64,000 bases of DNA, from assembly GCA_022843745.1 (NCBI GenBank), contig JALHNB010000004.1:124001-188000 (forward strand), in the 5' to 3' direction. The notes beneath the pieces were generated by a model. The model saw only the letters and a program-made list of their open reading frames with translations. It searched no databases and had not been told where the DNA came from. Numbering within the stretch: the stretch's first letter is position 1; each line of letters starts with the position of its first letter. Positions 1-64,000 of this stretch are shown here, one piece after another. The translations under genes and the position numbers were made by a program. Source of the DNA: Anaerolineae bacterium (lineage in GTDB: Bacteria > Chloroflexota > Anaerolineae > Aggregatilineales > Phototrophicaceae).

Positions 1-1
1 G

Positions 2-718
2 ATGGCGGCGATGGTAGCGACTGCCAACGCGCCGCTGACGGCAACGGCTGAGGCACAGGAAATCGCAAACGCGCAGGCGACAGCCGATGCCGAAGCCAGC
101 GCGACGGCGGCACAAGCTGCGTTGGACGCGCAAAGCACACTCGATGCACAAGCAACACTGGATACACAAGGTACTGCGACACAATCCGCTGCGGACGTGG
201 CAGCCACCAGCAGCGCTCAGGAGGCATCGGATGCGGATGCAACTGCATCTGCTGAAGCTCAAGAGGCAGCAGATGCGCAAGCGACCCTTGATGCGCAAAG
301 CACGCTCGATGCACAAGCGACACTTGACGCGCAAAGCACACTTGATGCTCAGGCAACGCTCGATGCCGAGGATGCCGAGGCAACAGCGGACGCACAAGCA
401 ACAATTGATGCTCAAGCCGTGATTGCTGCTGAAACCGAAGTTGTGACGGAAGAAGCGACTCAGGTCGAGCCAACGGAAGCCGGAACACCGATTGCCCAGG
501 CATCTACTGAAATCAGCCCGACAGCAACGATTGATGAAATTGATCGCACACCCGTGTCCACCGTGACACCCATCGGCACACTCATCCCGCAGCAGGCCGA
601 GACAGCGCCCGCAAGCAACAATGCGCTGCCGATTCTCGTAATCATAGTCATCGGCATTGTCATCCTGCTGATCGTTTTCCTGGTTCTTAACCGGGCGCGG
701 CGGCGGGATCGTAGATAA
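2..718 (+). CDS. Membrane-anchored Ala/Gln/Thr-rich repeat protein (5' end probably outside the window)
   Basis: Only the C-terminal part is certain. The visible 238 residues are a low-complexity array of AQATLDAQSTLD-type units (roughly residues 15-150), strongly helical in character and without Cys. A Thr/Pro/Glu-rich spacer follows (about 150-205), then one hydrophobic segment (LPILVIIVIGIVILLIVFLVL) and a short Arg-rich tail (NRARRRDRR). This is a tail-anchored topology: a long extracytoplasmic stalk with a positively charged cytoplasmic end. An ATG lies at the first possible codon, but the frame is open to the window edge, so the true start may lie upstream. No enzymatic domain is visible and I do not recognise a function. 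The next gene, for a small membrane protein, starts 13 bases downstream, so the two are probably cotranscribed. Confidence 0.6.
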   Translation: MAAMVATANAPLTATAEAQEIANAQATADAEASATAAQAALDAQSTLDAQATLDTQGTATQSAADVAATSSAQEASDADATASAEAQEAADAQATLDAQSTLDAQATLDAQSTLDAQATLDAEDAEATADAQATIDAQAVIAAETEVVTEEATQVEPTEAGTPIAQASTEISPTATIDEIDRTPVSTVTPIGTLIPQQAETAPASNNALPILVIIVIGIVILLIVFLVLNRARRRDRR

Positions 719-731
719 AAGGGGTGTGAAT

Positions 732-1094
732 ATGGGAAGTATTATTCTGCGGATTATCGTCAACGCGATTGCGATTGCCATCACAGCGGCGATCCTGCCA
801 GGCATTCATGTTACCAACAATGATGTTGGCACGTATCTCATCATCGGTATCGTTTTTGGCCTGGTTAACGCTGTCGTCAAACCGATTGTAACCTTGCTGA
901 CCTGCCCATTGGTCATTGTATCGCTGGGGCTGTTTATCCTGGTCATTAACGGCTTGATGCTCATGCTCACCGCCGCGCTGATCCCGGAACGCCTGACCAT
1001 TGACGGCTTCGGCTGGGCGATCATCGGCGGCATTATCATGGGCGTTGTCGGTATGGTCATGGAAAGTGCGCTCGGCCTGAATAAGGATGAATAA
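732..1094 (+). CDS. Small 4-TM membrane protein, phage holin family 4 (PF04020-like)
   Basis: A 120-residue protein that is almost entirely hydrophobic, with four predicted membrane segments. The pattern matches the widespread family named after mycobacteriophage holins (PF04020): ILPGIHV near the first loop, GLVNAVVKPIV in the middle, and a late GFGWAIIGGIIMGVVG segment. Most chromosomal members are not holins and their role is unknown. An AAGGGG stretch sits at good spacing before ATG 732; a GTG two codons earlier (726) is the alternative start. It follows the preceding gene closely and is probably in the same transcript. The family call is solid; no function is claimed. Confidence 0.75.
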   Translation: MGSIILRIIVNAIAIAITAAILPGIHVTNNDVGTYLIIGIVFGLVNAVVKPIVTLLTCPLVIVSLGLFILVINGLMLMLTAALIPERLTIDGFGWAIIGGIIMGVVGMVMESALGLNKDE

Positions 1095-1108
1095 GCAGAT
1101 TAGCGTTT

Positions 1109-1321
1109 CAGCTTGTCAGCAGTTCAGCAATTCAGCTTTTTTAGGATAAATAATAAGTAGTGCCGATTAGAAAGTGCTGAGTGCTAAGTCATTTAGGATT
1201 GAGAACAGTGATGAGGTAAAAATGATGAGTGTTGAGCTTTAAAACCTGTCTTTTACTCAGCACTCGGTACTCAGCACTTTCTACTGTCAACTCAGTTCTT
1301 TGCATTTTGGCTGACAAGCTG
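1109..1321. repeat. Nested inverted repeats in a 296-bp noncoding block
   Basis: The gap between 1094 and 1391 contains no gene. CAGCTTGTCAGC (1109-1120) is the exact reverse complement of GCTGACAAGCTG (1310-1321). Inside it, AGAAAGTGCTGAGTGC (1169-1184) pairs with GTACTCAGCACTTTCT (1267-1282) with one mismatch. Further short copies of GTGCTGAGT and ACTCAGCAC fill the interior. The block could fold into a long imperfect hairpin and resembles a decayed miniature element; no transposase is nearby. Confidence 0.55.
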
Positions 1322-1346
1322 ACTGGCTGACTGGCTGACTGGCTGA
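1318..1346 (+). repeat. Tandem 8-bp repeat (GCTGACTG) x 3.6 next to a promoter
   Basis: GCTGACTG is repeated without error three times, followed by GCTGA. The array ends five bases before a perfect TATAAT and therefore occupies the -35/spacer region of the likely promoter of the VWA gene. Copy-number change would alter promoter spacing. Confidence 0.7.
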
Positions 1347-1351
1347 AGTGC

Positions 1352-1357
1352 TATAAT
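1352..1357 (+). promoter_or_regulatory. -10 box (TATAAT) for the VWA/CoxE gene
   Basis: Perfect TATAAT 34 bases upstream of ATG 1391. A CTGACT from the tandem repeat (1327-1332) is the only -35-like hexamer, with a long 19-bp spacer. The -10 call is based on the sequence; the -35 is weak. Confidence 0.45.
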
Positions 1358-1390
1358 ACAAGTCCCGTTAGTGAGCAAAGGTTTATTGGT

Positions 1391-2773
1391 ATGGATAAAC
1401 GGATGGTGGATTTTATACGGGCTTTACGGGCAGCGGGGGTACGCATTTCGCTGGCCGAAACTCAGGATGCCATGTACGGCGTGGAAAACGTCGGCGTGGG
1501 AGATCGCAAATTTTTCAGTTCCACTTTGAAGGCCACGCTGGTCAAGGAAATGCGCGACCAGCAAACTTTTGAGTATTTTTTCCCGCTGTTCTTTGGCTCA
1601 GGACAGCCTCCGATGCAGGACATCCCCGGCAATCTCTCGTCTGAGGATCAAAAGACGTTACGCGAAGCACTGCAATCGCTCATGGGCAATATGCAAGCCC
1701 TGCGCGATCTGCTCAATCAACTCATGCAGGGACAGCGTTTCAGTCAGGATCAGCTTGACCAGATGGGGCAGCAGTCCGGTGTCCCCCAGGCAGGCGATAT
1801 GAGCCAGCGCCAGTGGTTCGAACGGCGTATGAACCGGCAGGCGGGTATGCAGCAGTTGCAGGAAATGATCGAGCAGTTGATGCAGCAGTTGGAAGAAATG
1901 GGCATGAGTGCCGAAGCGCGACAGGAAATTCGCGAGATGATGGAGCAGAACGCCGAAGGCCTGTCCGAGCAGATTTCGCAGTATGTGGGCGCGTCACTGG
2001 CGCAGCAAATGGCGGACAGCGAACCGAAACCCAAGCCGGATTTGCTGGATGTGCCATTTGACCATCTGGGACAGGACGAAGCCGATGCGATTCGTGACGA
2101 GATTAAACGGCTGGCGGCACGTCTGCGTAGTCGGGCATCTCTGCGGCAGAAAAAGTCGAAAGATGGCTCACCAGACCCGCGTAAAACGATGCGCTCCAAT
2201 ATGCGTTATGGCGGCATCCCAATTGAGATTAAATATAAAACGCGCCATGTGAAGCCGTGTCTGGTGCTGATTTGCGACATCAGCACGTCGATGCGCTACT
2301 GTGCCGAATTTTTGCTCACCCTGATCTACGAATTGCAGGATCAGGTGGCGCGTACCAACAGCTTTGTCTTTATCAACGACCTCACCGACATCAGCATGGT
2401 TTTTAATGAAGAACAGCCGCGTGACGCGATTGGACATGTGTTGACGGATAACCGCCCTGGTTATTACAACACCGACCTCGGTAACAGCCTGAATACCCTT
2501 TGCGAAGACCATATGAGCTGCGTCGATCATCGCACCACGATCATCATTCTCGGCGATGGACGCAACAACTACAACGACCCACGCCTCGATCTGGCGCAGG
2601 ATTTGAAGCGCCGCGCCCGCCGCCTGATCTGGTTCAACCCCGAATCGCCAGGACAATGGGGTAGTGCCGACAGTGATATGCACCGCTATGCCCCATTAGC
2701 AAGCGACGTGTTCAAAGTGAGTAATTTGCGCGAACTTGCGGCGGCTGTCGATCAGATTTTATCGAACGGGTAG
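1391..2773 (+). CDS. VWA domain-containing CoxE-like protein
   Basis: A 460-residue cytoplasmic protein. The N-terminal ~60 residues (FIRALRAAGVRISLAET) and the C-terminal von Willebrand A domain are typical of the CoxE-like family (PF05762), whose members often work with a MoxR-type AAA ATPase in metal-cofactor or complex maturation. The VWA domain starts near residue 290 and has the metal-binding motif DISTS, with a later conserved acidic loop (LGDGRNNYNDP). The middle (about 90-230) is a Gln/Met-rich, probably coiled-coil linker with many QLMQQLEEMG-like stretches. An AAAGG ribosome binding site precedes ATG 1391. No MoxR ATPase is in the window, so the partner is elsewhere or absent. Confidence 0.8.
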   Translation: MDKRMVDFIRALRAAGVRISLAETQDAMYGVENVGVGDRKFFSSTLKATLVKEMRDQQTFEYFFPLFFGSGQPPMQDIPGNLSSEDQKTLREALQSLMGNMQALRDLLNQLMQGQRFSQDQLDQMGQQSGVPQAGDMSQRQWFERRMNRQAGMQQLQEMIEQLMQQLEEMGMSAEARQEIREMMEQNAEGLSEQISQYVGASLAQQMADSEPKPKPDLLDVPFDHLGQDEADAIRDEIKRLAARLRSRASLRQKKSKDGSPDPRKTMRSNMRYGGIPIEIKYKTRHVKPCLVLICDISTSMRYCAEFLLTLIYELQDQVARTNSFVFINDLTDISMVFNEEQPRDAIGHVLTDNRPGYYNTDLGNSLNTLCEDHMSCVDHRTTIIILGDGRNNYNDPRLDLAQDLKRRARRLIWFNPESPGQWGSADSDMHRYAPLASDVFKVSNLRELAAAVDQILSNG

Positions 2774-2816
2774 AAAATACTCGCCATAAATCCACGTTGA
2801 GAATCGGATAGTTACC

Positions 2817-2883
2817 AAACCTCTCCTGCTGTATTCTGAAACTGAAGTGTTGAAATTTCCACACTGATCAGAAGGAGAGGTTT
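2817..2883 (+). promoter_or_regulatory. Leader inverted repeat masking the ribosome binding site of the 2887 gene
   Basis: AAACCTCTCCT (2817-2827) is the perfect 11-bp reverse complement of AGGAGAGGTTT (2873-2883), which contains the Shine-Dalgarno sequence of the ATG at 2887. An inner AGTGT/ACACT hairpin lies between the arms. In mRNA this would close a stem that hides the ribosome binding site. Either translational control or, if transcribed alone, a terminator-like hairpin ending in TTTTT. Confidence 0.55.
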
Positions 2884-2886
2884 TTC

Positions 2887-3063
2887 ATGTTCACACCATT
2901 TTCCACCGATATGGATGGGTTTCAGACCAGCCAAACGCGCCGTATGGGTGAGATTCGCGCCGAAGTCGCGCAGATTCGGCTGGCGGAGTCGATTCAACCA
3001 CCGAAAAAGTCATGGACGTTCAAGCTCATCCGCATTTCACTTGCGCTCCTGTCGTCCCGTTAG
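2887..3063 (+). CDS. Small basic protein, 58 aa, function unknown
   Basis: ATG 2887 is preceded by a strong AAGGAGAGG and the frame runs to TAG at 3061-3063. The protein begins MFTPFSTDMDGF, has a charged helical middle (RRMGEIRAEVAQIRLAES), then a PPKKSW spacer and a short hydrophobic or amphipathic end (FKLIRISLALLSSR). The layout closely parallels the 60-residue protein at 3278-3460: aromatic N-terminus, Arg/Glu helix, proline break, basic-hydrophobic tail. The two are probably paralogues of a small membrane-associating family. Not recognised functionally. Coding status rests on the strong ribosome binding site and the resemblance to its neighbour. Confidence 0.5.
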   Translation: MFTPFSTDMDGFQTSQTRRMGEIRAEVAQIRLAESIQPPKKSWTFKLIRISLALLSSR

Positions 3064-3257
3064 CCTGCTTGATTCCGGCGTGTTATGTCGCTCATGGAGG
3101 ATTTGAAACCAGGCACTAATGAGTAAAATTCGGAACAATTGTTCTGGGCCAGAACAATTTGGGTCTGGGAATACACCCCCTTCACCCCCTCGAATTCCAC
3201 CTTAGTAGGACGACAGGCTGCCCTAGCTGCATTACTATCCATATAACGAATGCGGAT
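3028..3257. repeat. Imperfect inverted repeat bracketing the 3064-3207 gap
   Basis: CCTGTCGTCC (3048-3057) is the exact complement of GGACGACAGG (3208-3217), and ATCCGCATT (3028-3036) of AATGCGGAT (3249-3257). The left arm lies in the end of the 2887 gene and the right arm in the leader of the 3278 gene. The enclosed ~150 bases hold a smaller palindrome (GAACAATTGTTCTGG...CCAGAACAATT region near 3133-3161) and no credible gene. Confidence 0.4.
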
Positions 3258-3277
3258 ATTGAAAGACAGAGGGCATC

Positions 3278-3460
3278 ATGTACAACAGTTTTTACTCAAC
3301 TCACCTGGATAATCAGCAAAAGTTGAAAGAACTTACCCAGGAAGCACGAACCCGCACCCTGGCACGCGCGTCACAACCTGATGCGCCTGTGATGCCTGTC
3401 CGTCGTTCAGCACTGCGCCTCGCTCTGGTGAGTGCGCTGTTGATCTTCAAAGTCCGCTAG
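3278..3460 (+). CDS. Small basic protein, 60 aa, function unknown
   Basis: Starts at ATG 3278 after GAGGG with good spacing. The sequence MYNSFYSTHLDNQQKLKEL continues into an Arg-rich helix (TQEARTRTLARASQ), a Pro/Ala break, and a hydrophobic C-terminal segment (SALRLALVSALLIFKVR) that could insert in or lie on the membrane. The layout is like that of the 58-residue protein just upstream. The DUF2917 gene begins 19 bases after its stop, so it is probably in the same transcript. I recognise no function; the translated features and ribosome binding site argue for a real gene. Confidence 0.55.
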   Translation: MYNSFYSTHLDNQQKLKELTQEARTRTLARASQPDAPVMPVRRSALRLALVSALLIFKVR

Positions 3461-3479
3461 GTTTAGAGGAGCAAATATC

Positions 3480-3746
3480 ATGTCACTTTCGATGATGCCG
3501 CATATGCCGCGACGCACGACGTTAATTTCGAGGAAAATCACACTCCAGCCGGATGAACCGCTGGATATTGAACCGAACTGGCACAGTGTCCGCGTTTTAT
3601 CGGGCCGCGCCTGGATTAACGCAGATGGAACAAACGTATCCCTTGCCAGCGGTCAACAAACATTTGTAACAACGATCAGCGATTCGGCCATGATCTTCAC
3701 GGCCAGCCGCGCCGTTATCCAGGTTTTTTATCAACCCGCCGCTTAA
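3480..3746 (+). CDS. DUF2917-like protein
   Basis: An 88-residue protein starting at ATG 3480 behind GAGGAG. The core pattern, a beta-rich domain with L.GRAWIN.DGT...L.SGQ, matches the DUF2917 family, small cupin-like proteins of unknown role. There is no signal peptide and no Cys. It sits between two other very small genes in a plus-strand cluster (2887-4003) with tight spacing and individual ribosome binding sites. The family assignment comes from the motif around residues 38-62 and is moderately secure; no reaction is known. Confidence 0.6.
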   Translation: MSLSMMPHMPRRTTLISRKITLQPDEPLDIEPNWHSVRVLSGRAWINADGTNVSLASGQQTFVTTISDSAMIFTASRAVIQVFYQPAA

Positions 3747-3778
3747 GGTTATCAGCTTGCATGAAAGGGGAAGCAATC

Positions 3779-4003
3779 ATGTGGAAATCATTAAAAACGT
3801 TGATGGAAATCGTTGCAGAACTGCCAAACGAAGCTCAAATTTCAGCACAAGCCATGCCACAAACGCATTATCTGAACGGCAAGCGAGGGGTTATGGGCAA
3901 ACTACCCCTTTTACCATCAAGCGAAAATAAACAACCGGCAGTGGAAGAAAACGAAGCTGATACGCTGGTTCTGATAATCCCGTCGCTACAAAATCTGCGA
4001 TAA
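3779..4003 (+). CDS. Small hypothetical protein, 74 aa
   Basis: The ATG at 3779 has AAGGGG seven bases upstream, so I chose it over an ATG at 3761 that lacks a site. The protein starts [20 protein letters not shown] and ends in a short hydrophobic stretch ([14 protein letters not shown]). No domain is recognised. Its 3' end overlaps the convergent aapP gene by 18 bases. It closes the small-gene cluster that begins at 2887. Confidence 0.5.
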
Positions 4004-4741
4004 AAACAGCTTCGTGCGGGGGTGCTGGGCGCTTTCAAAGAAATAGTCCGGCGTACCCTGCTCCACGATGCGTCCCTGGTCAAAGAACAAGACGCGATCC
4101 GCTACCTCACGCGCGAAACCCATTTCGTGAGTCACGACAAGCATGGTCATACCGCTTTGTGCCAATTCCTTCATTACGTCCAGCACTTCTTTAATCATCT
4201 CCGGGTCGAGCGCCGAAGTTGGCTCGTCAAAGAGCATGATTTTCGGCTCCATCGCCAGCGCACGGGCAATCGCCACACGCTGCTGTTGACCACCGGAAAG
4301 CTGACCGGGGTATTTGTTGGCCTGTTCCGGGATGCCGACGCGATTGAGCAGTTCCATTGCTTTTGTCTCGGCCTTTTCACGTGACCAATGACGAACACGC
4401 ATGGGCGCAAGCGTGATATTCTGCAAAACGGTCAGGTGCGGAAACAGGTTAAACTGCTGGAACACCATGCCAATCTCGCGGCGAATGGCGGCAATATTGC
4501 TGACATCATGCCCCATCTCCATACCATCGACGACGATCTGACCTTCCTGATGTTCCTCAAGGCGGTTGATGCAGCGGATAAAGGTCGATTTCCCTGATCC
4601 TGACGGGCCAATGATAACGACCACTTCCTGGGGCTGCACTTCAACACTCACGTCGCGAAGCACTTGAAATTCACCAAACCATTTGCAGACATTCTTGCAG
4701 ACAATAATGGCTTCTTCGTTCTGGATATTTGCGTTGACCAT
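3986..4741 (-). CDS. aapP: Amino-acid ABC transporter ATP-binding protein
   Basis: A 251-residue ATPase of the polar-amino-acid uptake family (AapP/GlnQ/BztD). It energises import by the AapQ-AapM permease pair at the inner face of the membrane. All motifs are intact: Walker [10 protein letters not shown] near residue 47, Q-loop in [12 protein letters not shown], signature LSGGQQQR, Walker [15 protein letters not shown], switch histidine in VVTHEMGFA. Length is normal for the family. It is the last gene of the minus-strand operon aapJ-aapQ-aapM-aapP, 36 bases after aapM, and overlaps the convergent small gene ending at 4003. Confidence 0.95.
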
Positions 4742-4777
4742 AAGCGCTAACCCTCAATAATTGCTTTACTTCGTTGA

Positions 4778-7111
4778 TCAAATCCGTCGTGCTGCGCCTG
4801 ATCCGGTTTCTTCCAGACGGCGGCTGACATAGGCCATCGTGTAGCTGAAGGCGAAATAAATGATCGCGATGAAAAGAAATGACTCGCGCCGTAAGCCGAT
4901 AAATTCGGTTTGCGCGACGACTGTTTCCGAGATACCCGCCAGATCGAGCAAGCCGACGATGGCGACCAATGAGGTGTCTTTAAAGAGCGAAACACACTGT
5001 CCCATCAGCGCCGGGATAACCGCCCGCAGCGCCTGTGGCAGTGTGATATACAGCGTCACCTGGGCTGCATTTAATCCGAGCGCTTTGGCGGCTTCTTCCT
5101 GACCAGGTGGCACGGATTGCAGACCGCCTCGAACATTTTCGGCCAGATATGCCGCGCTGAAAAACAGAATACCGATCATGGCGCGAAAGACGTTCGGCAC
5201 CTCAGCCAGTGTTGGGTTCAACAGCGGTACGAGAAGCTGAGACATAAACAGCACGGTAATCAACGGCACGCCGCGCACGAATTCGATATACACGGTGCAA
5301 AAGGTGCTGACAACCGGAAGGCTGCTGCGCCGTCCCAACGCCAGCAAAATACCAATTGGGAATGAACCCGCGATGCCGACAATCGTTAGCAGCAAGGTCA
5401 GCAAAAGACCGCCCCAACGCCGCGTGTCGGTCAGGGGGAGAATGTTCGTAGCGTCAAAAAAGAGCGCGAGAATCGGGCCACCTAAAGCGATTAAAAAGGT
5501 CAAAATAAGCCAGAGGGAAGCTGTTCTTGGTGATGTACTATCGCGACGCTTACTACCTAACCATGCAGCTAACGTGCCAATACCAATCCAAAACATAATA
5601 GCAAACAGATTACCCGCGACAAGGTGAGGAACTAATCGAAAGCCTAATGCTACTAAAAATAACAAAGCTGCCCAGTAGCTATTCAACTTCATGCCATAGA
5701 AGTACATGAAAGCGATCCAGGTTATTGTGAAGATCCAAACGCCTAGTGCGATAATACCATCGCCATCGATTCCATATACCATCGCAAACATCAATATTGG
5801 GATAGCCGTTAACGACCAGATTGCCACCCGCTGGGCGATTCGTGGAGCGAAGGTTCGGCTTAGAAATTGGCTTCCCACATACCCCGCAGCCCCTAAAATC
5901 AGAACCAGTAGAAGCGCCAGATTGATTTTGTTTAGCATCGGCGCCAGGAACAACCGCAAATAATCACTGAATGGGCGTGTGCCGCGATACTGATTGTCGA
6001 TGATGATCGTCGCTGGAACATTATCGCCATCAATCGTGGGGCGGATCGCACGGGTGGTGAAGTCGTCGGTCATACGAACATATTCGAGGACACGCCCGCC
6101 GGATGAGCCGCTTTCACCCGTATCACCCGCCGCGAACTCACGTACCAATATAGGGTAAATACCGCTTGTCTCAAGGATGGCCGCACCATCACCCGTTACC
6201 CGTTTATCCAACACATACCAGCCGCTTGCCGGAAGTGTCAATTCAAGCGGTGGCGAACTGGAGTCGAGCTGCGCACTGGCGAGAGGTTCGAGCGTTGCAC
6301 CGTCAAGAATTTGCACATCGACTGTTTGTTGGTCGATAGCATAAGTTTCGACGACAGGCGGCGGAACTTCCAGTCCTTCAAGTTCGGCTGTCAATTCTTC
6401 ACGTTGGCGCGGGGTAAACAAATCAGCCGCTAACGCACGCTCAATTTCGGCGATTCGCGCCTGGGTAGCCAGACGATTCTCGGCGGCAGCCCGCAGCAGA
6501 TTGCTGGAAATATCGCTAAAGCTATATAAACCCGTCAGCGCCTCATCGCTCACCGCGAGATCATGCGCCAGTTGAATACTGATTTTTTCGCCCGCTGCAC
6601 CAATAAAACCGACCTGCGGCTGTGGGGGTTCAGTCGTTGAGCCAGAAACGATATCCACCCCACTGGCTGCGAAATTTGCATGAGGCTGCGACGTTACCGC
6701 CATAATCACAGGCGGCAAAATAAATGCCAGCGCCAAAAGCACGACTAAAACGATCACCAGAAAGCGTGAAATCCGCGCCCAGGTCGCCAGATTAAAGCCG
6801 ATAGCGAAGGCCACAAATAACAGCAGCAGTTGCAAACGCCATTCAGCCTGCGGCTCATAGCGCCCGATCATATATTGGCGCAGGTTGAAGGTAATGATGA
6901 ACCAGTTCGCGCCGCCGATCACCCACTGCACCATTGACGTAATCACCGTGAAGATGACTGCCGCCGCGACGAACGTCAGGATGGTATCCATCCACGAAGG
7001 AAATAAATTATTACGAATCCAGGCCAGGGGGCCAACAGCCAGGCGGGGCGGGGCTTTAACTTGCGGCTCGTCGGTATTGACGCGGTTGGAGGGGTCGGAA
7101 ATCGTCGCCAT
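4778..7111 (-). CDS. aapM: Amino-acid ABC transporter permease, AapM-like, enlarged
   Basis: The C-terminal ~220 of 777 residues form a standard His/Glu/Gln/Arg-type permease domain with the EAA loop EEAAKALGLNAAQVTLYITLPQALR, which docks on AapP. Typical AapM proteins have roughly 380 residues. The extra length comes from N-terminal membrane segments, a ~230-residue extracytoplasmic region (about 150-380) with a helical Glu/Ala-rich stretch (RIAEIERALAADLF) followed by beta-rich sequence, and extra membrane segments before the permease core. ATG 7111 is preceded by AAGGTAAC and lies five bases after the aapQ stop; an upstream in-frame ATG at 7168 would overlap aapQ and looks unlikely. Transport role is well supported; the role of the insert is unknown. 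Confidence 0.88.
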   Translation of the reverse strand: MATISDPSNRVNTDEPQVKAPPRLAVGPLAWIRNNLFPSWMDTILTFVAAAVIFTVITSMVQWVIGGANWFIITFNLRQYMIGRYEPQAEWRLQLLLLFVAFAIGFNLATWARISRFLVIVLVVLLALAFILPPVIMAVTSQPHANFAASGVDIVSGSTTEPPQPQVGFIGAAGEKISIQLAHDLAVSDEALTGLYSFSDISSNLLRAAAENRLATQARIAEIERALAADLFTPRQREELTAELEGLEVPPPVVETYAIDQQTVDVQILDGATLEPLASAQLDSSSPPLELTLPASGWYVLDKRVTGDGAAILETSGIYPILVREFAAGDTGESGSSGGRVLEYVRMTDDFTTRAIRPTIDGDNVPATIIIDNQYRGTRPFSDYLRLFLAPMLNKINLALLLVLILGAAGYVGSQFLSRTFAPRIAQRVAIWSLTAIPILMFAMVYGIDGDGIIALGVWIFTITWIAFMYFYGMKLNSYWAALLFLVALGFRLVPHLVAGNLFAIMFWIGIGTLAAWLGSKRRDSTSPRTASLWLILTFLIALGGPILALFFDATNILPLTDTRRWGGLLLTLLLTIVGIAGSFPIGILLALGRRSSLPVVSTFCTVYIEFVRGVPLITVLFMSQLLVPLLNPTLAEVPNVFRAMIGILFFSAAYLAENVRGGLQSVPPGQEEAAKALGLNAAQVTLYITLPQALRAVIPALMGQCVSLFKDTSLVAIVGLLDLAGISETVVAQTEFIGLRRESFLFIAIIYFAFSYTMAYVSRRLEETGSGAARRI

Positions 7112-7115
7112 AGCG

Positions 7116-8807
7116 TTACCTTGTAACCAATTGGAAGCGACGGTTGATCCAGTTACTTCCCGCTGCAATAATCAGGCTGATAATCAGATACGTTAACATG
7201 ACCATGACCATCCCCGTAACCGATTGACCAGACTGATTCATAATTGTCGTTGTAATCAGGAACAAATCGGCATAAGCAATCGCGATTGCCAGACTCGAAT
7301 TTTTCGAGAGGTTCAGATATTGATTGCCAAGCGGCGGGATAATCACGCGCAGAGCCTGGGGCAGGATAATCAGTCGCAGCGTTTGCGAGTTGGTCAACCC
7401 CATCGCGCGTGCCGCTTCAAGCTGACCATAGGGAACGGCCTGGATACCCGCACGGACGATCTCGGCGATAAAGGCAGACGTATAAACAACCAACCCTAAA
7501 AGCAGCGCCATATATTCGGGCTGAATCTCTGTGCCAACGATGAACTTAAAGTTCGTGCGCTCCGGCAGGCGGAAGATCAATGGCGATGGGTTATATTGCA
7601 GTTCATCCTGGATGGTGAGCAGATTTCCAGCGCGGGCTTCTTCCAGCGGCATATAAACCGTCTGGTCTTCCTGCAAAACTGGAATTGATACAGGCGCAGG
7701 TTCGCTGCCGACCACAACCCAGCCGACAATCGCGAAAATGACAACTGCCAACAGCGCATACCAGCCGCGCGGGATAGGCTTGCCGGTGGTTTCGGTGATG
7801 CGTCCAAAATAGACCCACTGCGCGATTGCCAGCACGATGCCCAGCCCGACAAAGGCCATCCATTCCGCAAAACGTGCAGTCGTCAGCAGCTCCGGGAACG
7901 CGAAACCGCGAATGCTGGCATAAAATGCCGGATAAATTTCGATGCGAAAGGCCGAGTTGGGGATAATGCCAAAATAGACGAGCAGCCCACCGATGGCCTG
8001 CCCGATGCTCGATCCTAGTGTCAATCCGCGCCATTGTATCGGCACGAACCAAGCCCCGACGATCAAGACCGCGCTGATGACCGCGTACAGCAGAAAACTA
8101 CTGCTGGTCATATCGCCGTTGGCATAAACACTTTGCCAACTGGGTTGATTGTTATACAGCCAGAAGCCGATCTCGATCATCACCAACATTGCTGCCACAC
8201 CGGAAATAATCGCGTTACGCCGGAATGAGCCTATTTCCCAGCGGCGTGTCCGCCACCAGATCACTAAAATCAAAATTCCATAAAACGCGATTCTGATCGG
8301 AATATGGGCGACACCTTCGGGCGGGAAGGTATAAGCCTCCCTAAAGATGGGAAGCGAGAGCATGACAATGAAATACCAGACGAATAATTGCAGGAGCAGC
8401 GGCGTATTGCGCAAAAGCTCGACATAAACGCGCGAGATAGTGCGTACCAGCCAGTTGCGGCTCAATAAGAAAACACCGATCAGAATACCCAGCAGAGTCG
8501 ATAGCACTAACCCTACTGATACAACACGGAGCGTATTGACCAAACCAACCTGGAAAGCGGTCCCATAACTGCTATTGGAGGTGTACCAGGATGGGCTGTT
8601 GCTGATGTCAAAACCTGCCCGATTTTGCAAAAATGCCAGATTGGGCGTGAGATTATTTTTCTGGAGAGCCGCAAATACGTCTGTCATGATGCGCGAAACC
8701 ACAAAAACCACGAGGATCGCGAAAACGATTTGACCAATCACTTGTAGGAAGCGGACATCTCGCAGGAATGAGGGTATGCTGCTGGGCTGGTGTTGAGTGG
8801 CTGACAT
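7116..8807 (-). CDS. aapQ: Amino-acid ABC transporter permease, AapQ-like, enlarged
   Basis: A 563-residue membrane protein with the two halves of an AapQ-type permease separated by an insert. The N-terminal part has GLVNTLRVVSVGLVLSTLLG and the motif YVELLRNTPLLLQLFVWYF; the C-terminal part has AGIQAVPYGQLEAARAMGL, the EAA loop that contacts the ATPase. Between them (about 165-430) are additional hydrophobic segments and loops, so the protein is longer than the usual ~400 residues. It forms a heterodimer with AapM in the family's known complexes. The start at ATG 8807 has only a weak ribosome binding site. A palindromic repeat (8834-8862) separates it from aapJ. Confidence 0.88.
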   Translation of the reverse strand: MSATQHQPSSIPSFLRDVRFLQVIGQIVFAILVVFVVSRIMTDVFAALQKNNLTPNLAFLQNRAGFDISNSPSWYTSNSSYGTAFQVGLVNTLRVVSVGLVLSTLLGILIGVFLLSRNWLVRTISRVYVELLRNTPLLLQLFVWYFIVMLSLPIFREAYTFPPEGVAHIPIRIAFYGILILVIWWRTRRWEIGSFRRNAIISGVAAMLVMIEIGFWLYNNQPSWQSVYANGDMTSSSFLLYAVISAVLIVGAWFVPIQWRGLTLGSSIGQAIGGLLVYFGIIPNSAFRIEIYPAFYASIRGFAFPELLTTARFAEWMAFVGLGIVLAIAQWVYFGRITETTGKPIPRGWYALLAVVIFAIVGWVVVGSEPAPVSIPVLQEDQTVYMPLEEARAGNLLTIQDELQYNPSPLIFRLPERTNFKFIVGTEIQPEYMALLLGLVVYTSAFIAEIVRAGIQAVPYGQLEAARAMGLTNSQTLRLIILPQALRVIIPPLGNQYLNLSKNSSLAIAIAYADLFLITTTIMNQSGQSVTGMVMVMLTYLIISLIIAAGSNWINRRFQLVTR

Positions 8808-8833
8808 ACGGCTAAAAATGACCCCCGATTAGA

Positions 8834-8862
8834 GTAGGGGCGACTCGGTGAGTCGCCCCTAC
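8834..8862. repeat. Palindromic repeat, copy 1 (12-bp arms)
   Basis: GTAGGGGCGACT, 5-base centre, AGTCGCCCCTAC: perfect 12-bp arms. It sits between aapQ and aapJ and could act as an intercistronic hairpin that stabilises the upstream aapJ message. It is a member of the family described in the findings. Confidence 0.85.
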
Positions 8863-8873
8863 ATACGATTTGA

Positions 8874-9920
8874 TTAGCGGAAGGGCGGTGAATACATCAG
8901 GCCGCCATTCGTCCACAGGTCGTTGACACCACGACCCAGGTTGAAGGGGGTGTCGGGGCCGAGATTACGATCAAAAATTTCACCGTAATTGCCCACCTGA
9001 CGGATGACCGTCACCATGAAATCGTTGGGAATGCCGAGCAGTGAGCCAATGGCGTTATCGCCCTGGCCGAGGAAACGCTGAATTTCAGGAACATCACTGC
9101 CAACGAAATCATCAATGTTCTGGCTGGTGATTCCATATTCTTCTGCCTGGATCAGGCCATAAACCGTCCAGCGGACAATGTCTGCAAACTGTTCGTCAGT
9201 TTGTGGCGACAGCGGCCCCAGCGGTTCTTTGCTCAGGGTGATGTCGAGAATAACATGCGCACCGGGATCTTCCGCGCTGCCCTTGTAGGCAATCAGACCA
9301 CTCTTGTCGGTTGTGAAGGCATCGCAACGTCCAGCCAGATAAGCGTCCCAGGTCGCTGTAGCGTCCGCGAACACTTGCGGGTCGTAGTCCAGGCCACGCA
9401 CCGACATCGCATCGGCGAGGTTGAGTTCAGTGGTCGTACCGGATTGGACGCAGATTGAAGCGCCATCCAGTTCTTCAATAGCGACGATACCGCTTTCGGT
9501 CTTCACCATGAGGCCTTGACCATCATAGAAGGTCGTCGGGCCAAAGGTCGCTGCCCACACCACATCACGGCTGAGAGTGAAGGTCGTATTGCGTGACATC
9601 ACATCAATCTCACCGCTCTGAACTGCGGCCTGACGTTCGCCAGCTTCCAGAGGACGGAAGGAAACTTTGGTTGAGTCACCCAGAACAGCGGAGGCAACTG
9701 CGCGGCAAATATCCACGTCAAAGCCCTGCCATTCACCAGCTTCGTTAACGGTGGCAAATCCAGCGAGACCTGAGCCATTCGCACCGCAGACCAATTCGCC
9801 ACGATCCAAAATAGCTTGCGTGATGGGGCCGACTGTAACCTGATCCTGCGCGACTGCTACCGACATAACGCTAAACGCGGCAACCAGCGCAAGCAAAACA
9901 AAAGCTAAACGTTTAAACAT
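8874..9920 (-). CDS. aapJ: Amino-acid ABC transporter substrate-binding protein
   Basis: A 348-residue secreted binding protein of the AapJ/BztA family. A signal peptide (MFKRLAFVLLALVAAFSVMSVAVAQ) is followed by ILDRGELVCGANG, the GFDVDICRAVASAVLGD motif of family 3 binding proteins, and VMSRNTTFTLSRD, whose arginines are expected to bind the ligand carboxylate. ATG 9920 has a perfect AAGGAG; the frame remains open further upstream without a better start. As the first gene of aapJQMP it should be the most abundant product. It captures L-amino acids outside the membrane and delivers them to AapQM. Confidence 0.93.
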   Translation of the reverse strand: MFKRLAFVLLALVAAFSVMSVAVAQDQVTVGPITQAILDRGELVCGANGSGLAGFATVNEAGEWQGFDVDICRAVASAVLGDSTKVSFRPLEAGERQAAVQSGEIDVMSRNTTFTLSRDVVWAATFGPTTFYDGQGLMVKTESGIVAIEELDGASICVQSGTTTELNLADAMSVRGLDYDPQVFADATATWDAYLAGRCDAFTTDKSGLIAYKGSAEDPGAHVILDITLSKEPLGPLSPQTDEQFADIVRWTVYGLIQAEEYGITSQNIDDFVGSDVPEIQRFLGQGDNAIGSLLGIPNDFMVTVIRQVGNYGEIFDRNLGPDTPFNLGRGVNDLWTNGGLMYSPPFR

Positions 9921-10174
9921 AGAGTATCTCCTTAGAAGATGGGATATAAAACTCTTGCATTCACAATTCGAAGTGCAAATCAAGCTTTACAATGTTGGTA
10001 CGATTTGGTTCTTTACTTGGTTTAGCAGTCTACCCTACACCCGAAAAGATGTCAAAAATTAACATATCGGATTGTTTCAGCATTGTACCGAACCCAGAAC
10101 ACAGATTATGCGGCGCGTTTTTACAAGACGCTGCATTATTCTTATGGTAGAAATGACCAAACCTGCACCACAAA

Positions 10175-11269
10175 TCAGCGCCAGAGGGGAGAGAAGATCA
10201 ATCCGCCATCCGACCAGAGCGCGTTCAGGCTGCGTTCAATTGGTAACGTGCTGGCAGCACCCAGCGAACGATCATAAATCTCGCCATAATTGCCGTTCTG
10301 CCGGATGACCTCGGCCATAAAATCGTTCGCCAATCCCAACTGACCACCCAATCCCAGGAAAGGGTCTACCAGACGGGCGATAGGCAAGCCGACTCGCGTG
10401 GTATAGATTTCGTCGGTTTCATCTTCAAGGCGCAGAAATTCGTCAATATTTTCACTGCTGACACCCAATTCTTCGGCATAGATCAGCCCCCAGATTGTCC
10501 AATCAACAATGCTGCTCCACTGTTGATCGCCATAGCGGTAAACGGGAGCGATGGCAACACGCGTGAATGGCTCACTCCAGACCACATAAGATGAAGGATC
10601 ATCGGTGCTATGACGGCGGATCTCGAGCAGTGAACGGGATAGAGTCTGGGCATTGCAGCGACCAGCCAGAAACGCTTCCTGCATGGCAGCGGGTGTATCA
10701 AGCGATAGTAAATCATAGTTTAAGCCACGCTGACTCATTGCCGAGTCCAGATTGCTCAGGTCGTCTGAGCCAGTGAGCGCACAGATCGTTTGCTCGTCCA
10801 GGTCTTCCCAGGCTTCGATGCCGCTGTCGGTACGCACCATAATGGACTGACCATCATAAAAGATGGGTGGGCCAAAATCCAAGCCCCCCTGCGCATCCTG
10901 AGTCAGATTTTGAGCCGTGTGTTGTATAAACAGAACATCCAGTTGGCCTGAAAGCAGCGCAGTGGGCGGTGTATCGACAGTTTGCAGGCGCAGGTCGATA
11001 GCAGTGGCATCACCAAAAATTGCAGTTGCAACTGCACGGCAAAAATCGATATTTATGCCGCTAATGCTGCCCGTATTCGGATTGAGGAATCCAAAACCGA
11101 AAATTTCCTGGTTGATACCGCAAATCAATTGACCGCGTGTGAGAACGGTATCCAGCATAGAACCTGGCACTGGAGTCGGCGTTGGTATTAGTTGTTGAGC
11201 AAAGGTCAGTGAAGGCCAGATAAGCACCAACAGAATCAGCAGAAATGGCGTTCGTTTGAGTTTAAGCAT
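10175..11269 (-). CDS. Second, diverged AapJ-like substrate-binding protein
   Basis: A 364-residue exported protein (signal peptide MLKLKRTPFLLILLVLIWPS, cleavage near TFAQ). The fold follows AapJ: LTRGQLICGINQ, GINIDFCRAVATAIFGD, FYDGQSIMVRTDSGI and a matching C-terminus (NGNYGEIYDRSLGA). The ligand segment differs: where AapJ has SRNTTFTLSRD this protein reads FIQHTAQNLTQD, so both arginines are replaced by glutamine. ATG 11269 has AGGA at good spacing; an ATG 12 codons upstream is less likely. It lies directly upstream of aapJ on the same strand and may feed the same permease with a different ligand, or be a paralogue losing function. Confidence 0.85.
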   Translation of the reverse strand: MLKLKRTPFLLILLVLIWPSLTFAQQLIPTPTPVPGSMLDTVLTRGQLICGINQEIFGFGFLNPNTGSISGINIDFCRAVATAIFGDATAIDLRLQTVDTPPTALLSGQLDVLFIQHTAQNLTQDAQGGLDFGPPIFYDGQSIMVRTDSGIEAWEDLDEQTICALTGSDDLSNLDSAMSQRGLNYDLLSLDTPAAMQEAFLAGRCNAQTLSRSLLEIRRHSTDDPSSYVVWSEPFTRVAIAPVYRYGDQQWSSIVDWTIWGLIYAEELGVSSENIDEFLRLEDETDEIYTTRVGLPIARLVDPFLGLGGQLGLANDFMAEVIRQNGNYGEIYDRSLGAASTLPIERSLNALWSDGGLIFSPLWR

Positions 11270-11276
11270 AAATTTC

Positions 11277-11558
11277 CTACGTAGCATCTGGAGGACGGAT
11301 TTCATTCAGTTTTTTAACGATGAGCGCCCGGATTTCACCAGGTTCAGCGTGGCGTCCAAGCGTTTTTTTCGAAAAGATCAATTCACCATTAACGGACACT
11401 TCAAAAACACCGCCTTTGCTGGGAATCAATCTCCATGAACGGATAAACACCTCGATTTCACGCTCGTTCAAAACCTCGTCTGTCAAACTGACAGCGCGTG
11501 GGGTATGGTGTCAAACCGCACAATATTCGACAGTAATGTCGATGAGAGCAAGCTGCAT
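11277..11558 (-). CDS. SelT/SelW/SelH (Rdx) family protein, candidate selenoprotein with in-frame TGA
   Basis: Reading from ATG 11558 (GGGAG eight bases upstream), the frame gives MQLALIDITVEYCAV, TGA at 11513-11511, then HHTPRAVSLTDEVLNE and the complete Rdx domain (RLIPSKGGVFEVSVNGELIFSKK, GRHAEPGEIRALI) to the stop at 11277. With TGA read as selenocysteine the product is 93 residues with CAVU, which aligns with the redox CxxC of Cys-containing homologues; the PRA..L..E.L pattern after it matches the family as well. Conventional gene calling would start at TTG 11486 and lose the redox motif. A hairpin suited to be a bacterial SECIS element follows the TGA. The family (thioredoxin-like redox proteins) is certain; selenocysteine is an inference. 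A pseudogene with a nonsense mutation is the main alternative. Confidence 0.72.
11480..11494 (-). promoter_or_regulatory. Candidate bacterial SECIS hairpin
   Basis: On the minus strand, CTGTCA-GTT-TGACAG forms a 6-bp stem with a GUU loop whose first base is G. The stem begins 16 bases after the in-frame TGA, so the loop G is about 23 bases downstream, inside the window known for bacterial SECIS elements. Confidence 0.5.
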
Positions 11559-11705
11559 CGTTTTTTCTCCCAATAGTCATACACGACTTAACTATAGCAA
11601 ATCTACGAATTTCAACCAAAATTAGGAATTCGTTGCTTGACGTAAAGAGACTTTAAATATCACAATAAAAATATACAGTATTCAGTGAGATAGAGGGAAA
11701 TACCT

Positions 11706-12233
11706 GTGCAAACACTAAATTCCGATGTCAAGTGGGTGAACTGCCGATACTGCGGCAAGACAAACCAGGCGCACCAGGTCGTATGTCATGCCTGCGGGCG
11801 GTTGTTGATGCGGGCGAAGCAAAACCAGGAAGCACAGGTTATCGACCCCACCAGTGACCGTTACAAGACTCAGGAATTTTTTAGCGATCACTCGATCCTC
11901 AATCTTCGGGTCAACGAAACCGGTAAAGTCTACGAACTCTATCCTCAAAAAAGCAGAGTCGAACTGCTGATCGGGCGTTTGACCAACAACAGCAAACCTG
12001 ATCTTGACCTGGGCGAACAGGGCGGCGATAAGCGCGGTGTTTCGCGGGTTCACCTCTCCGTTCGTTATGACTTTATCCAGCACACCGTTCACGTCAGTGA
12101 CCTGAGCAGCGCCAATGGTTCATTTATCAATGGGCAGCGGATTTACCCCAACGAAATTCGCATTCTACGGGATGGAGATGAATTGAAATTGGGCAAGATG
12201 GCTTTAAACGTGAGCTTTTCACATCCGAAATAA
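11706..12233 (+). CDS. Zinc-ribbon and FHA domain protein
   Basis: A 175-residue cytoplasmic protein. Residues about 11-34 form a zinc ribbon (CRYCGKTNQ...CHACGRLL, two CxxC pairs). An FHA domain fills about 75-175, with the core residues GR (LLIGRLTN), SRVH and NGS (SSANGSFINGQRI). FHA domains bind phosphothreonine peptides, so a Ser/Thr kinase elsewhere is implied; none is in the window. GTG 11706 has AGAGGG at good spacing. It shares its whole architecture with the next gene, which has an additional N-terminal extension, so the two are tandem paralogues. Confidence 0.85.
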   Translation: MQTLNSDVKWVNCRYCGKTNQAHQVVCHACGRLLMRAKQNQEAQVIDPTSDRYKTQEFFSDHSILNLRVNETGKVYELYPQKSRVELLIGRLTNNSKPDLDLGEQGGDKRGVSRVHLSVRYDFIQHTVHVSDLSSANGSFINGQRIYPNEIRILRDGDELKLGKMALNVSFSHPK

Positions 12234-12304
12234 ATGTATATTCGGTCTGCGTAAGTTCTGAGTAAACGTGTGGTCTGTGCAGATGCGAGGAGTTGTTGGT
12301 CAAA

Positions 12305-13186
12305 ATGGCGGCCCTACAGAAGATTCTTGCTGAATATGCCAAAATGCGCGATAACGGCGTGGAAGTCAAAGCCAGCTTAAATACTCTGCGCGATGAAATT
12401 GAACTGCTCAATGAAAAAGAAAAGCAGGATTTGGTACGCCTGCTGCGCGCACACGAGGCAGGGGAAACCCAACCTGTCACAACAGCCACGCCTGTTCAGG
12501 CAACTGCCTCTGTTCAGCCGATCACGCCTATTCAGGCAGTTGCCCCAGCACAACCGATCACACCGATTCAGGTGGCTACCCCGCCTGTCGAGCATGAAGC
12601 AACTCGTAAAATTCCGCTGCGCAATCTGGCAAAAGAACGCCAAACCAATGAACAGGAAAAAACCGCGACTAATCAGGTGATCTGGATTAACTGCCCCAAC
12701 TGCAATCGAAGCAATCAGAAGCACGAACTGGTCTGTTATTCGTGTGGGCATCTTTTGGAAGCGTCCAAAAGCCAGCAGGAAACCCAAGCACTGGCGGAAA
12801 CCAACGATTTAACGTACAGCGAAGATTTTTTCGATCAGGACTCGGTGCTGATCCTCAAGGCACGAAGCAGTGGTAAAACATTTCTGGCCGAGCCACAAAA
12901 AAGCGATCATGAATTGGTGGTAGGCCGGAGCGCGAAAGGCAGCGCGGTGATGCCAGATATTGACCTGGCCGATGAAGACGGTGATAAGCTGGGGGTATCG
13001 CGGCTGCATCTGAATATTGGCTATGATGAACGATCACACACGATCTGTGTCTCTGATATAGGAAGTGCGAACGGAACTTACCTCAACGGTCAGCGCTTGC
13101 ATCCGCATGAAGTGCGTGTCCTGCGCGATCATGACGAAGTGCGTCTGGGCAAACTGGTGCTGCTGGTTTCATTTCGCCATCAATAA
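12305..13186 (+). CDS. Coiled-coil, zinc-ribbon and FHA domain protein
   Basis: A 293-residue paralogue of the preceding protein. It begins with a charged helical segment (MAALQKILAEYAKMRDNG... DEIELLNEKEKQDLVRLLRAHEAG), then a repetitive linker of QPITPIQ and VQATA units (about 55-95), a zinc ribbon (CPNCNRSNQ...CYSCGHLL), and a C-terminal FHA domain with VVGRS, SRLH and SANGTYLNGQRL. A GAGGAG lies 12 bases before ATG 12305; TTG at 12296 is an alternative start. Expected to read phosphothreonine marks, as its neighbour does. The ATG choice is the main uncertainty. Confidence 0.85.
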   Translation: MAALQKILAEYAKMRDNGVEVKASLNTLRDEIELLNEKEKQDLVRLLRAHEAGETQPVTTATPVQATASVQPITPIQAVAPAQPITPIQVATPPVEHEATRKIPLRNLAKERQTNEQEKTATNQVIWINCPNCNRSNQKHELVCYSCGHLLEASKSQQETQALAETNDLTYSEDFFDQDSVLILKARSSGKTFLAEPQKSDHELVVGRSAKGSAVMPDIDLADEDGDKLGVSRLHLNIGYDERSHTICVSDIGSANGTYLNGQRLHPHEVRVLRDHDEVRLGKLVLLVSFRHQ

Positions 13187-13200
13187 GCGAATATTTGTCA

Positions 13201-13887
13201 TCAGGTCTTGTCTAACGCCTGCACCAGATCACATGCCTCGTCCACGACGCGATTAAATAGAATATGGGTCAGCCCATCATCGACCTGATAGGGGCCGCCA
13301 TAATTGCCATCGCCCAGCAAATCGCGAATGCTGCGTCCGTCGTCCAGATACCCCAGATTAACAATCGGTTTTTCACCCGATGGCGACTCCGCTACCCGAT
13401 TAAAGGGGAAATTTTCGCCCCAATTGGCATGGTCAAGACGTAAATTAAACTCTGCCTCGAAAGCGTGGACTGCCGGGCTGCGCCACCAATCGTACCAGGT
13501 GATCCGCGCCAGGTTATCAATGCGGATATCATCAATGGCTGTTGGTATGGTGTTACCGCCATGTCCATTGAGGATAAAAAAGCCATTGAACCCCTGAACC
13601 ATCAACCCCTGGATGATTTCAGTTAATATGTTATCAAATGCCGGCTTGCTGATGCTGATCGTGCCGGGAAATGTGGTGAAATGCTCACTCTGACCAAAGT
13701 TAAGCGGCGGTGCGATGAGAACTTTTTCACGTTCCGCGATTGCAAGCGCGAGCTTCGAGGGGATGAGAATGTCAGTGAGCAGGCTTAAATAAGCGTGCTG
13801 CTCGGTAGCGCCCGTGATTAAAATAATCCTGTCATCCGTTTTGAGATATTCCTCGACATCCATCCAATTTAAATCTTCGAGTCGCAT
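13201..13887 (-). CDS. Creatininase family protein
   Basis: A 228-residue protein of the creatinine amidohydrolase family (PF02633), metal-dependent amide hydrolases. The signature GATEQHAYLSLLTD near residue 26 supplies the usual Glu, His and Asp metal ligands, and ILNGHGGN near 108 is the second conserved motif. A WGENFPFNR segment follows. The family covers creatininase, formylamide deformylases and mycofactocin-type enzymes; nothing here picks one substrate. It lies on the opposite strand between the FHA genes and the TIR cluster and converges on the 12305 gene with a 14-base gap. The start at ATG 13887 gives a normal family length. Confidence 0.82.
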   Translation of the reverse strand: MRLEDLNWMDVEEYLKTDDRIILITGATEQHAYLSLLTDILIPSKLALAIAEREKVLIAPPLNFGQSEHFTTFPGTISISKPAFDNILTEIIQGLMVQGFNGFFILNGHGGNTIPTAIDDIRIDNLARITWYDWWRSPAVHAFEAEFNLRLDHANWGENFPFNRVAESPSGEKPIVNLGYLDDGRSIRDLLGDGNYGGPYQVDDGLTHILFNRVVDEACDLVQALDKT

Positions 13888-14079
13888 CGCTCGTCCCTTT
13901 GTATGGTTTTTACAATATTTTTACAACCGGATTATAACCAGGTTTTGCGCGATAAAAACAGATTGGCCTTAGATTCTGAATTCATAATCCCAATGAGATG
14001 GGTGATTACCGAAATTCGATACTAAGTTACAATACAGTGTAAAATGAGAGCGTAATCCACAAGGCCAGGAGCAATATCC

Positions 14080-14316
14080 GTGACTGATGCGAAAATCAAA
14101 GCCATATTAAATGAAATGCGCAGCCGATATGCGATCCCGCGCAAAAAGGCCGCTGACGAATTGGTGCGGATCGGCGCACCGGCTGTTCCCATGTTGATCG
14201 AGACCTTAAATGATAAAATCCCTGAAGTGAGACAGGCCGCCGCTGATGCGCTGGCACGCATCGGCACGCCCGAAGCGCTGATCGCTCTCAAACGGTGGTA
14301 TGCTGAAAAAAGTTGA
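14080..14316 (+). CDS. Small HEAT-repeat protein
   Basis: A 78-residue protein from GTG 14080 (CAGGAG upstream). It consists of about two PBS-lyase-type HEAT repeats (ADELVRIGAPAVPMLIETLNDKIPEVRQAAADALARIG) and ends TPEALIALKRWYAEKS. That end closely matches the C-terminus of the TIR-HEAT protein two genes downstream (IGTPEALTAVRQWMMKT), so it looks like a free-standing copy of that protein's C-terminal unit. Twelve bases separate it from the TIR-FHA gene, so the three genes form one operon. Probable role: protein-protein interaction. Confidence 0.75.
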   Translation: MTDAKIKAILNEMRSRYAIPRKKAADELVRIGAPAVPMLIETLNDKIPEVRQAAADALARIGTPEALIALKRWYAEKS

Positions 14317-14328
14317 CGGAGCCTCGTC

Positions 14329-15108
14329 ATGAGTCATGTTTTTGTTTCATATTCGCGTAAAGACGTCGAATTTGTAGAAATGCTGCGCCAGCGGCTCAGA
14401 GACGCTGATCTTGACGTATGGACAGACAGCGGTGTTCGCCCTGGGAACGACTGGCGCACCGAAATTGATGACGCTATTCGCAATGCCTTCGTGGTGTTAA
14501 TCGTTGTGACACCCGCAGCCAGGGTTTCAGAATATGTCGCCTATGAGTGGGCTTTTGCTCTCGGTGCGGGGATCAAGGTTATCCCCATGATTGTGGAAGC
14601 GACACCGCTCCATCCTCGGCTAGAATTTTTGCAGCATGTCGTATTCAGCGGCGATCCTGATAAAGGCTATCCCTGGGAAAAGCTGATCGAGGGACTCCAG
14701 CAGATCAAACAAGATACGCACTCACCAACCATGCCCGGCCACAATAAAATGCCAGGGCTGCCCGATTTTGGGACAGCGCGGTTGAATGCACCCGGTGTGT
14801 GGTTGATTACCCAGCGTGGGCCGCAGCCGGATCAGCGCTGGAATCTCAACAAGGAAATGGTGACGATAGGCCGCGAAATCACGAACGATATTGTCATCAA
14901 CGACCAGCAAGTCAGCCGTCGTCATGTGCGTTTTGTTCGCATCACGCGCGGCATTGTACCGAATTTCTCGATTGAAGACCTGGGATCAAGTAATGGGACA
15001 TTTGTGAATCAGGAGCGATTGGTGCAGGGGACAAAAGCGCTTAAAGATGGCGATGTGATACAACTAGGCGATACCGTCGTATTGTCCTATAAATTAATCA
15101 TCGAGTGA
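14329..15108 (+). CDS. TIR-FHA domain protein
   Basis: A 259-residue protein. Residues 1-125 are a TIR domain of the prokaryotic type: HVFVSYSRKD at the start, DVWTDSGVRPGNDW, and SEYVAYEWAFALGAG, in which E73 occupies the place of the catalytic glutamate of TIR NADases. Residues about 160-259 are an FHA domain with TIGRE, SRRH and SSNGTFVNQERL. The pairing suggests that phosphothreonine binding recruits or gates the TIR module. It is the middle gene of HEAT, TIR-FHA, TIR-HEAT. NAD hydrolysis is inferred from the glutamate position only; a scaffold role is possible. Confidence 0.85.
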   Translation: MSHVFVSYSRKDVEFVEMLRQRLRDADLDVWTDSGVRPGNDWRTEIDDAIRNAFVVLIVVTPAARVSEYVAYEWAFALGAGIKVIPMIVEATPLHPRLEFLQHVVFSGDPDKGYPWEKLIEGLQQIKQDTHSPTMPGHNKMPGLPDFGTARLNAPGVWLITQRGPQPDQRWNLNKEMVTIGREITNDIVINDQQVSRRHVRFVRITRGIVPNFSIEDLGSSNGTFVNQERLVQGTKALKDGDVIQLGDTVVLSYKLIIE

Positions 15109-15129
15109 GCGACGGCAAAGGGAAAAAAG

Positions 15130-16290
15130 ATGGCAGATCACGTTTTTGTTTCATATAAACACAATGAAAAAGAGTTCGCGGATGCGTTGATCGAGCAGCT
15201 CCAGGGAGCAGGCTTCAACATCTGGTTGGATACGGAGCAGCTCCGCGCCGGCGAAAACTGGCGCGAAAGTATCAACCACGCCATCAAGGATTCGTTCGGG
15301 ATGATCGTCGTCATAACACCGGATGCCAAAATCTCGGAATTTGTCACTTATGAGTGGGCTTTTGCGCAAGGGGCGGGCATCAAAGTCATCCCGATCATGC
15401 TGACACCGACCAAGCTGCACCCTCAGCTTGAGATGCTGCAATATCTCGATTTTACAGATCGCACCCGACCACCCTGGGACAAGCTGATCCGCCGCCTTAC
15501 GGAAATTCGAGGCGAAAACCAGCCACCACGCGCTGCCAGCGATGCACCACCTGCCATCAGAAGCGCGGTTGGCGCACTCGACAGCCATAACGCTGAGGAA
15601 CGCCGTTCTGCACTCCGCACACTGGCTCAGATCAATCATCCGGCAGCCTACGCCGCAATCGTGAGCGCCGTACAGCACCCCATGCGTGATGTGCGCGTCG
15701 ATGCGGGTTTTATGCTTGCCAAACAGACGCAATACAAAGACTCGGCAGCCGTGCCGGGTTTGCTGGATGCACTGGGTGATGATGACCCGCGTATTCGTAC
15801 AGCAGCGGTCAAAGCACTTGGCGAAATTGGCGATCCGGCGGCTGTACCCCAGCTTTTACACATTATGAACACAGAACGGGATGGCGATATTCGCTGGCTG
15901 GCGACGGGCGCTCTGGGCAAAATTGGCTCGGCAGCCGTACCGGGTTTACTGAATATGCTGCGGGACGAGGACTGGAAAGTACGCCGCAGCGCCGCTGATG
16001 CGATATGGGCGATGCGGGAACCCGGTGCAGTACCCGGCTTGCTGGCCGCGCTGCAAGATCGAAATGATGTGGTCAGGCAAGCCGTTGCTGGAGCGCTGGA
16101 TGCTATTGGTGAAGGTGCAGTACAGCCGCTGATCGAGGCCTTGAGCAGCAGAGACCCGCAAATCAACCGCACTGCCGCCGATTACCTCAATAAAATCGGC
16201 ACACCAGAAGCGCTCACGGCTGTTCGGCAGTGGATGATGAAGACGACAGCCAAGCTGGACGAAAAACGCGGCTATCCGCCACGACGATAG
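15130..16290 (+). CDS. TIR-HEAT repeat protein
   Basis: A 386-residue protein. The N-terminal TIR domain (HVFVSYKHNEKEF, IWLDTEQLRAGENW, SEFVTYEWAFAQGAG with E75 at the catalytic position) is a clear paralogue of the preceding TIR. From about residue 140 the protein is a solenoid of HEAT/PBS-lyase repeats, each near 31 residues, with the recurring pattern AVPGLL.AL.D.D..VR..AA.ALG.IG. TIR plus helical repeats is an arrangement seen in immune and signalling proteins. Its stop codon directly abuts the stop of the convergent SGNH gene with no gap. Confidence 0.85.
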   Translation: MADHVFVSYKHNEKEFADALIEQLQGAGFNIWLDTEQLRAGENWRESINHAIKDSFGMIVVITPDAKISEFVTYEWAFAQGAGIKVIPIMLTPTKLHPQLEMLQYLDFTDRTRPPWDKLIRRLTEIRGENQPPRAASDAPPAIRSAVGALDSHNAEERRSALRTLAQINHPAAYAAIVSAVQHPMRDVRVDAGFMLAKQTQYKDSAAVPGLLDALGDDDPRIRTAAVKALGEIGDPAAVPQLLHIMNTERDGDIRWLATGALGKIGSAAVPGLLNMLRDEDWKVRRSAADAIWAMREPGAVPGLLAALQDRNDVVRQAVAGALDAIGEGAVQPLIEALSSRDPQINRTAADYLNKIGTPEALTAVRQWMMKTTAKLDEKRGYPPRR

Positions 16291-17499
16291 TTAATCAGGT
16301 ACTAGCCCTGCTTCTTGCAACCAGAAGACTAAACGCTGTGCTGTGGCGGCATGTCCATTGGCGTTGTAATGTCCGTCAGCGCTGTAATAGAGCCTTTCGC
16401 CAGCATGACTCAAGAGCCAACCGCGAAGCGTGTATGTCATATTCAGGGCTGGAATGCCTTGCGATTCAAAAAAACGCATGATGCGATCCCCCGGCACAAG
16501 CGGGTCGTATCCTTGCATGAATGGGAAATAGGCTACGGTTGAATCCCAATCTGCACTTTCCACCGCGCGGCGATCCGGGATCACAAATATGCCGAACTGC
16601 GCACCCTGCTGCTGAACCAGATCGCGCAATTGCAGAACCAGCACTTCAGTCGTTTTCCAGGCTTCTGCCCACTGTGGATCATCCGGCAAATACAATCCCA
16701 GATCAAGCGGATATTCCAGTTCACGTGGCGACTCGTTTTTCACACGCGGCGCGTCCGGCGCATTAACGGGTGGTCGTGACCGTTTGTTAGCAGCGATTGA
16801 AACCAGCCAGTCCCAGGCCGGCGAATCGGCAAAACGATTACGATCCACGATGGGCGAGTTGACCATCTGTAGCTGATCTGCGCCATTCAACATGAACATA
16901 GGCCGGGTGAGTGGCGAACCTTCCGCCCAGGAACTCAGATCGAACGAATTATCCTTGATGTCGTTGCCTGTGTAAAACGAAAGCAGCACCAAATCCGGCT
17001 GAAAACGCCAGCCGAGCGACGCAAACAACAGCAATTCGCGGTCTGTGCCATAGGTATCAACACCCATATTGATGACTTCAATTTTGCGCGACGAGGTTTG
17101 ATTCAACTCTTGTTCCATCAGCCAGGGAAAGCCCTGTTCCAGCTTCACCTGCCAACCCTGGGGGAACGAATCGCCGAGAATCAGAATGCGGAATGTATCG
17201 CTCGGTTTTTCCATCGTCAGATCGTCATCATGCAGGCCATAATTGTTGAGGCTGATGAGGTTGTAATACTCGCCAGTCGGGTAGATGTCCCAATAGAAAC
17301 GGGCGCAGGGTTCACGATAATCCTTAACCACTGAGAGCGCTAAATCGCGCCAATCGCCATCAGCAGGTGCGCAGGGATGCAGCAGCATACTCATGACGAT
17401 TTCGTCGCGACCCAGCGAACGCAGCACGACAAAACCTGTCACCAGCGCCAGCCCGACCCCAAATCCTATCAGTAGAAAACCATTGATAAAACGTCGCAT
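16291..17499 (-). CDS. SGNH-fold hydrolase/acyltransferase-like protein with N-terminal membrane anchor
   Basis: A 402-residue protein. Residues 1-27 form a membrane anchor or uncleaved signal. The SGNH fold is shown by LILGDSFPQGW near residue 100 (nucleophile Ser), the GVDTYGTDRELLLF block, YTGNDIKDN and a C-terminal DGHYNANGHAATA, which carries the catalytic Asp-His pair. Such proteins hydrolyse or transfer acyl groups on surface glycans outside the membrane. It is four bases from the M28 peptidase gene upstream on the same strand. Substrate unknown. Confidence 0.78.
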   Translation of the reverse strand: MRRFINGFLLIGFGVGLALVTGFVVLRSLGRDEIVMSMLLHPCAPADGDWRDLALSVVKDYREPCARFYWDIYPTGEYYNLISLNNYGLHDDDLTMEKPSDTFRILILGDSFPQGWQVKLEQGFPWLMEQELNQTSSRKIEVINMGVDTYGTDRELLLFASLGWRFQPDLVLLSFYTGNDIKDNSFDLSSWAEGSPLTRPMFMLNGADQLQMVNSPIVDRNRFADSPAWDWLVSIAANKRSRPPVNAPDAPRVKNESPRELEYPLDLGLYLPDDPQWAEAWKTTEVLVLQLRDLVQQQGAQFGIFVIPDRRAVESADWDSTVAYFPFMQGYDPLVPGDRIMRFFESQGIPALNMTYTLRGWLLSHAGERLYYSADGHYNANGHAATAQRLVFWLQEAGLVPD

Positions 17500-17502
17500 A
17501 GA

Positions 17503-18888
17503 TTATGGAATCTTAAACTCGGACGACAGCGGCCCCATCAACCCTTCAGAGTCGATTGTCGATATGGCGAGGCCGACGAAACGATCTGATACAAAACTAT
17601 CCCATGTGATGCTGGTGTTGAGCGGGTTATCGACCTCAAAATATTCATATTCGAGCGCGTTGGGACGGCGCAGTGCGACCACATAACCGGACGCGCCCGC
17701 TACGGGTTCCCATACCAGTGTGCGCAGGCTGTTCCCAGCTTCACGCAAGGCGATATTGATGGGAGGACGCAGACCGTCAGCCAGCGCCGTAATCACAGTT
17801 AAAATCGTTTGTGTGGCACGGGTGAGATAAGACCCCTGAACATCATCAATCGTGTCACGATCATTATGCTGTCGCCCCACATCTTCCAGCGATTCGATGA
17901 AACGCACCGCTGGATAACCAACATCACTGAATGATTGGTGATCGCTGTAACGATTGCTGCGATCCTGCACATCCTGTAGCTGAATCGTCATATTGGGCGC
18001 ATGTTTGAGGGCAATTAATTCGATCTCACGCGCTAACTGGCGTGATACGGAGTCGTTGGGGCCAGCCGAAAACAGACGAATATTGCGGTCATCAATTGAG
18101 CCATCAGCCCCGGTCTGGCTGCCGATAATATCCATGTTAATCATCGCGTTCAAATCAATCTGGCGTGGCAGCATGTAATCGTTGATAAAGGCGATGCTGC
18201 CTCGACGTTGAATTTCTTCGGCGGAAAACGCCACAAAAATAATGGATGTGCGGTGAGGACGGGTGCTGAGAATACGCGCCATTTCGATCAACGCGGCAAC
18301 GCCCGATCCATTGTCATTCGCCCCCGGCGCAAAAGCCGAACCGCTATCAAAATCAATCGAGGTGCTGTCGTAATGTGCGCCGACGAGGATCGTTCCCGCA
18401 CCGTTTTCCGTACCGCTTAAAAAGGCGACGATATTCTGTGCCTGAGAATCCACACCTGCCCATGTAACCGAAAATGGCTGCGCGAAAACCGTCAGCCGCC
18501 CCTGGGATTGGTCGCGAATCTGCTCAAATTGACCGGTGATATAGCGAAAGGCCGCGCCAATGCCCCGATCTGGCAGGTCATAGGGTGAATTGACATGGCG
18601 CGTACCGAAATTCTGCAAGGTATCGACATGCAGCATCAGGCGGTCTGTTTCCACCTGATTAGTCAGGTTAACCACACCTGTGTTCACCATCGCTACCACT
18701 GTCACGGCAGCCGTTGGCAATTCTTCCGGGCTGAGTGTCGGCTGCTCCATCGCAATCGTCGCCGGAGGGGTGGCACTCGCACGCGGTGGAATCGTAGGCG
18801 GATCCCCGGTTGTGAGATTACAAGCCAGCATAATTACCAGAATCCAGAAACCGGACAGAAAAAAAGTCAGTTTTGTTCGTCGTGTCAT
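17503..18888 (-). CDS. M28 family zinc aminopeptidase, lipoprotein
   Basis: A 461-residue exported protein with a lipobox (LVIMLACN) at about residue 23. The M28 catalytic domain spans about 100-370, with the zinc ligands in GAHYDSTS, GANDNGSGVA and FSAEEIQ, and a later HQSFSDVGYPAVRF. The C-terminal ~85 residues are beta-rich (LVWEPVAGASGYVVAL), resembling a fibronectin III-like domain. It likely releases N-terminal amino acids from peptides at the cell surface, which fits the amino-acid importers nearby. ATG 18888 places the signal peptide correctly. Confidence 0.87.
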   Translation of the reverse strand: MTRRTKLTFFLSGFWILVIMLACNLTTGDPPTIPPRASATPPATIAMEQPTLSPEELPTAAVTVVAMVNTGVVNLTNQVETDRLMLHVDTLQNFGTRHVNSPYDLPDRGIGAAFRYITGQFEQIRDQSQGRLTVFAQPFSVTWAGVDSQAQNIVAFLSGTENGAGTILVGAHYDSTSIDFDSGSAFAPGANDNGSGVAALIEMARILSTRPHRTSIIFVAFSAEEIQRRGSIAFINDYMLPRQIDLNAMINMDIIGSQTGADGSIDDRNIRLFSAGPNDSVSRQLAREIELIALKHAPNMTIQLQDVQDRSNRYSDHQSFSDVGYPAVRFIESLEDVGRQHNDRDTIDDVQGSYLTRATQTILTVITALADGLRPPINIALREAGNSLRTLVWEPVAGASGYVVALRRPNALEYEYFEVDNPLNTSITWDSFVSDRFVGLAISTIDSEGLMGPLSSEFKIP

Positions 18889-18919
18889 CAGGCAGATTTT
18901 ACCATACGCCCTTTACAAC

Positions 18920-18986
18920 AAAGGTTAAGATGTGGGTAAGCTGTCACTATCCCAAAGGTTGAGATGTGGGCAAGCTTTCACCACCC
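18920..18986. repeat. Tandem ~33-bp duplication
   Basis: Two adjacent copies begin AAAGGTTAAGATGTGGG and AAAGGTTGAGATGTGGG and continue in parallel to TATCCC / CACCC with a few substitutions. They lie between the M28 gene start and the end of the MFS gene. No open frame of interest is present in this 168-bp gap. Confidence 0.6.
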
Positions 18987-19056
18987 GACAAATTGTACCA
19001 CCGCGAAAACAGATCAGTAGCAATCGTTGCTCAAGCGTGTGGAAGCCGTCGAAATA

Positions 19057-20412
19057 TTATGTCACATTGACCCCGTCTGATTCAGGCAGGCTATCGTAAT
19101 CGGGTAATTCTTCCTCGATACATCGTATGGAACGGAACAGATAGCCAGACGCGCTGATAAGCATCCCTAATGTCGCCGTGCCGACGAACATCAACGCCAT
19201 ACCTGCACCCGGCCCTGTCCCGACCAACCAGCCGAATGATCCCGATAAACTGCCGCCGACAGCCATCGCAGGCTCTAATACGCGATCCGCCAGCGGCCCC
19301 GCAAGCAGATAACCGATGGGTGCCATCGCAGTACGCAGCATATCGCGCACGGCGAACACGCGACCCTGCACATCCGGCGGCACTTTCGACTGCCAGATGG
19401 CGCGTTCCCCGCTGACAAGAAGCGGGATAAAAAACGCGGCGACCAGCGCGGCGACAATCCAGGCCGGAACCGTACGCCCAACCGCAAATAAAAAGTCGCC
19501 AAACATGAACGAAATCGCCGTAAATCCCAGCGCGGCATGGATGCGTTTTTTGGGCAAGCCGATGAAACTGACCACCAAGCCTCCGATGATCGCGGCAATC
19601 CCCAGCGCACCCTGAACGGTTGCCAACGCCAATTCATCGCCATTGCTGCGCGTCAGAATCATGGCGGGCATAATGCCAAAATAGGTGAGCGCGGCGAACA
19701 AATTCACGCCTGTAAAAATGAGCAGCAGCCCCAGTAAGCCCGGACGTTGATAGATATAGCGAAAGCCAAAGGCCATCTCATGGCGCAGATTGCCACGTGC
19801 TGCCGCGCCTTCTGCTGAAAGCACAGGACGTGGAAATCGCACCAACAGCAGTGTCATCATCGCGATAATGAATGTTGCAAGGTCGATGAACATCACACCA
19901 TCAATATCAACCACGTGCAGTACCAGTCCAGCGAAAAATGGCGCGAACACCTGCGAAACACCCTCTGAGAGCGAACGCATCCCATTGGTACGCGCATATT
20001 GTTCTTTGGGAACGAGTACGCTGGTCGCGGCAGAATAGGCTGGTCTTTGAAAAGCCTCGAACGCGCCTGTGAGGGCTTCCAGCAGATAAAGATGCCAGAT
20101 TTGAAGGCCACCCGTGCTGTAAAGAATGAGCATCACCAGCGTCATTAAGCCCGCGCCCAGATCGGTGATGAGCATCACCCAGCGCCGATCCCAGCGATCC
20201 ACAAGAACACCTGCAATCGGGCTGAAAACCAGAAACAGAATGTAGGAGAAAAAACCGAGCAGCGCCAGTGTTGTGGCATCGCCCGTTTGTTGGTACGCCC
20301 AGATAAGCAGGGCAAAGCGCGTCATCGCTGTGCCAAGCATCGACACAAGCTGACCAAACCAGACAACCGTGAAAGTTTGCATTCCATTCAGGCGGGATAA
20401 TTTGTTAAACAT
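19057..20412 (-). CDS. MFS transporter, DHA3/MefA-like exporter
   Basis: A 451-residue protein with about 12 membrane segments. FAVRDMLRTAMAPIGYL and the DRWDRRWVMLITDLGAG loop between segments 2 and 3 fit the DHA3 drug-exporter group (macrolide-efflux and enterobactin-exporter relatives). ATG 20412 has AAGAGG at good spacing; an in-frame ATG eight codons upstream lies in the leader. The leader carries a terminator hairpin and a sequence complementary to the ribosome binding site, an arrangement common in inducible resistance genes. Substrate unknown. Confidence 0.85.
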   Translation of the reverse strand: MFNKLSRLNGMQTFTVVWFGQLVSMLGTAMTRFALLIWAYQQTGDATTLALLGFFSYILFLVFSPIAGVLVDRWDRRWVMLITDLGAGLMTLVMLILYSTGGLQIWHLYLLEALTGAFEAFQRPAYSAATSVLVPKEQYARTNGMRSLSEGVSQVFAPFFAGLVLHVVDIDGVMFIDLATFIIAMMTLLLVRFPRPVLSAEGAAARGNLRHEMAFGFRYIYQRPGLLGLLLIFTGVNLFAALTYFGIMPAMILTRSNGDELALATVQGALGIAAIIGGLVVSFIGLPKKRIHAALGFTAISFMFGDFLFAVGRTVPAWIVAALVAAFFIPLLVSGERAIWQSKVPPDVQGRVFAVRDMLRTAMAPIGYLLAGPLADRVLEPAMAVGGSLSGSFGWLVGTGPGAGMALMFVGTATLGMLISASGYLFRSIRCIEEELPDYDSLPESDGVNVT

Positions 20413-20416
20413 CGAG

Positions 20417-20495
20417 ACCTCTTTCGTCGCAAGCAAAATAAAAAACAGCCGGAAACGCGGGTGCGCTTGCGGCTGTTCAATCTCGAAAGAGAGGT
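20417..20495 (-). promoter_or_regulatory. Attenuator-like leader of the MFS gene
   Basis: On the minus strand the order is ACCTCTCTTTCG (20495-20484), a hairpin ACAGCCG...CGGCTGT (20476-20445) followed by a T-rich tract, then CGAAAGAGGT (20426-20417) holding the Shine-Dalgarno sequence. The first and last elements are complementary apart from a two-base bulge, so the leader can form either an intrinsic terminator or a stem hiding the ribosome binding site. Confidence 0.5.
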
Positions 20496-20664
20496 TTTGC
20501 TATATTAGCAATTATATTACTTAGCCCCACGCGCATCTGTATATAGCGCGGGTAAATCACTCATATCAACGAAATCGGGGTACAGGTATGTCATTCAATT
20601 TATCCCAGATAGCAGGATCAATATGATTATAAATGATCGGCTGCTGGCGTGTCTACGATAAAAA

Positions 20665-21483
20665 TCAGCCGTATGCTCCATGATCCAGGAAGCCAAGCAA
20701 CCGGCGCAGACGCGGGTTCGCATCGGCATAGACATGTTCCGGCATCTGGTAATTCATGAACGGATAGTATTTGTGACCGATCATGCGTCGAGCATAGGTG
20801 ATCTGCGTCATATAGCGCGTGCGTTGGCTGCGATTCGGGCCGCCGCGATGCCAAACCTGATTATTGAACATAATCACACTGCCTGCCTTGCCCAGGTTAT
20901 AGACAACTTGGTCTTCCCACTCCGTCCCTTCCATCGACTTGGGTGGACGCGCACCGAATAAGTGAGAGCGTGGAATACATTCTGTGCCGCCATGTTCGAT
21001 TTCGTCCACATCGGTCAAGTAGTAATTGGCGGTAAACCACAGAACGGGCAGGCGAATGTTTTTGGGCGGTTCCCCTTCTAAGACCAGCATGTGAGCATCA
21101 TCATCCTGATGCCAGGTAGTGATCCCTGCTCCGGGTGGTGTTCTGAATGAATTGTTGTGAATCACGTGACAGTTGGGAGCAACCAACGCCTCGGCAAAGC
21201 TGACAATTGGCTCAAGATCGAACAATTTGACATTCGTCGGGCTGTGTTCGAACATCGCTGGCCTCAGTTCCAGCACCGCTGGGTTGATCTGATTCTTGCC
21301 ATCGGGATTGTCGCGCAATGAACGATCCAAATCCTCGCGCATCTGGGCACACCAATCCGGCGGCAAAACATTGTGCAAAAATAAAAATCCGTCCCGGTGG
21401 AATTGCTCAACCCATTGCTGAATCTGGGCTTCGCTGGCTATTTGACCTGCTAAATAAGTTTCATCGGGGGCTGTTGTCGTCAT
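20665..21483 (-). CDS. Phytanoyl-CoA dioxygenase family protein (copy 1)
   Basis: A 272-residue Fe(II)/2-oxoglutarate dioxygenase of the PhyH family (PF05721). Iron ligands are visible in TTWHQDDDAHML (HxD) and in VWHRGGPNRSQRTRYM, where the second His and the 2-oxoglutarate-binding Arg sit. The end GFLDHGAYG is a natural family terminus. I chose ATG 21483 because the upstream extension is low in domain content and overlaps the divergent methyltransferase region. Substrate is not evident; such enzymes hydroxylate small molecules, lipids or natural products. Two more paralogues occur at 45607 and 56275. Confidence 0.85.
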   Translation of the reverse strand: MTTTAPDETYLAGQIASEAQIQQWVEQFHRDGFLFLHNVLPPDWCAQMREDLDRSLRDNPDGKNQINPAVLELRPAMFEHSPTNVKLFDLEPIVSFAEALVAPNCHVIHNNSFRTPPGAGITTWHQDDDAHMLVLEGEPPKNIRLPVLWFTANYYLTDVDEIEHGGTECIPRSHLFGARPPKSMEGTEWEDQVVYNLGKAGSVIMFNNQVWHRGGPNRSQRTRYMTQITYARRMIGHKYYPFMNYQMPEHVYADANPRLRRLLGFLDHGAYG

Positions 21484-21665
21484 AAGGTGCATTCCGTGAA
21501 ATATAAAATTATCAGATGAAGCGAATCGTAACCCTGTTGGGTAAAAATCGCAATCAGGCCAGGTTCTTAACATTGCTCTCCACTTATAAGCGCGGTAGAA
21601 TGCAATTTGTTTTGTCCTGGTCAACAGGAGAAAGCACCACACGCATACCACAAGAGGGTAAAATT

Positions 21666-22586
21666 TTGGCGAAACAAAACCTCAATCGCCCGTCCGTCTC
21701 CGTTGATGTCGTCCGCAATCATGTCCCGTGCAATCTCTGTAACAGCAATGAGCGCAAACCATTCTGCCCGGAAAATGGCCTGGGGTTGGTGGAGTGCCTG
21801 AACTGCGGACTCGTCTACGTCAGCCCGCGCCCAGATGCGAACGAATTGTACGCTCTCTACGGCGAGACTTATTTTCATAACAATGAGTCGGGCGTTGTTG
21901 GTTATGCCAATTACATTAAAGATGAGGGAAATATTCGCCTTACATCCAATCGTCGGCTGAAGCATCTGGAAAGTTTCGTCAAACCCGGCAAAATGCTGGA
22001 TGTGGGATGTGCGACAGGCTTTTTTATTGACGAAGCCCGCAAGCACGGCTGGCAGGTCGAGGGATTGGATGTTTCATCATTCGCCATTCAATATGCGCAG
22101 GAACATTTCGGCTTGAATGTGCAGCACGGTGCCCTAACCGATTTGAATTTTGAAGCAGGCAGCTACGATGCTGTGACCATGTGGGATGTGATCGAACACG
22201 TACCCGATCCGACCGCCTACACACAACGCGCGGCAGCTTTGCTGCGTTCTGGCGGCATCCTGACACTGGCGACCCCCGATGTCGGCAGCATTCCGGCGAA
22301 AATGGCGGGCAAGCGCTGGGTCGGCTACAAACTTTCCGAAGAACACATCTACTATTTCTCGATTAATACCCTCACACGAATGCTGAACGATGCTGGATTC
22401 GAGGTGCTTAACGTTCGTCATGTCGGTAAATATGTAACGCTGCACCTCTTTTTGGATCGCCTGGGCATGTATTTCCCTTGGCTGGCAAAGGCGCTGGAAA
22501 TGGGCGAACGCGCTTTCAACCTATCAGAACGGGCGCTGTATGTGAATCCGTTTGACATTGTAGCCATCACTGCGCGTAAAAAGTAA
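21666..22586 (+). CDS. Class I SAM-dependent methyltransferase with N-terminal zinc ribbon
   Basis: A 306-residue protein when started at TTG 21666, which has AGAGGG seven bases upstream; longer starts (ATG 21516, ATG 21600) lack a ribosome binding site. Two CxxC pairs (CNLCNSNERKPF, CLNCGLVYVSPRP) form an N-terminal zinc ribbon. The SAM-binding motif is MLDVGCATGFFIDEARKHG, followed by VEGLDVSSFA, and DAVTMWDVIEHVPDP is motif II. This architecture is frequent in methyltransferases acting on sugars or lipid-linked glycans, which fits the glycosyltransferase gene directly downstream. Confidence 0.82.
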   Translation: MAKQNLNRPSVSVDVVRNHVPCNLCNSNERKPFCPENGLGLVECLNCGLVYVSPRPDANELYALYGETYFHNNESGVVGYANYIKDEGNIRLTSNRRLKHLESFVKPGKMLDVGCATGFFIDEARKHGWQVEGLDVSSFAIQYAQEHFGLNVQHGALTDLNFEAGSYDAVTMWDVIEHVPDPTAYTQRAAALLRSGGILTLATPDVGSIPAKMAGKRWVGYKLSEEHIYYFSINTLTRMLNDAGFEVLNVRHVGKYVTLHLFLDRLGMYFPWLAKALEMGERAFNLSERALYVNPFDIVAITARKK

Positions 22587-22592
22587 ATCTCT

Positions 22593-22620
22593 GTAGGGGC
22601 GAGGCATGCCTCGCCCCTAC
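22593..22620. repeat. Palindromic repeat, copy 2 (12-bp arms)
   Basis: GTAGGGGCGAGG-CATG-CCTCGCCCCTAC, perfect 12-bp arms, six bases after the methyltransferase stop. AGGGG followed six bases later by ATG (22606) gives the downstream gene a plausible ribosome binding site and start inside the repeat. Confidence 0.88.
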
Positions 22621-24012
22621 AACAACGACCTCATGCTTTTACAAAGCCTCTCACCCCACAAACTTGCGATTGTCATTTTGCTGTGTATCGTCGTCCGGTT
22701 GGCGATATTGATTGCATTTCCGTCGATATTCGCATTCGACCAAACCGGGACGATTCACGGGTCGCAGGCCTATGATGAATACGCTCAAAATTTGCTGACA
22801 ACCGGAGTCTATGGCCGAACCGCAGGTGTGCCAGACGCAGCGATTCCGCCTTTATACAGCTATGCGCTGGCGGCAGTTTATGGCATTTTCGGACGCGGCT
22901 ATATGCAGGTTGGGCTGTTTCATATCGCGCTCGATGTCCTGTGTATCGCCATGCTGTACGAAATCGGGAAACGATTATTGCCGCAGGGTGAATGGGCAGG
23001 TGCGCTGGCAGGGCTGTTTTACGCCTTCTATCCTTATCTGATCTTTCAAAATCTCACGCTGATCGACACGCCATTTTTTATGTTCTGGCTGCATGCCTTT
23101 GTGCTGCTGATGGTGCTGCTACGCCAACGCTCGACGCTGGATCGGCGCACATGGCTGATCGCTGCGCTGGGTGGGTTGGTACTGGGGCTGTCGATGCTGG
23201 CGCGTCCGATTATGCCCCCGCTGGCAGTGTTTGCTGCGTTGTGGTTTTTGTTCCGGCTGAATCTCAAACAGGCAATTCTGCGCTTGCTTCCAGTTGCCGT
23301 CATCAGCGTTGCGGTGTTAGCCCCTTGGATTATCCGCAATTTTCAGGTTTTCAGCGCATTTGTACCGATGACGACCACTTCCGGGGCAAATTTCTGGCAG
23401 GGTAACAGCGAATACACTGTGCCATATTTCCGCGCGGGCTACGACGTGCAGTGGACATCACCGGATAACCTCCATGCGACTGACCTCAGCAGTCGTGAAG
23501 CCGATGCCGAACGATTCACGCTGGCGCTGCAATTTCTGCGCGAAAACCCCAGTAAAATCCCCGAACTGCTGTGGGTGAAATTTCTCGTCCATTGGAGCAT
23601 CGACATTGCGCCCCGCCTCAACCCGGCTGAAGGCGAAGTGCCTCGCCTGGATTACGAAGGCAATGTGATCCCCAAAGACGGCGCAGAAGGCGAATTAGAA
23701 TTGGGCGGTTTGCCACCGGGAGACCCTGTAGGTGAATATTCGACACCGCTTTTCGACCAGATCGGGCGGACAATTCATCGCTTTTATTATGGTGGCCTCT
23801 TTTTCCTCGCACTGGCTGGCATCGCGCTCACGCTTCGTTATTGGCGTGATGTATCTCTGCTATGGTTCGTACAGATCAGCATGACGCTCATCTACGTTTT
23901 TTTCCACCCCTCGACACGGTATCGCGTACCCACCGACCCAATGCTCTTCCTCTTTTCAGCCTATGCCATGATGTGGGCGTGGGAACGTTGGCAAGATCAC
24001 CGCAAAAAATAA
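22606..24012 (+). CDS. Glycosyltransferase family 39 (ArnT/PMT-like) membrane protein
   Basis: A 468-residue polytopic protein with about ten membrane segments. Features of the GT39/PMT superfamily are an acidic pair in the first extracytoplasmic loop (GSQAYDEYAQNLLTTGVYG), a YAFYPYLIFQ segment and a C-terminal STRYRVPTDPMLFLFSAYA motif seen in ArnT-like bacterial proteins. Such enzymes transfer sugars from polyprenyl-phosphate donors outside the membrane. The start is ambiguous: ATG 22606 lies inside a palindromic repeat that supplies AGGGG at good spacing; ATG 22633 has no ribosome binding site but starts nearer the first membrane segment. Confidence 0.78.
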   Translation: MPRPYNNDLMLLQSLSPHKLAIVILLCIVVRLAILIAFPSIFAFDQTGTIHGSQAYDEYAQNLLTTGVYGRTAGVPDAAIPPLYSYALAAVYGIFGRGYMQVGLFHIALDVLCIAMLYEIGKRLLPQGEWAGALAGLFYAFYPYLIFQNLTLIDTPFFMFWLHAFVLLMVLLRQRSTLDRRTWLIAALGGLVLGLSMLARPIMPPLAVFAALWFLFRLNLKQAILRLLPVAVISVAVLAPWIIRNFQVFSAFVPMTTTSGANFWQGNSEYTVPYFRAGYDVQWTSPDNLHATDLSSREADAERFTLALQFLRENPSKIPELLWVKFLVHWSIDIAPRLNPAEGEVPRLDYEGNVIPKDGAEGELELGGLPPGDPVGEYSTPLFDQIGRTIHRFYYGGLFFLALAGIALTLRYWRDVSLLWFVQISMTLIYVFFHPSTRYRVPTDPMLFLFSAYAMMWAWERWQDHRKK

Positions 24013-24052
24013 ATTAATATTCATTGAAATAGCTTGCAATAAACAAACAATA

Positions 24053-24058
24053 TATAAT
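24053..24058 (+). promoter_or_regulatory. -10 box (TATAAT) for the surface-protein gene
   Basis: Perfect TATAAT in an AT-rich stretch 32 bases before ATG 24090. No good -35 at 17 bp; TTGAAA and TTGCAA occur at 24024 and 24034 with unusual spacing. Confidence 0.35.
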
Positions 24059-24089
24059 CAGCGGATAACGTCCTGGGGGGGACATTTTA

Positions 24090-26945
24090 ATGACATACTC
24101 GCTGAAAATTCCTATTAAATTATTACTTTTAATAATGTTATTTATAGCCCCTTCTGTAAAATCGCAATCAGCCTCTCCTCTCAGAATCGGTATTATTGGT
24201 GATAGCGATGCTGACGAATATCAAGCAAATGACCACCGAGGTGGTGCCTATTACAGTACAAGTTTTAATTGGGCTGAACAACTCGTTCGGGGCGGGCGAA
24301 TTTATTTGGGCCCCTATGGTTCATACAGCGAACCACGCCGTCAGGGATATGCCTATAATTGGGCGAGGACTGGAGCAAGAATCGACCAAGCTATTTCAAG
24401 TGGTCAACATACGGGCATTGTTTCTCAGGCACACCTTCTTGATAAGGTTTATATCTCAATCGGTATCAACGATTTTCGTCAAAAATATAGTGATATTTAT
24501 TATAGAAGAGTGACTGGGACATCTCTCACCCAATGGGAAAATTCATTAATTAATAATATTACGATAATCCTCAACACAGTTGCCCCTATTCCCACTGTCA
24601 TGGCAACTATCGCTGACCCTGGATATCTTCTGAGTTTCATAGCCAGTTATCCAAATCCTCAGTTTCGACAATTGGTTACGGATTCTCTCAATCGTGTTAA
24701 CGCAAGGATCATTGATCTCGCAGAATCGCGCGATATTCCCTATGTCAATATGACTGCGCTAACTATATCACTGATGTCGCTGCTAAATCAAAATAACGAA
24801 CTCGTGGTTGGCGGGGTACCTATCTCGTTATTTACCCAAGGTGGCGAACCACATAATGGAACATTAGATGGATCACATCCCGGCACGGTTATGTCCGGGC
24901 TTATTGCGAATTTTATTGCTATCCAATTAGGCGTTGCGCCATTTACAGAAGCCGAAATACTTGCAACTGCTGGATTAGTTGCACCTACCTTAACGCCCTC
25001 CAGCACGCTGACAATCACTCAGACACCAACATCCACCCAGACACCCACTGCCACTGCAACACCGACTGCAACCGCAACGCCAACCGCGACAGCAACCGCC
25101 ACGGCAACTGCGACACCGACACCGTCAGAGACACCAACGCCAACGGAAACGCCCACCGAAACCCCAACTGATACGGCGACGCCAACACCGTCAGAGACAC
25201 CAACGGACACACCCACTCCCACCGAAACGAGTTCACCAACGCCAACGGCTACAGAAACACCTACCGCCACTGAGACGCCGACGGAAACTCACACGCCCAC
25301 TGAGACTGAGACAGCGACACCAACGGCTACGGATACGCCGACGGACACACCCACTGTGACCGAAACACCAACTCTAACGCCTTCCGAGACTCCAACGGCA
25401 ACTCACACGCCGACTGAAACGCCCACTGAGACCGAGACACCAACCCTAACGCCTTCCGAGACTCCAACGGCAACTCACACGCCGACTGAAACGCCCACTG
25501 AGACCGAAACGCCGACCCTAACGCCTTCGGATACACCCACCGAGACTGAGACATCGACACCAACGGCTACAGATACACCTACCGAAACGCCCACTGAGAC
25601 CGAAACACCAACTCTAACGCCTTCGGACACACCCACCGAGACCGAAACGCCCACCCTTACACCATCGGAGACGCCCACCGAGACTCATACACCGACTGAA
25701 ACGCCCACTGAGACTGAAACGCCGACCCTAACGCCTTCGGACACGCCCACTGACACTGAGACCCCGACGGAGACTCATACGCCGACGGCAACGCCTACTG
25801 ATACGGAGACACCAACTCTAACGCCTTCCGAGACTCCAACGGCAACTCACACGCCGACGAAAACACCCACTGAGACCGAGACACCAACCCTAACGCCTTC
25901 CGAGACTCCAACGGCAACTCACACGCCGACGGAAACACCCACTGAGACCGAAACACCGACCCTAACACCTTCGGAAACGCCCACCGCTACAGAAACACCG
26001 ACGGCAACTCATACGCCGACTGCCACCGAGACCCCGACTGCCACTGAGACACCCACATCGACTCTTACACCAACACCAACGGCAACCAATACAGCGACGG
26101 CGACAGCGACCATAACAAGCTCACCAACACTGACGGAGACACCAACACCGACACCAACGGACACGCCTACCGAAACACCGACGGAAACGCCCACTGAAAC
26201 ACCAACAGACACGCTCACTCCCACCGAGACAAGTTCGCCAACGCCAACGCTGACTCACACACCAACACCAACCGATACACCGACCAATACACCAACACCA
26301 ACGGACACGCCTACCTTAACGATGACCCCAACTGTGACCAGCTCACCGACGGCTACTGATACGCCTACAGCAACACCTACCAACACGCCGACACCAACAC
26401 CCACATTAACGCTGACCAGTTCACCGACTCATACACCTACCGCAACTCCCACCAATACTGCGACGGCAACACCCACCAATACACCGACCAATACGCCAAC
26501 GCCAACTGCGACCAACTCACCTACACCGACCAATACACCTACCGCGACTCCCACCAATATGCCAACAAACACCCCAACGCGCACACCCACCGCCACGCCA
26601 AGCCCAACACCAACAAGAACGCCAACACCGACGTTAACGCCTACGCAAACCCGAACACCGACACCCACATTGCCACCTGCTCCAGTGGCTGTGAATGATC
26701 TCTACACGATACCGAGAAACACGTCTGTCGATATTCTTCTATCTGCGATTGTCAGTAATGACATTGGCACGAATCTTACGGTCACACCCATTACAGCACC
26801 CGTAAATGGCACAGCGACACCGATTACAGGTGGGGGGCGATATACACCCAGAACCAATTTTGTTGGTACAGATACCATCACCTACCGTATACAGGATGCG
26901 CAGGGGCGTACCAGTACAGGAGTGGTCACGATTAGAGTTACTTAA
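24090..26945 (+). CDS. SGNH hydrolase with a long Thr/Pro repeat stalk and C-terminal cadherin/Ig-like domain
   Basis: A 951-residue exported protein. Signal peptide at 1-25 ([16 protein letters not shown]). An SGNH/GDSL domain at about 30-285 has [12 protein letters not shown] (nucleophile Ser), [10 protein letters not shown] and DGSHPGTVM (catalytic Asp/His). From about 305 to 865 the protein is almost purely Thr, Pro, Glu and Ser (ETPTETPT units), with a higher-order unit of 24 residues around [20 protein letters not shown]. The last ~85 residues ([17 protein letters not shown] ... [21 protein letters not shown]) are a cadherin-like domain of the type seen in large surface proteins. The first kilobase is markedly AT-richer than neighbouring genes. 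Probably a cell-surface esterase on an extended, possibly glycosylated stalk. Confidence 0.82.
25019..26668. repeat. Coding Thr/Pro repeat array
   Basis: About 1.65 kb of degenerate 6-bp ACNCCN-type units within the gene above, with several near-identical 72-bp higher-order copies (for example around 25381 and 25453, and again around 25825 and 25898). Such arrays change length by recombination. Confidence 0.85.
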
Positions 26946-26977
26946 TTTATTGTGACTTGAGGGATTGTTTTGAAACG

Positions 26978-27010
26978 GCTGACAAAACGATAATTTGTCA
27001 GCATTTTAAT
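26978..27010 (+). terminator. Intrinsic terminator of the 24090 gene
   Basis: GCTGACAAA-ACGATAA-TTTGTCAGC: 9-bp perfect stem followed by ATTTTAATT, 33 bases after the stop codon. Confidence 0.7.
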
Positions 27011-27069
27011 TGGATAGGCATCGTTTCGCCTAAGAGTAAAGCTATGCCTCAACCACAGAAATAAAAAAC

Positions 27070-27092
27070 GCGCTATCTGAGCGCATTTTTTT
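27070..27092 (-). terminator. Terminator of the tRNA-Leu gene (bidirectional)
   Basis: GCGCT-ATCTG-AGCGC stem with T tracts on both sides (T7 on plus, T6 on minus). It directly follows the 3' end of the tRNA on the minus strand. Confidence 0.7.
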
Positions 27093-27175
27093 GGGGCGTG
27101 TGGGACTCGAACCCACACGTTCTCACGAACGATTGATTTTAAGTCAATTGCGGCTGCCGATTACGCCAACGCCCC
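27092..27175 (-). tRNA. tRNA-Leu (anticodon UAA)
   Basis: An 84-base class II tRNA. The acceptor stem GGGGCGT pairs with ACGCCCC followed by discriminator A. The anticodon loop CTTAAAA lies on a TTGA/TCAA stem and gives UAA. A long variable arm (CGTTCGTGAGAACG) and the T arm GTGGGTTCGAGTCCCAC complete the Leu class II structure. CCA is not encoded. Confidence 0.95.
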
Positions 27176-27402
27176 ATCGTTCGATCTCAATTTAGTCTAT
27201 CAAATCGCCGTTCTAACGTCAACGGCATCCTCCAACTTTTGTTGAAGTTGCGCATTGACGATATGACCTCTACGGATTAGGCATTTTGTACCAAATCCAG
27301 GCTGTACAATTGATTCTATACATGAAATTCATTAAGAATTCATCCTGAATCAATTTTTTTGATGTATAGTAGATTTAACAAACGGGTGCTGAGGACGAGA
27401 AC

Positions 27403-28578
27403 ATGACTGCTAAATTGTATCCGCACACAAGAACACTGAAACGTTTTCATATCCTGATCGCTGACGATGATCTCGTGACAGCGATTGTGCTGCGCCGTAT
27501 GCTGGAGCCAGAATATCGAGTAACGTTGGTTGAGAATGGACATTTAGCACTCGAAGCGCTCGCGCACGAAACATTTGATTTAACCATCATTGACATCAAT
27601 ATGCCCATTGTAGACGGCTTTGAAGTTCTCAGAGCCATTCGCTCGACACCCAGTTACGCTTACCTGCCCGTCATACTGATCTCCGCGATGGTCGATAGCG
27701 AGGACATCGCGCACGGCCTGAAGCTGGGTGCAAATGATTACCTGACCAAGCCCATTGATCGCCAAATCACACTGGCGCGGATTAATACTCAATTGCAGCT
27801 TAAAGCACTGATGGATGCCCATCAACAAGCGATTGAAGAATTACAGGCAGCCCAGCAGATGCGAGATCGTTTTTTCAGCATCGCCTCACATGATCTTAAA
27901 AACCCGATGAATAATATCCGAATGGCTCAATTTTTACTGCGCGAATATCTTGAGGATATTCCGAACGCGATGGTTTTGCTTAATAATATTGATCTTTCGC
28001 TGGAAACCATGCAGGAGATTGTGCGCGAATTTCTCGATACCGCAGCCCTGCAAGGTCAGGCGATTGATCTTGAGATGGAATGTATCAAAATTGAAGACCT
28101 GCTCTGGGAAGTCGTCATGCAATACAACATCAGTGCGCACAAGAAACGTATTTTGTTGGATATTGGTGATGTTGATGGTATCGTGTTAGCGGATCGAAGC
28201 CGGTTGACGCAGGCACTCAGTAATCTGGTCAGCAATGCCATTAAGTACAGCCCTCTGGATTCGGTGGTAACACTTTCAACAACTGTTGATAAAAATCGTG
28301 TTCGTATTAATGTCAGCGATCATGGCCCCGGCATCCCGGTTAATGAACAGGATTTGTTATTTAAGGAATTTGGTAAATTGAGCAACCGTCCAACCGCTGG
28401 CGAAACCAGCACCGGGCTGGGGTTATGGATTGTCAAGCAGTTGGTGACTCTACAAAATGGATGTGTTGGCCTCGAATCTCCGGAAAGTGGCGGGTCGATT
28501 TTCTGGATCGAGATGCCCATATGGATTCCCAACGATAATGCGATTTCTAAAAACGAGGGCTGCTACGCCCCGGTCTAG
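27403..28578 (+). CDS. Response regulator-histidine kinase hybrid (receiver first)
   Basis: A 391-residue cytoplasmic protein with no membrane segment. Residues about 15-130 form a receiver domain (LIADDDLVTAIVLRRML, phospho-acceptor Asp in LTIIDINMPIVDGFEVL, Lys in YLTKPID). A coiled coil (LMDAHQQAIEELQAAQQMRDRF) joins it to a HisKA domain with FSIASHDLKNPMNNIR (phospho-accepting His) and a HATPase domain with NLVSNAIKYSP, DHGPGIP and GLGLWIVKQL. The N-terminal receiver suggests the kinase is itself controlled by phosphorylation from another kinase. GAGGACGAG precedes ATG 27403. It has no adjacent partner. Confidence 0.9.
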   Translation: MTAKLYPHTRTLKRFHILIADDDLVTAIVLRRMLEPEYRVTLVENGHLALEALAHETFDLTIIDINMPIVDGFEVLRAIRSTPSYAYLPVILISAMVDSEDIAHGLKLGANDYLTKPIDRQITLARINTQLQLKALMDAHQQAIEELQAAQQMRDRFFSIASHDLKNPMNNIRMAQFLLREYLEDIPNAMVLLNNIDLSLETMQEIVREFLDTAALQGQAIDLEMECIKIEDLLWEVVMQYNISAHKKRILLDIGDVDGIVLADRSRLTQALSNLVSNAIKYSPLDSVVTLSTTVDKNRVRINVSDHGPGIPVNEQDLLFKEFGKLSNRPTAGETSTGLGLWIVKQLVTLQNGCVGLESPESGGSIFWIEMPIWIPNDNAISKNEGCYAPV

Positions 28579-29171
28579 CGGATATAAATGCGGATGCTGT
28601 CCGCTTCGTCACGCACAAGTGTGTTAGGCGGATACCGCCATACGACTGCCGCCATCCACAGATCGCCGATTGCGCCTGCCGCATTCATCACCACGATTAA
28701 CCCGATGTAGTAGGCGAGCGAATCGGGTGTGAAAATCATCAATATCATGCCAACCACGCTAATGATGACCAGCGGGGCCAGAGCGACGATGAGAAATTGA
28801 TCGCGCCAGAACAGCCCATTATCAGTGGTAGCGAAGAAAACCCCTTTTGCAAGGTTGATGCCATAGCGCGGTTTATAACCCACCCAGCGGATCGCCAACC
28901 CGTGAATCCATTCATGCAGCCCGATCATCAAAGCGATGACGACGACCACAGCGAGAATCCAGGGTACGTTTTCCCAGAATACGCTGGGAATCGGCCCACG
29001 CAGCCGCCGGACAAACACTCCCCATAAACCCACCACCATCAACGCGATGACCAGCGGTATCAAAGACAGCACATTCAGCCAGAATAAAACTCGGCCTTCT
29101 GTGGCAGCCATATGGCGATCCTGGCGATACCCTGGCGGCAGTTCACGAGTGAGTGTTTGTCGCAGCATCAT
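28575..29171 (-). CDS. DUF3267-like membrane zincin
   Basis: A 198-residue membrane protein with about four hydrophobic segments. HEWIHGLAIRWVGYKPRYG carries the HExxH zinc-protease motif inside a membrane context and matches the DUF3267 family, putative metalloproteases related to site-2 proteases. The third ligand is not obvious. Paired ATGs at 29171 and 29168 lie just after the stop of the flavin reductase gene, so translation is probably coupled. Its last codons overlap the convergent kinase gene by four bases. Protease activity is inferred from the motif. Confidence 0.72.
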   Translation of the reverse strand: MMLRQTLTRELPPGYRQDRHMAATEGRVLFWLNVLSLIPLVIALMVVGLWGVFVRRLRGPIPSVFWENVPWILAVVVVIALMIGLHEWIHGLAIRWVGYKPRYGINLAKGVFFATTDNGLFWRDQFLIVALAPLVIISVVGMILMIFTPDSLAYYIGLIVVMNAAGAIGDLWMAAVVWRYPPNTLVRDEADSIRIYIR

Positions 29172-29175
29172 GGAT

Positions 29176-29667
29176 TTAACCCGCGTAACTCCAACCAAAG
29201 TCTACGAGCGTCAATGTATCTTTGGCTTCCCCAGGCTTATTCACGCCTGCGCCGATCACTTCCCCGATGACAATTTCATGATCGCCACCCGTATCGAGCT
29301 TGGCGACGACTTTGCATTCCAGATAAGCCGCCGCGCCTTCGACAATCGGGCATCCAGTCAACGGTGCGGCTGTGTACTGAACATTCGTCATCTTATCAGG
29401 ATTTTTTGAGCGCCCTTTGGTGAATGGCTTGATGGCATCACCATCGGCTTTATTGAAAATATTGACGACAAACACGCCACCGGACTCAATCAATCCATGT
29501 GAATAGGATGTTTTCTGAAGCCCCAGCGCAATCTGGCGGGGCGAAAATGAGGCCTGAGTCAACCAATTGGCGACCATAATGTTGCTATCCTCGCCGCTAT
29601 GTGACGAAATGGCATAAAAACCATAGGGGATCATCCGCAGCGCATCTTTGACTAAATCATCAGACAT
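29176..29667 (-). CDS. Flavin reductase family protein
   Basis: A 163-residue FMN-binding split-barrel protein of the flavin reductase-like family (HpaC/DIM6). Typical features: ALRMIPYGFYAISS at the start, NIMVANWLTQASFSPRQIALGL (flavin-binding segment), GVFVVNIF, a TGCPIVEGAAAYLECKV strand and HEIVIGEVIGAG. Such proteins reduce FMN with NAD(P)H for partner monooxygenases or act alone as flavoproteins. ATG 29667 has GGGAG at good spacing; an upstream ATG (29700) does not. It probably shares a transcript with the DUF3267 gene downstream. Confidence 0.85.
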   Translation of the reverse strand: MSDDLVKDALRMIPYGFYAISSHSGEDSNIMVANWLTQASFSPRQIALGLQKTSYSHGLIESGGVFVVNIFNKADGDAIKPFTKGRSKNPDKMTNVQYTAAPLTGCPIVEGAAAYLECKVVAKLDTGGDHEIVIGEVIGAGVNKPGEAKDTLTLVDFGWSYAG

Positions 29668-29764
29668 AAAATTTCTCCCATAAAAATATGCAGTCGGCAA
29701 AATTAAGATACAAACCAGTGTAGCGCATCATCGGGTGGATTTAAACAGACCTCTTTGAGCAGAT

Positions 29765-30217
29765 TTAAACAGGCCGCTTCAGGAAAAGCGCCGAGCGTGT
29801 AACTTCGATACATACCACGCCATTCTGGTTGCGTCCGGTGTGCTTCATGGTGATGATGCCCAGATCAGGATTCGAGCGACTCAAGCGCTTGGCGAGAATC
29901 TCTGTCTGTACATAGATCGTATCGCCGTGAAAGAGTGGATTGGGATGGGTGATATTTTCATAGCCCAGATTTGCCACAATCGTGCCTTGTGTGATGTCCG
30001 GCACACTGATGCCGACAACCAACCCCAGCGTAAAGATGCCATTGACGATGCGCTTGCCGAACTGCGTTTTGCTGGCAAAATCTTCGTTGATGTGCAGCGG
30101 CTGCGTGTTCATCGTCAGGCTGTTGAACAGGACATTATCAGCCTCAGTCAGGGTTCGCCCCAGGTCGTGCTGAATTATCATGTCAATTTCCAGGTCTTCG
30201 TAATATTTTCCGGCCAT
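29765..30217 (-). CDS. MaoC family dehydratase
   Basis: A 150-residue hot-dog fold protein. The hydratase-2 motif is visible as LTEADNVLFNSLTMNTQPLHIN (catalytic Asp/His pattern), followed by GKRIVNGIFTLGLVVGISV and FHGDTIYVQTEIL. Single-domain MaoC proteins hydrate enoyl-CoA thioesters, including mesaconyl- or crotonyl-CoA types. Its neighbours do not identify a substrate, though a branched-chain or propionate-type carboxylase occurs at 61576. ATG 30217 fits the family length. Confidence 0.85.
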   Translation of the reverse strand: MAGKYYEDLEIDMIIQHDLGRTLTEADNVLFNSLTMNTQPLHINEDFASKTQFGKRIVNGIFTLGLVVGISVPDITQGTIVANLGYENITHPNPLFHGDTIYVQTEILAKRLSRSNPDLGIITMKHTGRNQNGVVCIEVTRSALFLKRPV

Positions 30218-30436
30218 ATTTTTCCCCTCATGACTCTATTTCCAGGCGGTCTTTTTTCGTCACTATTGGCGCGTTACGGTGTTTTTACGCCGAGAGAATG
30301 TTAACGGGCAATCTGTCTGTTTAGCAACTCAGCCGGGAAGGGCAATCGGGGGATTATGGGGAGCGCCAGAGTTTTGGCGCTTCACTTATTTATTAACCTA
30401 TTCAAATATAGCATAACCACACAAGCTAATTAAAGC

Positions 30437-30479
30437 ATAAACCGCCTGAAGTGAGGGGGGACACTTTCAGGCGGTTTAT
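30437..30479. terminator. Strong intrinsic terminator-type hairpin in a 460-bp gap
   Basis: ATAAACCGCCTGAA (30437-30450) pairs with TTCAGGCGGTTTAT (30466-30479), a 14-bp perfect stem extendable by GTG/CAC. It lies between genes that both run on the minus strand, so it probably terminates the 30678 gene's transcript. The gap 30218-30677 otherwise has a small AGCGCCA/TGGCGCT hairpin at 30362-30381 and no gene. Confidence 0.6.
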
Positions 30480-30641
30480 TTGGGGAAGAGCAATGGGTAG
30501 TTCAATGACATGAACATAAAGTCCCAAAGCGTCCACGAATTTGGCTAACAACACATCTCACACCACTTTGGAGGAAGGAGGAATCAACTTAACCTGCCAA
30601 ATTCGCTTGATGATACTATAGGCCAGCATTGTAAGATATAA

Positions 30642-30682
30642 GTTAGGCTAATATGAGCGCTAAGTGAGAGCGCTGGCCTAAC
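30642..30682 (-). terminator. Hairpin at the 3' end of the 30678 gene
   Basis: GTTAGGC...GCCTAAC outer arms with AGCGCT...AGCGCT inner arms. It overlaps the stop codon of the gene on the minus strand. The following bases are T-rich but not a clean T tract, so it may be a transcript-stabilising stem. Confidence 0.4.
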
Positions 30683-31808
30683 CGATGGGTGTTTCGACCA
30701 CGCCGATGGGCGCAATCGGCTGTCCGCTGTCAATCGGCACACCACCGGGAGTCGGTGTCCCTTGAGCGCAAAAAGTCGCAGCGTTATCGCGTTTCCCCGC
30801 AACAGAACCGTTATTAAAAAGTGTCAGCGCATTCTGATACTGGCTGGCAGCGGGGCAATATTCCCCTTGCGCAACCCAGGCATCCCCATAGGCCACAATC
30901 TGGTCAAATAAAAGCTGCTGCACATCCATGTAATTCGGCGCGGTGTTGTAAACTTCTTGCAGCGCCTGGATCGCCACCGGATAATTCGTGCCGACGGCGC
31001 TTTTAGCGGTCAGATACAGCGCTGCGACGTACTGCTCAAAATGCAATTCGCTGTCACCGGGCAGGCCAAATTCCTTCGCGCGATCTGTCAAAACGACAGC
31101 TTCCGCCAGTGATGATCCACTGCGGAATAGACGCAACGCCTGGGTCGAAAGGGCTTCCAACATGAGCGCACGTACTTCTGTACGCTCAAAGCTGCTATCT
31201 ACCGCGACAATCGCATCCAGCAAATCAATCGCGTCCATATACTGCGCGGTTGAAACTGATGTCCGTGCCTGCTGCAACATAGCGTTCAGGTCAAACGCGC
31301 CGTCCGTCGATTGCGGCACGATCATTTCTGCCTCGGTTGTGGGTGTAGCGGCTTCCGGCGTAGCGGTAACGGTGATTTCCTGCGTGGCAGTAGGCTCATT
31401 GCTCAGATAAAGCGCTGTTGCCGTCTGCATGAGATCGGCAACGCCAGGAACACCAGGGGTGAGCGTGGCTAAAAATTTGAGGCGGGCATCCAGCAAAACG
31501 GTATTACCGCTGGAAATATCCCCAGGAATTCGCGCCAGTTGATCGTTAATTTCGGCGTTTTGGGTCGCGGTGGCGTGATCCTGCGCCATGCGTTGGCCGG
31601 ATGTCCAGCCTGCCGCGCCTGCCAGCAGCACAATCGCCACTCCGATGCCAACAATGAGCACACCGACAATGCCCCAGGTAAAACAGCCGGGGCCGCTGCG
31701 AACAGGTTCTTCATCATCCGTCGGCGGCTCGATAAAAACGGCGGGCTGACCGTGCGGCGGCGTTTTAAAGGGTGATTTCGGTTTGGTATCTTCTTCAGTT
31801 AAACTCAT
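30678..31808 (-). CDS. Membrane-anchored TPR-like protein
   Basis: A 376-residue protein with a ~40-residue acidic/Pro-rich cytoplasmic N-terminus, one membrane segment (about 45-68, FTWGIVGVLIVGIGVAIVLLAGAAGW), a Thr/Pro spacer (TATQEITVTATPEAATPT) and a helical extracytoplasmic region from about 175 to 345 with TPR-like helix pairs (YMDAIDLLDAIVAVDSSF, YPVAIQALQEVYNTAP, YCPAASQYQNALTLFNN). It ends in a Pro/Gly-rich tail. ATG 31808 has GAGAG upstream; an ATG four codons earlier is the alternative. Likely a scaffold; function unknown. Confidence 0.7.
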   Translation of the reverse strand: MSLTEEDTKPKSPFKTPPHGQPAVFIEPPTDDEEPVRSGPGCFTWGIVGVLIVGIGVAIVLLAGAAGWTSGQRMAQDHATATQNAEINDQLARIPGDISSGNTVLLDARLKFLATLTPGVPGVADLMQTATALYLSNEPTATQEITVTATPEAATPTTEAEMIVPQSTDGAFDLNAMLQQARTSVSTAQYMDAIDLLDAIVAVDSSFERTEVRALMLEALSTQALRLFRSGSSLAEAVVLTDRAKEFGLPGDSELHFEQYVAALYLTAKSAVGTNYPVAIQALQEVYNTAPNYMDVQQLLFDQIVAYGDAWVAQGEYCPAASQYQNALTLFNNGSVAGKRDNAATFCAQGTPTPGGVPIDSGQPIAPIGVVETPIG

Positions 31809-31887
31809 CGACTCTCTCATCCCGTGATCTTTGCAACGGGTGAGCCATTATAACGGAGATGATAAAACACGTATAGCGGCGTTTACC

Positions 31888-33129
31888 CTACGCATCCCCC
31901 AGCAGGTCAGACACACGCGCGAGAATGGCCTCGCTAATCTGACTCTTGCTGGCGAGGGGGAGTGCTTGCTGACCGCCATCGGGTTCGAGAATCGTCACGC
32001 GGTTGGTATCAACGGCAAATCCGGCATCGCTTGCGCTGATGTCATTGGCAACGAGCAAATCCAGCCCTTTGCGTTCCAGTTTTGAGCGAGCATTCGTCAG
32101 CAAATTTTCGCTTTCCGCCGCGAAGCCGACGCAGATACGCGGAAATCCGATTTGCTGGCGCTGCGCTTTGACTTCCATCAAAATGTCAGCGGTGCGCCCC
32201 AGCGTGAGGGTCAAGCCAGCGCCATCGTCGGATTTTTTGATTTTTTGCGAGGCGATGGTTTCGGGTCGAAAATCGGCAACTGCTGCCGCCATAATGAGCG
32301 CGTCGGCATTTTGCGAGTATTCCAGCACGGCCTTGAGCATATCCGCCGCCGATTCAACGAGAATCAAATGCGCCCCAAAAGGCGTTGGCAGCCCTTTCGC
32401 GGCGCTGATGAGCGTTACATCTGCGCCAGCATCAACTGCGGCCTGTGCTAGTGCGTAGCCCTGCTTGCCGCTGGATCGGTTGGTGATGTAGCGCACTGGG
32501 TCAATCGCCTCGCTCGTGCCGCCAGCCGTGATGACGACTTTCCGGCCTGCGAGTGCGCCTGTACGCCCCAAAATAGAGCGAATATGACCGATCAGGGCGG
32601 CGGTCTCGGGTAAACGGCCTTTTCCAACCAGACCAGACGCGAATCGCCCTTCTTCCGGCTCGATAAGGATTACGCCGCGCTCTTGCAGCGTTTTTAGATT
32701 CGCCTGTGTCGCCGGATGTGTGTACATCCCGCCGTCCATCGCCGGAGCGATCACGACTGGACAGCGTGCCGCCAATGCTGTCACCGTCAGCAAATTATCG
32801 GCAAAACCGCCCGCAAGTTTCGCAATTGTTTGGGCAGTCGCCGGAGCGATGACCAATAAATCTGCGCCTTCGCCGAGGCCAACATGCGCGATGTGCGTGG
32901 GCAGCCCGCCGCTGCTATCAGCCTGCCATAAATCCGTGTAGACCGGGCGACCTGTGACGGATTGGAACGTCAGCGGCGTGACAAATTCACGCGCCGCGTC
33001 GGTCATAATCACGTCGATTTTCGCGCCCGCCTGTGTCAGTTTGCTGGCGAGATCAACGGCTTTGTAACTGGCGATGCTGCCTGTAACGGCGAGAACGATA
33101 CGTTTATTTTCGAGCAGTGTGATGGGCAT
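31888..33129 (-). CDS. coaBC: Bifunctional phosphopantothenoylcysteine decarboxylase/phosphopantothenate-cysteine ligase
   Basis: A 413-residue enzyme for two steps of coenzyme A synthesis: ligation of cysteine to 4'-phosphopantothenate, then decarboxylation to phosphopantetheine. The N-terminal CoaC flavoprotein half has VTGSIASYKAVDLASKL, THIAHVGLGEGADLLVIAPAT (catalytic His) and PAMDGGMY (PAMN is usual, so Asn to Asp here). The CoaB half starts near residue 190 with ITAGGTSEAIDPVRYITN and RSSGKQGYALA, and contains DFRPETIASQKIKK. ATG 33129 has GAGGC upstream and lies directly after the PIN gene's stop, so the TA-like pair and coaBC are likely cotranscribed. Confidence 0.93.
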   Translation of the reverse strand: MPITLLENKRIVLAVTGSIASYKAVDLASKLTQAGAKIDVIMTDAAREFVTPLTFQSVTGRPVYTDLWQADSSGGLPTHIAHVGLGEGADLLVIAPATAQTIAKLAGGFADNLLTVTALAARCPVVIAPAMDGGMYTHPATQANLKTLQERGVILIEPEEGRFASGLVGKGRLPETAALIGHIRSILGRTGALAGRKVVITAGGTSEAIDPVRYITNRSSGKQGYALAQAAVDAGADVTLISAAKGLPTPFGAHLILVESAADMLKAVLEYSQNADALIMAAAVADFRPETIASQKIKKSDDGAGLTLTLGRTADILMEVKAQRQQIGFPRICVGFAAESENLLTNARSKLERKGLDLLVANDISASDAGFAVDTNRVTILEPDGGQQALPLASKSQISEAILARVSDLLGDA

Positions 33130-33137
33130 ATTAAGCC

Positions 33138-33590
33138 TCAAGGATGCGCGTTCGGGTTATCGGTGAGCAGGCCTTCGGCGGCTGCGGCGGCAAGCAAGCG
33201 GGTGTCGGCGCAGATAAATATGAGTTGGATGCCAAGTATTTTAGCGACTTGTAACGCACTGGCTAGTTGTAGGGCATCCAGCGTCCGTAGTTGATGCTGC
33301 ATAAGCAAGCTGCGCGCCGAATTTAAAATATCTTCATCGAGATTAATAACTGAATATTGATTTTGAGCGTGAAGCAAAAAATCGTTTTGTAGTTTTACGC
33401 GATCAGAAATGCTAATAACCCCGCCACGCTCACGACGCACTAACGCTGTAATTATTTCAACGGTTGCCAGAGTTGATACTAATATTGTATGGCCTGCCTG
33501 TGGCTCAATCCAACTCGTCACCCATTTAGTGCCGACTTCAGGAACATATCTCTTGGCTAAAGCGCTGGTGTCAACAAAAAAATTACTCAA
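33138..33590 (-). CDS. VapC-like PIN domain ribonuclease (toxin)
   Basis: A 150-residue PIN-domain protein. The acidic metal ligands are visible: FVDTSALAKRYVPE (first Asp), VATVEIIT context with LATVEIITALVRRE (Glu), LRTLDALQLASAL (Asp) and FICADTRLLAAAAAEGL (Asp). Such toxins cleave RNA, often tRNA or rRNA, when freed from the antitoxin. It overlaps the upstream antitoxin-like gene by four bases (ATGA) in the usual order. The coaBC gene follows closely. Confidence 0.85.
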   Translation of the reverse strand: MSNFFVDTSALAKRYVPEVGTKWVTSWIEPQAGHTILVSTLATVEIITALVRRERGGVISISDRVKLQNDFLLHAQNQYSVINLDEDILNSARSLLMQHQLRTLDALQLASALQVAKILGIQLIFICADTRLLAAAAAEGLLTDNPNAHP

Positions 33591-33901
33591 ACTCTATCCT
33601 CTCGCTCCTGGATAATGAGTTCTGATAGGGACAAACCATCGGCAGCTATGGCTTTTCCGATGCGCTCACGTTCTTCAAATGACAATTCTTCAGCATCATC
33701 GGGTGCATATTTAGCATCTGGTGTCACTAAGCCAGCGGCAATTAACCGCGCCCGGATTTCTTCGCGTGTCATTTCATGATCGCCATTTGAGGTCAAGGGG
33801 CGAATGACAAGCTCAATTTGCCCCAATGGCAGATCATCCGGCAAATCAATCATAATCCGGCGTTTTTCATCCACAACAGCCGTCAATATAATGGGTTGCA
33901 T
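33587..33901 (-). CDS. Antitoxin-like protein of the PIN gene
   Basis: A 104-residue acidic protein. The N-terminus (IILTAVVDEKRRIMIDLPDDLPLGQIELVIRPL) resembles the AbrB/SpoVT or DUF-type beta arm of short antitoxins; the C-terminus is helical and highly charged (DDAEELSFEERERIGKAIAADGLSLSELIIQEREDRV), suited to wrap the toxin. ATG 33901 has GAGG upstream, and the four-base overlap with the PIN gene supports a VapBC-type operon. Sequence similarity to a named VapB family is not evident by eye. Confidence 0.7.
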   Translation of the reverse strand: MQPIILTAVVDEKRRIMIDLPDDLPLGQIELVIRPLTSNGDHEMTREEIRARLIAAGLVTPDAKYAPDDAEELSFEERERIGKAIAADGLSLSELIIQEREDRV

Positions 33902-33997
33902 CGCTATGCCTCGCTTATCCCGAAGGTCTATTGATATTAGCCTTCAAATCATTATAGTATATCTATAGAAGCCAGTGAATGCTGTCGAGGAGTTATC

Positions 33998-35074
33998 GTG
34001 AATAAAAAAGCGTGTTCCATCATTATTACAATTTTCATTGCCTTATTGATTTTTGCCCTGCCTCTATTTGCGCAGGACAATGTAGCGGTGCCAGATATAA
34101 CGGGCTTGAGCCTCCCAGAAGCATCGGCAGCGCTTAACAAAGTTGGATTGGCCGTTGGCACGGAAACCATCGAACGCTGGACAGCCGAATCAGGCCTTGA
34201 GCAAAACACTATCACTGCTCAGTCTATCGCGCCGGGTACGAGTACCGCGCCGGGTACAGACGTAGAAATAACAATTTTACGCACACCCAATGCGCTGCTC
34301 ATTTATGACGACAATGATCTGACGCTGGTCAACCAGACCGGAAATGCGCTCAATTTGCGCAATATTCGTTTTGTAGCGCTGGATGGGTCTGAAGCGTCGT
34401 TCGCGGCCAACCGTTGGGGCGATTCGCTGCGTCCCGATCAATGCGCACAGGTGTGGTCAGTTGGGCGCAACGGCTCTAAAGGCCTGGATGAATGCTCGGT
34501 CATTCAAAACTGGCTGGTGACGAACGACAACGGTGAGCATTTCTGGACAGGCGCAGGTGGGACGACTCAGTTTGCAGTGATGCAGAATGATATTCAACGG
34601 GCGGTATGTACGGTTGGCAATCCAGGACGCTGCGAGATGTTTCTGGGGGTCGGCAATCTTCTCGCGAGTGAAACCGCCGACTACGTTTATTTTGCTTATC
34701 TGGTAGATCGTCTGGCGATTATCAATACCTCAACCGACAAATGGATGCCCATCGGCAATCTGGTTGTACGCAACAACGCAGTACAACCATTCGGTGCGGT
34801 GGTGAACGTTGGAGATGCTGGGCTTTTTGGTAATCCAGAGACTGTTGGGCGTATTGGGCGGCTTGCACCGGGCCAATGTTTACTGTTTACGAACAGCAGC
34901 GATGAGGCTCAAACCCCACCACAGCCCTGTGACGTGATCGCCAAATTGGATGTTGGCCCAAGCGTGATTTTCTGGTCGGCGGATTTCCCGATTGAGAGCA
35001 TCACCGAAGAAGGGGAAAGAAGCTGCCCAGCAGCAGTGCCGGACAGATTGACGTTGTGCATTATGCCGCGTTAG
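33998..35074 (+). CDS. Secreted PASTA domain protein
   Basis: A 358-residue exported protein from GTG 33998 (GAGGAG upstream). Signal peptide: MNKKACSIIITIFIALLIFALPLFAQ. Residues about 28-98 are a PASTA domain (VAVPDITGLSLPEASAALNKVGLAVG ... ITAQSIAPGTSTAPGTDVEITI), a fold that binds peptidoglycan stem peptides or muropeptides. The remaining ~260 residues are beta-rich with three or four Cys pairs (DQCAQVWSVGRNG, AVCTVGNPGRCEMF, GQCLLFTNSSDEAQ) and no recognised domain. The Cys pairs suit an oxidising extracytoplasmic location. A binding or sensor role at the cell wall is inferred. Confidence 0.75.
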   Translation: MNKKACSIIITIFIALLIFALPLFAQDNVAVPDITGLSLPEASAALNKVGLAVGTETIERWTAESGLEQNTITAQSIAPGTSTAPGTDVEITILRTPNALLIYDDNDLTLVNQTGNALNLRNIRFVALDGSEASFAANRWGDSLRPDQCAQVWSVGRNGSKGLDECSVIQNWLVTNDNGEHFWTGAGGTTQFAVMQNDIQRAVCTVGNPGRCEMFLGVGNLLASETADYVYFAYLVDRLAIINTSTDKWMPIGNLVVRNNAVQPFGAVVNVGDAGLFGNPETVGRIGRLAPGQCLLFTNSSDEAQTPPQPCDVIAKLDVGPSVIFWSADFPIESITEEGERSCPAAVPDRLTLCIMPR

Positions 35075-35093
35075 TTGTTGTCACTAGGCCGCG

Positions 35094-35831
35094 TTAGTTA
35101 ACGAAGCGATATTTAATCAATGTCCAAAGAGCGATTGGGCCATCCGTCCAGTTAATTTTCTTACCTTCGTCCCATTCGCGCCCGTTGTAGGAAATCGGCA
35201 CTTCGTAGATGCGAATGCCTTTTTTGAGGACTTTCGCCGTAAATTCTGGCTCGAAATCGAAGCGGCGGGCGTGAATCACCATATCCTGGACGACCTCGCG
35301 GCGGAAAACCTTATAGCAGGTTTCCATATCGCTCAGAATAGCGTTATAAAGAATATTCGTCGTCAATGTCAGAACTTTGTTGGCGATCATATGCCAGAAG
35401 TTCATCGCTTTGCGAGCACCACCCAGGAAACGCGACCCATAGACGACTGTCGCAATACCTTCTTCCAAAGGTTTGAGCAAAATTGGATATTCACGGGGAT
35501 CATACTCGAAATCGGCATCCTGAATCAGAATGACATCAGACGAGGCAGCGGCAAAACCCGTCACCAGTGCTGCACCCTTACCCTGATTGTGATCGTGATA
35601 AATAATTTGTACAGATGGGCGATTTTCAGCTTCAATTGTGGCTAAAACGGTGCGTGTACCATCCGTAGAACCGTCATCAACGATAATGATCTCATTTGCC
35701 AGCCCCACATCTTCTACTCGTTGCAAAACTTCGGCAATCATACTGGCCTCGTTGTAGCATGGAATAATCACACTAAGCGTAAGACGGCGCTGGCCGAGTT
35801 TGTAGGAGGCGGGTTGAGGGTAATTTTGCAT
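35094..35831 (-). CDS. Glycosyltransferase family 2, polyprenyl-phosphate mannose/glucose synthase-like
   Basis: A 245-residue soluble GT-A enzyme resembling dolichyl-phosphate mannose synthase (DPM1-like). Motifs: LSVIIPCYNEASMI, IIIVDDGSTDGT, LIQDADFEYDPREYP (metal-binding DxD region: QDADFE), FLGGARK and DMETCYKVFRREVV, NYRV-like MRIYEVPISYNGREWDEGKKI near the end. It likely makes lipid-linked sugars used by GT39-type enzymes such as those at 22606 and 38417. ATG 35831 has AAAGGA eight bases upstream. Confidence 0.88.
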   Translation of the reverse strand: MQNYPQPASYKLGQRRLTLSVIIPCYNEASMIAEVLQRVEDVGLANEIIIVDDGSTDGTRTVLATIEAENRPSVQIIYHDHNQGKGAALVTGFAAASSDVILIQDADFEYDPREYPILLKPLEEGIATVVYGSRFLGGARKAMNFWHMIANKVLTLTTNILYNAILSDMETCYKVFRREVVQDMVIHARRFDFEPEFTAKVLKKGIRIYEVPISYNGREWDEGKKINWTDGPIALWTLIKYRFVN

Positions 35832-35849
35832 CGCAAATATCCTTTCACA

Positions 35850-35912
35850 TAGGCTTAACGCCGTACACTAACAGATTACACAGGCTTAACGCCGGAGACT
35901 GACAGTAACGCT
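35850..35912. repeat. Tandem ~31-bp duplication
   Basis: CATAGGCTTAACGCCG (from 35848) and CACAGGCTTAACGCCG (from 35879) each run into an ACTRACAG segment, period 31. It lies in the 266-bp gap between the divergent glycosyltransferase and PA14-SH3 genes, in the likely promoter region of the former. Confidence 0.5.
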
Positions 35913-36097
35913 TAGTAAAAAATCTATTATAACATTTCCAGGCTCAATTTCGTTGCCTAAGTTATCAGATTGACCTTGCGCATGAATAACATCCCTTGCA
36001 AGCTCGGAATGAGAAGCCGTACCGACCTCTCATTCGCGACAACTCTAAGAAACGTTATACTAGAGAACATGGTTTGAAAATACCGGAGGCGATGATT

Positions 36098-37150
36098 ATG
36101 AAAAAACGAACCGCCACTTTATTGGTCATTATTTTGACAGCGCTGATTTTAAGCGTTGCGATGACGCGAGCGCAGAATTTTGGTTCAGGTTGGGTAGGCA
36201 GTTTTTATAACAATACGAATTTTAGTGGCAACCCCACAGCGACAATTTCCAACATCAGCGGCCTGAATTTCAATTGGGCGGCGGGTGTTCCCATCGTTAA
36301 TGGTACAGCCGTCGTCGGCATTGGAACTGATAACTTTTCCGCACGTTTTACCTCGACCCAAAACTTCACAGCGCAGGCCAGCTATACCTTTACCGTCGCT
36401 TACGATGACAATGTGCGTGTCCTGATCGACGGCACACTTGCGTTCGAGGATTTCGGTGGCGGCCCCATTAAGACACGTACCTTTAACCGCGATTTGGCTG
36501 CTGGTGCGCACGCTATCACCGTCGAATATGTGGAAGTTTCGGCAGAAGCTGTTCTGCAATTCCAGTGGAATCAAGGCGGCCCAGCAGCGACGGCTGGCCC
36601 CAGCCCGACCCCCGGCCCCACCAGCACACCCGCACCAACCGGGCTGCCTTCAATCCCATCTGGTGCGTTAAGCGCGACAGTCATTCGCGCCGCTGTACTC
36701 AATGTGCGTTCAGGGCCGTTCCTGGGTGCGCCGCGTGTCGGACGAGTTCTGCGTGGGCAAACGTTCCAGGTGATCGGACGCGATGAAAAAGCCTACTGGT
36801 TTTTGCTGCAACTCAGTGATAAGCAAGCCTGGGCATGGGGTTACTATCTGGCGGTCAATGGCAACGAGTTTAACGCACCTGTGGTCGGCTCGTTTATCAC
36901 ATCAGGGCCGCCTGCCAGCGATACGGGGGTCGTTGCCCAGAGCAAAGCAGGCATGAAACTGCGCTCTGAGCCAACGATCAATTCGGCACAAATCGGGCGC
37001 ATCCCCTGGGGTGATTTGCTACCTGTCATCGGGCGCACCTACGATAACACCTGGTATCAGGTCGTTTTCCGGGGAACGACTGGTTGGGTATTCGCATCGT
37101 ATCTGGATGTCATCCGAGGCGATCTCGCGACCATACCCGTAACGCGATGA
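36098..37150 (+). CDS. Secreted PA14 and bacterial SH3 domain protein
   Basis: A 350-residue exported protein. Signal peptide MKKRTATLLVIILTALILSVAMTRAQ. Residues about 30-165 form a PA14-like carbohydrate-binding domain (WVGSFYNNTNFSG, YTFTVAYDDNVRVLIDGTLAFEDF, HAITVEYVEVSAEAVLQFQW). A short Pro/Thr linker leads to two SH3b domains (ATVIRAAVLNVRSGPFLGAPRVGRVLRG; MKLRSEPTINSAQIGRIPWG...WYQVVFRGTTGWVFASYL), which bind peptidoglycan or mediate wall association. GGAGG lies eight bases before ATG 36098, preferred over ATG 36092. Its stop overlaps the start of the GNAT gene (ATGA). Confidence 0.8.
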   Translation: MKKRTATLLVIILTALILSVAMTRAQNFGSGWVGSFYNNTNFSGNPTATISNISGLNFNWAAGVPIVNGTAVVGIGTDNFSARFTSTQNFTAQASYTFTVAYDDNVRVLIDGTLAFEDFGGGPIKTRTFNRDLAAGAHAITVEYVEVSAEAVLQFQWNQGGPAATAGPSPTPGPTSTPAPTGLPSIPSGALSATVIRAAVLNVRSGPFLGAPRVGRVLRGQTFQVIGRDEKAYWFLLQLSDKQAWAWGYYLAVNGNEFNAPVVGSFITSGPPASDTGVVAQSKAGMKLRSEPTINSAQIGRIPWGDLLPVIGRTYDNTWYQVVFRGTTGWVFASYLDVIRGDLATIPVTR

Positions 37151-37893
37151 TGCCCGTTCGATTGATTGAAGAATTATCCATGAGCGCCCTGCCGTCGTTG
37201 CAAACTGTTTACGACGACGGTTGGGTGCTGCGTTTTGCCGAAGGTCATACCCGCCGCGCCAATTCGGTTAACGCGCTGTATCCCTCGACACAGCCGTTAG
37301 CCGAAAAAATTGCGTGGTGCGAAGCGCTCTACCGTTCACGCGGACTCAACACGGTTTTTAAGCTCACTCCGGCAGCACTCCCCGAAAATCTGGACTCTGT
37401 TCTGGCAGAATGTGGGTACAACGAGGATGGGCGTACCAGCATCCAGGTCGCAAAGCTGGATACGCTTGATTTTTCAGGCGTAGAATCGGTGAATCTGGTC
37501 GAGAAATTAAGCGATGACTGGTTAAGCAACTACTGCCGCCTGAACGGTCATGAGCCGCGCAGGGTCGCCCTGATGAAACAGATGTTGAGCCATATCGTGC
37601 CGGAAACCGCCTACGTCTCGATTGAAGAAAATGGCGAAGTGGTCGCTACCGGGCTGGGCATAGCGGATCGGGGATACATCGGTCTGTTTGATATTGTGGT
37701 CGATGCACGTCTGCGGAACCAGGGGTTGGGGTATCGGATCGTCACTAATTTGCTGGCGTGGGGCAGATCACGCGGCGCACAGAATGCCTATTTGCAGGTG
37801 GTGGCGACCAACACGCCTGCCCTGCGCCTCTACGCTAAAATCGGCTTTCGAGAAATCTATCAATACTGGTATCGCGTGAAACCATTAACCTGA
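37147..37893 (+). CDS. GNAT family N-acetyltransferase
   Basis: A 248-residue protein. The C-terminal GNAT domain has the acetyl-CoA motif VVDARLRNQGLGYRIVTNLLAWG (Q/R-x-x-G-x-G/A) and LQVVATNTPALRLYAKIGFREIYQYWYRV. The N-terminal ~110 residues resemble the region before the domain in two-part GNAT proteins (FAEGHTRRANSVNALYPS). ATG 37147 overlaps the preceding stop as ATGA, indicating translational coupling with the PA14-SH3 gene. Substrate unknown. The last 33 bases of the gene are duplicated just downstream. Confidence 0.85.
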   Translation: MMPVRLIEELSMSALPSLQTVYDDGWVLRFAEGHTRRANSVNALYPSTQPLAEKIAWCEALYRSRGLNTVFKLTPAALPENLDSVLAECGYNEDGRTSIQVAKLDTLDFSGVESVNLVEKLSDDWLSNYCRLNGHEPRRVALMKQMLSHIVPETAYVSIEENGEVVATGLGIADRGYIGLFDIVVDARLRNQGLGYRIVTNLLAWGRSRGAQNAYLQVVATNTPALRLYAKIGFREIYQYWYRVKPLT

Positions 37894-37930
37894 TGCGAAT
37901 ATTGGTATCGCCTAAAACCATTAACCTGAT
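37862..37930. repeat. Duplicated 3' end of the GNAT gene
   Basis: AATACTGGTATCGCG...ACCATTAACCTGAT (37862-37894) is followed after three bases by AATATTGGTATCGCC...ACCATTAACCTGAT (37898-37930), differing at three positions. The second copy includes the stop codon region of the convergent gene at 37921. Confidence 0.8.
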
Positions 37931-38328
37931 CGGGACTCTGCTTTATCGTGTTGCAGACGCGCTTTATCAATCATGGCATGGGCCGCCTCAATCGTGGGGA
38001 CAACCTGAAAATAGTAGGAAATCTTTTGATAAAATTTGCAGCCCACGTTGTACAAAGATACGAGAAACCTGCTCTCCGTGACGAATATCGACAAACCAAC
38101 ATTCGCAGGTTGTTTATCCGAAATGTTCTTGAGATGGGATAACGCATTACTGGGGACACCCTGACTGCGACGCATATCCAGAATGACATCAACCCGGTGC
38201 GGTGCCGCTGTTTCCATCGCGATTGCCTCATTATAGACCGGGTAAAGCTCCTCCCACGTCCATTTGCCTTCAAAATCATAGCGAACAATGGTATGTGCTT
38301 CATCTTCCCAGCAGACACGAACGCCCAT
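37921..38328 (-). CDS. Hypothetical protein, STAS/SpoIIAA-like fold
   Basis: A 135-residue cytoplasmic protein from ATG 38328 (GGGAG upstream). The order of strands and helices (IVRYDFEGKWTWEELYPVYNEAIAME, HRVDVILDMRRSQGVP, ALSHLKNISDKQP, VGLSIFVTESRFLVSLYNVG, IEAAHAMIDKARLQHD) resembles the SpoIIAA-like group of STAS proteins that bind regulators or lipids. No kinase target serine is obvious. Its last codons lie in the duplicated GNAT tail, so the C-terminus may have been extended or replaced by that duplication. Function unknown. Confidence 0.62.
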   Translation of the reverse strand: MGVRVCWEDEAHTIVRYDFEGKWTWEELYPVYNEAIAMETAAPHRVDVILDMRRSQGVPSNALSHLKNISDKQPANVGLSIFVTESRFLVSLYNVGCKFYQKISYYFQVVPTIEAAHAMIDKARLQHDKAESRSG

Positions 38329-38416
38329 CTGTTTCTCCCTTTCTCACACCTTAACATTTCTATAGTGTAATAAAAAGCGTTGGGAGCGTCCAGACTTCAT
38401 TGCTGAATTTTCAGTT

Positions 38417-39919
38417 TCAAGGGGTCACATTTTCGACTCGCGCCGGGATAACGTGCCACACGATGCTGTAGTCGTCCTCATAGACCTGCTCGATATTCGG
38501 ATCGTCACCTACTGCCCGTTCAAAATCACCGTGATTCTGGTCACTGACGATATATTCCGCGCCAAATGTCGTTCGGATGACGGTTGACGGCTGCTCAACT
38601 TTGCCCTGCGTGATCGCGACCCACTCATCCCATAAGTGACTGTCCTCCAATTGCAGATAGGTTGGGTCTAACCCAACGAGATAGATATTTTCCGTATTGT
38701 AATAAAACAAGCGTGTGAAATCGTCCCAATCCGTTTGGAAGATCATCGTGCCGGGTGGCGCATTCTGTTTCAGCCAATCGGACGCACCAGCGAACACATT
38801 AACATCCCGTGCGCCGCGAGCATCGCTGATCGTATTGGTAAGTGTCACACCGACGAACAGTGCCAACACTGCGAATGCCCCAACAGGCATCAACCAGCGC
38901 AGACGTGGCAAAATAATGACATCACGCCCCCACGCCGCTGCGCAGAGCAGCAGCGCAAAAGCCGGAAAATATTCGATGAAGCGGCGCGAACGCAAAACCA
39001 TAAACAGCGTGAGCAGCGCTGCAAACAAGAGCGTATTTTCAATCGTATCGCGCTTATGTGCGCCGAAGCTCGAACGCAGAAAAGCCAGCGCCAACACCAG
39101 CAGCGCCCCAGCAGAATTTTGCATCAGCACGCCAGTTGTGTAAGGATACCACTCATTACCCACCTGGACGCTGCTCTCCAGATCAACTTTAGCGACCAGA
39201 TGATCGAAAATAAATTGAAGATTCTGCGGGAAATAGGGGTTAATCACCAGACCCAGGCCGATGCCGAGAGCGCAGTAAACCACAGGCTGCCACTCCAGGC
39301 GGCGTTCGGCGATCCACTGAGCAGCGGTGTATAGCACGGCAAATCCCAGCAGCAGCACAAAGCCATTGTAGAGCCAGGCGTAGGCGAATCCCAGCAAAAT
39401 CAGTCCACGATAGCGCCGCTGAAACAGGAACATGAGCGCCAGAATAAGCACGAGAAGCGACGCACCCTGCGTGCGAATCATCAGCATCCGATACACAAAA
39501 GGTACTGATAAGCCGAAAAGCGCCAATGTCCAGAAAGCAGGGTATCGAACGCCAATCTGCCTCATTAAACCCCAACTAGCCAGGAAAACACCCGCCGCGA
39601 TGCTGACCGTTGCCAGCTTCGCCCCATCAATACCCGCGAGAGATGTCCAGGGCGCGATGTAGAGATGATAAAGCAGATGGTGATCGACAAACTGCTGCGG
39701 GTTGAGAATGGTCATGGGCAGCCAGGGAAAATTGATCGCCAAACGCCCCTGGTCAATGATCTGGGTTGCCAGCCGCGCGTGATAATAATCGTCCGTCCCT
39801 AAAAAGCCGGGAGTCGCGAGAATTATCGCGCTCAATATCGTAAAACACAGTAGATAGAGTGCTACGCCCTCCAACCATCCTGATCGCAACAATTTCGATT
39901 GATATCCCAGATTCATCAT
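38417..39919 (-). CDS. Polytopic membrane protein, PMT/glycosyltransferase 39-like
   Basis: A 500-residue protein with about ten membrane segments. The first extracytoplasmic loop carries GTDDYYHARLATQIIDQG, an Asp-rich pattern as in GT-C glycosyltransferases, and LLYHLYIAPWTSLAGIDGAKLA follows. The C-terminal ~110 residues are soluble (DWLKQNAPPGTMIFQTDWDDFTRLFYY ... VAITQGKVEQPSTVIRTTFGAEYIV), typical of hypothetical GT-C members. Likely transfers sugars from polyprenyl-phosphate donors. Adjacent ATGs at 39919 and 39916 are the probable starts; a longer frame to 39973 lacks a ribosome binding site. Confidence 0.68.
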   Translation of the reverse strand: MMNLGYQSKLLRSGWLEGVALYLLCFTILSAIILATPGFLGTDDYYHARLATQIIDQGRLAINFPWLPMTILNPQQFVDHHLLYHLYIAPWTSLAGIDGAKLATVSIAAGVFLASWGLMRQIGVRYPAFWTLALFGLSVPFVYRMLMIRTQGASLLVLILALMFLFQRRYRGLILLGFAYAWLYNGFVLLLGFAVLYTAAQWIAERRLEWQPVVYCALGIGLGLVINPYFPQNLQFIFDHLVAKVDLESSVQVGNEWYPYTTGVLMQNSAGALLVLALAFLRSSFGAHKRDTIENTLLFAALLTLFMVLRSRRFIEYFPAFALLLCAAAWGRDVIILPRLRWLMPVGAFAVLALFVGVTLTNTISDARGARDVNVFAGASDWLKQNAPPGTMIFQTDWDDFTRLFYYNTENIYLVGLDPTYLQLEDSHLWDEWVAITQGKVEQPSTVIRTTFGAEYIVSDQNHGDFERAVGDDPNIEQVYEDDYSIVWHVIPARVENVTP

Positions 39920-40010
39920 GGCCCTAATCCCAAAAAACTTTGAGTGACGAGAGGGGTGACTTGTGAGAGTCACCCCAGGCGAATTTCATGCGACTTTTCC
40001 GAGTACGATT

Positions 40011-41447
40011 TTAGTCGTCATCACCGTTATCGTTGCTACCGCCGTTATCATCGCCATTATCGTCGCCACCGCCGTTATCATCATTGTTGTCGTTATTGTT
40101 GTCACCACCATGATCGTCGGCGTTATCATTGCCATTATCATTGCCGTTGTCGTCGCTGGCATTGTCATTGCCATTGTCGTCGGCGTTATCATTGCCATTA
40201 TCATTGCCGTTGTCGTCGCTGGCATTGTCATTGCCATTGTCGTCGTTGTTGTCGTTGTCATCATTGTTGTCGTTGGAATTTCCGACAGGATCAGGCGTGC
40301 GCGGCACGAAAATACTGGTTCCAGCAACGATCATGCCAGGGTCAGCAATACAGTTGGCCTGCATCAAATCGCCCATGCTTGCGCCTGATCGGGAGGCGAT
40401 ACCAGAGAGTGTGTCGCCCGATTGAATCGTGTAGGTCGTCCAGCCAGCAGGCATTGATGCCACACAATCGCCTGGGATAGTCGGCAAACTGCCGACTTCG
40501 TTGTCGTTGCTGTTATCGTCGGCGTTGTCGTTGCCGTTGTCGTTGCCGTTATCGTCCGTGTTATCGTTTTGGTTATCATTGCCATTGTTATTGTCTGGCG
40601 AAACCAGTTCAACTTCACGTGCAATCAACCTACCATCAACCGTTGTCACATGAACCTTGACCAGCGCACCAACAATGAGTGTGCCGTGAATCTCGGCGGA
40701 GGTTGTATCAATGGTTGCGCCTGAGACAACAATAAAGCCGTCACCTACTGCTTCCAAAGTTCCGGTTAGTTCGAATTCATCGGCTGTACCGCCGTTGGTG
40801 TTGTCGTTGCTGTTATCTTCAGTATTGTCATTGCTATTGTCATCGGTGTTGTCATTAGCGTTGCTATTGTCATCAGTATTGTCGTTTGAATTGTCATCGA
40901 CATTATCGTTGCTGTTATTGTCCGTGTTGTCATTAGCATTGTCATTGCCGTTATTATCGCCCTCAAACGGCCTGATTTCTCGAACAACCCAAATGCCTTC
41001 AGGTGACAGGGTAGCATGAACAACCACCATATCGCCTGCAGCAATGCTGGAGTCGATTTCGGCGCTAGAAAGATCAAATGTCACCCCGCCGATTACCACT
41101 GTACTACCGACTTCAGCAGGCCATACCCCTATAATTTCGACCTCACCTGGGAGAATGTCGTCAGGTTGAGCCGCATCAACTTCTGATGCAACCACACTGC
41201 CATCCGGTAATGCCGTGCCATGCACGCGAACAGCCAACCCTACCTCCAGAGTAACGGAGACTTCTGCCCCAGTGATATCAATTACTTGCCCGTGAACGGT
41301 AATTGAGCTGGCATCCATCACTTCGATGTTGCCAACAACCTCAAATCGGAGGGCTTCCTGAGCAAGTGCCAACTGACCGACAAATACAGTCGCCAGCAGC
41401 ACCAAAATAAATGCTATACCCCAGGAAATTGATTTAAACTTGACCAT
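40011..41447 (-). CDS. Secreted DUF5666-LysM protein with Asn/Asp-rich repeats
   Basis: A 478-residue exported protein (signal peptide MVKFKSISWGIAFILVLLATVFVGQLALA). Three DUF5666-type beta modules (about 28-155 and 215-275: FEVVGNIEVMDASSITVHG, VRVHGTALPDGSVVASEV, LTGTLEAVGDGFIVVSGA) are separated by Asn/Asp tracts (DNNSNDNVDDN-type). One LysM domain at about 320-375 (YTIQSGDTLSGIASRSGASMGDLMQANC ... GTSIFVP) should bind peptidoglycan or chitin. The last ~100 residues are almost only N, D and G. AAGGAG precedes ATG 41447. The acidic repeats could bind calcium. Function unknown beyond wall association. Confidence 0.78.
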   Translation of the reverse strand: MVKFKSISWGIAFILVLLATVFVGQLALAQEALRFEVVGNIEVMDASSITVHGQVIDITGAEVSVTLEVGLAVRVHGTALPDGSVVASEVDAAQPDDILPGEVEIIGVWPAEVGSTVVIGGVTFDLSSAEIDSSIAAGDMVVVHATLSPEGIWVVREIRPFEGDNNGNDNANDNTDNNSNDNVDDNSNDNTDDNSNANDNTDDNSNDNTEDNSNDNTNGGTADEFELTGTLEAVGDGFIVVSGATIDTTSAEIHGTLIVGALVKVHVTTVDGRLIAREVELVSPDNNNGNDNQNDNTDDNGNDNGNDNADDNSNDNEVGSLPTIPGDCVASMPAGWTTYTIQSGDTLSGIASRSGASMGDLMQANCIADPGMIVAGTSIFVPRTPDPVGNSNDNNDDNDNNDDNGNDNASDDNGNDNGNDNADDNGNDNASDDNGNDNGNDNADDHGGDNNNDNNDDNGGGDDNGDDNGGSNDNGDDD

Positions 41448-41525
41448 GTTTTTCTCCTTTTCAATAAACATTACCTATACCGAGTGAAAAGGAATGAAAA
41501 AGTTTCGGTCAATTTTCGGATTTTA

Positions 41526-44318
41526 TCACTTTTTTATAAGTTGCAAGGCTATGACAGTTATCACAACCAGCCACGATAGCACGCCGACGATCATCGTCCA
41601 GGGCATCCACGCAGGTTCATATGCGAAGGTGACGGCGCTTTCACCCGCCGGAATTTGAATCGTGCGGAACATCGCATTGGCACGGTAAATCGGCGCAGAT
41701 TCACCGTTCACGGCGGCTTTCCAGCCCGGATAATAAGCATCGCTGAGGACGAGGTAGCCATCAGCCTGACTGCTCACTTGAATTTCGATGCGTTCGGGCG
41801 TGTAATTCATGATCGTCGAGGAGGATTGGAAGGTATTTGTCGGTAAGGGCGACTCGCGAGTTGCTCCTACATCAGCCGAAATCACGACAGTTTGCGCGGG
41901 GTCGAAATCCGGCGAACGCATAATCTGCATGGCTGTTTCAGTGCCGAGGTCGGTGTCCGGCACAATTTCAGCCTGATACACGACAAAGGAACGCGGCATA
42001 ACCGACACATTTTCATAAAGTTTGATGTCGCTGGAGAGGCGTTTTTCCCAGGGGCCAAGCGTCACCTGCTGAAAATCACCCGTGCGCGTATCCACCAATG
42101 TCAGCGCATTTATCGTTATGGCATCGGCGACATCAATTTGAATACTAACCGGTACACGCGCGGTTTGTGCCTGGAATTGGCCCAATGAATATCCCGGCGC
42201 GGCAGAATCAAGTGTAAATTCCAGTTTCTCGCTTGAGCCGTCAGCAAAAACAAACGTGATTTGTGGTAAGCAAATTTTAGCATCCCGGCACAGAACCGAG
42301 ACACCATTCGCTTCAAAAGCGGGAATCATCGGAATAGAAATACGTTCTTCCGGCGCTAGATTGAGGGCAAACTGCGTATCATAGGCGAGATCATCCTGCC
42401 AGATGTCGTAAATTTTGTCGGTGATGAGATAACGTGTGTTGGTCAGATTCAGCCAGCGCTGATCGGGAATACACGCGCCATAACAATCTTCACGCGCAAG
42501 AATTTCACGCAGGCGACCATCGAGTGTGCGCAGCTCACCCGACGGAATGATGAGCGAAGTGAAAGCCGTATAGTATTTGGTGGGCAGCACACCACCGTCG
42601 AATCCGTCGATGGATGAGATATTCCAGATCAGTGGTAAATTCGCGGCCAGGACTTCTTTCATTTTCGTGTCAACCAGCCCCAACCGTACTGATAGATCGG
42701 ATAAGCCGGAACGATGATAGCGTGCTTCAAGTGCTGCTCTGTCACCGGGGTCAAAGAGCAGGTCGCTTATGCTCAGGATGCGTCCGGGGGGAGTCTGCTC
42801 GGCGGCATAGGCACGAAGTTGGCTGATGCTAAAGCGCTCGGCGCTGTAGGTATCCGGCGTGGTGAGATGGTTATAGGGCAGCACGCCAGCAGCGAAAAAT
42901 AATTCGATCATTAATGCGAGAAAGATTAGGGGCGCACGGCTGTGCGCCCAACGAAGTCGCAAAATCAAAATTGAAATCAATGCGATCAGCGCCACACCCC
43001 AGCCGAGCCATGTTATCAGCGTCGGGGCAGCAGGGCCGATTACATCCTCTGGTGTGCGGGCAATAAATGTGCTGCTCAAGGCCAGCACACCGATCACGGC
43101 TAAAATCGCGACATAGACATGCCAGCCGATGCGCCGTGAAATATCGAGCAGCGATTGCAGGCCGATTCCCGCCAGCATTGCCATCGCCAGCGCGAATAAC
43201 GCCAGCCAACGCGCCGGAACGCGGAACCAGTTAAATCCGGGGAGCGATGCCAATCTCCAGTAAAGCGGATTAAATTCACCAAAGGCCAGCAGCAAGCCTG
43301 TGATCAGAATCGCCAACCAGACGAAGCGACTGCGTGAAAGTGTCGTTTTATCACGCGGAATCAGCAGCCCGACCAACATTAATCCCAAGCCGATGACACC
43401 CCCATAAGCCACATATTCACCAAAAATCAGGCCGTCATAGCTCGGCAGCAGCCCACGTCCGATCACAAGCGGATTAAACGAAAATGCTGTCGCCTGATTT
43501 GGGTTCAGGCCGCCGCTGCGGTTGGAAACGCCCGTCAATTCGAGCATCGGGATAAGCTGTGGCACGATGAGGGGCAGGACGATAAATGCGGCGAAAATAA
43601 GGATCAAAACAGCAGTGGTGATTCGTCGTAGGGGCGACATATGTGTCGCCCCTACAAACGCATTCACGATTCCATATACGCCTAATCCTACCGCCGTAAT
43701 AAACACGGTTTGCGTATGGCCGGAGAGAAATTGCAGCGCGATACTGATTGCCAGCAGGAGGATATAACCGCGCGATTTTTCAAGTGATGCGGTGTAAGCT
43801 AAAAATATCCAGGGCATCCAGGCAATGCCCTGCAACTGGTTAATCTGCTCGATGTGAGCGCCGACATATCCACCCAGGCCGAAAATCACTGCTGCGCCCA
43901 ACGCCGCGATGCGGTTATCCAGTGTGCGCCGTGCCAGCAAATAAGCGCCAACCAGTCCCCAATAGACGTGAAAAAGAACGCTCAGGCGGATACCATCAGG
44001 CGGGGAAAAAGACGTTACCAGCCAATTTAGCGGGTAAAACGTCCCCAACTGCGAATTTGCCAGCAGCGGCACACCCATAAACAAGTCCGGCGACCATAAC
44101 GGCAAATGCCCTTGCATGAATGCAGCATTGCGAGCCGCCCAATAGGGATAAAAATAGGCGAACGTGTCACCACGCGCCAATATGAGGTTGGTAAAGGCCA
44201 GCTTGTGAAAAAACACAAGCGTCAGTATCAGAAGCGCAAACAGGGGCCAGTTTTTTTTGAACCACTCAGGCGCAGAGAACACAGAGGAAGAAATCGTTTC
44301 TTTGCGTCTTTGCAACAT
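41526..44318 (-). CDS. YfhO family membrane protein containing three palindromic-repeat peptides
   Basis: A 930-residue polytopic protein of the YfhO family (GT-C-like proteins that glycosylate lipoteichoic acid or other surface polymers in Gram-positives). About 12 membrane segments cover residues 20-480; DTFAYFYPYWAARNAAFMQG is the acidic first loop. A large extracytoplasmic region (about 490-880) ends with LSDAYYPGWKAAVNGESAPIYRANAMFRTIQIP, the family hallmark, before the last membrane segment. Three 28-bp palindromic elements lie inside the gene in the same codon register and encode VGATHMSPL (from residue 222), RWAHSRAPL (from 456) and VGATRESPL (from 817). All preserve the frame. ATG 44318 has AAAGG upstream. 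Confidence 0.85.
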   Translation of the reverse strand: MLQRRKETISSSVFSAPEWFKKNWPLFALLILTLVFFHKLAFTNLILARGDTFAYFYPYWAARNAAFMQGHLPLWSPDLFMGVPLLANSQLGTFYPLNWLVTSFSPPDGIRLSVLFHVYWGLVGAYLLARRTLDNRIAALGAAVIFGLGGYVGAHIEQINQLQGIAWMPWIFLAYTASLEKSRGYILLLAISIALQFLSGHTQTVFITAVGLGVYGIVNAFVGATHMSPLRRITTAVLILIFAAFIVLPLIVPQLIPMLELTGVSNRSGGLNPNQATAFSFNPLVIGRGLLPSYDGLIFGEYVAYGGVIGLGLMLVGLLIPRDKTTLSRSRFVWLAILITGLLLAFGEFNPLYWRLASLPGFNWFRVPARWLALFALAMAMLAGIGLQSLLDISRRIGWHVYVAILAVIGVLALSSTFIARTPEDVIGPAAPTLITWLGWGVALIALISILILRLRWAHSRAPLIFLALMIELFFAAGVLPYNHLTTPDTYSAERFSISQLRAYAAEQTPPGRILSISDLLFDPGDRAALEARYHRSGLSDLSVRLGLVDTKMKEVLAANLPLIWNISSIDGFDGGVLPTKYYTAFTSLIIPSGELRTLDGRLREILAREDCYGACIPDQRWLNLTNTRYLITDKIYDIWQDDLAYDTQFALNLAPEERISIPMIPAFEANGVSVLCRDAKICLPQITFVFADGSSEKLEFTLDSAAPGYSLGQFQAQTARVPVSIQIDVADAITINALTLVDTRTGDFQQVTLGPWEKRLSSDIKLYENVSVMPRSFVVYQAEIVPDTDLGTETAMQIMRSPDFDPAQTVVISADVGATRESPLPTNTFQSSSTIMNYTPERIEIQVSSQADGYLVLSDAYYPGWKAAVNGESAPIYRANAMFRTIQIPAGESAVTFAYEPAWMPWTMIVGVLSWLVVITVIALQLIKK
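41843..41870. repeat. Palindromic repeat, copy 3, inside YfhO gene
   Basis: GTAAGGGCGACT-CGCG-AGTTGCTCCTAC, a mildly decayed member; encodes VGATRESPL on the minus strand. Confidence 0.75.
42926..42953. repeat. Palindromic repeat, copy 4, inside YfhO gene (diverged)
   Basis: TTAGGGGCGCAC-GGCT-GTGCGCCCAACG: GGGCGCAC/GTGCGCCC core arms intact; encodes RWAHSRAPL on the minus strand. Confidence 0.65.
43628..43655. repeat. Palindromic repeat, copy 5, inside YfhO gene
   Basis: GTAGGGGCGACA-TATG-TGTCGCCCCTAC, perfect 12-bp arms within the coding sequence; encodes VGATHMSPL on the minus strand. Confidence 0.88.
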
Positions 44319-44348
44319 CGCGCCTTTGTGTTGAGTTTTTAGTAAAAA

Positions 44349-45419
<1,071 letters not shown>

Positions 45420-45606
45420 TCCGTACTCGCCTCGCTGCCTGATCGCAGATCATCTCATTTATACCGTAAATTATACGCGCGGAAGGCGGCGGCGGGTAGG
45501 ATGATGTTGTGTTGTGCTATGTTGGTTTAGCTTGGTTTTGTCAATTCATCCCAAATTAGGAATAATAAGGGCAAAATAAATCGCCCTATATTGAGGTTAA
45601 ACTATT

Positions 45607-46440
45607 ATGAAAACGAATTTGATCCCAGAACAGATCGCTTTTTACCAGGAAAATGGCTACATCGTCATTGACGATTTTCTGACCGCCGAAGAACTGGAAA
45701 CCTGGCGCGAAGCAGTTGATGAAGCCGTTGCCACCCGCGCGAATCGGCTTCTCGCGAACAGCGCAAAAGAGGCAGGCAGCGATTCCTACTACGACAACGT
45801 GTTTATTCAGCGCATCAATTTGTGGCAGGATAACGAAAAAGTCCGCAAGTTGATTTTGGATCAACGCCTGGGCAAAATCGCGGCGGAGCTATCCGGTGTC
45901 GAAGGGATGCGGCTGTGGCACGATCAGGCGCTCATCAAGCAGCCCTGGGGCAACCCGACGGGCTGGCATCTCGATAATCCCTACTGGTCGTTTTCATCGC
46001 GGCAGTCCACGAGCATCTGGCTCGCGCTCGATGATGCGACATTACAAAATGGCTGTTTGTACTTTATCCCCGGTACTCATAAAACAGCGCGATGGGATAA
46101 TCCCGGCATCGGCGCGAATATCGGCGACCTGTTCCGCGCCTATCCTGAATGGAAGGATTTGGAGGCCGTCCCTGTGCCGATGAAAGCGGGATCATGTTCG
46201 TTCCACAACGCTTTGCTGGCGCACGGTGCGGGCGCGAATATGACACCCCGTTTCCGCCGCGCCATGACCGCTGGCTTTATGCCGGACGGCAGCACGTTTA
46301 ATGGCATCCAGAATGTCCTGTCCGACGAAATTTTCAAACGTCTGAAAATTGGCGATGTCATCGACGATGATACGCAGTCGCCGCTGCTGTATCACCAGAC
46401 AAAGGCAAATGCCATAGAACAGGTTCTAGCCACTTATTAG
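45607..46440 (+). CDS. Phytanoyl-CoA dioxygenase family protein (copy 2)
   Basis: A 277-residue Fe(II)/2-oxoglutarate dioxygenase. The iron-binding HxD is in TGWHLDNPYWSF and the distal His and Arg in LLAHGAGANMTPRFRRAMTAGF. The N-terminus FYQENGYIVIDDFLTAEELETWREAV is a typical PhyH opening. GAGG precedes ATG 45607. It stands alone between prfA and a convergent esterase gene. The sequence differs clearly from copies 1 and 3, so they likely act on different substrates. Confidence 0.87.
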   Translation: MKTNLIPEQIAFYQENGYIVIDDFLTAEELETWREAVDEAVATRANRLLANSAKEAGSDSYYDNVFIQRINLWQDNEKVRKLILDQRLGKIAAELSGVEGMRLWHDQALIKQPWGNPTGWHLDNPYWSFSSRQSTSIWLALDDATLQNGCLYFIPGTHKTARWDNPGIGANIGDLFRAYPEWKDLEAVPVPMKAGSCSFHNALLAHGAGANMTPRFRRAMTAGFMPDGSTFNGIQNVLSDEIFKRLKIGDVIDDDTQSPLLYHQTKANAIEQVLATY

Positions 46441-46575
46441 GGCGTTTCACCCACCAATTCGCCCGTTTCGACATTCCAGCGCTGAACCCCTTCGGCGCTG
46501 GTTGTTTCTATCCAGCAAGTGGCCTCGGTTGTTGGCACGATCACCTATGCGGATGAGTGCCGCAAATGAAATTCA

Positions 46576-46610
46576 AAAACAGCCCTTGATGTGTTATCAA
46601 GGGCTGTTTT
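46576..46610. terminator. Bidirectional intrinsic terminator
   Basis: AAAACAGCCCTTGAT-GTGTT-ATCAAGGGCTGTTTT, a 15-bp perfect stem with T tracts on both strands, between convergent genes 45607 and 46631. Confidence 0.85.
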
Positions 46611-46630
46611 GCGTCCGAGATTGTATATGG

Positions 46631-48811
46631 CTACTCGCCGAAACGTGAAGTGCTCAATCCTGCCAAGCCTTTGAGCCACGCAATCACCGGCTTTTGCGCA
46701 CCTTCGTCAAAATGGTTGTAGGCTTCCGGCGCTTGCTGCTCGATGCGATCTGACGCGCCATACAGCGAATAAACTGAACGCGCGATATTGACCGATTCGG
46801 TAACGATATTCAACGGCGCTTCACGGTCAAGCTGTGGGCTGAGCACCAGGAGCGGGCGCGGCGCAAAAGCGGATAACAAATCGTCAACATCATAGGGGAC
46901 GCGATCTTCCGAGCCGATAAACGCGCCAAGCTGCGGAATCAGCATATGCAAATGCGACCAGCGCTGGATGCCGCCCGTTTCATTTTCGTCCGTATCGAGC
47001 CGGAACAGCGGCGGTATCCCCACCACAGCCATCCCACTCAGGCGTTCGTCCAGCGCGGCTGTATGTAAGCCGACCATGCTGCCCATACTGTGGCCGACAG
47101 CATAAATTTGGCTCGAATCAGCTAAAGCATAATTTTCGATGGCATCCAGCGCGGCACGGGTATCGCGCACCATTTTGCCGAGCAGCGACCAGCGCGGGTG
47201 ACGCTTGTAAAAATGTTCGACTTCTTCGATGCGCAGCCCATGACCGATCTGGTCGAAGCAGAAAACGGCGAATCCGGCACGGGCAAGGCTGATGTAGGCA
47301 GGCATCCCGCGTTTGTAAGCCGGGACGTAGCCGTTGGAAAACGAAAATGGGTGCAGCCACAGCACGGCAGGCTGTTTTACGCCGGATGACCCTGATTGCC
47401 TGTACACATCGGCATAGAGATGTTCGCCAAACTCAATCGTCGCTTTTTCGACTCCTGATGGAACATCCTGCTCCAATGTGGTGGCAATATGCCGAATATC
47501 GTAAGAATATCTTTTGGGGATATTACGGGCTTCCGGCGGATTTTCGCCCAGCATCCACTGGATATTTTCGCGCACACCTGTACGCTTCTGTTCCCAATCC
47601 GCGACGCTGCCCGCTGGCACTTCATTATGCTGCGGCCAATCAGTAGGGTTGATTTTCGCGCCACTTTTCGCCTGCCACTCGCTCCAGTTTTGCGGGTGAA
47701 TCAATCGCTCAGGAAAATTATACGTACCGCGTCCGAAATGCGTATCGCACCAATCAAGATACTGCTCCAGAATCAGCGGCCAGGTTTCGTGGCGGCCTGG
47801 GCGATAGATAATGCGCAGATTCGGCTCGGCATCGAGAAAGCGGTAAACGCGCTGCGCAGCCAGATAGGTTTGCTGAAGCGACCACGTGCTTTCGACATTA
47901 TCGTTGAGCGCTGTTGTAAATAAGCACGGACGTGGGGCGCTGAGGGCGACCAGTTCATGAAGGTCAATCGGCAGTTTTTGCTCACGCCCGACGAAAAAGC
48001 GCCAGCGGGGATGAAACCACGACGGAAAATTCCGCGTCATCAACTCGATGCCTTCACTGGCCTGCTGCTCGGAAGAATAGCGGGTGGTCAAAACGCCGCC
48101 CGCGCCGCTGCTGCTCTCAATCACGACAGCGATTCGTTCATCCAGCGCCGAGGCGATCAGCGAAAGTTTGCCGTTGCGGGAATGTCCGGTGATGGCGATT
48201 TGCGACATATTGGCTTGCGGGACAGACTGCAAATAATCTATACAACGGCTGGCTGCCCATGCCCGGCGGGTGATACGCGACCAATCATGTTCAGGATAAG
48301 CGTCCATAAACGTATCGGTATCGTCGGCATCATCTGACCCGGCATACACGCAGGCGATATAGCCCCGGCGCACGGCGATCAATGACCATTCGCGATGGAA
48401 ACTCTGTGTCAAAAATACCGGAAATGGCCCTTCACCCGGCGGAATGATGACTTCCACACGCAGAGTGGCCTTTTCTTCCGGGCCAAAAGTCAATGTCAGA
48501 TTGCGTGTGGTCGCGTTTGAATCGGTGTGTTCGTTAAAACTTGCCACGCGCAGGTTATCCGGCGCGGGCGGTACGCTGCCAATAATCCACTGATGAAATA
48601 AATTTTTAAGTTCTTCACGGCGGGCAGGCCATTGTTCCGGCGTTTCGACTCCTTCCAGCGGATCAGGCAGGTCGAAATGCGAGGGCATCGCATCAAAATC
48701 CGGCGGGAGTTCGCCGCTTTTTTTCAGCCACGCTTCCCAGGGTTCGCTGGGCGCGAGGATACGGCGCAGTTGATCCAGATAGGCTTGTCGTTTTTCGAGA
48801 TCGGCGCTCAT
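46631..48811 (-). CDS. Two-domain alpha/beta hydrolase (acetyl-xylan/glucuronoyl esterase-like)
   Basis: A 726-residue cytoplasmic protein with two alpha/beta hydrolase domains. The first (about 60-370) has nucleophile motif ITGHSRNGKLS and resembles glucuronoyl-esterase-like CE15 proteins. The second (about 430-725) has YAVGHSMGSMVG and FDQIGHGLRIEEVE, as in dienelactone-hydrolase or acyl-peptidase relatives. Both have an apparent Ser nucleophile; likely His residues occur late in each domain (RHETWPL; NHFDEGAQ). ATG 48811 has GAGGAG upstream and forms an ATGA overlap with the GNAT gene's stop. No signal peptide, so substrates are probably intracellular. Confidence 0.8.
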   Translation of the reverse strand: MSADLEKRQAYLDQLRRILAPSEPWEAWLKKSGELPPDFDAMPSHFDLPDPLEGVETPEQWPARREELKNLFHQWIIGSVPPAPDNLRVASFNEHTDSNATTRNLTLTFGPEEKATLRVEVIIPPGEGPFPVFLTQSFHREWSLIAVRRGYIACVYAGSDDADDTDTFMDAYPEHDWSRITRRAWAASRCIDYLQSVPQANMSQIAITGHSRNGKLSLIASALDERIAVVIESSSGAGGVLTTRYSSEQQASEGIELMTRNFPSWFHPRWRFFVGREQKLPIDLHELVALSAPRPCLFTTALNDNVESTWSLQQTYLAAQRVYRFLDAEPNLRIIYRPGRHETWPLILEQYLDWCDTHFGRGTYNFPERLIHPQNWSEWQAKSGAKINPTDWPQHNEVPAGSVADWEQKRTGVRENIQWMLGENPPEARNIPKRYSYDIRHIATTLEQDVPSGVEKATIEFGEHLYADVYRQSGSSGVKQPAVLWLHPFSFSNGYVPAYKRGMPAYISLARAGFAVFCFDQIGHGLRIEEVEHFYKRHPRWSLLGKMVRDTRAALDAIENYALADSSQIYAVGHSMGSMVGLHTAALDERLSGMAVVGIPPLFRLDTDENETGGIQRWSHLHMLIPQLGAFIGSEDRVPYDVDDLLSAFAPRPLLVLSPQLDREAPLNIVTESVNIARSVYSLYGASDRIEQQAPEAYNHFDEGAQKPVIAWLKGLAGLSTSRFGE

Positions 48812-49290
48812 TCTGTTTCTCCTCGGAGCAGTCCACGATAAATACCCGGCGACGAATTTTCGATGATCGTCGCACCGACACACTTTGTATAAAAGTCCGT
48901 TGGCCCCGCTGCGCCGATGATGGCATAACCATAGCCTTGTTCATACATCGCGTGCAGACAAGCCAGCAGGAGTGCCTTACCCGTGCCGCGTTTGCGTAAT
49001 GTCTCGTCTACACCCGTTGGCCCAAAAAAGCCCTTCCGGGTTGTATCATAGCAGCCAAAACCGATGATTCTCTCGTTTTCAACAGCAATGAAACATGAAA
49101 CGGGGTGATTATTGATGGCGACATCGGTTTCGCTCGCCCAAAGTTTCCCGAATATTCTGAGTACCCAATTGACAACGTAGATTTTTTCCGGCGCGAGGGC
49201 GCGGCGAATGTCGATTCCAGCCTCGCGCTGCCCTTCGATCAGAGGCGCAAGTGGAGGCAGCTCATAGAGCTTTACAAGCATATCGGGCAT
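48808..49290 (-). CDS. GNAT family N-acetyltransferase
   Basis: A 160-residue protein with a GNAT fold: CFIAVENERIIGFGCYDTTRKGFFGPTGVDETLRKRGTGKALLLACLHAM contains the acetyl-CoA-binding R-x-x-G-x-G/A pattern (RKRGTGKA), followed by YAIIGAAGPTDFYTKCVGA. ATG 49290 has AAAGGA eight bases upstream. It is translationally coupled to the esterase gene by an ATGA overlap. The two may act in one pathway, but the substrate is not apparent. Confidence 0.85.
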   Translation of the reverse strand: MPDMLVKLYELPPLAPLIEGQREAGIDIRRALAPEKIYVVNWVLRIFGKLWASETDVAINNHPVSCFIAVENERIIGFGCYDTTRKGFFGPTGVDETLRKRGTGKALLLACLHAMYEQGYGYAIIGAAGPTDFYTKCVGATIIENSSPGIYRGLLRGETE

Positions 49291-49350
49291 ATTGATTGTC
49301 CTTTTTAGTTGGGCTGTCAGCTATCCGCTTTCAGCAGTCAAAAATTTGTC

Positions 49351-49377
49351 GTAGGGGCGCAGCGCGCAACGCCCTAC
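49351..49377. repeat. Palindromic repeat, copy 6, overlapping the dprA stop codon
   Basis: GTAGGGGCGCAGCGCGCAACGCCCTAC. The TAG on the minus strand (49376-49374) is the stop codon of dprA. Confidence 0.75.
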
Positions 49378-50237
49378 AGATCAGAAACAAATAATAAGTC
49401 GAGATTCGAAAAATCGGGATTAATCGCCGTCGCGCCAGCTTCGATCAGCGCACGGTTGCCGCTGGCAGCAATATCGAGCGCGTAAATTTTTCGCCCCTGC
49501 TCAAAACCGCGCCGCGCCGCGTGCATCGCGCCGCCATCAACTTTTGTCTCAATCACGATCACGGCCTGACTGATTCCGCTGATAATGCGGTTACGAGCGA
49601 CCAAGCGCGAACTACTCGGCGACAGGGGCGGCGCGACTTCGCTGATCAATGCGCCAGCCTTGTTGATTAAAATGGCATTGGCTAGCGAGCGATTTTCTTG
49701 CGGGTAGATGTTCAGCACACCCGAACCTAGTACCGCCAGCGTTCGCCCATTTTGAACACCCAATGCGCCAAAATGCGCATTGGTATCGACACCATGCGCC
49801 AGCCCACTCACGACGGTATAGCCTTGCTCTGCCAGTGTCGCACTCAGGGTTTTTGCAATATTTTCGCTTTCAGTGGAAGGGGAGCGCGTACCAACGACAG
49901 CCGCCGTGCGATCCAGCGGACATGCACCGCGCATAAATAAAACGGGCGGCGCATCGTCCAGGTCTTTAAGCCTCATGGGATAGGCGGGGTCATCCCATGT
50001 AAGAATAGCTATTTCATCTTTTCGCCATTGGTCAATCAATTTTTCGGTTTGTTGGAGGTCAATCGCACGGATCGACTCGGCGATTTTGCGGCCAATGCCA
50101 GGAACAGCCTGCAATTCCGCTGCATCGGCTTGCAGAACAGCGTCAATATCGCCGAAATGCTGCGTCAGAGCGCGAATCGTCTTGCCACCCACCCGATCTG
50201 TCAGGCTGAGAGCAATCCAGGCTGTTTTATCCAGCAC
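49374..50237 (-). CDS. dprA: DNA-processing protein DprA
   Basis: A 287-residue protein that loads RecA on incoming single-stranded DNA during natural transformation. The Rossmann-like DprA core shows AAVVGTRSPSTESENIAKTL, VVSGLAHGVDTNAHFGAL, TLAVLGSGVLNIYPQENRSLA and ISEVAPPLSPSSSRLVARNRIISGIS. An N-terminal helix-hairpin-helix-like region (LTQHFGDIDAVLQADAAELQAVPGIGRKIAESI) is also typical. GTG 50237 follows the MerR-like gene's stop by three bases, so they are cotranscribed. The stop codon lies inside a palindromic repeat. The C-terminal winged helix of longer DprA proteins is absent. Confidence 0.93.
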   Translation of the reverse strand: MLDKTAWIALSLTDRVGGKTIRALTQHFGDIDAVLQADAAELQAVPGIGRKIAESIRAIDLQQTEKLIDQWRKDEIAILTWDDPAYPMRLKDLDDAPPVLFMRGACPLDRTAAVVGTRSPSTESENIAKTLSATLAEQGYTVVSGLAHGVDTNAHFGALGVQNGRTLAVLGSGVLNIYPQENRSLANAILINKAGALISEVAPPLSPSSSRLVARNRIISGISQAVIVIETKVDGGAMHAARRGFEQGRKIYALDIAASGNRALIEAGATAINPDFSNLDLLFVSDL

Positions 50238-50240
50238 CGT

Positions 50241-50861
50241 TCAGTCTTCCTCGTAATATTCGATGATGGAAAGCAGCATGGCGTTCGTAAAGGTGTTGAC
50301 CTGGCGCAAAATATTCGCCCAGTCTGAGGGGCTGCGAGGGGGTGTTACTTCTGACCAGGTGAGAACCGAGTTGGTGACGAGATCAGTAAAGTAAAAAAAT
50401 CCACGCGATGCCTGGGGAAGTGTCAGGCCGTCACCACTCAGGAGATGCGCGTAATCTTTGCCAAGCGTGATAGCCGAGGCCAGCCCTTCATCCGGTGCGC
50501 CTTTCGCCAGATAATTGCGGAGTTCTTCGAGTACGTGCCGTCCCTGCTCACGCAGCGCGTTCCGGTTGATTTCGCTCATCGCTTCATACCAGGCGATGTG
50601 TGTCAGCGTACCACCACCGACCTGCATCCGCGTGTGACCGAGAGCGTTCTGGATGATGACCTGCACCTCCAGCGGCTGCAAATCCTCACGCGCAACATCG
50701 GCATATTTTAAGAGGTCGGATTTGCGGAAGCGGCGATGACCTCCTGGCGTGCGGCGTGAAGCCAGATCGCCTTTATCAGCCCAGTTGCGCACCGTAGCAG
50801 GGTGGACACCTAATAATTCTGCTGCCTGACGTAAACTGACCCATTCTGATGAGCTGCTCAT
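50241..50861 (-). CDS. MerR-like HTH regulator with a C-terminal sensor-type domain
   Basis: A 206-residue protein. Residues about 5-55 are an excisionase/MerR helix-turn-helix (VSLRQAAELLGVHPATVRNWADKGDLASRRTPGGHRRFRKSDLL). The C-terminal ~140 residues are all-helical (EAMSEINRNALREQGRHVLEELRNYLAKG ... HLLSGDGLTLPQASRGFFYFTDLVTNSVLTW) and resemble the RsbRD-N-terminal-type helical domain. Such a fusion suggests a regulator responding to a ligand or a stress-signalling partner. ATG 50861 has GGGA upstream. It precedes dprA in one transcript, so it may control dprA and competence; that link is inference. Confidence 0.75.
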   Translation of the reverse strand: MSSSSEWVSLRQAAELLGVHPATVRNWADKGDLASRRTPGGHRRFRKSDLLKYADVAREDLQPLEVQVIIQNALGHTRMQVGGGTLTHIAWYEAMSEINRNALREQGRHVLEELRNYLAKGAPDEGLASAITLGKDYAHLLSGDGLTLPQASRGFFYFTDLVTNSVLTWSEVTPPRSPSDWANILRQVNTFTNAMLLSIIEYYEED

Positions 50862-50934
50862 TCGTTTCCCAGGTATATAACATACGTTCTGCGACAGCTT
50901 CAATCATACAACATCTGGGGGGAGTTGAAAAATA

Positions 50935-50960
50935 TTCGGGGCGACAGGTATCGCCCCGAA
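50935..50960. terminator. Palindrome between the 50979 gene's stop and the MerR gene
   Basis: TTCGGGGCGA-CAGGTA-TCGCCCCGAA, 10-bp perfect arms. It lies 19 bases past the stop of the minus-strand FGE-fold gene and is followed on that strand by a T-rich stretch (TATTTTTCAAC), so it works as a terminator. It resembles the palindromic repeat family in its GGGGCGA core but lacks the GTA ends. Confidence 0.55.
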
Positions 50961-50978
50961 GTGAGTTTTGAAGTTAGA

Positions 50979-52397
50979 TCACCCGCCGGGTGGTAAAGTG
51001 GCAACAGGCGCGCTGCTGTCCGGCGGCGGTGGCAGCGTCGGTGCGCTGTTCGCGGTTGTTTCTTCATTGCCAGCGCCCAGAGGTGGCAGCGTGGCCTGCG
51101 GATTGACATCAATTCCGTCTCCCCCGCCTGTCAGCCCAGCCTGTTCAGCGTCGGCAGCGCAGCGGAAACCCGCCGTAATACTTTGTTGATCGGGTTCCAG
51201 ACTGCGTCGGTGTATGGTGCGGGCAAAAAATGGCATATAAGCCCATGATCCGCCGCGCAAGACGCGCTGTGTACCGCTGGGTGGCCCCTGTGGATTTAAG
51301 CCCGCAGCTTCGGCCTGATTATAATACGCGGGTGAATACCAATCGTTCACCCATTCCTCGACATTGCCTGCCATATCGAGCGCACCATAAGGGCTGGCTC
51401 CTAGCGCATATGTCCCCACCTGAACCGCACCTTGCTGATCGGTTTCGACGCGCGGACGGCTGGTCTTCGCTAATGATGTATCCAACGTGTTGCCCCAGGG
51501 GAAAATGCGACCATCAGCGCCACGCGCGGCACGTTCCCACTCTGCCTCAGTAGGCAGACGGCGACCTATCGCTCGGCAGTAAGAACGCGCACCATACCAG
51601 GTCACAGCGGCAACAGGATAGCGATTCAGCGCTGGTAAAACCCGATAATTGGCGCTATCGAATGACACATTGCTGGCATCCGTTTCATTCTGGGTCGCCA
51701 GACATGCAAATCCATCGCATCCGTTCAGATGGCTGCGTGGGCCAAGCCAGTTCAAAAATGCCAGATATTGTTCGTATGTGACTTCATTTTCTTCGATACG
51801 GAAGGGATTCAATGTCACGGAATGCGGCGGGAACGAATCCTCGCCATACTGCACCTGGCAATCCCCTTCATCGGCGACGCAGGCATCTACGGCTGTGCGA
51901 ACTTCAGCCAGTGTTGTACCCATATCAAATGTTCCGCCGTCCACGTTTCGCAGCGTGGTCACAATCCCTGCCAAAGCGTCCGGCACTTCGGATTCCGCCG
52001 TCTGCCCTTCGATATTTTGAGCAGGAGCAAAGGTCGTCGGTGATGGGCTGGGTTCAACCTGTATGGTGTTGGGATCAGGCGTAGGGGGCAGCGAAGTCGG
52101 CGTTGGCGCGGTGATTTCGACAGCCTGGGTGGTCGGTGTATTGGTAATGGATACTTGTGTTGGGATATTGGTGGGTGTTACGGGTGCGGGGGTCGCGGTG
52201 ATGACCTGCACAATCGCTGTTGGGCTGGCTCTGCCGGGCAGTCCTTCGACATCCAGATAGATCAATCCGGTGGCAATTCCGGCCAGGCCGACAATAATCG
52301 AACAGGCAAAGCCGAGGATCAGCCCGATGACGACCCATTGCCAGGCACCTCCACCTGAACGACGGCCTCCTAATGAACCGTAATTTGATCGCGACAT
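50979..52397 (-). CDS. Membrane-anchored FGE/SUMF1-fold protein without catalytic cysteines
   Basis: A 472-residue protein with one N-terminal membrane segment (about 21-43), a Thr/Pro linker (VSITNTPTTQAVEITAPTPTS) and a formylglycine-generating-enzyme fold (about 150-425). Conserved structural blocks are IEENEVTYEQYLAFLNW, YPVAAVTWYGARSYCRAIGRRLPTEAEWERAARG, AGNVEEWVNDWYSP and RVLRGGSWAYMPFF...AGFRCA. In genuine FGE the RGGS block is followed by a Cys pair; here it reads WAYMPFFARTIHRRS, so formylglycine formation is not expected. Many FGE-fold proteins are binding or scaffold domains. A Pro-rich tail follows. ATG 52397 has GAGGTAAG upstream. Confidence 0.85.
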   Translation of the reverse strand: MSRSNYGSLGGRRSGGGAWQWVVIGLILGFACSIIVGLAGIATGLIYLDVEGLPGRASPTAIVQVITATPAPVTPTNIPTQVSITNTPTTQAVEITAPTPTSLPPTPDPNTIQVEPSPSPTTFAPAQNIEGQTAESEVPDALAGIVTTLRNVDGGTFDMGTTLAEVRTAVDACVADEGDCQVQYGEDSFPPHSVTLNPFRIEENEVTYEQYLAFLNWLGPRSHLNGCDGFACLATQNETDASNVSFDSANYRVLPALNRYPVAAVTWYGARSYCRAIGRRLPTEAEWERAARGADGRIFPWGNTLDTSLAKTSRPRVETDQQGAVQVGTYALGASPYGALDMAGNVEEWVNDWYSPAYYNQAEAAGLNPQGPPSGTQRVLRGGSWAYMPFFARTIHRRSLEPDQQSITAGFRCAADAEQAGLTGGGDGIDVNPQATLPPLGAGNEETTANSAPTLPPPPDSSAPVATLPPGG

Positions 52398-52507
52398 AAA
52401 TCTTACCTCGATAGATGAGTCTCAACTTTAATAGCATTTTATCATAGCGCCTGATGATGCTCAGACCAATACCGACTTTTGGAAAGCGGTTTTAAGAGAA
52501 ATAAAAG

Positions 52508-52537
52508 AACACGACCTTCCTGATGGAAGGTCGTGTT
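52508..52537 (-). terminator. Intrinsic terminator of the pilin gene
   Basis: AACACGACCTTCC-TGAT-GGAAGGTCGTGTT, 13-bp perfect stem, followed on the minus strand by CTTTTATTTCTCTT, 30 bases after the pilin stop. Confidence 0.8.
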
Positions 52538-52567
52538 TTGGGATAATAGCGGAATGATGATTAGGGG

Positions 52568-52780
52568 TTAAAGCACTGCGACGATATTGGCATACATACT
52601 GTTGGCGATCCCGCTACCCAAAAGGCCGAGAACAACGATAACAACCACAGCGACCAGAACCAGGATGAGCGCATATTCAACCAGCCCTTGCCCTGTCTGT
52701 CCTGTCTGTTCTGTATTCAATTGGTGAAACTTATCAGCAGTTTTCATCCAGTTTAACAACGCTAAAATGGATAATGACAT
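52568..52780 (-). CDS. Flp family type IVb pilin
   Basis: A 70-residue protein with a class III leader and pilin core: TGQTGQGLVEYALILVLVAVVVIVVLGLLG. Prepilin peptidase would cut after the Gly of QG|LVEYALI, with Glu at position 5 as usual in Flp/Fap pilins. The remaining C-terminus is short. ATG 52780 has AAAGGAGA at good spacing; an ATG ten codons earlier is less likely. No tad assembly genes are in the window, so they must be elsewhere. The gene has its own terminator. The upstream region 52811-52990 holds short ATAACCAGA direct repeats and no other gene. Confidence 0.85.
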   Translation of the reverse strand: MSLSILALLNWMKTADKFHQLNTEQTGQTGQGLVEYALILVLVAVVVIVVLGLLGSGIANSMYANIVAVL

Positions 52781-53062
52781 TTTCTTCTCCTTTCTTCTCA
52801 ATTTAATCAATCCTGCGGTAGCAGATTAATCCACTCTGTGATAACCAGATTAATCAACGCCGCAATAACCAGACTCGTGTCAAGCAGACTGCATACATTG
52901 TCTCAAACTAAATATAGAGGCATCCGTTTAGTTCAGTCTACCATAACCCTTAATTATTGAAGCATAAATTTTGTAAATATTTCAGTAATTCGTTTGCTTG
53001 ACAACCAAGAAGGCAGCGGCTACGCTTATTTTCAACGAGAATCGAGAAAAGGATCGTCGCTC

Positions 53063-54085
53063 GTGACCACCGTGAGCCTGCCAAACAACCCCGCTTCATC
53101 AGCCGACGGCATCCGTCCGATCAACCTGAGAACTGACCTCGCGTCGTTGGCCGATTTGATCGAGCTTGTCTTTGCCGATAGTATGGATCAGAGCGGACTG
53201 GCCGCTGTCCGCGAGATGCGTTCCCTGAGCAAAATGAGCGTCGGTTTAAATGTGCTGGCAGGTATCAATGATCTGGCGCAGGGCATTAGTCTCGGATATG
53301 TGTACATTGCAGACGGTAAATTGGTGGGCAACGTTTCCATTCATCCGGCGAACTGGGCAGACTCGAACCAAAAAGCCTGGATTATTGTGAACGTCGGTGT
53401 CCATCCCGATTATCAACGGCGCGGGATTGCCGAGCAATTGATGCGTGCCAGCATGGATATGATCCGATCACGCGGTGGCGAAGTGGCACTGCTGCAAGTG
53501 GATATGCACAACGACACGGCCCGCCGCCTCTATCGACGATTAGGCTTTATTGAAGAACGATCCTGGACACTCTGGCGACGACCTGGCGCAACACGTATCC
53601 CAGCACCATACGAAGATCGTTCGATCTACATCACCCGGCGGCGACGCGGCGAATGGGAAGCTGAATATGATTTGGCCCAGCGCTTGCGCCCAGCTCATCT
53701 GGGTGGGATCGGCTGGCAGCGGCCTCTACGCGCCAGCTTATTTCGCAAATCGTTGATCCAGCGCATGGTTGATTGGGTCAATTTCCGCGCTGAAGAACGC
53801 CTCGTCATTCGCTCCGCAGACGAGAAGCGCGTTCTGGCTTCGCTGTGGGTGGAAAATATGTTTTTGTCGAGCAGTACCCAGCTTACGCTGCTGGTTGACC
53901 CGGAATACGTGGGACGCTATGACAAGGCGCTCATCAATCTGGCGGTGCGTACTTACGCCAACAATCGCGGCGCACTGCTTTTAGAACATCCAGCCGACGA
54001 AGCGATCACCAGTGATATTTTGCGCGATTATCATTTCCGCCCACAGCGCGAAGTGATGCACATGCGTTGGGACGTGATTGAATGA
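53063..54085 (+). CDS. GNAT family N-acetyltransferase, two-part
   Basis: A 340-residue protein. The N-terminal GNAT domain has IIVNVGVHPDYQRRGIAEQLMRASMDMIRSRG with the Q-x-x-G-x-A acetyl-CoA loop, and LLQVDMHNDTARRLYRRLGFIEERSWTLWRR. The C-terminal half (about 170-340) looks like a second, diverged GNAT fold (LTLLVDPEYVGRYDKALINLAVRTYAN). I chose GTG 53063 because AAAGGA lies nine bases upstream; TTG 52994 is a longer alternative. It overlaps the response regulator by ATGA, so the three genes 53063-56255 form one coupled operon. Substrate unknown. Confidence 0.82.
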   Translation: MTTVSLPNNPASSADGIRPINLRTDLASLADLIELVFADSMDQSGLAAVREMRSLSKMSVGLNVLAGINDLAQGISLGYVYIADGKLVGNVSIHPANWADSNQKAWIIVNVGVHPDYQRRGIAEQLMRASMDMIRSRGGEVALLQVDMHNDTARRLYRRLGFIEERSWTLWRRPGATRIPAPYEDRSIYITRRRRGEWEAEYDLAQRLRPAHLGGIGWQRPLRASLFRKSLIQRMVDWVNFRAEERLVIRSADEKRVLASLWVENMFLSSSTQLTLLVDPEYVGRYDKALINLAVRTYANNRGALLLEHPADEAITSDILRDYHFRPQREVMHMRWDVIE

Positions 54086-54765
54086 CCGACACCATTCTCC
54101 TGGTAGACGACGAACAGCATATTATTGATCTGGCAAAAATGTACCTGGAACGCGAGGGTTATAACGTGACCAGCGCGGCGGATGGCCTGATCGCGCTCGA
54201 CAAAATATTGAACGACAATCCCAACCTGATCGTTCTCGATCTGATGCTGCCGGGGCTGGATGGCTGGGAAATCTGCCGCCGTGTGCGGGCAGAATCGGAT
54301 ATGCCGATCATCATGCTCACCGCGCGGAATGATGACATCGACAAAATTGTCGGGCTGGAACTGGGCGCGGATGATTACCTGACCAAACCGTTTAACCCGC
54401 GCGAACTGGTCGCACGTGTGAAAGCGATTCTACGTCGGATTGGTCGTCCGTTAACGCTTGGCGATAATAAACCGACGCTGACGATCACGAATCTCAGCAT
54501 CCACCCCGGTAAGCGGCTGGTGATGGTGAATAACCAGCCCGTCGATCTACGCTTAAAAGAGTTCGATTTGCTGCTGGCATTAGCGGAAAATCCCGGTGTG
54601 GTTTTTAGCCGCGAAAAATTGCTGGATGTCGTTTGGGGTTTTGACTTCGCGGGCGAAACACGCACAGTTGACGTTCATATCGCCCATTTACGACACAAAT
54701 TGAAAGCAATGCGCCCGATAATCGAAACCGTATGGGGCGTGGGGTATAAGCTGGATACACCATGA
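54082..54765 (+). CDS. OmpR/PhoB-family response regulator
   Basis: A 227-residue DNA-binding regulator. The receiver domain has ILLVDDEQHIIDLAKMYL, phospho-acceptor Asp in LIVLDLMLPGLDGWEIC, Thr/Lys switch residues in IIMLTARNDDID and YLTKPFNPREL. The C-terminal winged helix has LRLKEFDLLLALAENPGVVFSREKLLDVVWG and TRTVDVHIAHLRHKL. It overlaps the GNAT gene and the kinase gene by four bases each (ATGA at both ends). Its partner is the kinase directly downstream. Confidence 0.95.
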   Translation: MTDTILLVDDEQHIIDLAKMYLEREGYNVTSAADGLIALDKILNDNPNLIVLDLMLPGLDGWEICRRVRAESDMPIIMLTARNDDIDKIVGLELGADDYLTKPFNPRELVARVKAILRRIGRPLTLGDNKPTLTITNLSIHPGKRLVMVNNQPVDLRLKEFDLLLALAENPGVVFSREKLLDVVWGFDFAGETRTVDVHIAHLRHKLKAMRPIIETVWGVGYKLDTP

Positions 54766-56255
54766 GGCTGAGAACACGACTGCTGCTTTCGTATATTGTC
54801 GTGATCGCTGTCACGCTGGGCGTGATTACTGCTGTACTGCTGCTGTTTTTGAATGGTCGGCCTGCGCCAACTCAGCTTACCTATCGCCAGCTTGGTTCGC
54901 TGGTCACGTGGGGGCTGCGCGATATGCTCACGGGCATACGCCCCGGCCAGAATAACCGCATCCAGCTAGCCGTCGCGACCAATCGGCTGATGGATTTCGC
55001 CAACGATAACGCGGTGCGCATCCTGCTTGTCGGAACGGAAGATCATCAGGTTGCTTTTGACAGCGCAGGCATTTTCGACACCGGTGATTTACCGCTGGAC
55101 TGGTGGCGCGAGACAGGCGATAGTACCACCTATTTTCGTCAGGCCGTTCAGGTCATTTTTCAGCGCAACGAGGTCGAAACGCTTGCGGGAGGGTTTAGCG
55201 ACCCGGACGGCAGCGATTGGCTGTTCGTAGCATTGCAACGGCCCGATGCCAGCCCAACGACCCTCCTGTTTGCCGAGCAGCAGCCTTCACAATCGCTTAT
55301 TGATGCCCTCAGTGAATTTCGCGACGAACTAGCACGTCCGATTTTTCAGGCCGGATTTATCGGCTTGCTGGTAGCCGTCATTATGGCGGCAGTTGTCAGC
55401 CGGACAATCGCCCGCCCTTTGCAACATATTGCCTCCGCGACAGCCGCCGTCGCCAAAGGCCATTATGACCAGCAAGTGCCTGTTACTGGGCCGCCTGAAG
55501 TGCGCGAGGTCGCCGAATCGGTCAACCATATGAGTGGTGAGGTACGCGCCGCCCAGCAAATTCAGCGTGATTTTCTGGTTAATGTTTCGCACGATCTCAA
55601 AACGCCGCTTACGTCGATTCAGGGTTATTCGCAGGCGATTATCGACGGCGCGGCAGCCGACCCGATCAAAGCGGCTGGCATTATTTACGACGAGGCGACA
55701 CGTCTCAACCGCATGGTGGTCGAACTCACTGACCTGGCGCGGCTGGAAAATGGTCAGCTTTCAATGAACATGGTATCACTCGACCTCAGCCAGATTGTGA
55801 CGGCAATCGGTGAACGATTATCCATTGTCGCGCAGAAAAAAGGGCTGACGATGACGATTGACGCTCCACCGATGCCGGAAATTCAAGCGGACGGAGATCG
55901 AATGGCACAGGTCGTGACGAATCTCATCAGCAACGCGATCAAATATACGCAGTCCGGCGGCAGCATCCGTGTCAAAACGCAGATCAACAACGGCGGCGTT
56001 GAGTTGATGGTGCAGGACAGCGGAATCGGCATTCCGGCGGAAGATTTGCCGCGCGTTTTCGAACGATTTTATCAGGTCGATAAAGCACGAGGCCCACGAC
56101 GCGGTACGGGCCTCGGATTGGCGATCACGCAGGAGATTGTGCAGGCACACGGCGGCACGATCAGCGTGACCAGCGCCGGGGCGGGCAAAGGCTCGACATT
56201 TAGCGTGTGGCTGCCTTCACAGCATCTTAAGACGGTGGTCAAGGGCAAACGATAA
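54762..56255 (+). CDS. Sensor histidine kinase
   Basis: A 497-residue membrane kinase. TM1 at about 8-30, an extracytoplasmic sensor region of ~165 residues, TM2 at about 200-218 (FQAGFIGLLVAVIMAAVV), then HAMP (SRTIARPLQHIASATAAVAKGHYDQQV), HisKA with the phospho-accepting His in FLVNVSHDLKTPLTSIQGYSQ, and HATPase with NLISNAIKYTQSGG, DSGIGIPAEDLPRVFERFYQ and RGTGLGLAITQEIV. It should phosphorylate the regulator encoded just upstream. The extracytoplasmic region shows no named sensor domain, so the signal is unknown. Confidence 0.94.
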   Translation: MRLRTRLLLSYIVVIAVTLGVITAVLLLFLNGRPAPTQLTYRQLGSLVTWGLRDMLTGIRPGQNNRIQLAVATNRLMDFANDNAVRILLVGTEDHQVAFDSAGIFDTGDLPLDWWRETGDSTTYFRQAVQVIFQRNEVETLAGGFSDPDGSDWLFVALQRPDASPTTLLFAEQQPSQSLIDALSEFRDELARPIFQAGFIGLLVAVIMAAVVSRTIARPLQHIASATAAVAKGHYDQQVPVTGPPEVREVAESVNHMSGEVRAAQQIQRDFLVNVSHDLKTPLTSIQGYSQAIIDGAAADPIKAAGIIYDEATRLNRMVVELTDLARLENGQLSMNMVSLDLSQIVTAIGERLSIVAQKKGLTMTIDAPPMPEIQADGDRMAQVVTNLISNAIKYTQSGGSIRVKTQINNGGVELMVQDSGIGIPAEDLPRVFERFYQVDKARGPRRGTGLGLAITQEIVQAHGGTISVTSAGAGKGSTFSVWLPSQHLKTVVKGKR

Positions 56256-56274
56256 TCACCAGCTAGTGTCTGAA

Positions 56275-57135
56275 TTATTTCATTTCCCGCTGAAAATCAT
56301 ACGCCTCGCCGTGATGAATGTAGTCCACCTCGTCCACGAAACGCGCGTTGGTCTTTAAAACCGGATGCTCGAAGAAGTCTTCCGCCCCTTTAGCAAAGGG
56401 TATCGGCTTTTGGTGATGCCACCAGCTAATATAATGAACCATGGCGATCATCGGGCGGGGGTCATGGGTATAGTTCGGCATTCCGCGATGCCACATACGT
56501 GTATCCCGAATTAAGACACTTCCGCAGCGCATTGATGGCTGTAACGGCGGTCTGGTCTGACGCTGTTTCTCAACCAATTCATCCGACAGTTTAATATCTC
56601 CGCGCTGGATGTAAATTGTCGTATCGAGATGCGTTCCCGGCCACAGTTCAGTGCTGCCATTTTCGGCGCTCATATCGACCAGTGGCACATTCACAACCAG
56701 CGAATATGGCGGCGTCGCGCGCTCCAGATTCGGCCATAGCTGACCCATATCCGCATGGACAGGCTGCATTTGATCGCCAGGGAGCGCAGTATTGCCGGAG
56801 TAATAGCTATTTTTGAGACCTGCGCCCAGCATGGCTTGCGTGACGGCGATCACCATATCGTTCAGCAAAACATCGCGAAAAAGATAGGGATGCATCGGCG
56901 GCGGGTCTTGCTGCACATTTCCCGCGTTGAAGTTGAAGGGGGTGTCGTCACGCGCCAGAATTTTCTGCAAGTCGTCCAGCATTCGTTCGCGTAGACTTTC
57001 CAGGTGGGCGCGGTCAATCACATCATTGAGGACGACATAACCATCGGTTTTGAGAGCATTAACGGCTGTTTCCAGGTGTATCTGGGACATTTGCCCGCTG
57101 CGCAATTCATCGGGCGTAAAGTCTAGTGCAATCAT
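56275..57135 (-). CDS. Phytanoyl-CoA dioxygenase family protein (copy 3)
   Basis: A 286-residue Fe(II)/2-oxoglutarate dioxygenase. The iron HxD is PVHADMGQLWP and the distal His/Arg region is TRMWHRGMPNYTHDPRPMIAMV. The YVVLNDVIDRAHLESLRERML start is typical. ATG 57135 has AAGGAC upstream; a longer frame to 57210 overlaps the DarT gene's end and is unlikely. It lies 19 bases after the darT stop on the same strand and might be read through from the darGT operon, though its function looks unrelated. Confidence 0.87.
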   Translation of the reverse strand: MIALDFTPDELRSGQMSQIHLETAVNALKTDGYVVLNDVIDRAHLESLRERMLDDLQKILARDDTPFNFNAGNVQQDPPPMHPYLFRDVLLNDMVIAVTQAMLGAGLKNSYYSGNTALPGDQMQPVHADMGQLWPNLERATPPYSLVVNVPLVDMSAENGSTELWPGTHLDTTIYIQRGDIKLSDELVEKQRQTRPPLQPSMRCGSVLIRDTRMWHRGMPNYTHDPRPMIAMVHYISWWHHQKPIPFAKGAEDFFEHPVLKTNARFVDEVDYIHHGEAYDFQREMK

Positions 57136-57154
57136 TTTTTCAGTCCTTCGATTT

Positions 57155-58147
57155 TTAAAAGGGCAAATTTTCGGCCTGATACATTCCAGTATAGGCGATG
57201 TTTTCATCAATCCACAGGCGTACTGTGTAATCGTCGGGCTGAGTTAGCGCTGACAAATCCACGTCCAGCCGGATTCCAATTTCCGCATCCTTTTGATACG
57301 CCTCAAAATTTTTGCCCGTCGCCGTCTCGATGATTTCGATATGCAAATCCATCGGGCCAGCGTCGAGCAGATTGCGCGAAGGATTCAGATAAAAGGTGAT
57401 ACGCGCAGGACTCAACGCGGCGTGATCGACGTAAACCCACTCGCGATTGAATAAATTATAGTCGGTACGCACACCGATTTTGTCGCGCCATTTTTCCCAT
57501 ATCTCTGCGGACAACAGATTGCGCAAAGTTTCAAGCTCGGCTGTGGAGCGACACCATATCCAGCGCAGGCTTTCCAGGCCGATTTTTTCCGGCACGATCA
57601 CTTCGGCGTGGCGATGAAAAATAATGTCGTTGCGTTCGCCTTTTTCAAAGCGCGAATCGTGATAGACCAGATCAAACGGAAGGTGCTCAAATTCCGCACC
57701 TGTCGAATAAATTGGCACATCTGGACGCGCTAAACTCCCATAGCTGAACAGCGAATCTGCACGGCAGATAACCGATTCCAGATCGAACAGCAGATAAATG
57801 GGCGCGGGACAATGCGCTCCGCCCAGTGCGCGACGTTCTTTGGGACGAAACCCCTCGTTACGATAGAGCGTCGGTGTTTTGGGGCGAAAATAAAAGCGCA
57901 CATAGTTTTTCCAGCGCTCGTCTGTCTGGTCGATGATGTCAGGGCTGGCACTGTCGATAAAATCAGCATAGCGGGCCGTGACCGCGCCGCGTGAGAGCAG
58001 TTCGTCATTTTCCAGGATCGACACGACGTTGCTCAGATCGGCAAAATGGAACAGATAATGCGGCCACCAGCGCCGCGCACCCAATCGCGCCCGTTTGAGC
58101 GCGGTCAGGCGGCGGCGAAAAAGGTCTGCATCCGGTTTTTCGATCAT
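57155..58147 (-). CDS. darT: DarT-like ssDNA ADP-ribosyltransferase (toxin), C-terminally extended
   Basis: A 330-residue protein; residues about 28-215 match the DarT family (DUF4433), which ADP-ribosylates thymidine in single-stranded DNA and acts in toxin-antitoxin and anti-phage defence. Visible landmarks: HYLFHFADLSNVVSILENDELLSRG at 30-54, the NAD-binding segment YVRFYFRPKTPTLY at 82-95, and RHAEVIVP with E182 at the catalytic position. Known DarT proteins have roughly 210 residues; here ~110 extra C-terminal residues (RITFYLNPSRNLLDAGPMDLHIEIIETATG...) look beta-rich and unassigned. It overlaps the antitoxin gene by four bases. In characterised operons darT usually comes first; here it is second. 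Confidence 0.85.
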   Translation of the reverse strand: MIEKPDADLFRRRLTALKRARLGARRWWPHYLFHFADLSNVVSILENDELLSRGAVTARYADFIDSASPDIIDQTDERWKNYVRFYFRPKTPTLYRNEGFRPKERRALGGAHCPAPIYLLFDLESVICRADSLFSYGSLARPDVPIYSTGAEFEHLPFDLVYHDSRFEKGERNDIIFHRHAEVIVPEKIGLESLRWIWCRSTAELETLRNLLSAEIWEKWRDKIGVRTDYNLFNREWVYVDHAALSPARITFYLNPSRNLLDAGPMDLHIEIIETATGKNFEAYQKDAEIGIRLDVDLSALTQPDDYTVRLWIDENIAYTGMYQAENLPF

Positions 58148-59046
58148 GATTCGATCACCTTCATTGTTGATGCGCGACCAGTCGGATTAAGTATTGAAAT
58201 CACCTGTAGACCAATCGCCGGTTCGCTTTTGGGGTGAGAAATTTTTACCGGGCGAATGTAATCCAGACGAGTCAGCAAGGCAACAATCATAGATGCCTGC
58301 GAGTCCAGGCCAGCGGGCAGATTCTGCGGCGCACAGTAACCCGCTGTACGAATCGCGTGCCAGAGATCAGCCAATGTGCTTTCCGAAAGAATCAGCGCTT
58401 TTTTATCGGCTGCTGCAAGCGTCATGCGCCGTTCTTCCGCGTCGAATGTCACGCGAAAAGTGCTGTGATCGTCGAGAGTCTCGAAAAGAACTTCGCGGCC
58501 CAGGAGCGCCACCAGGTCATTCCAGAATTGTGTAAATGTCGGGATTTGCGGCTCACCGTGCAGCCAGGAGCGCACAGAATTCGTATCCATTTTTTCGGTG
58601 CTGTCAGCATCATAAAGGTGAATAAAGATGTCAATCGGCAGCGGCGCGAGAATACGTTCCATCAGCGGGCGCACCTGTGATTGCCAATCCAGCCCACCCA
58701 GGCCGCTTCCGAGCATCGGAAATGAGATCGAGGTGATGCCTTTTTCAGCATAGGTGGCAACAAATTTTTGCAACCCCGCCTCGACATATTCCAGTTTCGA
58801 GGGGTCGCGCCAGTGCTGCTTGGTCGGGAAATTCAAAATCCACTTGTGCGGCGTTTTATACAGCCACAACTGCCCTGTCTGGAATTGACCGCGTTCGCAC
58901 AGGCCGTGATACTGGTCGTACATCTCTGGGTAAAACTGGCGAAAATCACGCGCGATTCCCTTGCCCATCGCGCCTACTGTGTTAACCGGATTGACCAGCA
59001 CCCGCGCGGGAGTTTGAAAAAGATTGCTGACAACGTAGGCGATCAT
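58144..59046 (-). CDS. darG: DarG-like macrodomain ADP-ribosyl-glycohydrolase (antitoxin)
   Basis: A 300-residue protein. The N-terminal macrodomain (about 1-155) has VLVNPVNTVGAMGKGIARDFRQFYPEMY and ISFPMLGSGLGGLDWQSQVRPLMERIL, the ADP-ribose-binding loops of DarG. It removes ADP-ribose from DNA thymidines and so counters DarT. The C-terminal half (about 165-300) is expected to bind and block the toxin; its sequence (FWNDLVALLGREVLFETLDDHSTFRV ... LADLWHAIRTAGYCAP) matches no domain I recognise. ATG 59046 has GAGGTG close upstream. It precedes darT and overlaps it by ATGA. Confidence 0.88.
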   Translation of the reverse strand: MIAYVVSNLFQTPARVLVNPVNTVGAMGKGIARDFRQFYPEMYDQYHGLCERGQFQTGQLWLYKTPHKWILNFPTKQHWRDPSKLEYVEAGLQKFVATYAEKGITSISFPMLGSGLGGLDWQSQVRPLMERILAPLPIDIFIHLYDADSTEKMDTNSVRSWLHGEPQIPTFTQFWNDLVALLGREVLFETLDDHSTFRVTFDAEERRMTLAAADKKALILSESTLADLWHAIRTAGYCAPQNLPAGLDSQASMIVALLTRLDYIRPVKISHPKSEPAIGLQVISILNPTGRASTMKVIES

Positions 59047-59140
59047 GACACCTCAAATTTGCTTCAGTCCCTATCTGTCCAGTCTAACACGATTGGTGCA
59101 CAGCCTGAACAGCGAATCTATGGGGGTTATGGCAATAAAA

Positions 59141-59164
59141 ACGGGCAAACTTTTGTCTGCCCGT
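59141..59164 (-). terminator. Intrinsic terminator of the 59223 gene
   Basis: ACGGGCA...TGCCCGT, 7-bp stem with 10-base loop, followed on the minus strand by TTTTTATT. It lies just beyond palindromic repeat copy 7. Confidence 0.65.
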
Positions 59165-59183
59165 TGGTAGTGGGTATTTTTCG

Positions 59184-59210
59184 GTAGGGCGACACATGTG
59201 TCGCCCCTAC
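59184..59210. repeat. Palindromic repeat, copy 7
   Basis: GTAGGGCGACA-CATG-TGTCGCCCCTAC (one base shorter in the left arm). It lies 12 bases past the stop of the 59223 gene. Confidence 0.85.
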
Positions 59211-59222
59211 AAGACCAAAACT

Positions 59223-60362
59223 TTACGAAGTGGTCACGCCTGCCGGAGCAAGGTTGAGCGCGGGCAGCAGATTAAAGCTGCTCATCACTTCGGCCAGATC
59301 AGCGTTGGATTCCTGCCCACCATCGCTGTTCAGGTCAACATCCGCGCCGGGGAAACGCAGATTGGCGACATGCAGTTTGTCTGTACCGTTCAGCAGCACG
59401 GCCAATCCACTCTGGCTTTCGCCATCAATATTTTTAAAGCCGTAGGATACCGAGAAACCACTGCCTGCATCCCGTGTGACTGGCTCAACACTCAAAATAG
59501 TCGCACCTGGACGGGCAGTTTCGACCCACGCGCGGGCAGCAGCTTCGTCGGCGATGGTCGTTTCGGGCTGCGCTTCAACACGCACCGCAATATCGTTGCC
59601 GCTGGTGATGCTGGTGGGTCTGCCGGGGGCAGCATCTGCCAGAGTCCAGTCTGCTGGATAGCGGATAATATGGCTATCCTGAGAGTCAAAGTAAGCCTGC
59701 CAATCGAAAGGCGTGGCGGCAAATTCCTTGTTTGGCGTGACGGATGCAGCAACCTTATCCAGAACATACAAAAGTTCATCTGTCGCATTTTCGGGGGTTA
59801 CGACACGCGTCGAGTAAATCCATTCGCCATCTGTCCAGGCGACCTGACGAGCGACAAACGTCTGCTCGTTGAGTTTCAACTCGAAATCCATAATAATCTG
59901 GTCATTTTCGCGGCGGCGTGAGCCTGTCTCTGTCCAGCTTGAATAGCGTGACCAACTGCTGGCTAAGGCGCTGGATGTCCACCGTGCATCCACATCATCA
60001 AGCGTGACAGGGCTGGTGACTGGCTTGTCCACATCCACCTGAATGATGCTTTGCTGAGTCGCGTTGGAGAAGGTCGAGCGCGCATTATCCAGCGTTGAGA
60101 GAGGCTCTGTAGGCAGCCAACCAGTGGGTTGAGCAACCGTGTACAGCCCAGTGGGGTGCAGATACACCTGGTCAAATTGAATACTATTCAGATCAGCGAT
60201 AGGTGCCGGAAAAGTTGGGATCGGCACATCTGTGGGCAGAATTTGCTGCGTTTGCGTGGTCGCATTCTGGCTTAACATCGGTAAGACTACGCTCAAGCCC
60301 ATAATCACAGCTAACATGCCACCGACGATAGCCGAAAGTCGCTGTGCAGTTTTTTGTTGCAT
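59223..60362 (-). CDS. Secreted or membrane-anchored protein with two PsbP/DUF1795-like modules
   Basis: A 379-residue protein with an N-terminal signal or anchor (AIVGGMLAVIMGLSVVLPMLS). Two related beta-rich modules follow: residues about 60-205 (YLHPTGLYTVAQPTGWLPTE ... VDVDKPVTSPVTLDDVDARW) and about 220-365 (HIIRYPADWTLADAAPGRPTSITSGNDIAVRVEAQ). The pattern of an aromatic-rich P.GW start and a long hydrophilic sheet resembles PsbP-like and DUF1795 proteins. Function unknown. GGAG precedes ATG 60362. Confidence 0.65.
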   Translation of the reverse strand: MQQKTAQRLSAIVGGMLAVIMGLSVVLPMLSQNATTQTQQILPTDVPIPTFPAPIADLNSIQFDQVYLHPTGLYTVAQPTGWLPTEPLSTLDNARSTFSNATQQSIIQVDVDKPVTSPVTLDDVDARWTSSALASSWSRYSSWTETGSRRRENDQIIMDFELKLNEQTFVARQVAWTDGEWIYSTRVVTPENATDELLYVLDKVAASVTPNKEFAATPFDWQAYFDSQDSHIIRYPADWTLADAAPGRPTSITSGNDIAVRVEAQPETTIADEAAARAWVETARPGATILSVEPVTRDAGSGFSVSYGFKNIDGESQSGLAVLLNGTDKLHVANLRFPGADVDLNSDGGQESNADLAEVMSSFNLLPALNLAPAGVTTS

Positions 60363-60563
60363 AAATCAAAACTCCAATAAGTTCGTGCTGAATTGGGCGA
60401 AATGATACAACAAAATTCGCAAGATGTTAAGTGGCGTCCCCCGTTCCGCCACAGACACGTTACAATAGCGGCTGTCATTATGGGATGAAACGATCACTGA
60501 TGGTCGCCAGAAGCTATTTTCCCCTATGCAGGTTTCGTTTTACAGCTTGCGCTCAACCTTTGC

Positions 60564-61589
60564 GTGGGCGTTATCGTGTGCATCCTGTTGATGATCGTCA
60601 TGGGTCGCGGCGAATCGCTCGACGAGGGTGTGCTGGCATTTTCCAGACCGGTTGACCGGCTGCGGGCATGGAATGTGTTTATCATGGATGTGCGAACGCG
60701 GCGTATGGTTGAGGTGATGAATTATGGCTGGCGGGTCGCGGCTGATCTGCAATGGTCGCCGGATGGTCGCTATCTGGCCTTCGCGACATTTGGGCCGCAG
60801 AGTGATCTCTATGTGGTCGATATTTTCAGCGGCGAAGGACGCAATATTACCAATGATTTTGCCAATGATCGCTATCCTTCCTGGTCGCCAGACGGTCAGC
60901 AGTTGGCTTTTTACAGTACACGGAGTGATGGTTTGCATTTCGACGTTTATCTGGTCAAGCCGGATGGCAGCGATTTGCAACGAATGACCTTTGACGAAGC
61001 GACTTATCCTGCGTGGTCGCCGGATGGTTCACAAATCGTCTTTAGCTCACGCATCGAAGGTAAACTTTATTTGATGGGAGTCGATGGCGGCTCACCCGTC
61101 CAGCTTACCGATAATCCCGGCCATGACCGTAACCCAATCTGGTCGCCGGACGGTTCGCAAATTGCCTATATCAGTTTCGTCAACCAGGATAACATCTTTG
61201 GAGATCGCATTTTTGTGACAAATACGGATGGCAGCAATAACCGGATGCTCTCGACAGAATTTCCCATTCAGGGGATGCCGTCATGGTCGCCGGATGGACG
61301 TTATCTGGCATTTGTTGGACGAGGCAGCGGTGAACGCCATGACAGCCTCTATCTTGCCGATACCTTATATGCTAACCCGGTTCGCAAACTGGCTGAAAAT
61401 GCGTATTACTCCTATACCGAACGCTGGGCGATGTGGTCGCCAGATGGACGCTATCTGGCATTTTCGCTGCGGGATGCCGACGGTCTTTACACCGTTGATG
61501 TCAGCAGCGGGCAGCTTCGCGAACTGGCAAGTCTGATGATTATGTATCCGGTCTGGCAGCCAAGAGCAAATAACGATGGAAATTTTTGA
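60564..61589 (+). CDS. TolB-like WD40/PD40 beta-propeller protein, membrane anchored
   Basis: A 341-residue protein with an N-terminal hydrophobic segment ([12 protein letters not shown]) and six PD40/TolB-type blades, each centred on WSPDG (for example [85 protein letters not shown]). Likely an extracytoplasmic interaction domain. GTG 60564 is the only start codon near the hydrophobic segment, yet coding-like sequence in the same frame extends upstream to a TGA at 60498 ([15 protein letters not shown]), so the start may be misplaced or the 5' end altered. It overlaps the next gene by 14 bases. Confidence 0.75.
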
Positions 61590-63189
61590 TTCTCAGATTA
61601 ACCCGCAGGACGAACGCTTCCAAGCCAATGATGCTCATAACCGGGCGCTGGCGGCGGAACTCCGCGAACGACTGGCACAGATACGAGAAGGTGGCGGGGC
61701 GAAATATCAGCAGCGTCACCGCGAACAGGGCAAATTGTTTGTTCGTGACCGTATCGACAGGTTGCTCGACCCCGGTTCACCTTTTCTGGAAATCGCGCCG
61801 CTGGCAGCATGGGAATTGTATGATGGTGAAGCACCCGCCGCCGGAATCGTGACCGGAATCGGGCGTGTCAGCGGGGTCGAGTGTTTGATTATCGCCAATG
61901 ACGCGACGGTCAAAGGCGGCACCTATTTCCCCATGACCGTTAAAAAGCATCTACGAGCGCAGCAGATCGCGCTCGAAAATCATCTGCCATGTATCTATCT
62001 GGTAGACAGCGGTGGCGCGTTTTTGCCCATGCAGGACGAAGTATTCCCGGATTCCGACGATTTTGGGCGTATTTTTTATAACCAGGCACGTATGAGCGCG
62101 GCGAAAATCCCCCAGATCAGCGCGGTGATGGGAAGCTGCACGGCGGGCGGCGCATATGTCCCGGCGATGTCCGACGAAACCGTCATCGTGAAAGGCACAG
62201 GCACGATATTTCTGGCTGGCCCACCGCTGGTCAAAGCAGCAACGGGCGAGGAAGTCAGCGCAGAAGAATTGGGCGGCGCTTATGTCCATACGCATATTTC
62301 CGGCGTAGCGGATCATTACGCCGAGGATGACGCACACGCGCTGGAGATCGTGCGCGGCATTGTGGAGACATTAAATGGTGGGATGCATAGCCATACACCC
62401 AGTATTTCACCCCCGGAAGAACCCCTCTACGATCCGGCAGAACTCTACGGCATCATCCCCGCGACTTTTCGCGAAAATTATGATGCGCGTGAAGTGATTG
62501 CTCGTCTGGTCGATGGCAGCCGTTTCCGCGAGTTCAAAGCCAATTACGGCACGACTCTCATCACTGGATTTGCGCACATTGAGGGCTATCTGGTGGGGAT
62601 TATCGCCAATAACGGCGTTCTGTTCAGCGAATCGGCATTAAAAGGTACACATTTTATCGAACTCTGCACGGCGCGGCAGATTCCGCTGTTGTTTTTACAA
62701 AATATCACCGGATTCATGGTGGGGAAAACCTACGAAACCGGGGGAATCGCCAAAGATGGCGCAAAAATGGTTCATGCCGTCGCCAACGCTGCTGTACCCA
62801 AACTGACAATCATCATCGGCGGCAGTTTTGGCGCGGGGAATTATGGCATGTGCGGACGCGCCTATGGCCCGCGTTTTCTATGGATGTGGCCGAACAGCCG
62901 TATCAGCGTCATGGGCGGTGAGCAGGCGGCGAATGTGCTGTTGACCATCAAGCGCGATCAACTGGCGCGGGCAGGCGGTGCGGATATGTCAGCGGAAGAA
63001 CAAGCGGCGTTCAAACAGCCAATCCTCGATAAATATGAGCAGGAAGGCAGCCCCTATTATTCGACGGCGCGATTGTGGGATGATGGCATTCTCGATCCTC
63101 TCGATACGCGGCGCGTGTTGGGGCTGGCGCTGTCGGTTTGCCTGAATAAGCCCGATGAGGAAACGCGCTACGGTGTCTTCAGGATGTAA
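61576..63189 (+). CDS. Acyl-CoA carboxylase carboxyltransferase (beta) subunit, methylcrotonyl-CoA-type
   Basis: A 537-residue carboxyltransferase that moves CO2 from carboxybiotin to an acyl-CoA. Two crotonase-like halves are present: [60 protein letters not shown] and [16 protein letters not shown] in the first; [37 protein letters not shown] and [33 protein letters not shown] in the second. The pattern is nearest to methylcrotonyl-CoA carboxylase beta (leucine catabolism), but propionyl- and geranyl-CoA enzymes share it. No biotin carboxylase subunit is in the window. It overlaps the TolB-like gene. Confidence 0.9.
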
Positions 63190-63561
63190 ACGTTCAGGGC
63201 TGCAAATACCGATATAATTAATTACAATAGTTCCTGAATGGATAGACAAATGTGAACAACCACTCACTCAGGATTGCTTTGTACGGTTGCCCGTACTGGA
63301 TGAACTACGGCATCCACTATCCCATTGCTCTGTTCAAAAGCGTTTGGGATTACTTGGGAGGTGTACTACGCTGAATATTTTACACAGACCGCGATTAAGG
63401 TCTGCAACCCCTTACATTCCGTTGGTAAGTTGCGTGTCCACTCGTTGCCGTTGGCTGAAGCCTGAAGTTACAGCGAAGGACGAGGCAGACTTTACTGTAA
63501 ATGACTATAACAGTCAACAAATCCTGTCAACATTCACCATACGATTTTAAGGGTGTAAAAC
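63190..63561. other. 372-bp noncoding block with several hairpins
   Basis: No plausible protein is seen. Several local hairpins are clear: ATCCCA...TGGGAT (about 63318-63352), CAGACC...GGTCTG (about 63386-63405) and CTTAC...GTAAG (about 63411-63430). It may encode a structured RNA or an RNA leader of the 63562 gene; I could not match it to a named RNA. Confidence 0.4.
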
Positions 63562-63951
63562 GTGACTTCACCGAAAACTTATCGAGCGTTGATTGTCGAA
63601 GATACTGCCGACATGGCGCGAATTATGGAGCTGACGCTGCGCACATTGGGAGTCGATTCTCACCGTGCGATGGATGGGGAGCAGGCGTTGGCTTATCTGA
63701 CTGAAAATACGCCCGATGTGATTCTGCTGGATATTGGCCTACCGGGAATGAGTGGATGGGAAGTGCTGGAAAAGATCAAAGCGCTCTATCCAGATGCAGC
63801 CTATCCGGTGGTTGTCCTGACAGCATTTAATGACCCGGCTAACCGGCTTATCGGCAAATTGCAGCATCGCGTCTTTCGTTACCTCACCAAGCCATTCGAA
63901 GTGAGCGTTCTGGCGCAAACCATGCGCGATGCGCTGGGCTTAAAATCCTAG
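63562..63951 (+). CDS. Single-domain response regulator
   Basis: A 129-residue receiver domain without an output domain: ALIVEDTADMARIMEL, phospho-acceptor Asp in DVILLDIGLPGMSGWEVL, VVLTAFNDPANR and YLTKPFEVSVLAQTM. The start codon is an uncommon GTG (63562, GTGACTTCACCG) with AAGGGTG upstream. A second gene begins 13 bases after its stop, suggesting an operon. Kinase partner unknown. Confidence 0.88.
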   Translation: MTSPKTYRALIVEDTADMARIMELTLRTLGVDSHRAMDGEQALAYLTENTPDVILLDIGLPGMSGWEVLEKIKALYPDAAYPVVVLTAFNDPANRLIGKLQHRVFRYLTKPFEVSVLAQTMRDALGLKS

Positions 63952-63964
63952 CAATAAAAGGAGT

Positions 63965-64000
63965 ATGAGTGTGAATTTCTTGAAGAAACTTTTCGGCGGC
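63965..64000 (+). CDS. Start of a protein-coding gene, cut by the window edge
   Basis: AAGGAG lies just before ATG 63965 (reading MSVNFLKKLFGG); GTG 63971 has better spacing (VNFLKKLFGG). Only 10-12 residues are visible, so no family can be named. Confidence 0.45.
   Translation, partial: MSVNFLKKLFGG

Follow-up and report, generated by a model that had tools for sequence, protein, structure and literature searches.

The minus strand of the window, by which we mean the whole stretch of Anaerolineae bacterium DNA that was analysed (64,000 nucleotides), carries a selW-like gene with a single in-frame TGA, a hairpin just beyond this codon and, further downstream, genes of an amino-acid-type ABC transporter (Table 1). 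Translation from ATG 11558 to the TAG at 11277 gives 93 residues, MQLALIDITVEYCAV-U-HHTPRAVSLTDEVL..., when the TGA at codon 16 is written as selenocysteine (Sec, U), and the redox motif then reads C-A-V-U. Upstream of ATG 11558 the frame is open for six codons, and the sole alternative start is a TTG five codons 5'. An earlier note on this DNA had proposed a frame that starts at this ATG, is preceded by GGGAG and passes through the TGA, and had predicted that conventional annotation would leave a 69-residue stub in its place. Direct translation confirms the former point, and the listing of open reading frames under translation table 11 bears out the latter, as the only entry in the selW frame is a 69-aa stub from TTG 11486, a codon which itself falls within the conserved hairpin (11494-11480).

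Table 1 Features of the selW-like locus and of the genes downstream of it, in window coordinates.
Feature	Position	Strand	Basis
selW-like gene, 93 codons, putative Sec at codon 16, stop TAG 11279-11277	11277..11558	(-)	translation; Pfam Rdx and TIGR02174 matches across the TGA
In-frame TGA, very probably selenocysteine, second position of C-x-x-U (Cys13, Sec16)	11511..11513	(-)	homologue column counts
Shine-Dalgarno-like GGGAG, 8 bases 5' of ATG 11558	11567..11571	(-)	direct reading
Predicted apical hairpin of a bacterial SECIS, 5-bp stem, loop AGUUU	11480..11494	(-)	pairing, covariation, synonymous constraint, fold energy
Family-3 solute-binding protein gene, longest ORF, downstream of selW	10175..11305	(-)	Pfam SBP_bac_3 1.9e-7
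Second solute-binding protein gene (presumed)	8874-9983	(-)	ORF listing
Permease gene (presumed)	7116-8807	(-)	ORF listing
Permease gene (presumed)	4778-7168	(-)	ORF listing

Family assignment and predicted fold

Residues 8-80, with the TGA among them, score 58.5 bits against the Pfam model Rdx (PF10262; cut-off 22.6, E 7.5e-16) and the stub alone 36.6 bits, in agreement with the proposal that a full SelW/Rdx domain continues past the stop codon. The match to the NCBIfam model TIGR02174 (CXXU_selWTH) also spans the TGA, with 48 bits against a cut-off of 34.2 (E 1.2e-12). The best family E-value, 2.9e-21, was obtained with NF041051 (SelTWH_Campy), an equivalog family of the SelT/SelW/SelH type whose cut-off of 88 bits is not reached by the 75.5 bits of the SelW-like protein, which we do not file there. 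The protein combines an Rdx domain above the curated score with a C-x-x-U motif that has UGA at the second redox position, the marks of the SelW-like (Rdx) family.

The AlphaFold2 model, built on 49 sequences (mean pLDDT 91.4, pTM 0.81), predicts a thioredoxin-like fold in which strand 1 (residues 6-13) is followed by C13-x-x-U16 and by helix 1 (residues 19-30), with the motif between the two elements. The 21 top-ranking PDB chains all belong to bacterial SelW-like entries (2fa8, 2obk, 3dex, 2oka, 2p0g and 2ojl), and the same fold is seen in 2fa8 (Agrobacterium), 3dex (Streptomyces), 2oka/2obk (Pseudomonas) and 2p0g (Vibrio) at TMq values of 0.74-0.81 and 22-32% identity. MIEN1 (2ljk) and mouse SelW (2npb, at rank 23) come after them, being of the same fold family with TMq of about 0.6 and 19-24% identity; mammalian SelW has a CxxU motif. 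Both 3dex and 2fa8 align to the SelW-like protein at their CxxC, with a two-residue gap near residues 37-39, and both have Cys at the column of the putative Sec. These alignments, together with the homologue counts given below, place the TGA at the second Cys of the family's CxxC, as had been claimed. Judged by its fold and motif, the SelW-like protein is most likely a small thiol/selenol oxidoreductase.

The Sec column in related genomes

Of the order, 154 genomes were searched; 80 of them have homologues, which gave 83 rows to be read at the Sec column, one of which (L104) does not align there and was left out. In the remaining 82 rows the column holds TGA in 77 and a Cys codon in five, and never TAA or TAG, while the first Cys of the motif is present in every one; the in-frame TGA form is carried by 77 of the 154 genomes searched. 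A collection of named genomes gave at least 198 confirmed relatives, of which the best 80 were kept. These are mostly from Chloroflexota, with some Actinomycetota and Gemmatimonadales and one Acidobacteria record; 79 have TGA, the named strain Thermanaerothrix daxensis GNS-1 (L191) included, and one has TGT. A draw of 400 genomes from the phylum gave matches in 181, and the 29 loci checked at the Sec column all have TGA (L105 among them repeats G092/L067); as the order, phylum and named-genome collections overlap, their counts are not additive. In the phylum search, the G303 row comes from an ordinary Cys-type gene whose end accounts for its in-frame stop, and the G228 row starts only past the Sec column because the contig ends there. 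The alignments used comprise 47 of the 82 rows of the order (A2; 43 TGA, 4 Cys) and the window with 48 of the 80 named-genome loci (A3). Judged by these sequences, the TGA form of SelW is widespread in Chloroflexota. Besides, another group of Cys-type Rdx rows, from G078, G094 and G095 (the last repeating a G094 sequence), stands on a branch 2.3 changes per column long; it occurs alongside the TGA form in G078 and G095 and is probably a paralogue.

These counts bear directly on whether an Rdx gene of the ordinary Cys type owes its TGA to a nonsense mutation or a sequencing error, which would make the locus a pseudogene. Such an origin would fit the appearance of a mere stub under table 11 and the fact that certain family members have Cys in place of the putative Sec. 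However, the constancy of TGA at this column, with Cys in the remaining alignable relatives, already refutes it, and conservation of the protein extends to either side of the TGA; the Sec machinery of the source genome and the selection on the hairpin, both described below, also stand against it. We reject the pseudogene reading, which we regard as scarcely credible. The earlier note had held that both flanks of the TGA are conserved and that the pattern is one of Cys/Sec exchange rather than of random nonsense mutation, and the relatives support it on each count, the N-terminal half 5' of the TGA being intact in them.

A hairpin under selection downstream of the TGA

The hairpin starts 16 bases 3' of the TGA, and its inner A-U pair can be counted into the stem, which leaves 6 bp and the loop GUU. 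A SECIS-type hairpin after the TGA is absent from the earlier note. The published model of the bacterial SECIS, as given in the legend to Fig. 2 of PMC13188914, has a loop of 3-9 nt, a stem of 4-16 bp, a G within the first two bases of the loop, a UGA-to-loop distance of 16-37 nt and a minimum free energy of at most -7.5; the present gene agrees with it, having a 6-bp stem, the loop GUU, 22 nt from UGA to loop and an energy of -8.3 kcal/mol for the 39 bases from the TGA and of -9.0 for 42 to 51 bases. Eukaryotic SECIS elements are described as lying in the 3' UTR (PMC12013277), whereas this one lies inside the coding region. Applied to single sequences, the published criteria are passed by 75 of the 77 TGA genes, by 318 of 770 control windows taken elsewhere in the same genes and by 3 of the 5 Cys rows. 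Alone, they are loose and unspecific and were not used as evidence of selection, and the case for the hairpin therefore rests on covariation and constraint.

The 77 TGA genes align without gaps across the 45 bases from the TGA. Columns 20-24 pair with columns 30-34 in 99.7% of cells (65 distinct rows), with compensatory changes on both sides in four of the five stem pairs, and the covariation score is 0.237 versus 0.145 ± 0.007 in shuffles, none of 500 being as high, and versus at most 0.071 in slid controls, figures whose independence, like that of the constraint values that follow, is overstated by the kinship of the rows. The second loop base (11488) is G in all 77 genes. Synonymous constraint peaks at the hairpin codons, +6 to +12 after the TGA, which form the longest run of constrained codon columns. 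Codon use in these genes, codons 0 to +15 excepted, predicts a synonymous identity of 0.23-0.35 at codons +7 to +10, where 0.86-1.00 is observed (74 of the 77 TGA rows, the gapped rows L097-L099 having been left out); Ser at +8 is AGT in all 64 rows with Ser, and codons +16 to +23 match the expectation. Outside the hairpin, z-scores over 5 occur at codons -7 to -5, -1, +2, +3, +15, +24, +32, +36 and +47, the z-scores along the whole gene being inflated by related rows. Taken together, the pairing and constraint patterns indicate that the hairpin structure is kept by selection.

A different account of these data is that the UGA truly terminates translation and that the hairpin and the downstream frame serve another purpose, for example as a 15-residue leader followed by a 69-residue product restarted at TTG 11486. 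A TTG does exist at this position and is shared by 64 of 74 relatives, a further four having GTG. Notwithstanding, this conservation is accounted for because the TTG lies in the conserved hairpin, and the codon is CTG in another four of the 74; the stub would be without strand 1 of the predicted fold and without its redox motif, and the sequence ahead of the TGA is conserved together with that behind it as a single domain. Termination with restart was rejected on these grounds, and it seems to us very improbable.

Sec machinery and other candidate selenoproteins

The source genome (7.96 Mb in 117 contigs, 98.6% complete) contains all four genes of the bacterial Sec-decoding trait, for which the earlier note had suggested a search. 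The matches to selA (549 bits), selB (394 bits; an ORF of 619 aa) and selD (382 bits; no TGA in the gene) are all over their curated cut-offs and without internal stops, and one tRNA-Sec (selC) scores over its cut-off with 71 bits and is called tRNA-SeC, anticodon UCA, by ARAGORN. With the N-terminal half intact in the relatives as well, neither of the two results that the earlier note had named as refuting its reading was obtained. The association extends over the order: of its 154 genomes, 74 have the TGA form and selB, 3 the TGA form without selB, 36 selB without the TGA form and 41 neither, so that selB is over cut-off in 74 of 77 TGA genomes versus 36 of 77 others (Fisher p = 2.4e-12, uncorrected for kinship). 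The three TGA genomes without selB over cut-off are G081, G083 and G033 (75%, 85% and 81% complete); the first two have a tRNA-Sec over cut-off, with 64.9 and 74 bits respectively, and in G033 neither selB nor tRNA-Sec is over cut-off, its best tRNA-Sec match scoring 46.3 bits against a cut-off of 47.

Any kind of readthrough would keep the frame open, including suppression or misreading of the UGA as Cys or Trp. However, the complete selA/B/C/D set, the association with selB across genomes and the SECIS-type hairpin all point to Sec. In addition, the window has 42 stop-to-stop frames that are 250 codons or longer, and TGA closes 14 of them, TAA 17 and TAG 10 (these frames are not curated genes, and one of them runs off the window end). 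Because TGA closes 14 of these frames, it is no general sense codon here, and a general recoding of UGA was rejected; insertion of Cys or Trp at this UGA is in our judgement extremely unlikely. We infer instead that the stop codon near the start of the selW-like gene is very probably read as selenocysteine.

The possibility that SelW is the sole selenoprotein of the source genome was rejected, as two further genes with in-frame TGA were found. One is a candidate selenoprotein peroxiredoxin at C44:49041-49421 (locus L224, C44:48800-49700, minus strand), with the TGA in T-G-T-U and an AhpC-TSA match of 122 bits, and the other a candidate selenoprotein gene of the AhpD-like CMD type at C33:63639-63788 (locus L225, C33:63300-64200, plus strand), with the TGA in C-V-Y-U and 30.2 bits against a cut-off of 23. 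They fit the TxxU (peroxiredoxin) and CxxU (AhpD-like) entries in the part of Table 2 of PMC2398784 that was covered. A search with one FdhA model for formate dehydrogenase gave a best match in the source genome of 370.5 bits, below the cut-off of 666.25 and with no TGA. In view of the peroxiredoxin and AhpD-like genes, Sec decoding in this genome probably serves several proteins.

Loss and replacement of the Sec form

Two genomes of the order show what may follow when selB is missing. In G056 (95% complete), which has no selB over cut-off, the homologue (L096) has TGT at the Sec column and no hairpin. Its row falls with Sec forms in groups of 3, 4 and 5 rows (support 97/75, 97/76 and 93/92), which are nested in starred groups of 38 and 73 rows that are otherwise all Sec, in a tree that rests on 88 columns and gives G056 a long branch. 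As the Cys form is nested among Sec forms, the likely direction of change is from Sec to Cys. G054 (85% complete) also has no selB over cut-off and has a decayed selW remnant (L104) that, by eye, shows another residue in place of the first Cys and lacks the hairpin stretch, a binding-protein-like frame following it. In both genomes a tRNA-Sec match lies barely over the cut-off (G056:C68:7004-7090, 50.5 bits; G054:C21:28852-28937, 47.7 bits), each 20-32 bases from another weak match in the same search, and these may be ordinary long-arm tRNAs. A survey of 2006 recorded no Sec-to-Cys event for SelW-like proteins among 10 sequences (PMC1794560, Table 1).

Gene neighbourhood

Within the longest ORF of the first solute-binding protein, an in-frame ATG at 11269 lies seven bases past the selW stop and opens what looks by eye like a signal-peptide-like start; the two genes are probably co-transcribed. 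The next three genes, which from reading their sequences we take to be those of a second solute-binding protein and two permeases, prolong the amino-acid-type ABC transporter cluster (4778..9983), and their homologues stand in the same order in two of five longer loci (L138 and L140). Neighbourhoods were counted in the 30 long loci of the 77 TGA genes of the order, the other 47 loci having been fetched with about 300 bases of flank. In 25 of the 30, selW is followed on its own strand, at a distance of no more than 700 bases, by a binding-protein homologue (L036, one of the five without it, has only 129 bases downstream); in 18, FHA genes stand upstream of selW and point away from it. In the class and phylum outside the order, none of 28 loci (L106-L133) has binding-protein or FHA neighbours. 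This neighbourhood, seen in no loci but those of the order, thus gives no general clue to function.

It is tempting to speculate that in these Chloroflexota SelW functions within the amino-acid ABC transporter operon that it precedes, for instance by keeping imported disulfides of the cystine/glutathione type reduced. Gene order is the sole basis of this link, and we consider such a role unlikely. If it were true, it would provide a physiological role for a bacterial SelW, a protein whose function is called unclear in PMC1088965.

Two other gene pairs lie on the opposite strand. The tandem genes at 11706-12233 (+) and 12293-13186 (+) are divergent from selW, the first having an FHA domain and the second being homologous to it by eye. 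The adjoining ORFs at 14329-15108 (+) and 15130-16290 (+) have like starts (HVFVSY...) that appear TIR-like by eye, and of their tails one appears FHA-like and the other HEAT-repeat-like.

Proposed decoding and place among known selenoproteins

Altogether, the locus is almost certainly a functional gene for a bacterial selenoprotein of the SelW-like (Rdx) family, as far as its sequence and that of its relatives can tell. In the mechanism that we propose, SelB carrying Sec-tRNA-Sec would bind the mRNA hairpin 16 bases further on when the ribosome stands at the UGA of codon 16. Selenocysteine would then be inserted, yielding a 93-residue thioredoxin-like protein with C-A-V-U between strand 1 and helix 1, and one transcript would probably cover selW and the polar-amino-acid ABC transporter.

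The bacterial SelW-like selenoproteins (Rdx, PF10262; TIGR02174) have in common the CxxU motif, the domain and a bacterial SECIS just after the UGA, and the locus shows no essential difference from them. They were described in print by 2005 at the latest and are abundant (PMC1088965, PMC2398784). In the parts of these papers that were covered, SelW-like proteins form the most abundant family of the Sargasso Sea selenoproteome, with 48 genes (PMC1088965), and, in the Global Ocean Sampling (GOS) data, the SelW-like CxxU type has the top count in that part of Table 2, with 427 selenoproteins (PMC2398784). For the phylum, the 2006 survey gives three selenoproteins in three families for Chloroflexi (PMC1794560), a text find for "Chloroflexi" in the GOS paper PMC2398784 found no occurrence, and a literature search for SelW or selenoproteins in Chloroflexi/Chloroflexota showed no title on the subject among the matches listed, supplementary tables being beyond its reach.

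The kind of selenoprotein is thus genuine and already well known, the locus adding a further SelW-like example, and the understanding of Sec coding is unchanged by these findings. The finding does rescue a gene which standard annotation would shorten to a stub without the active site. The additions to the biology of the family are modest, namely its wide spread in Chloroflexota, a likely Sec-to-Cys replacement and the recurrent place before an amino-acid ABC transporter. With one Cys replacement and one decayed remnant, the clade may serve as a natural experiment on the fate of a selenoprotein once the Sec machinery goes.
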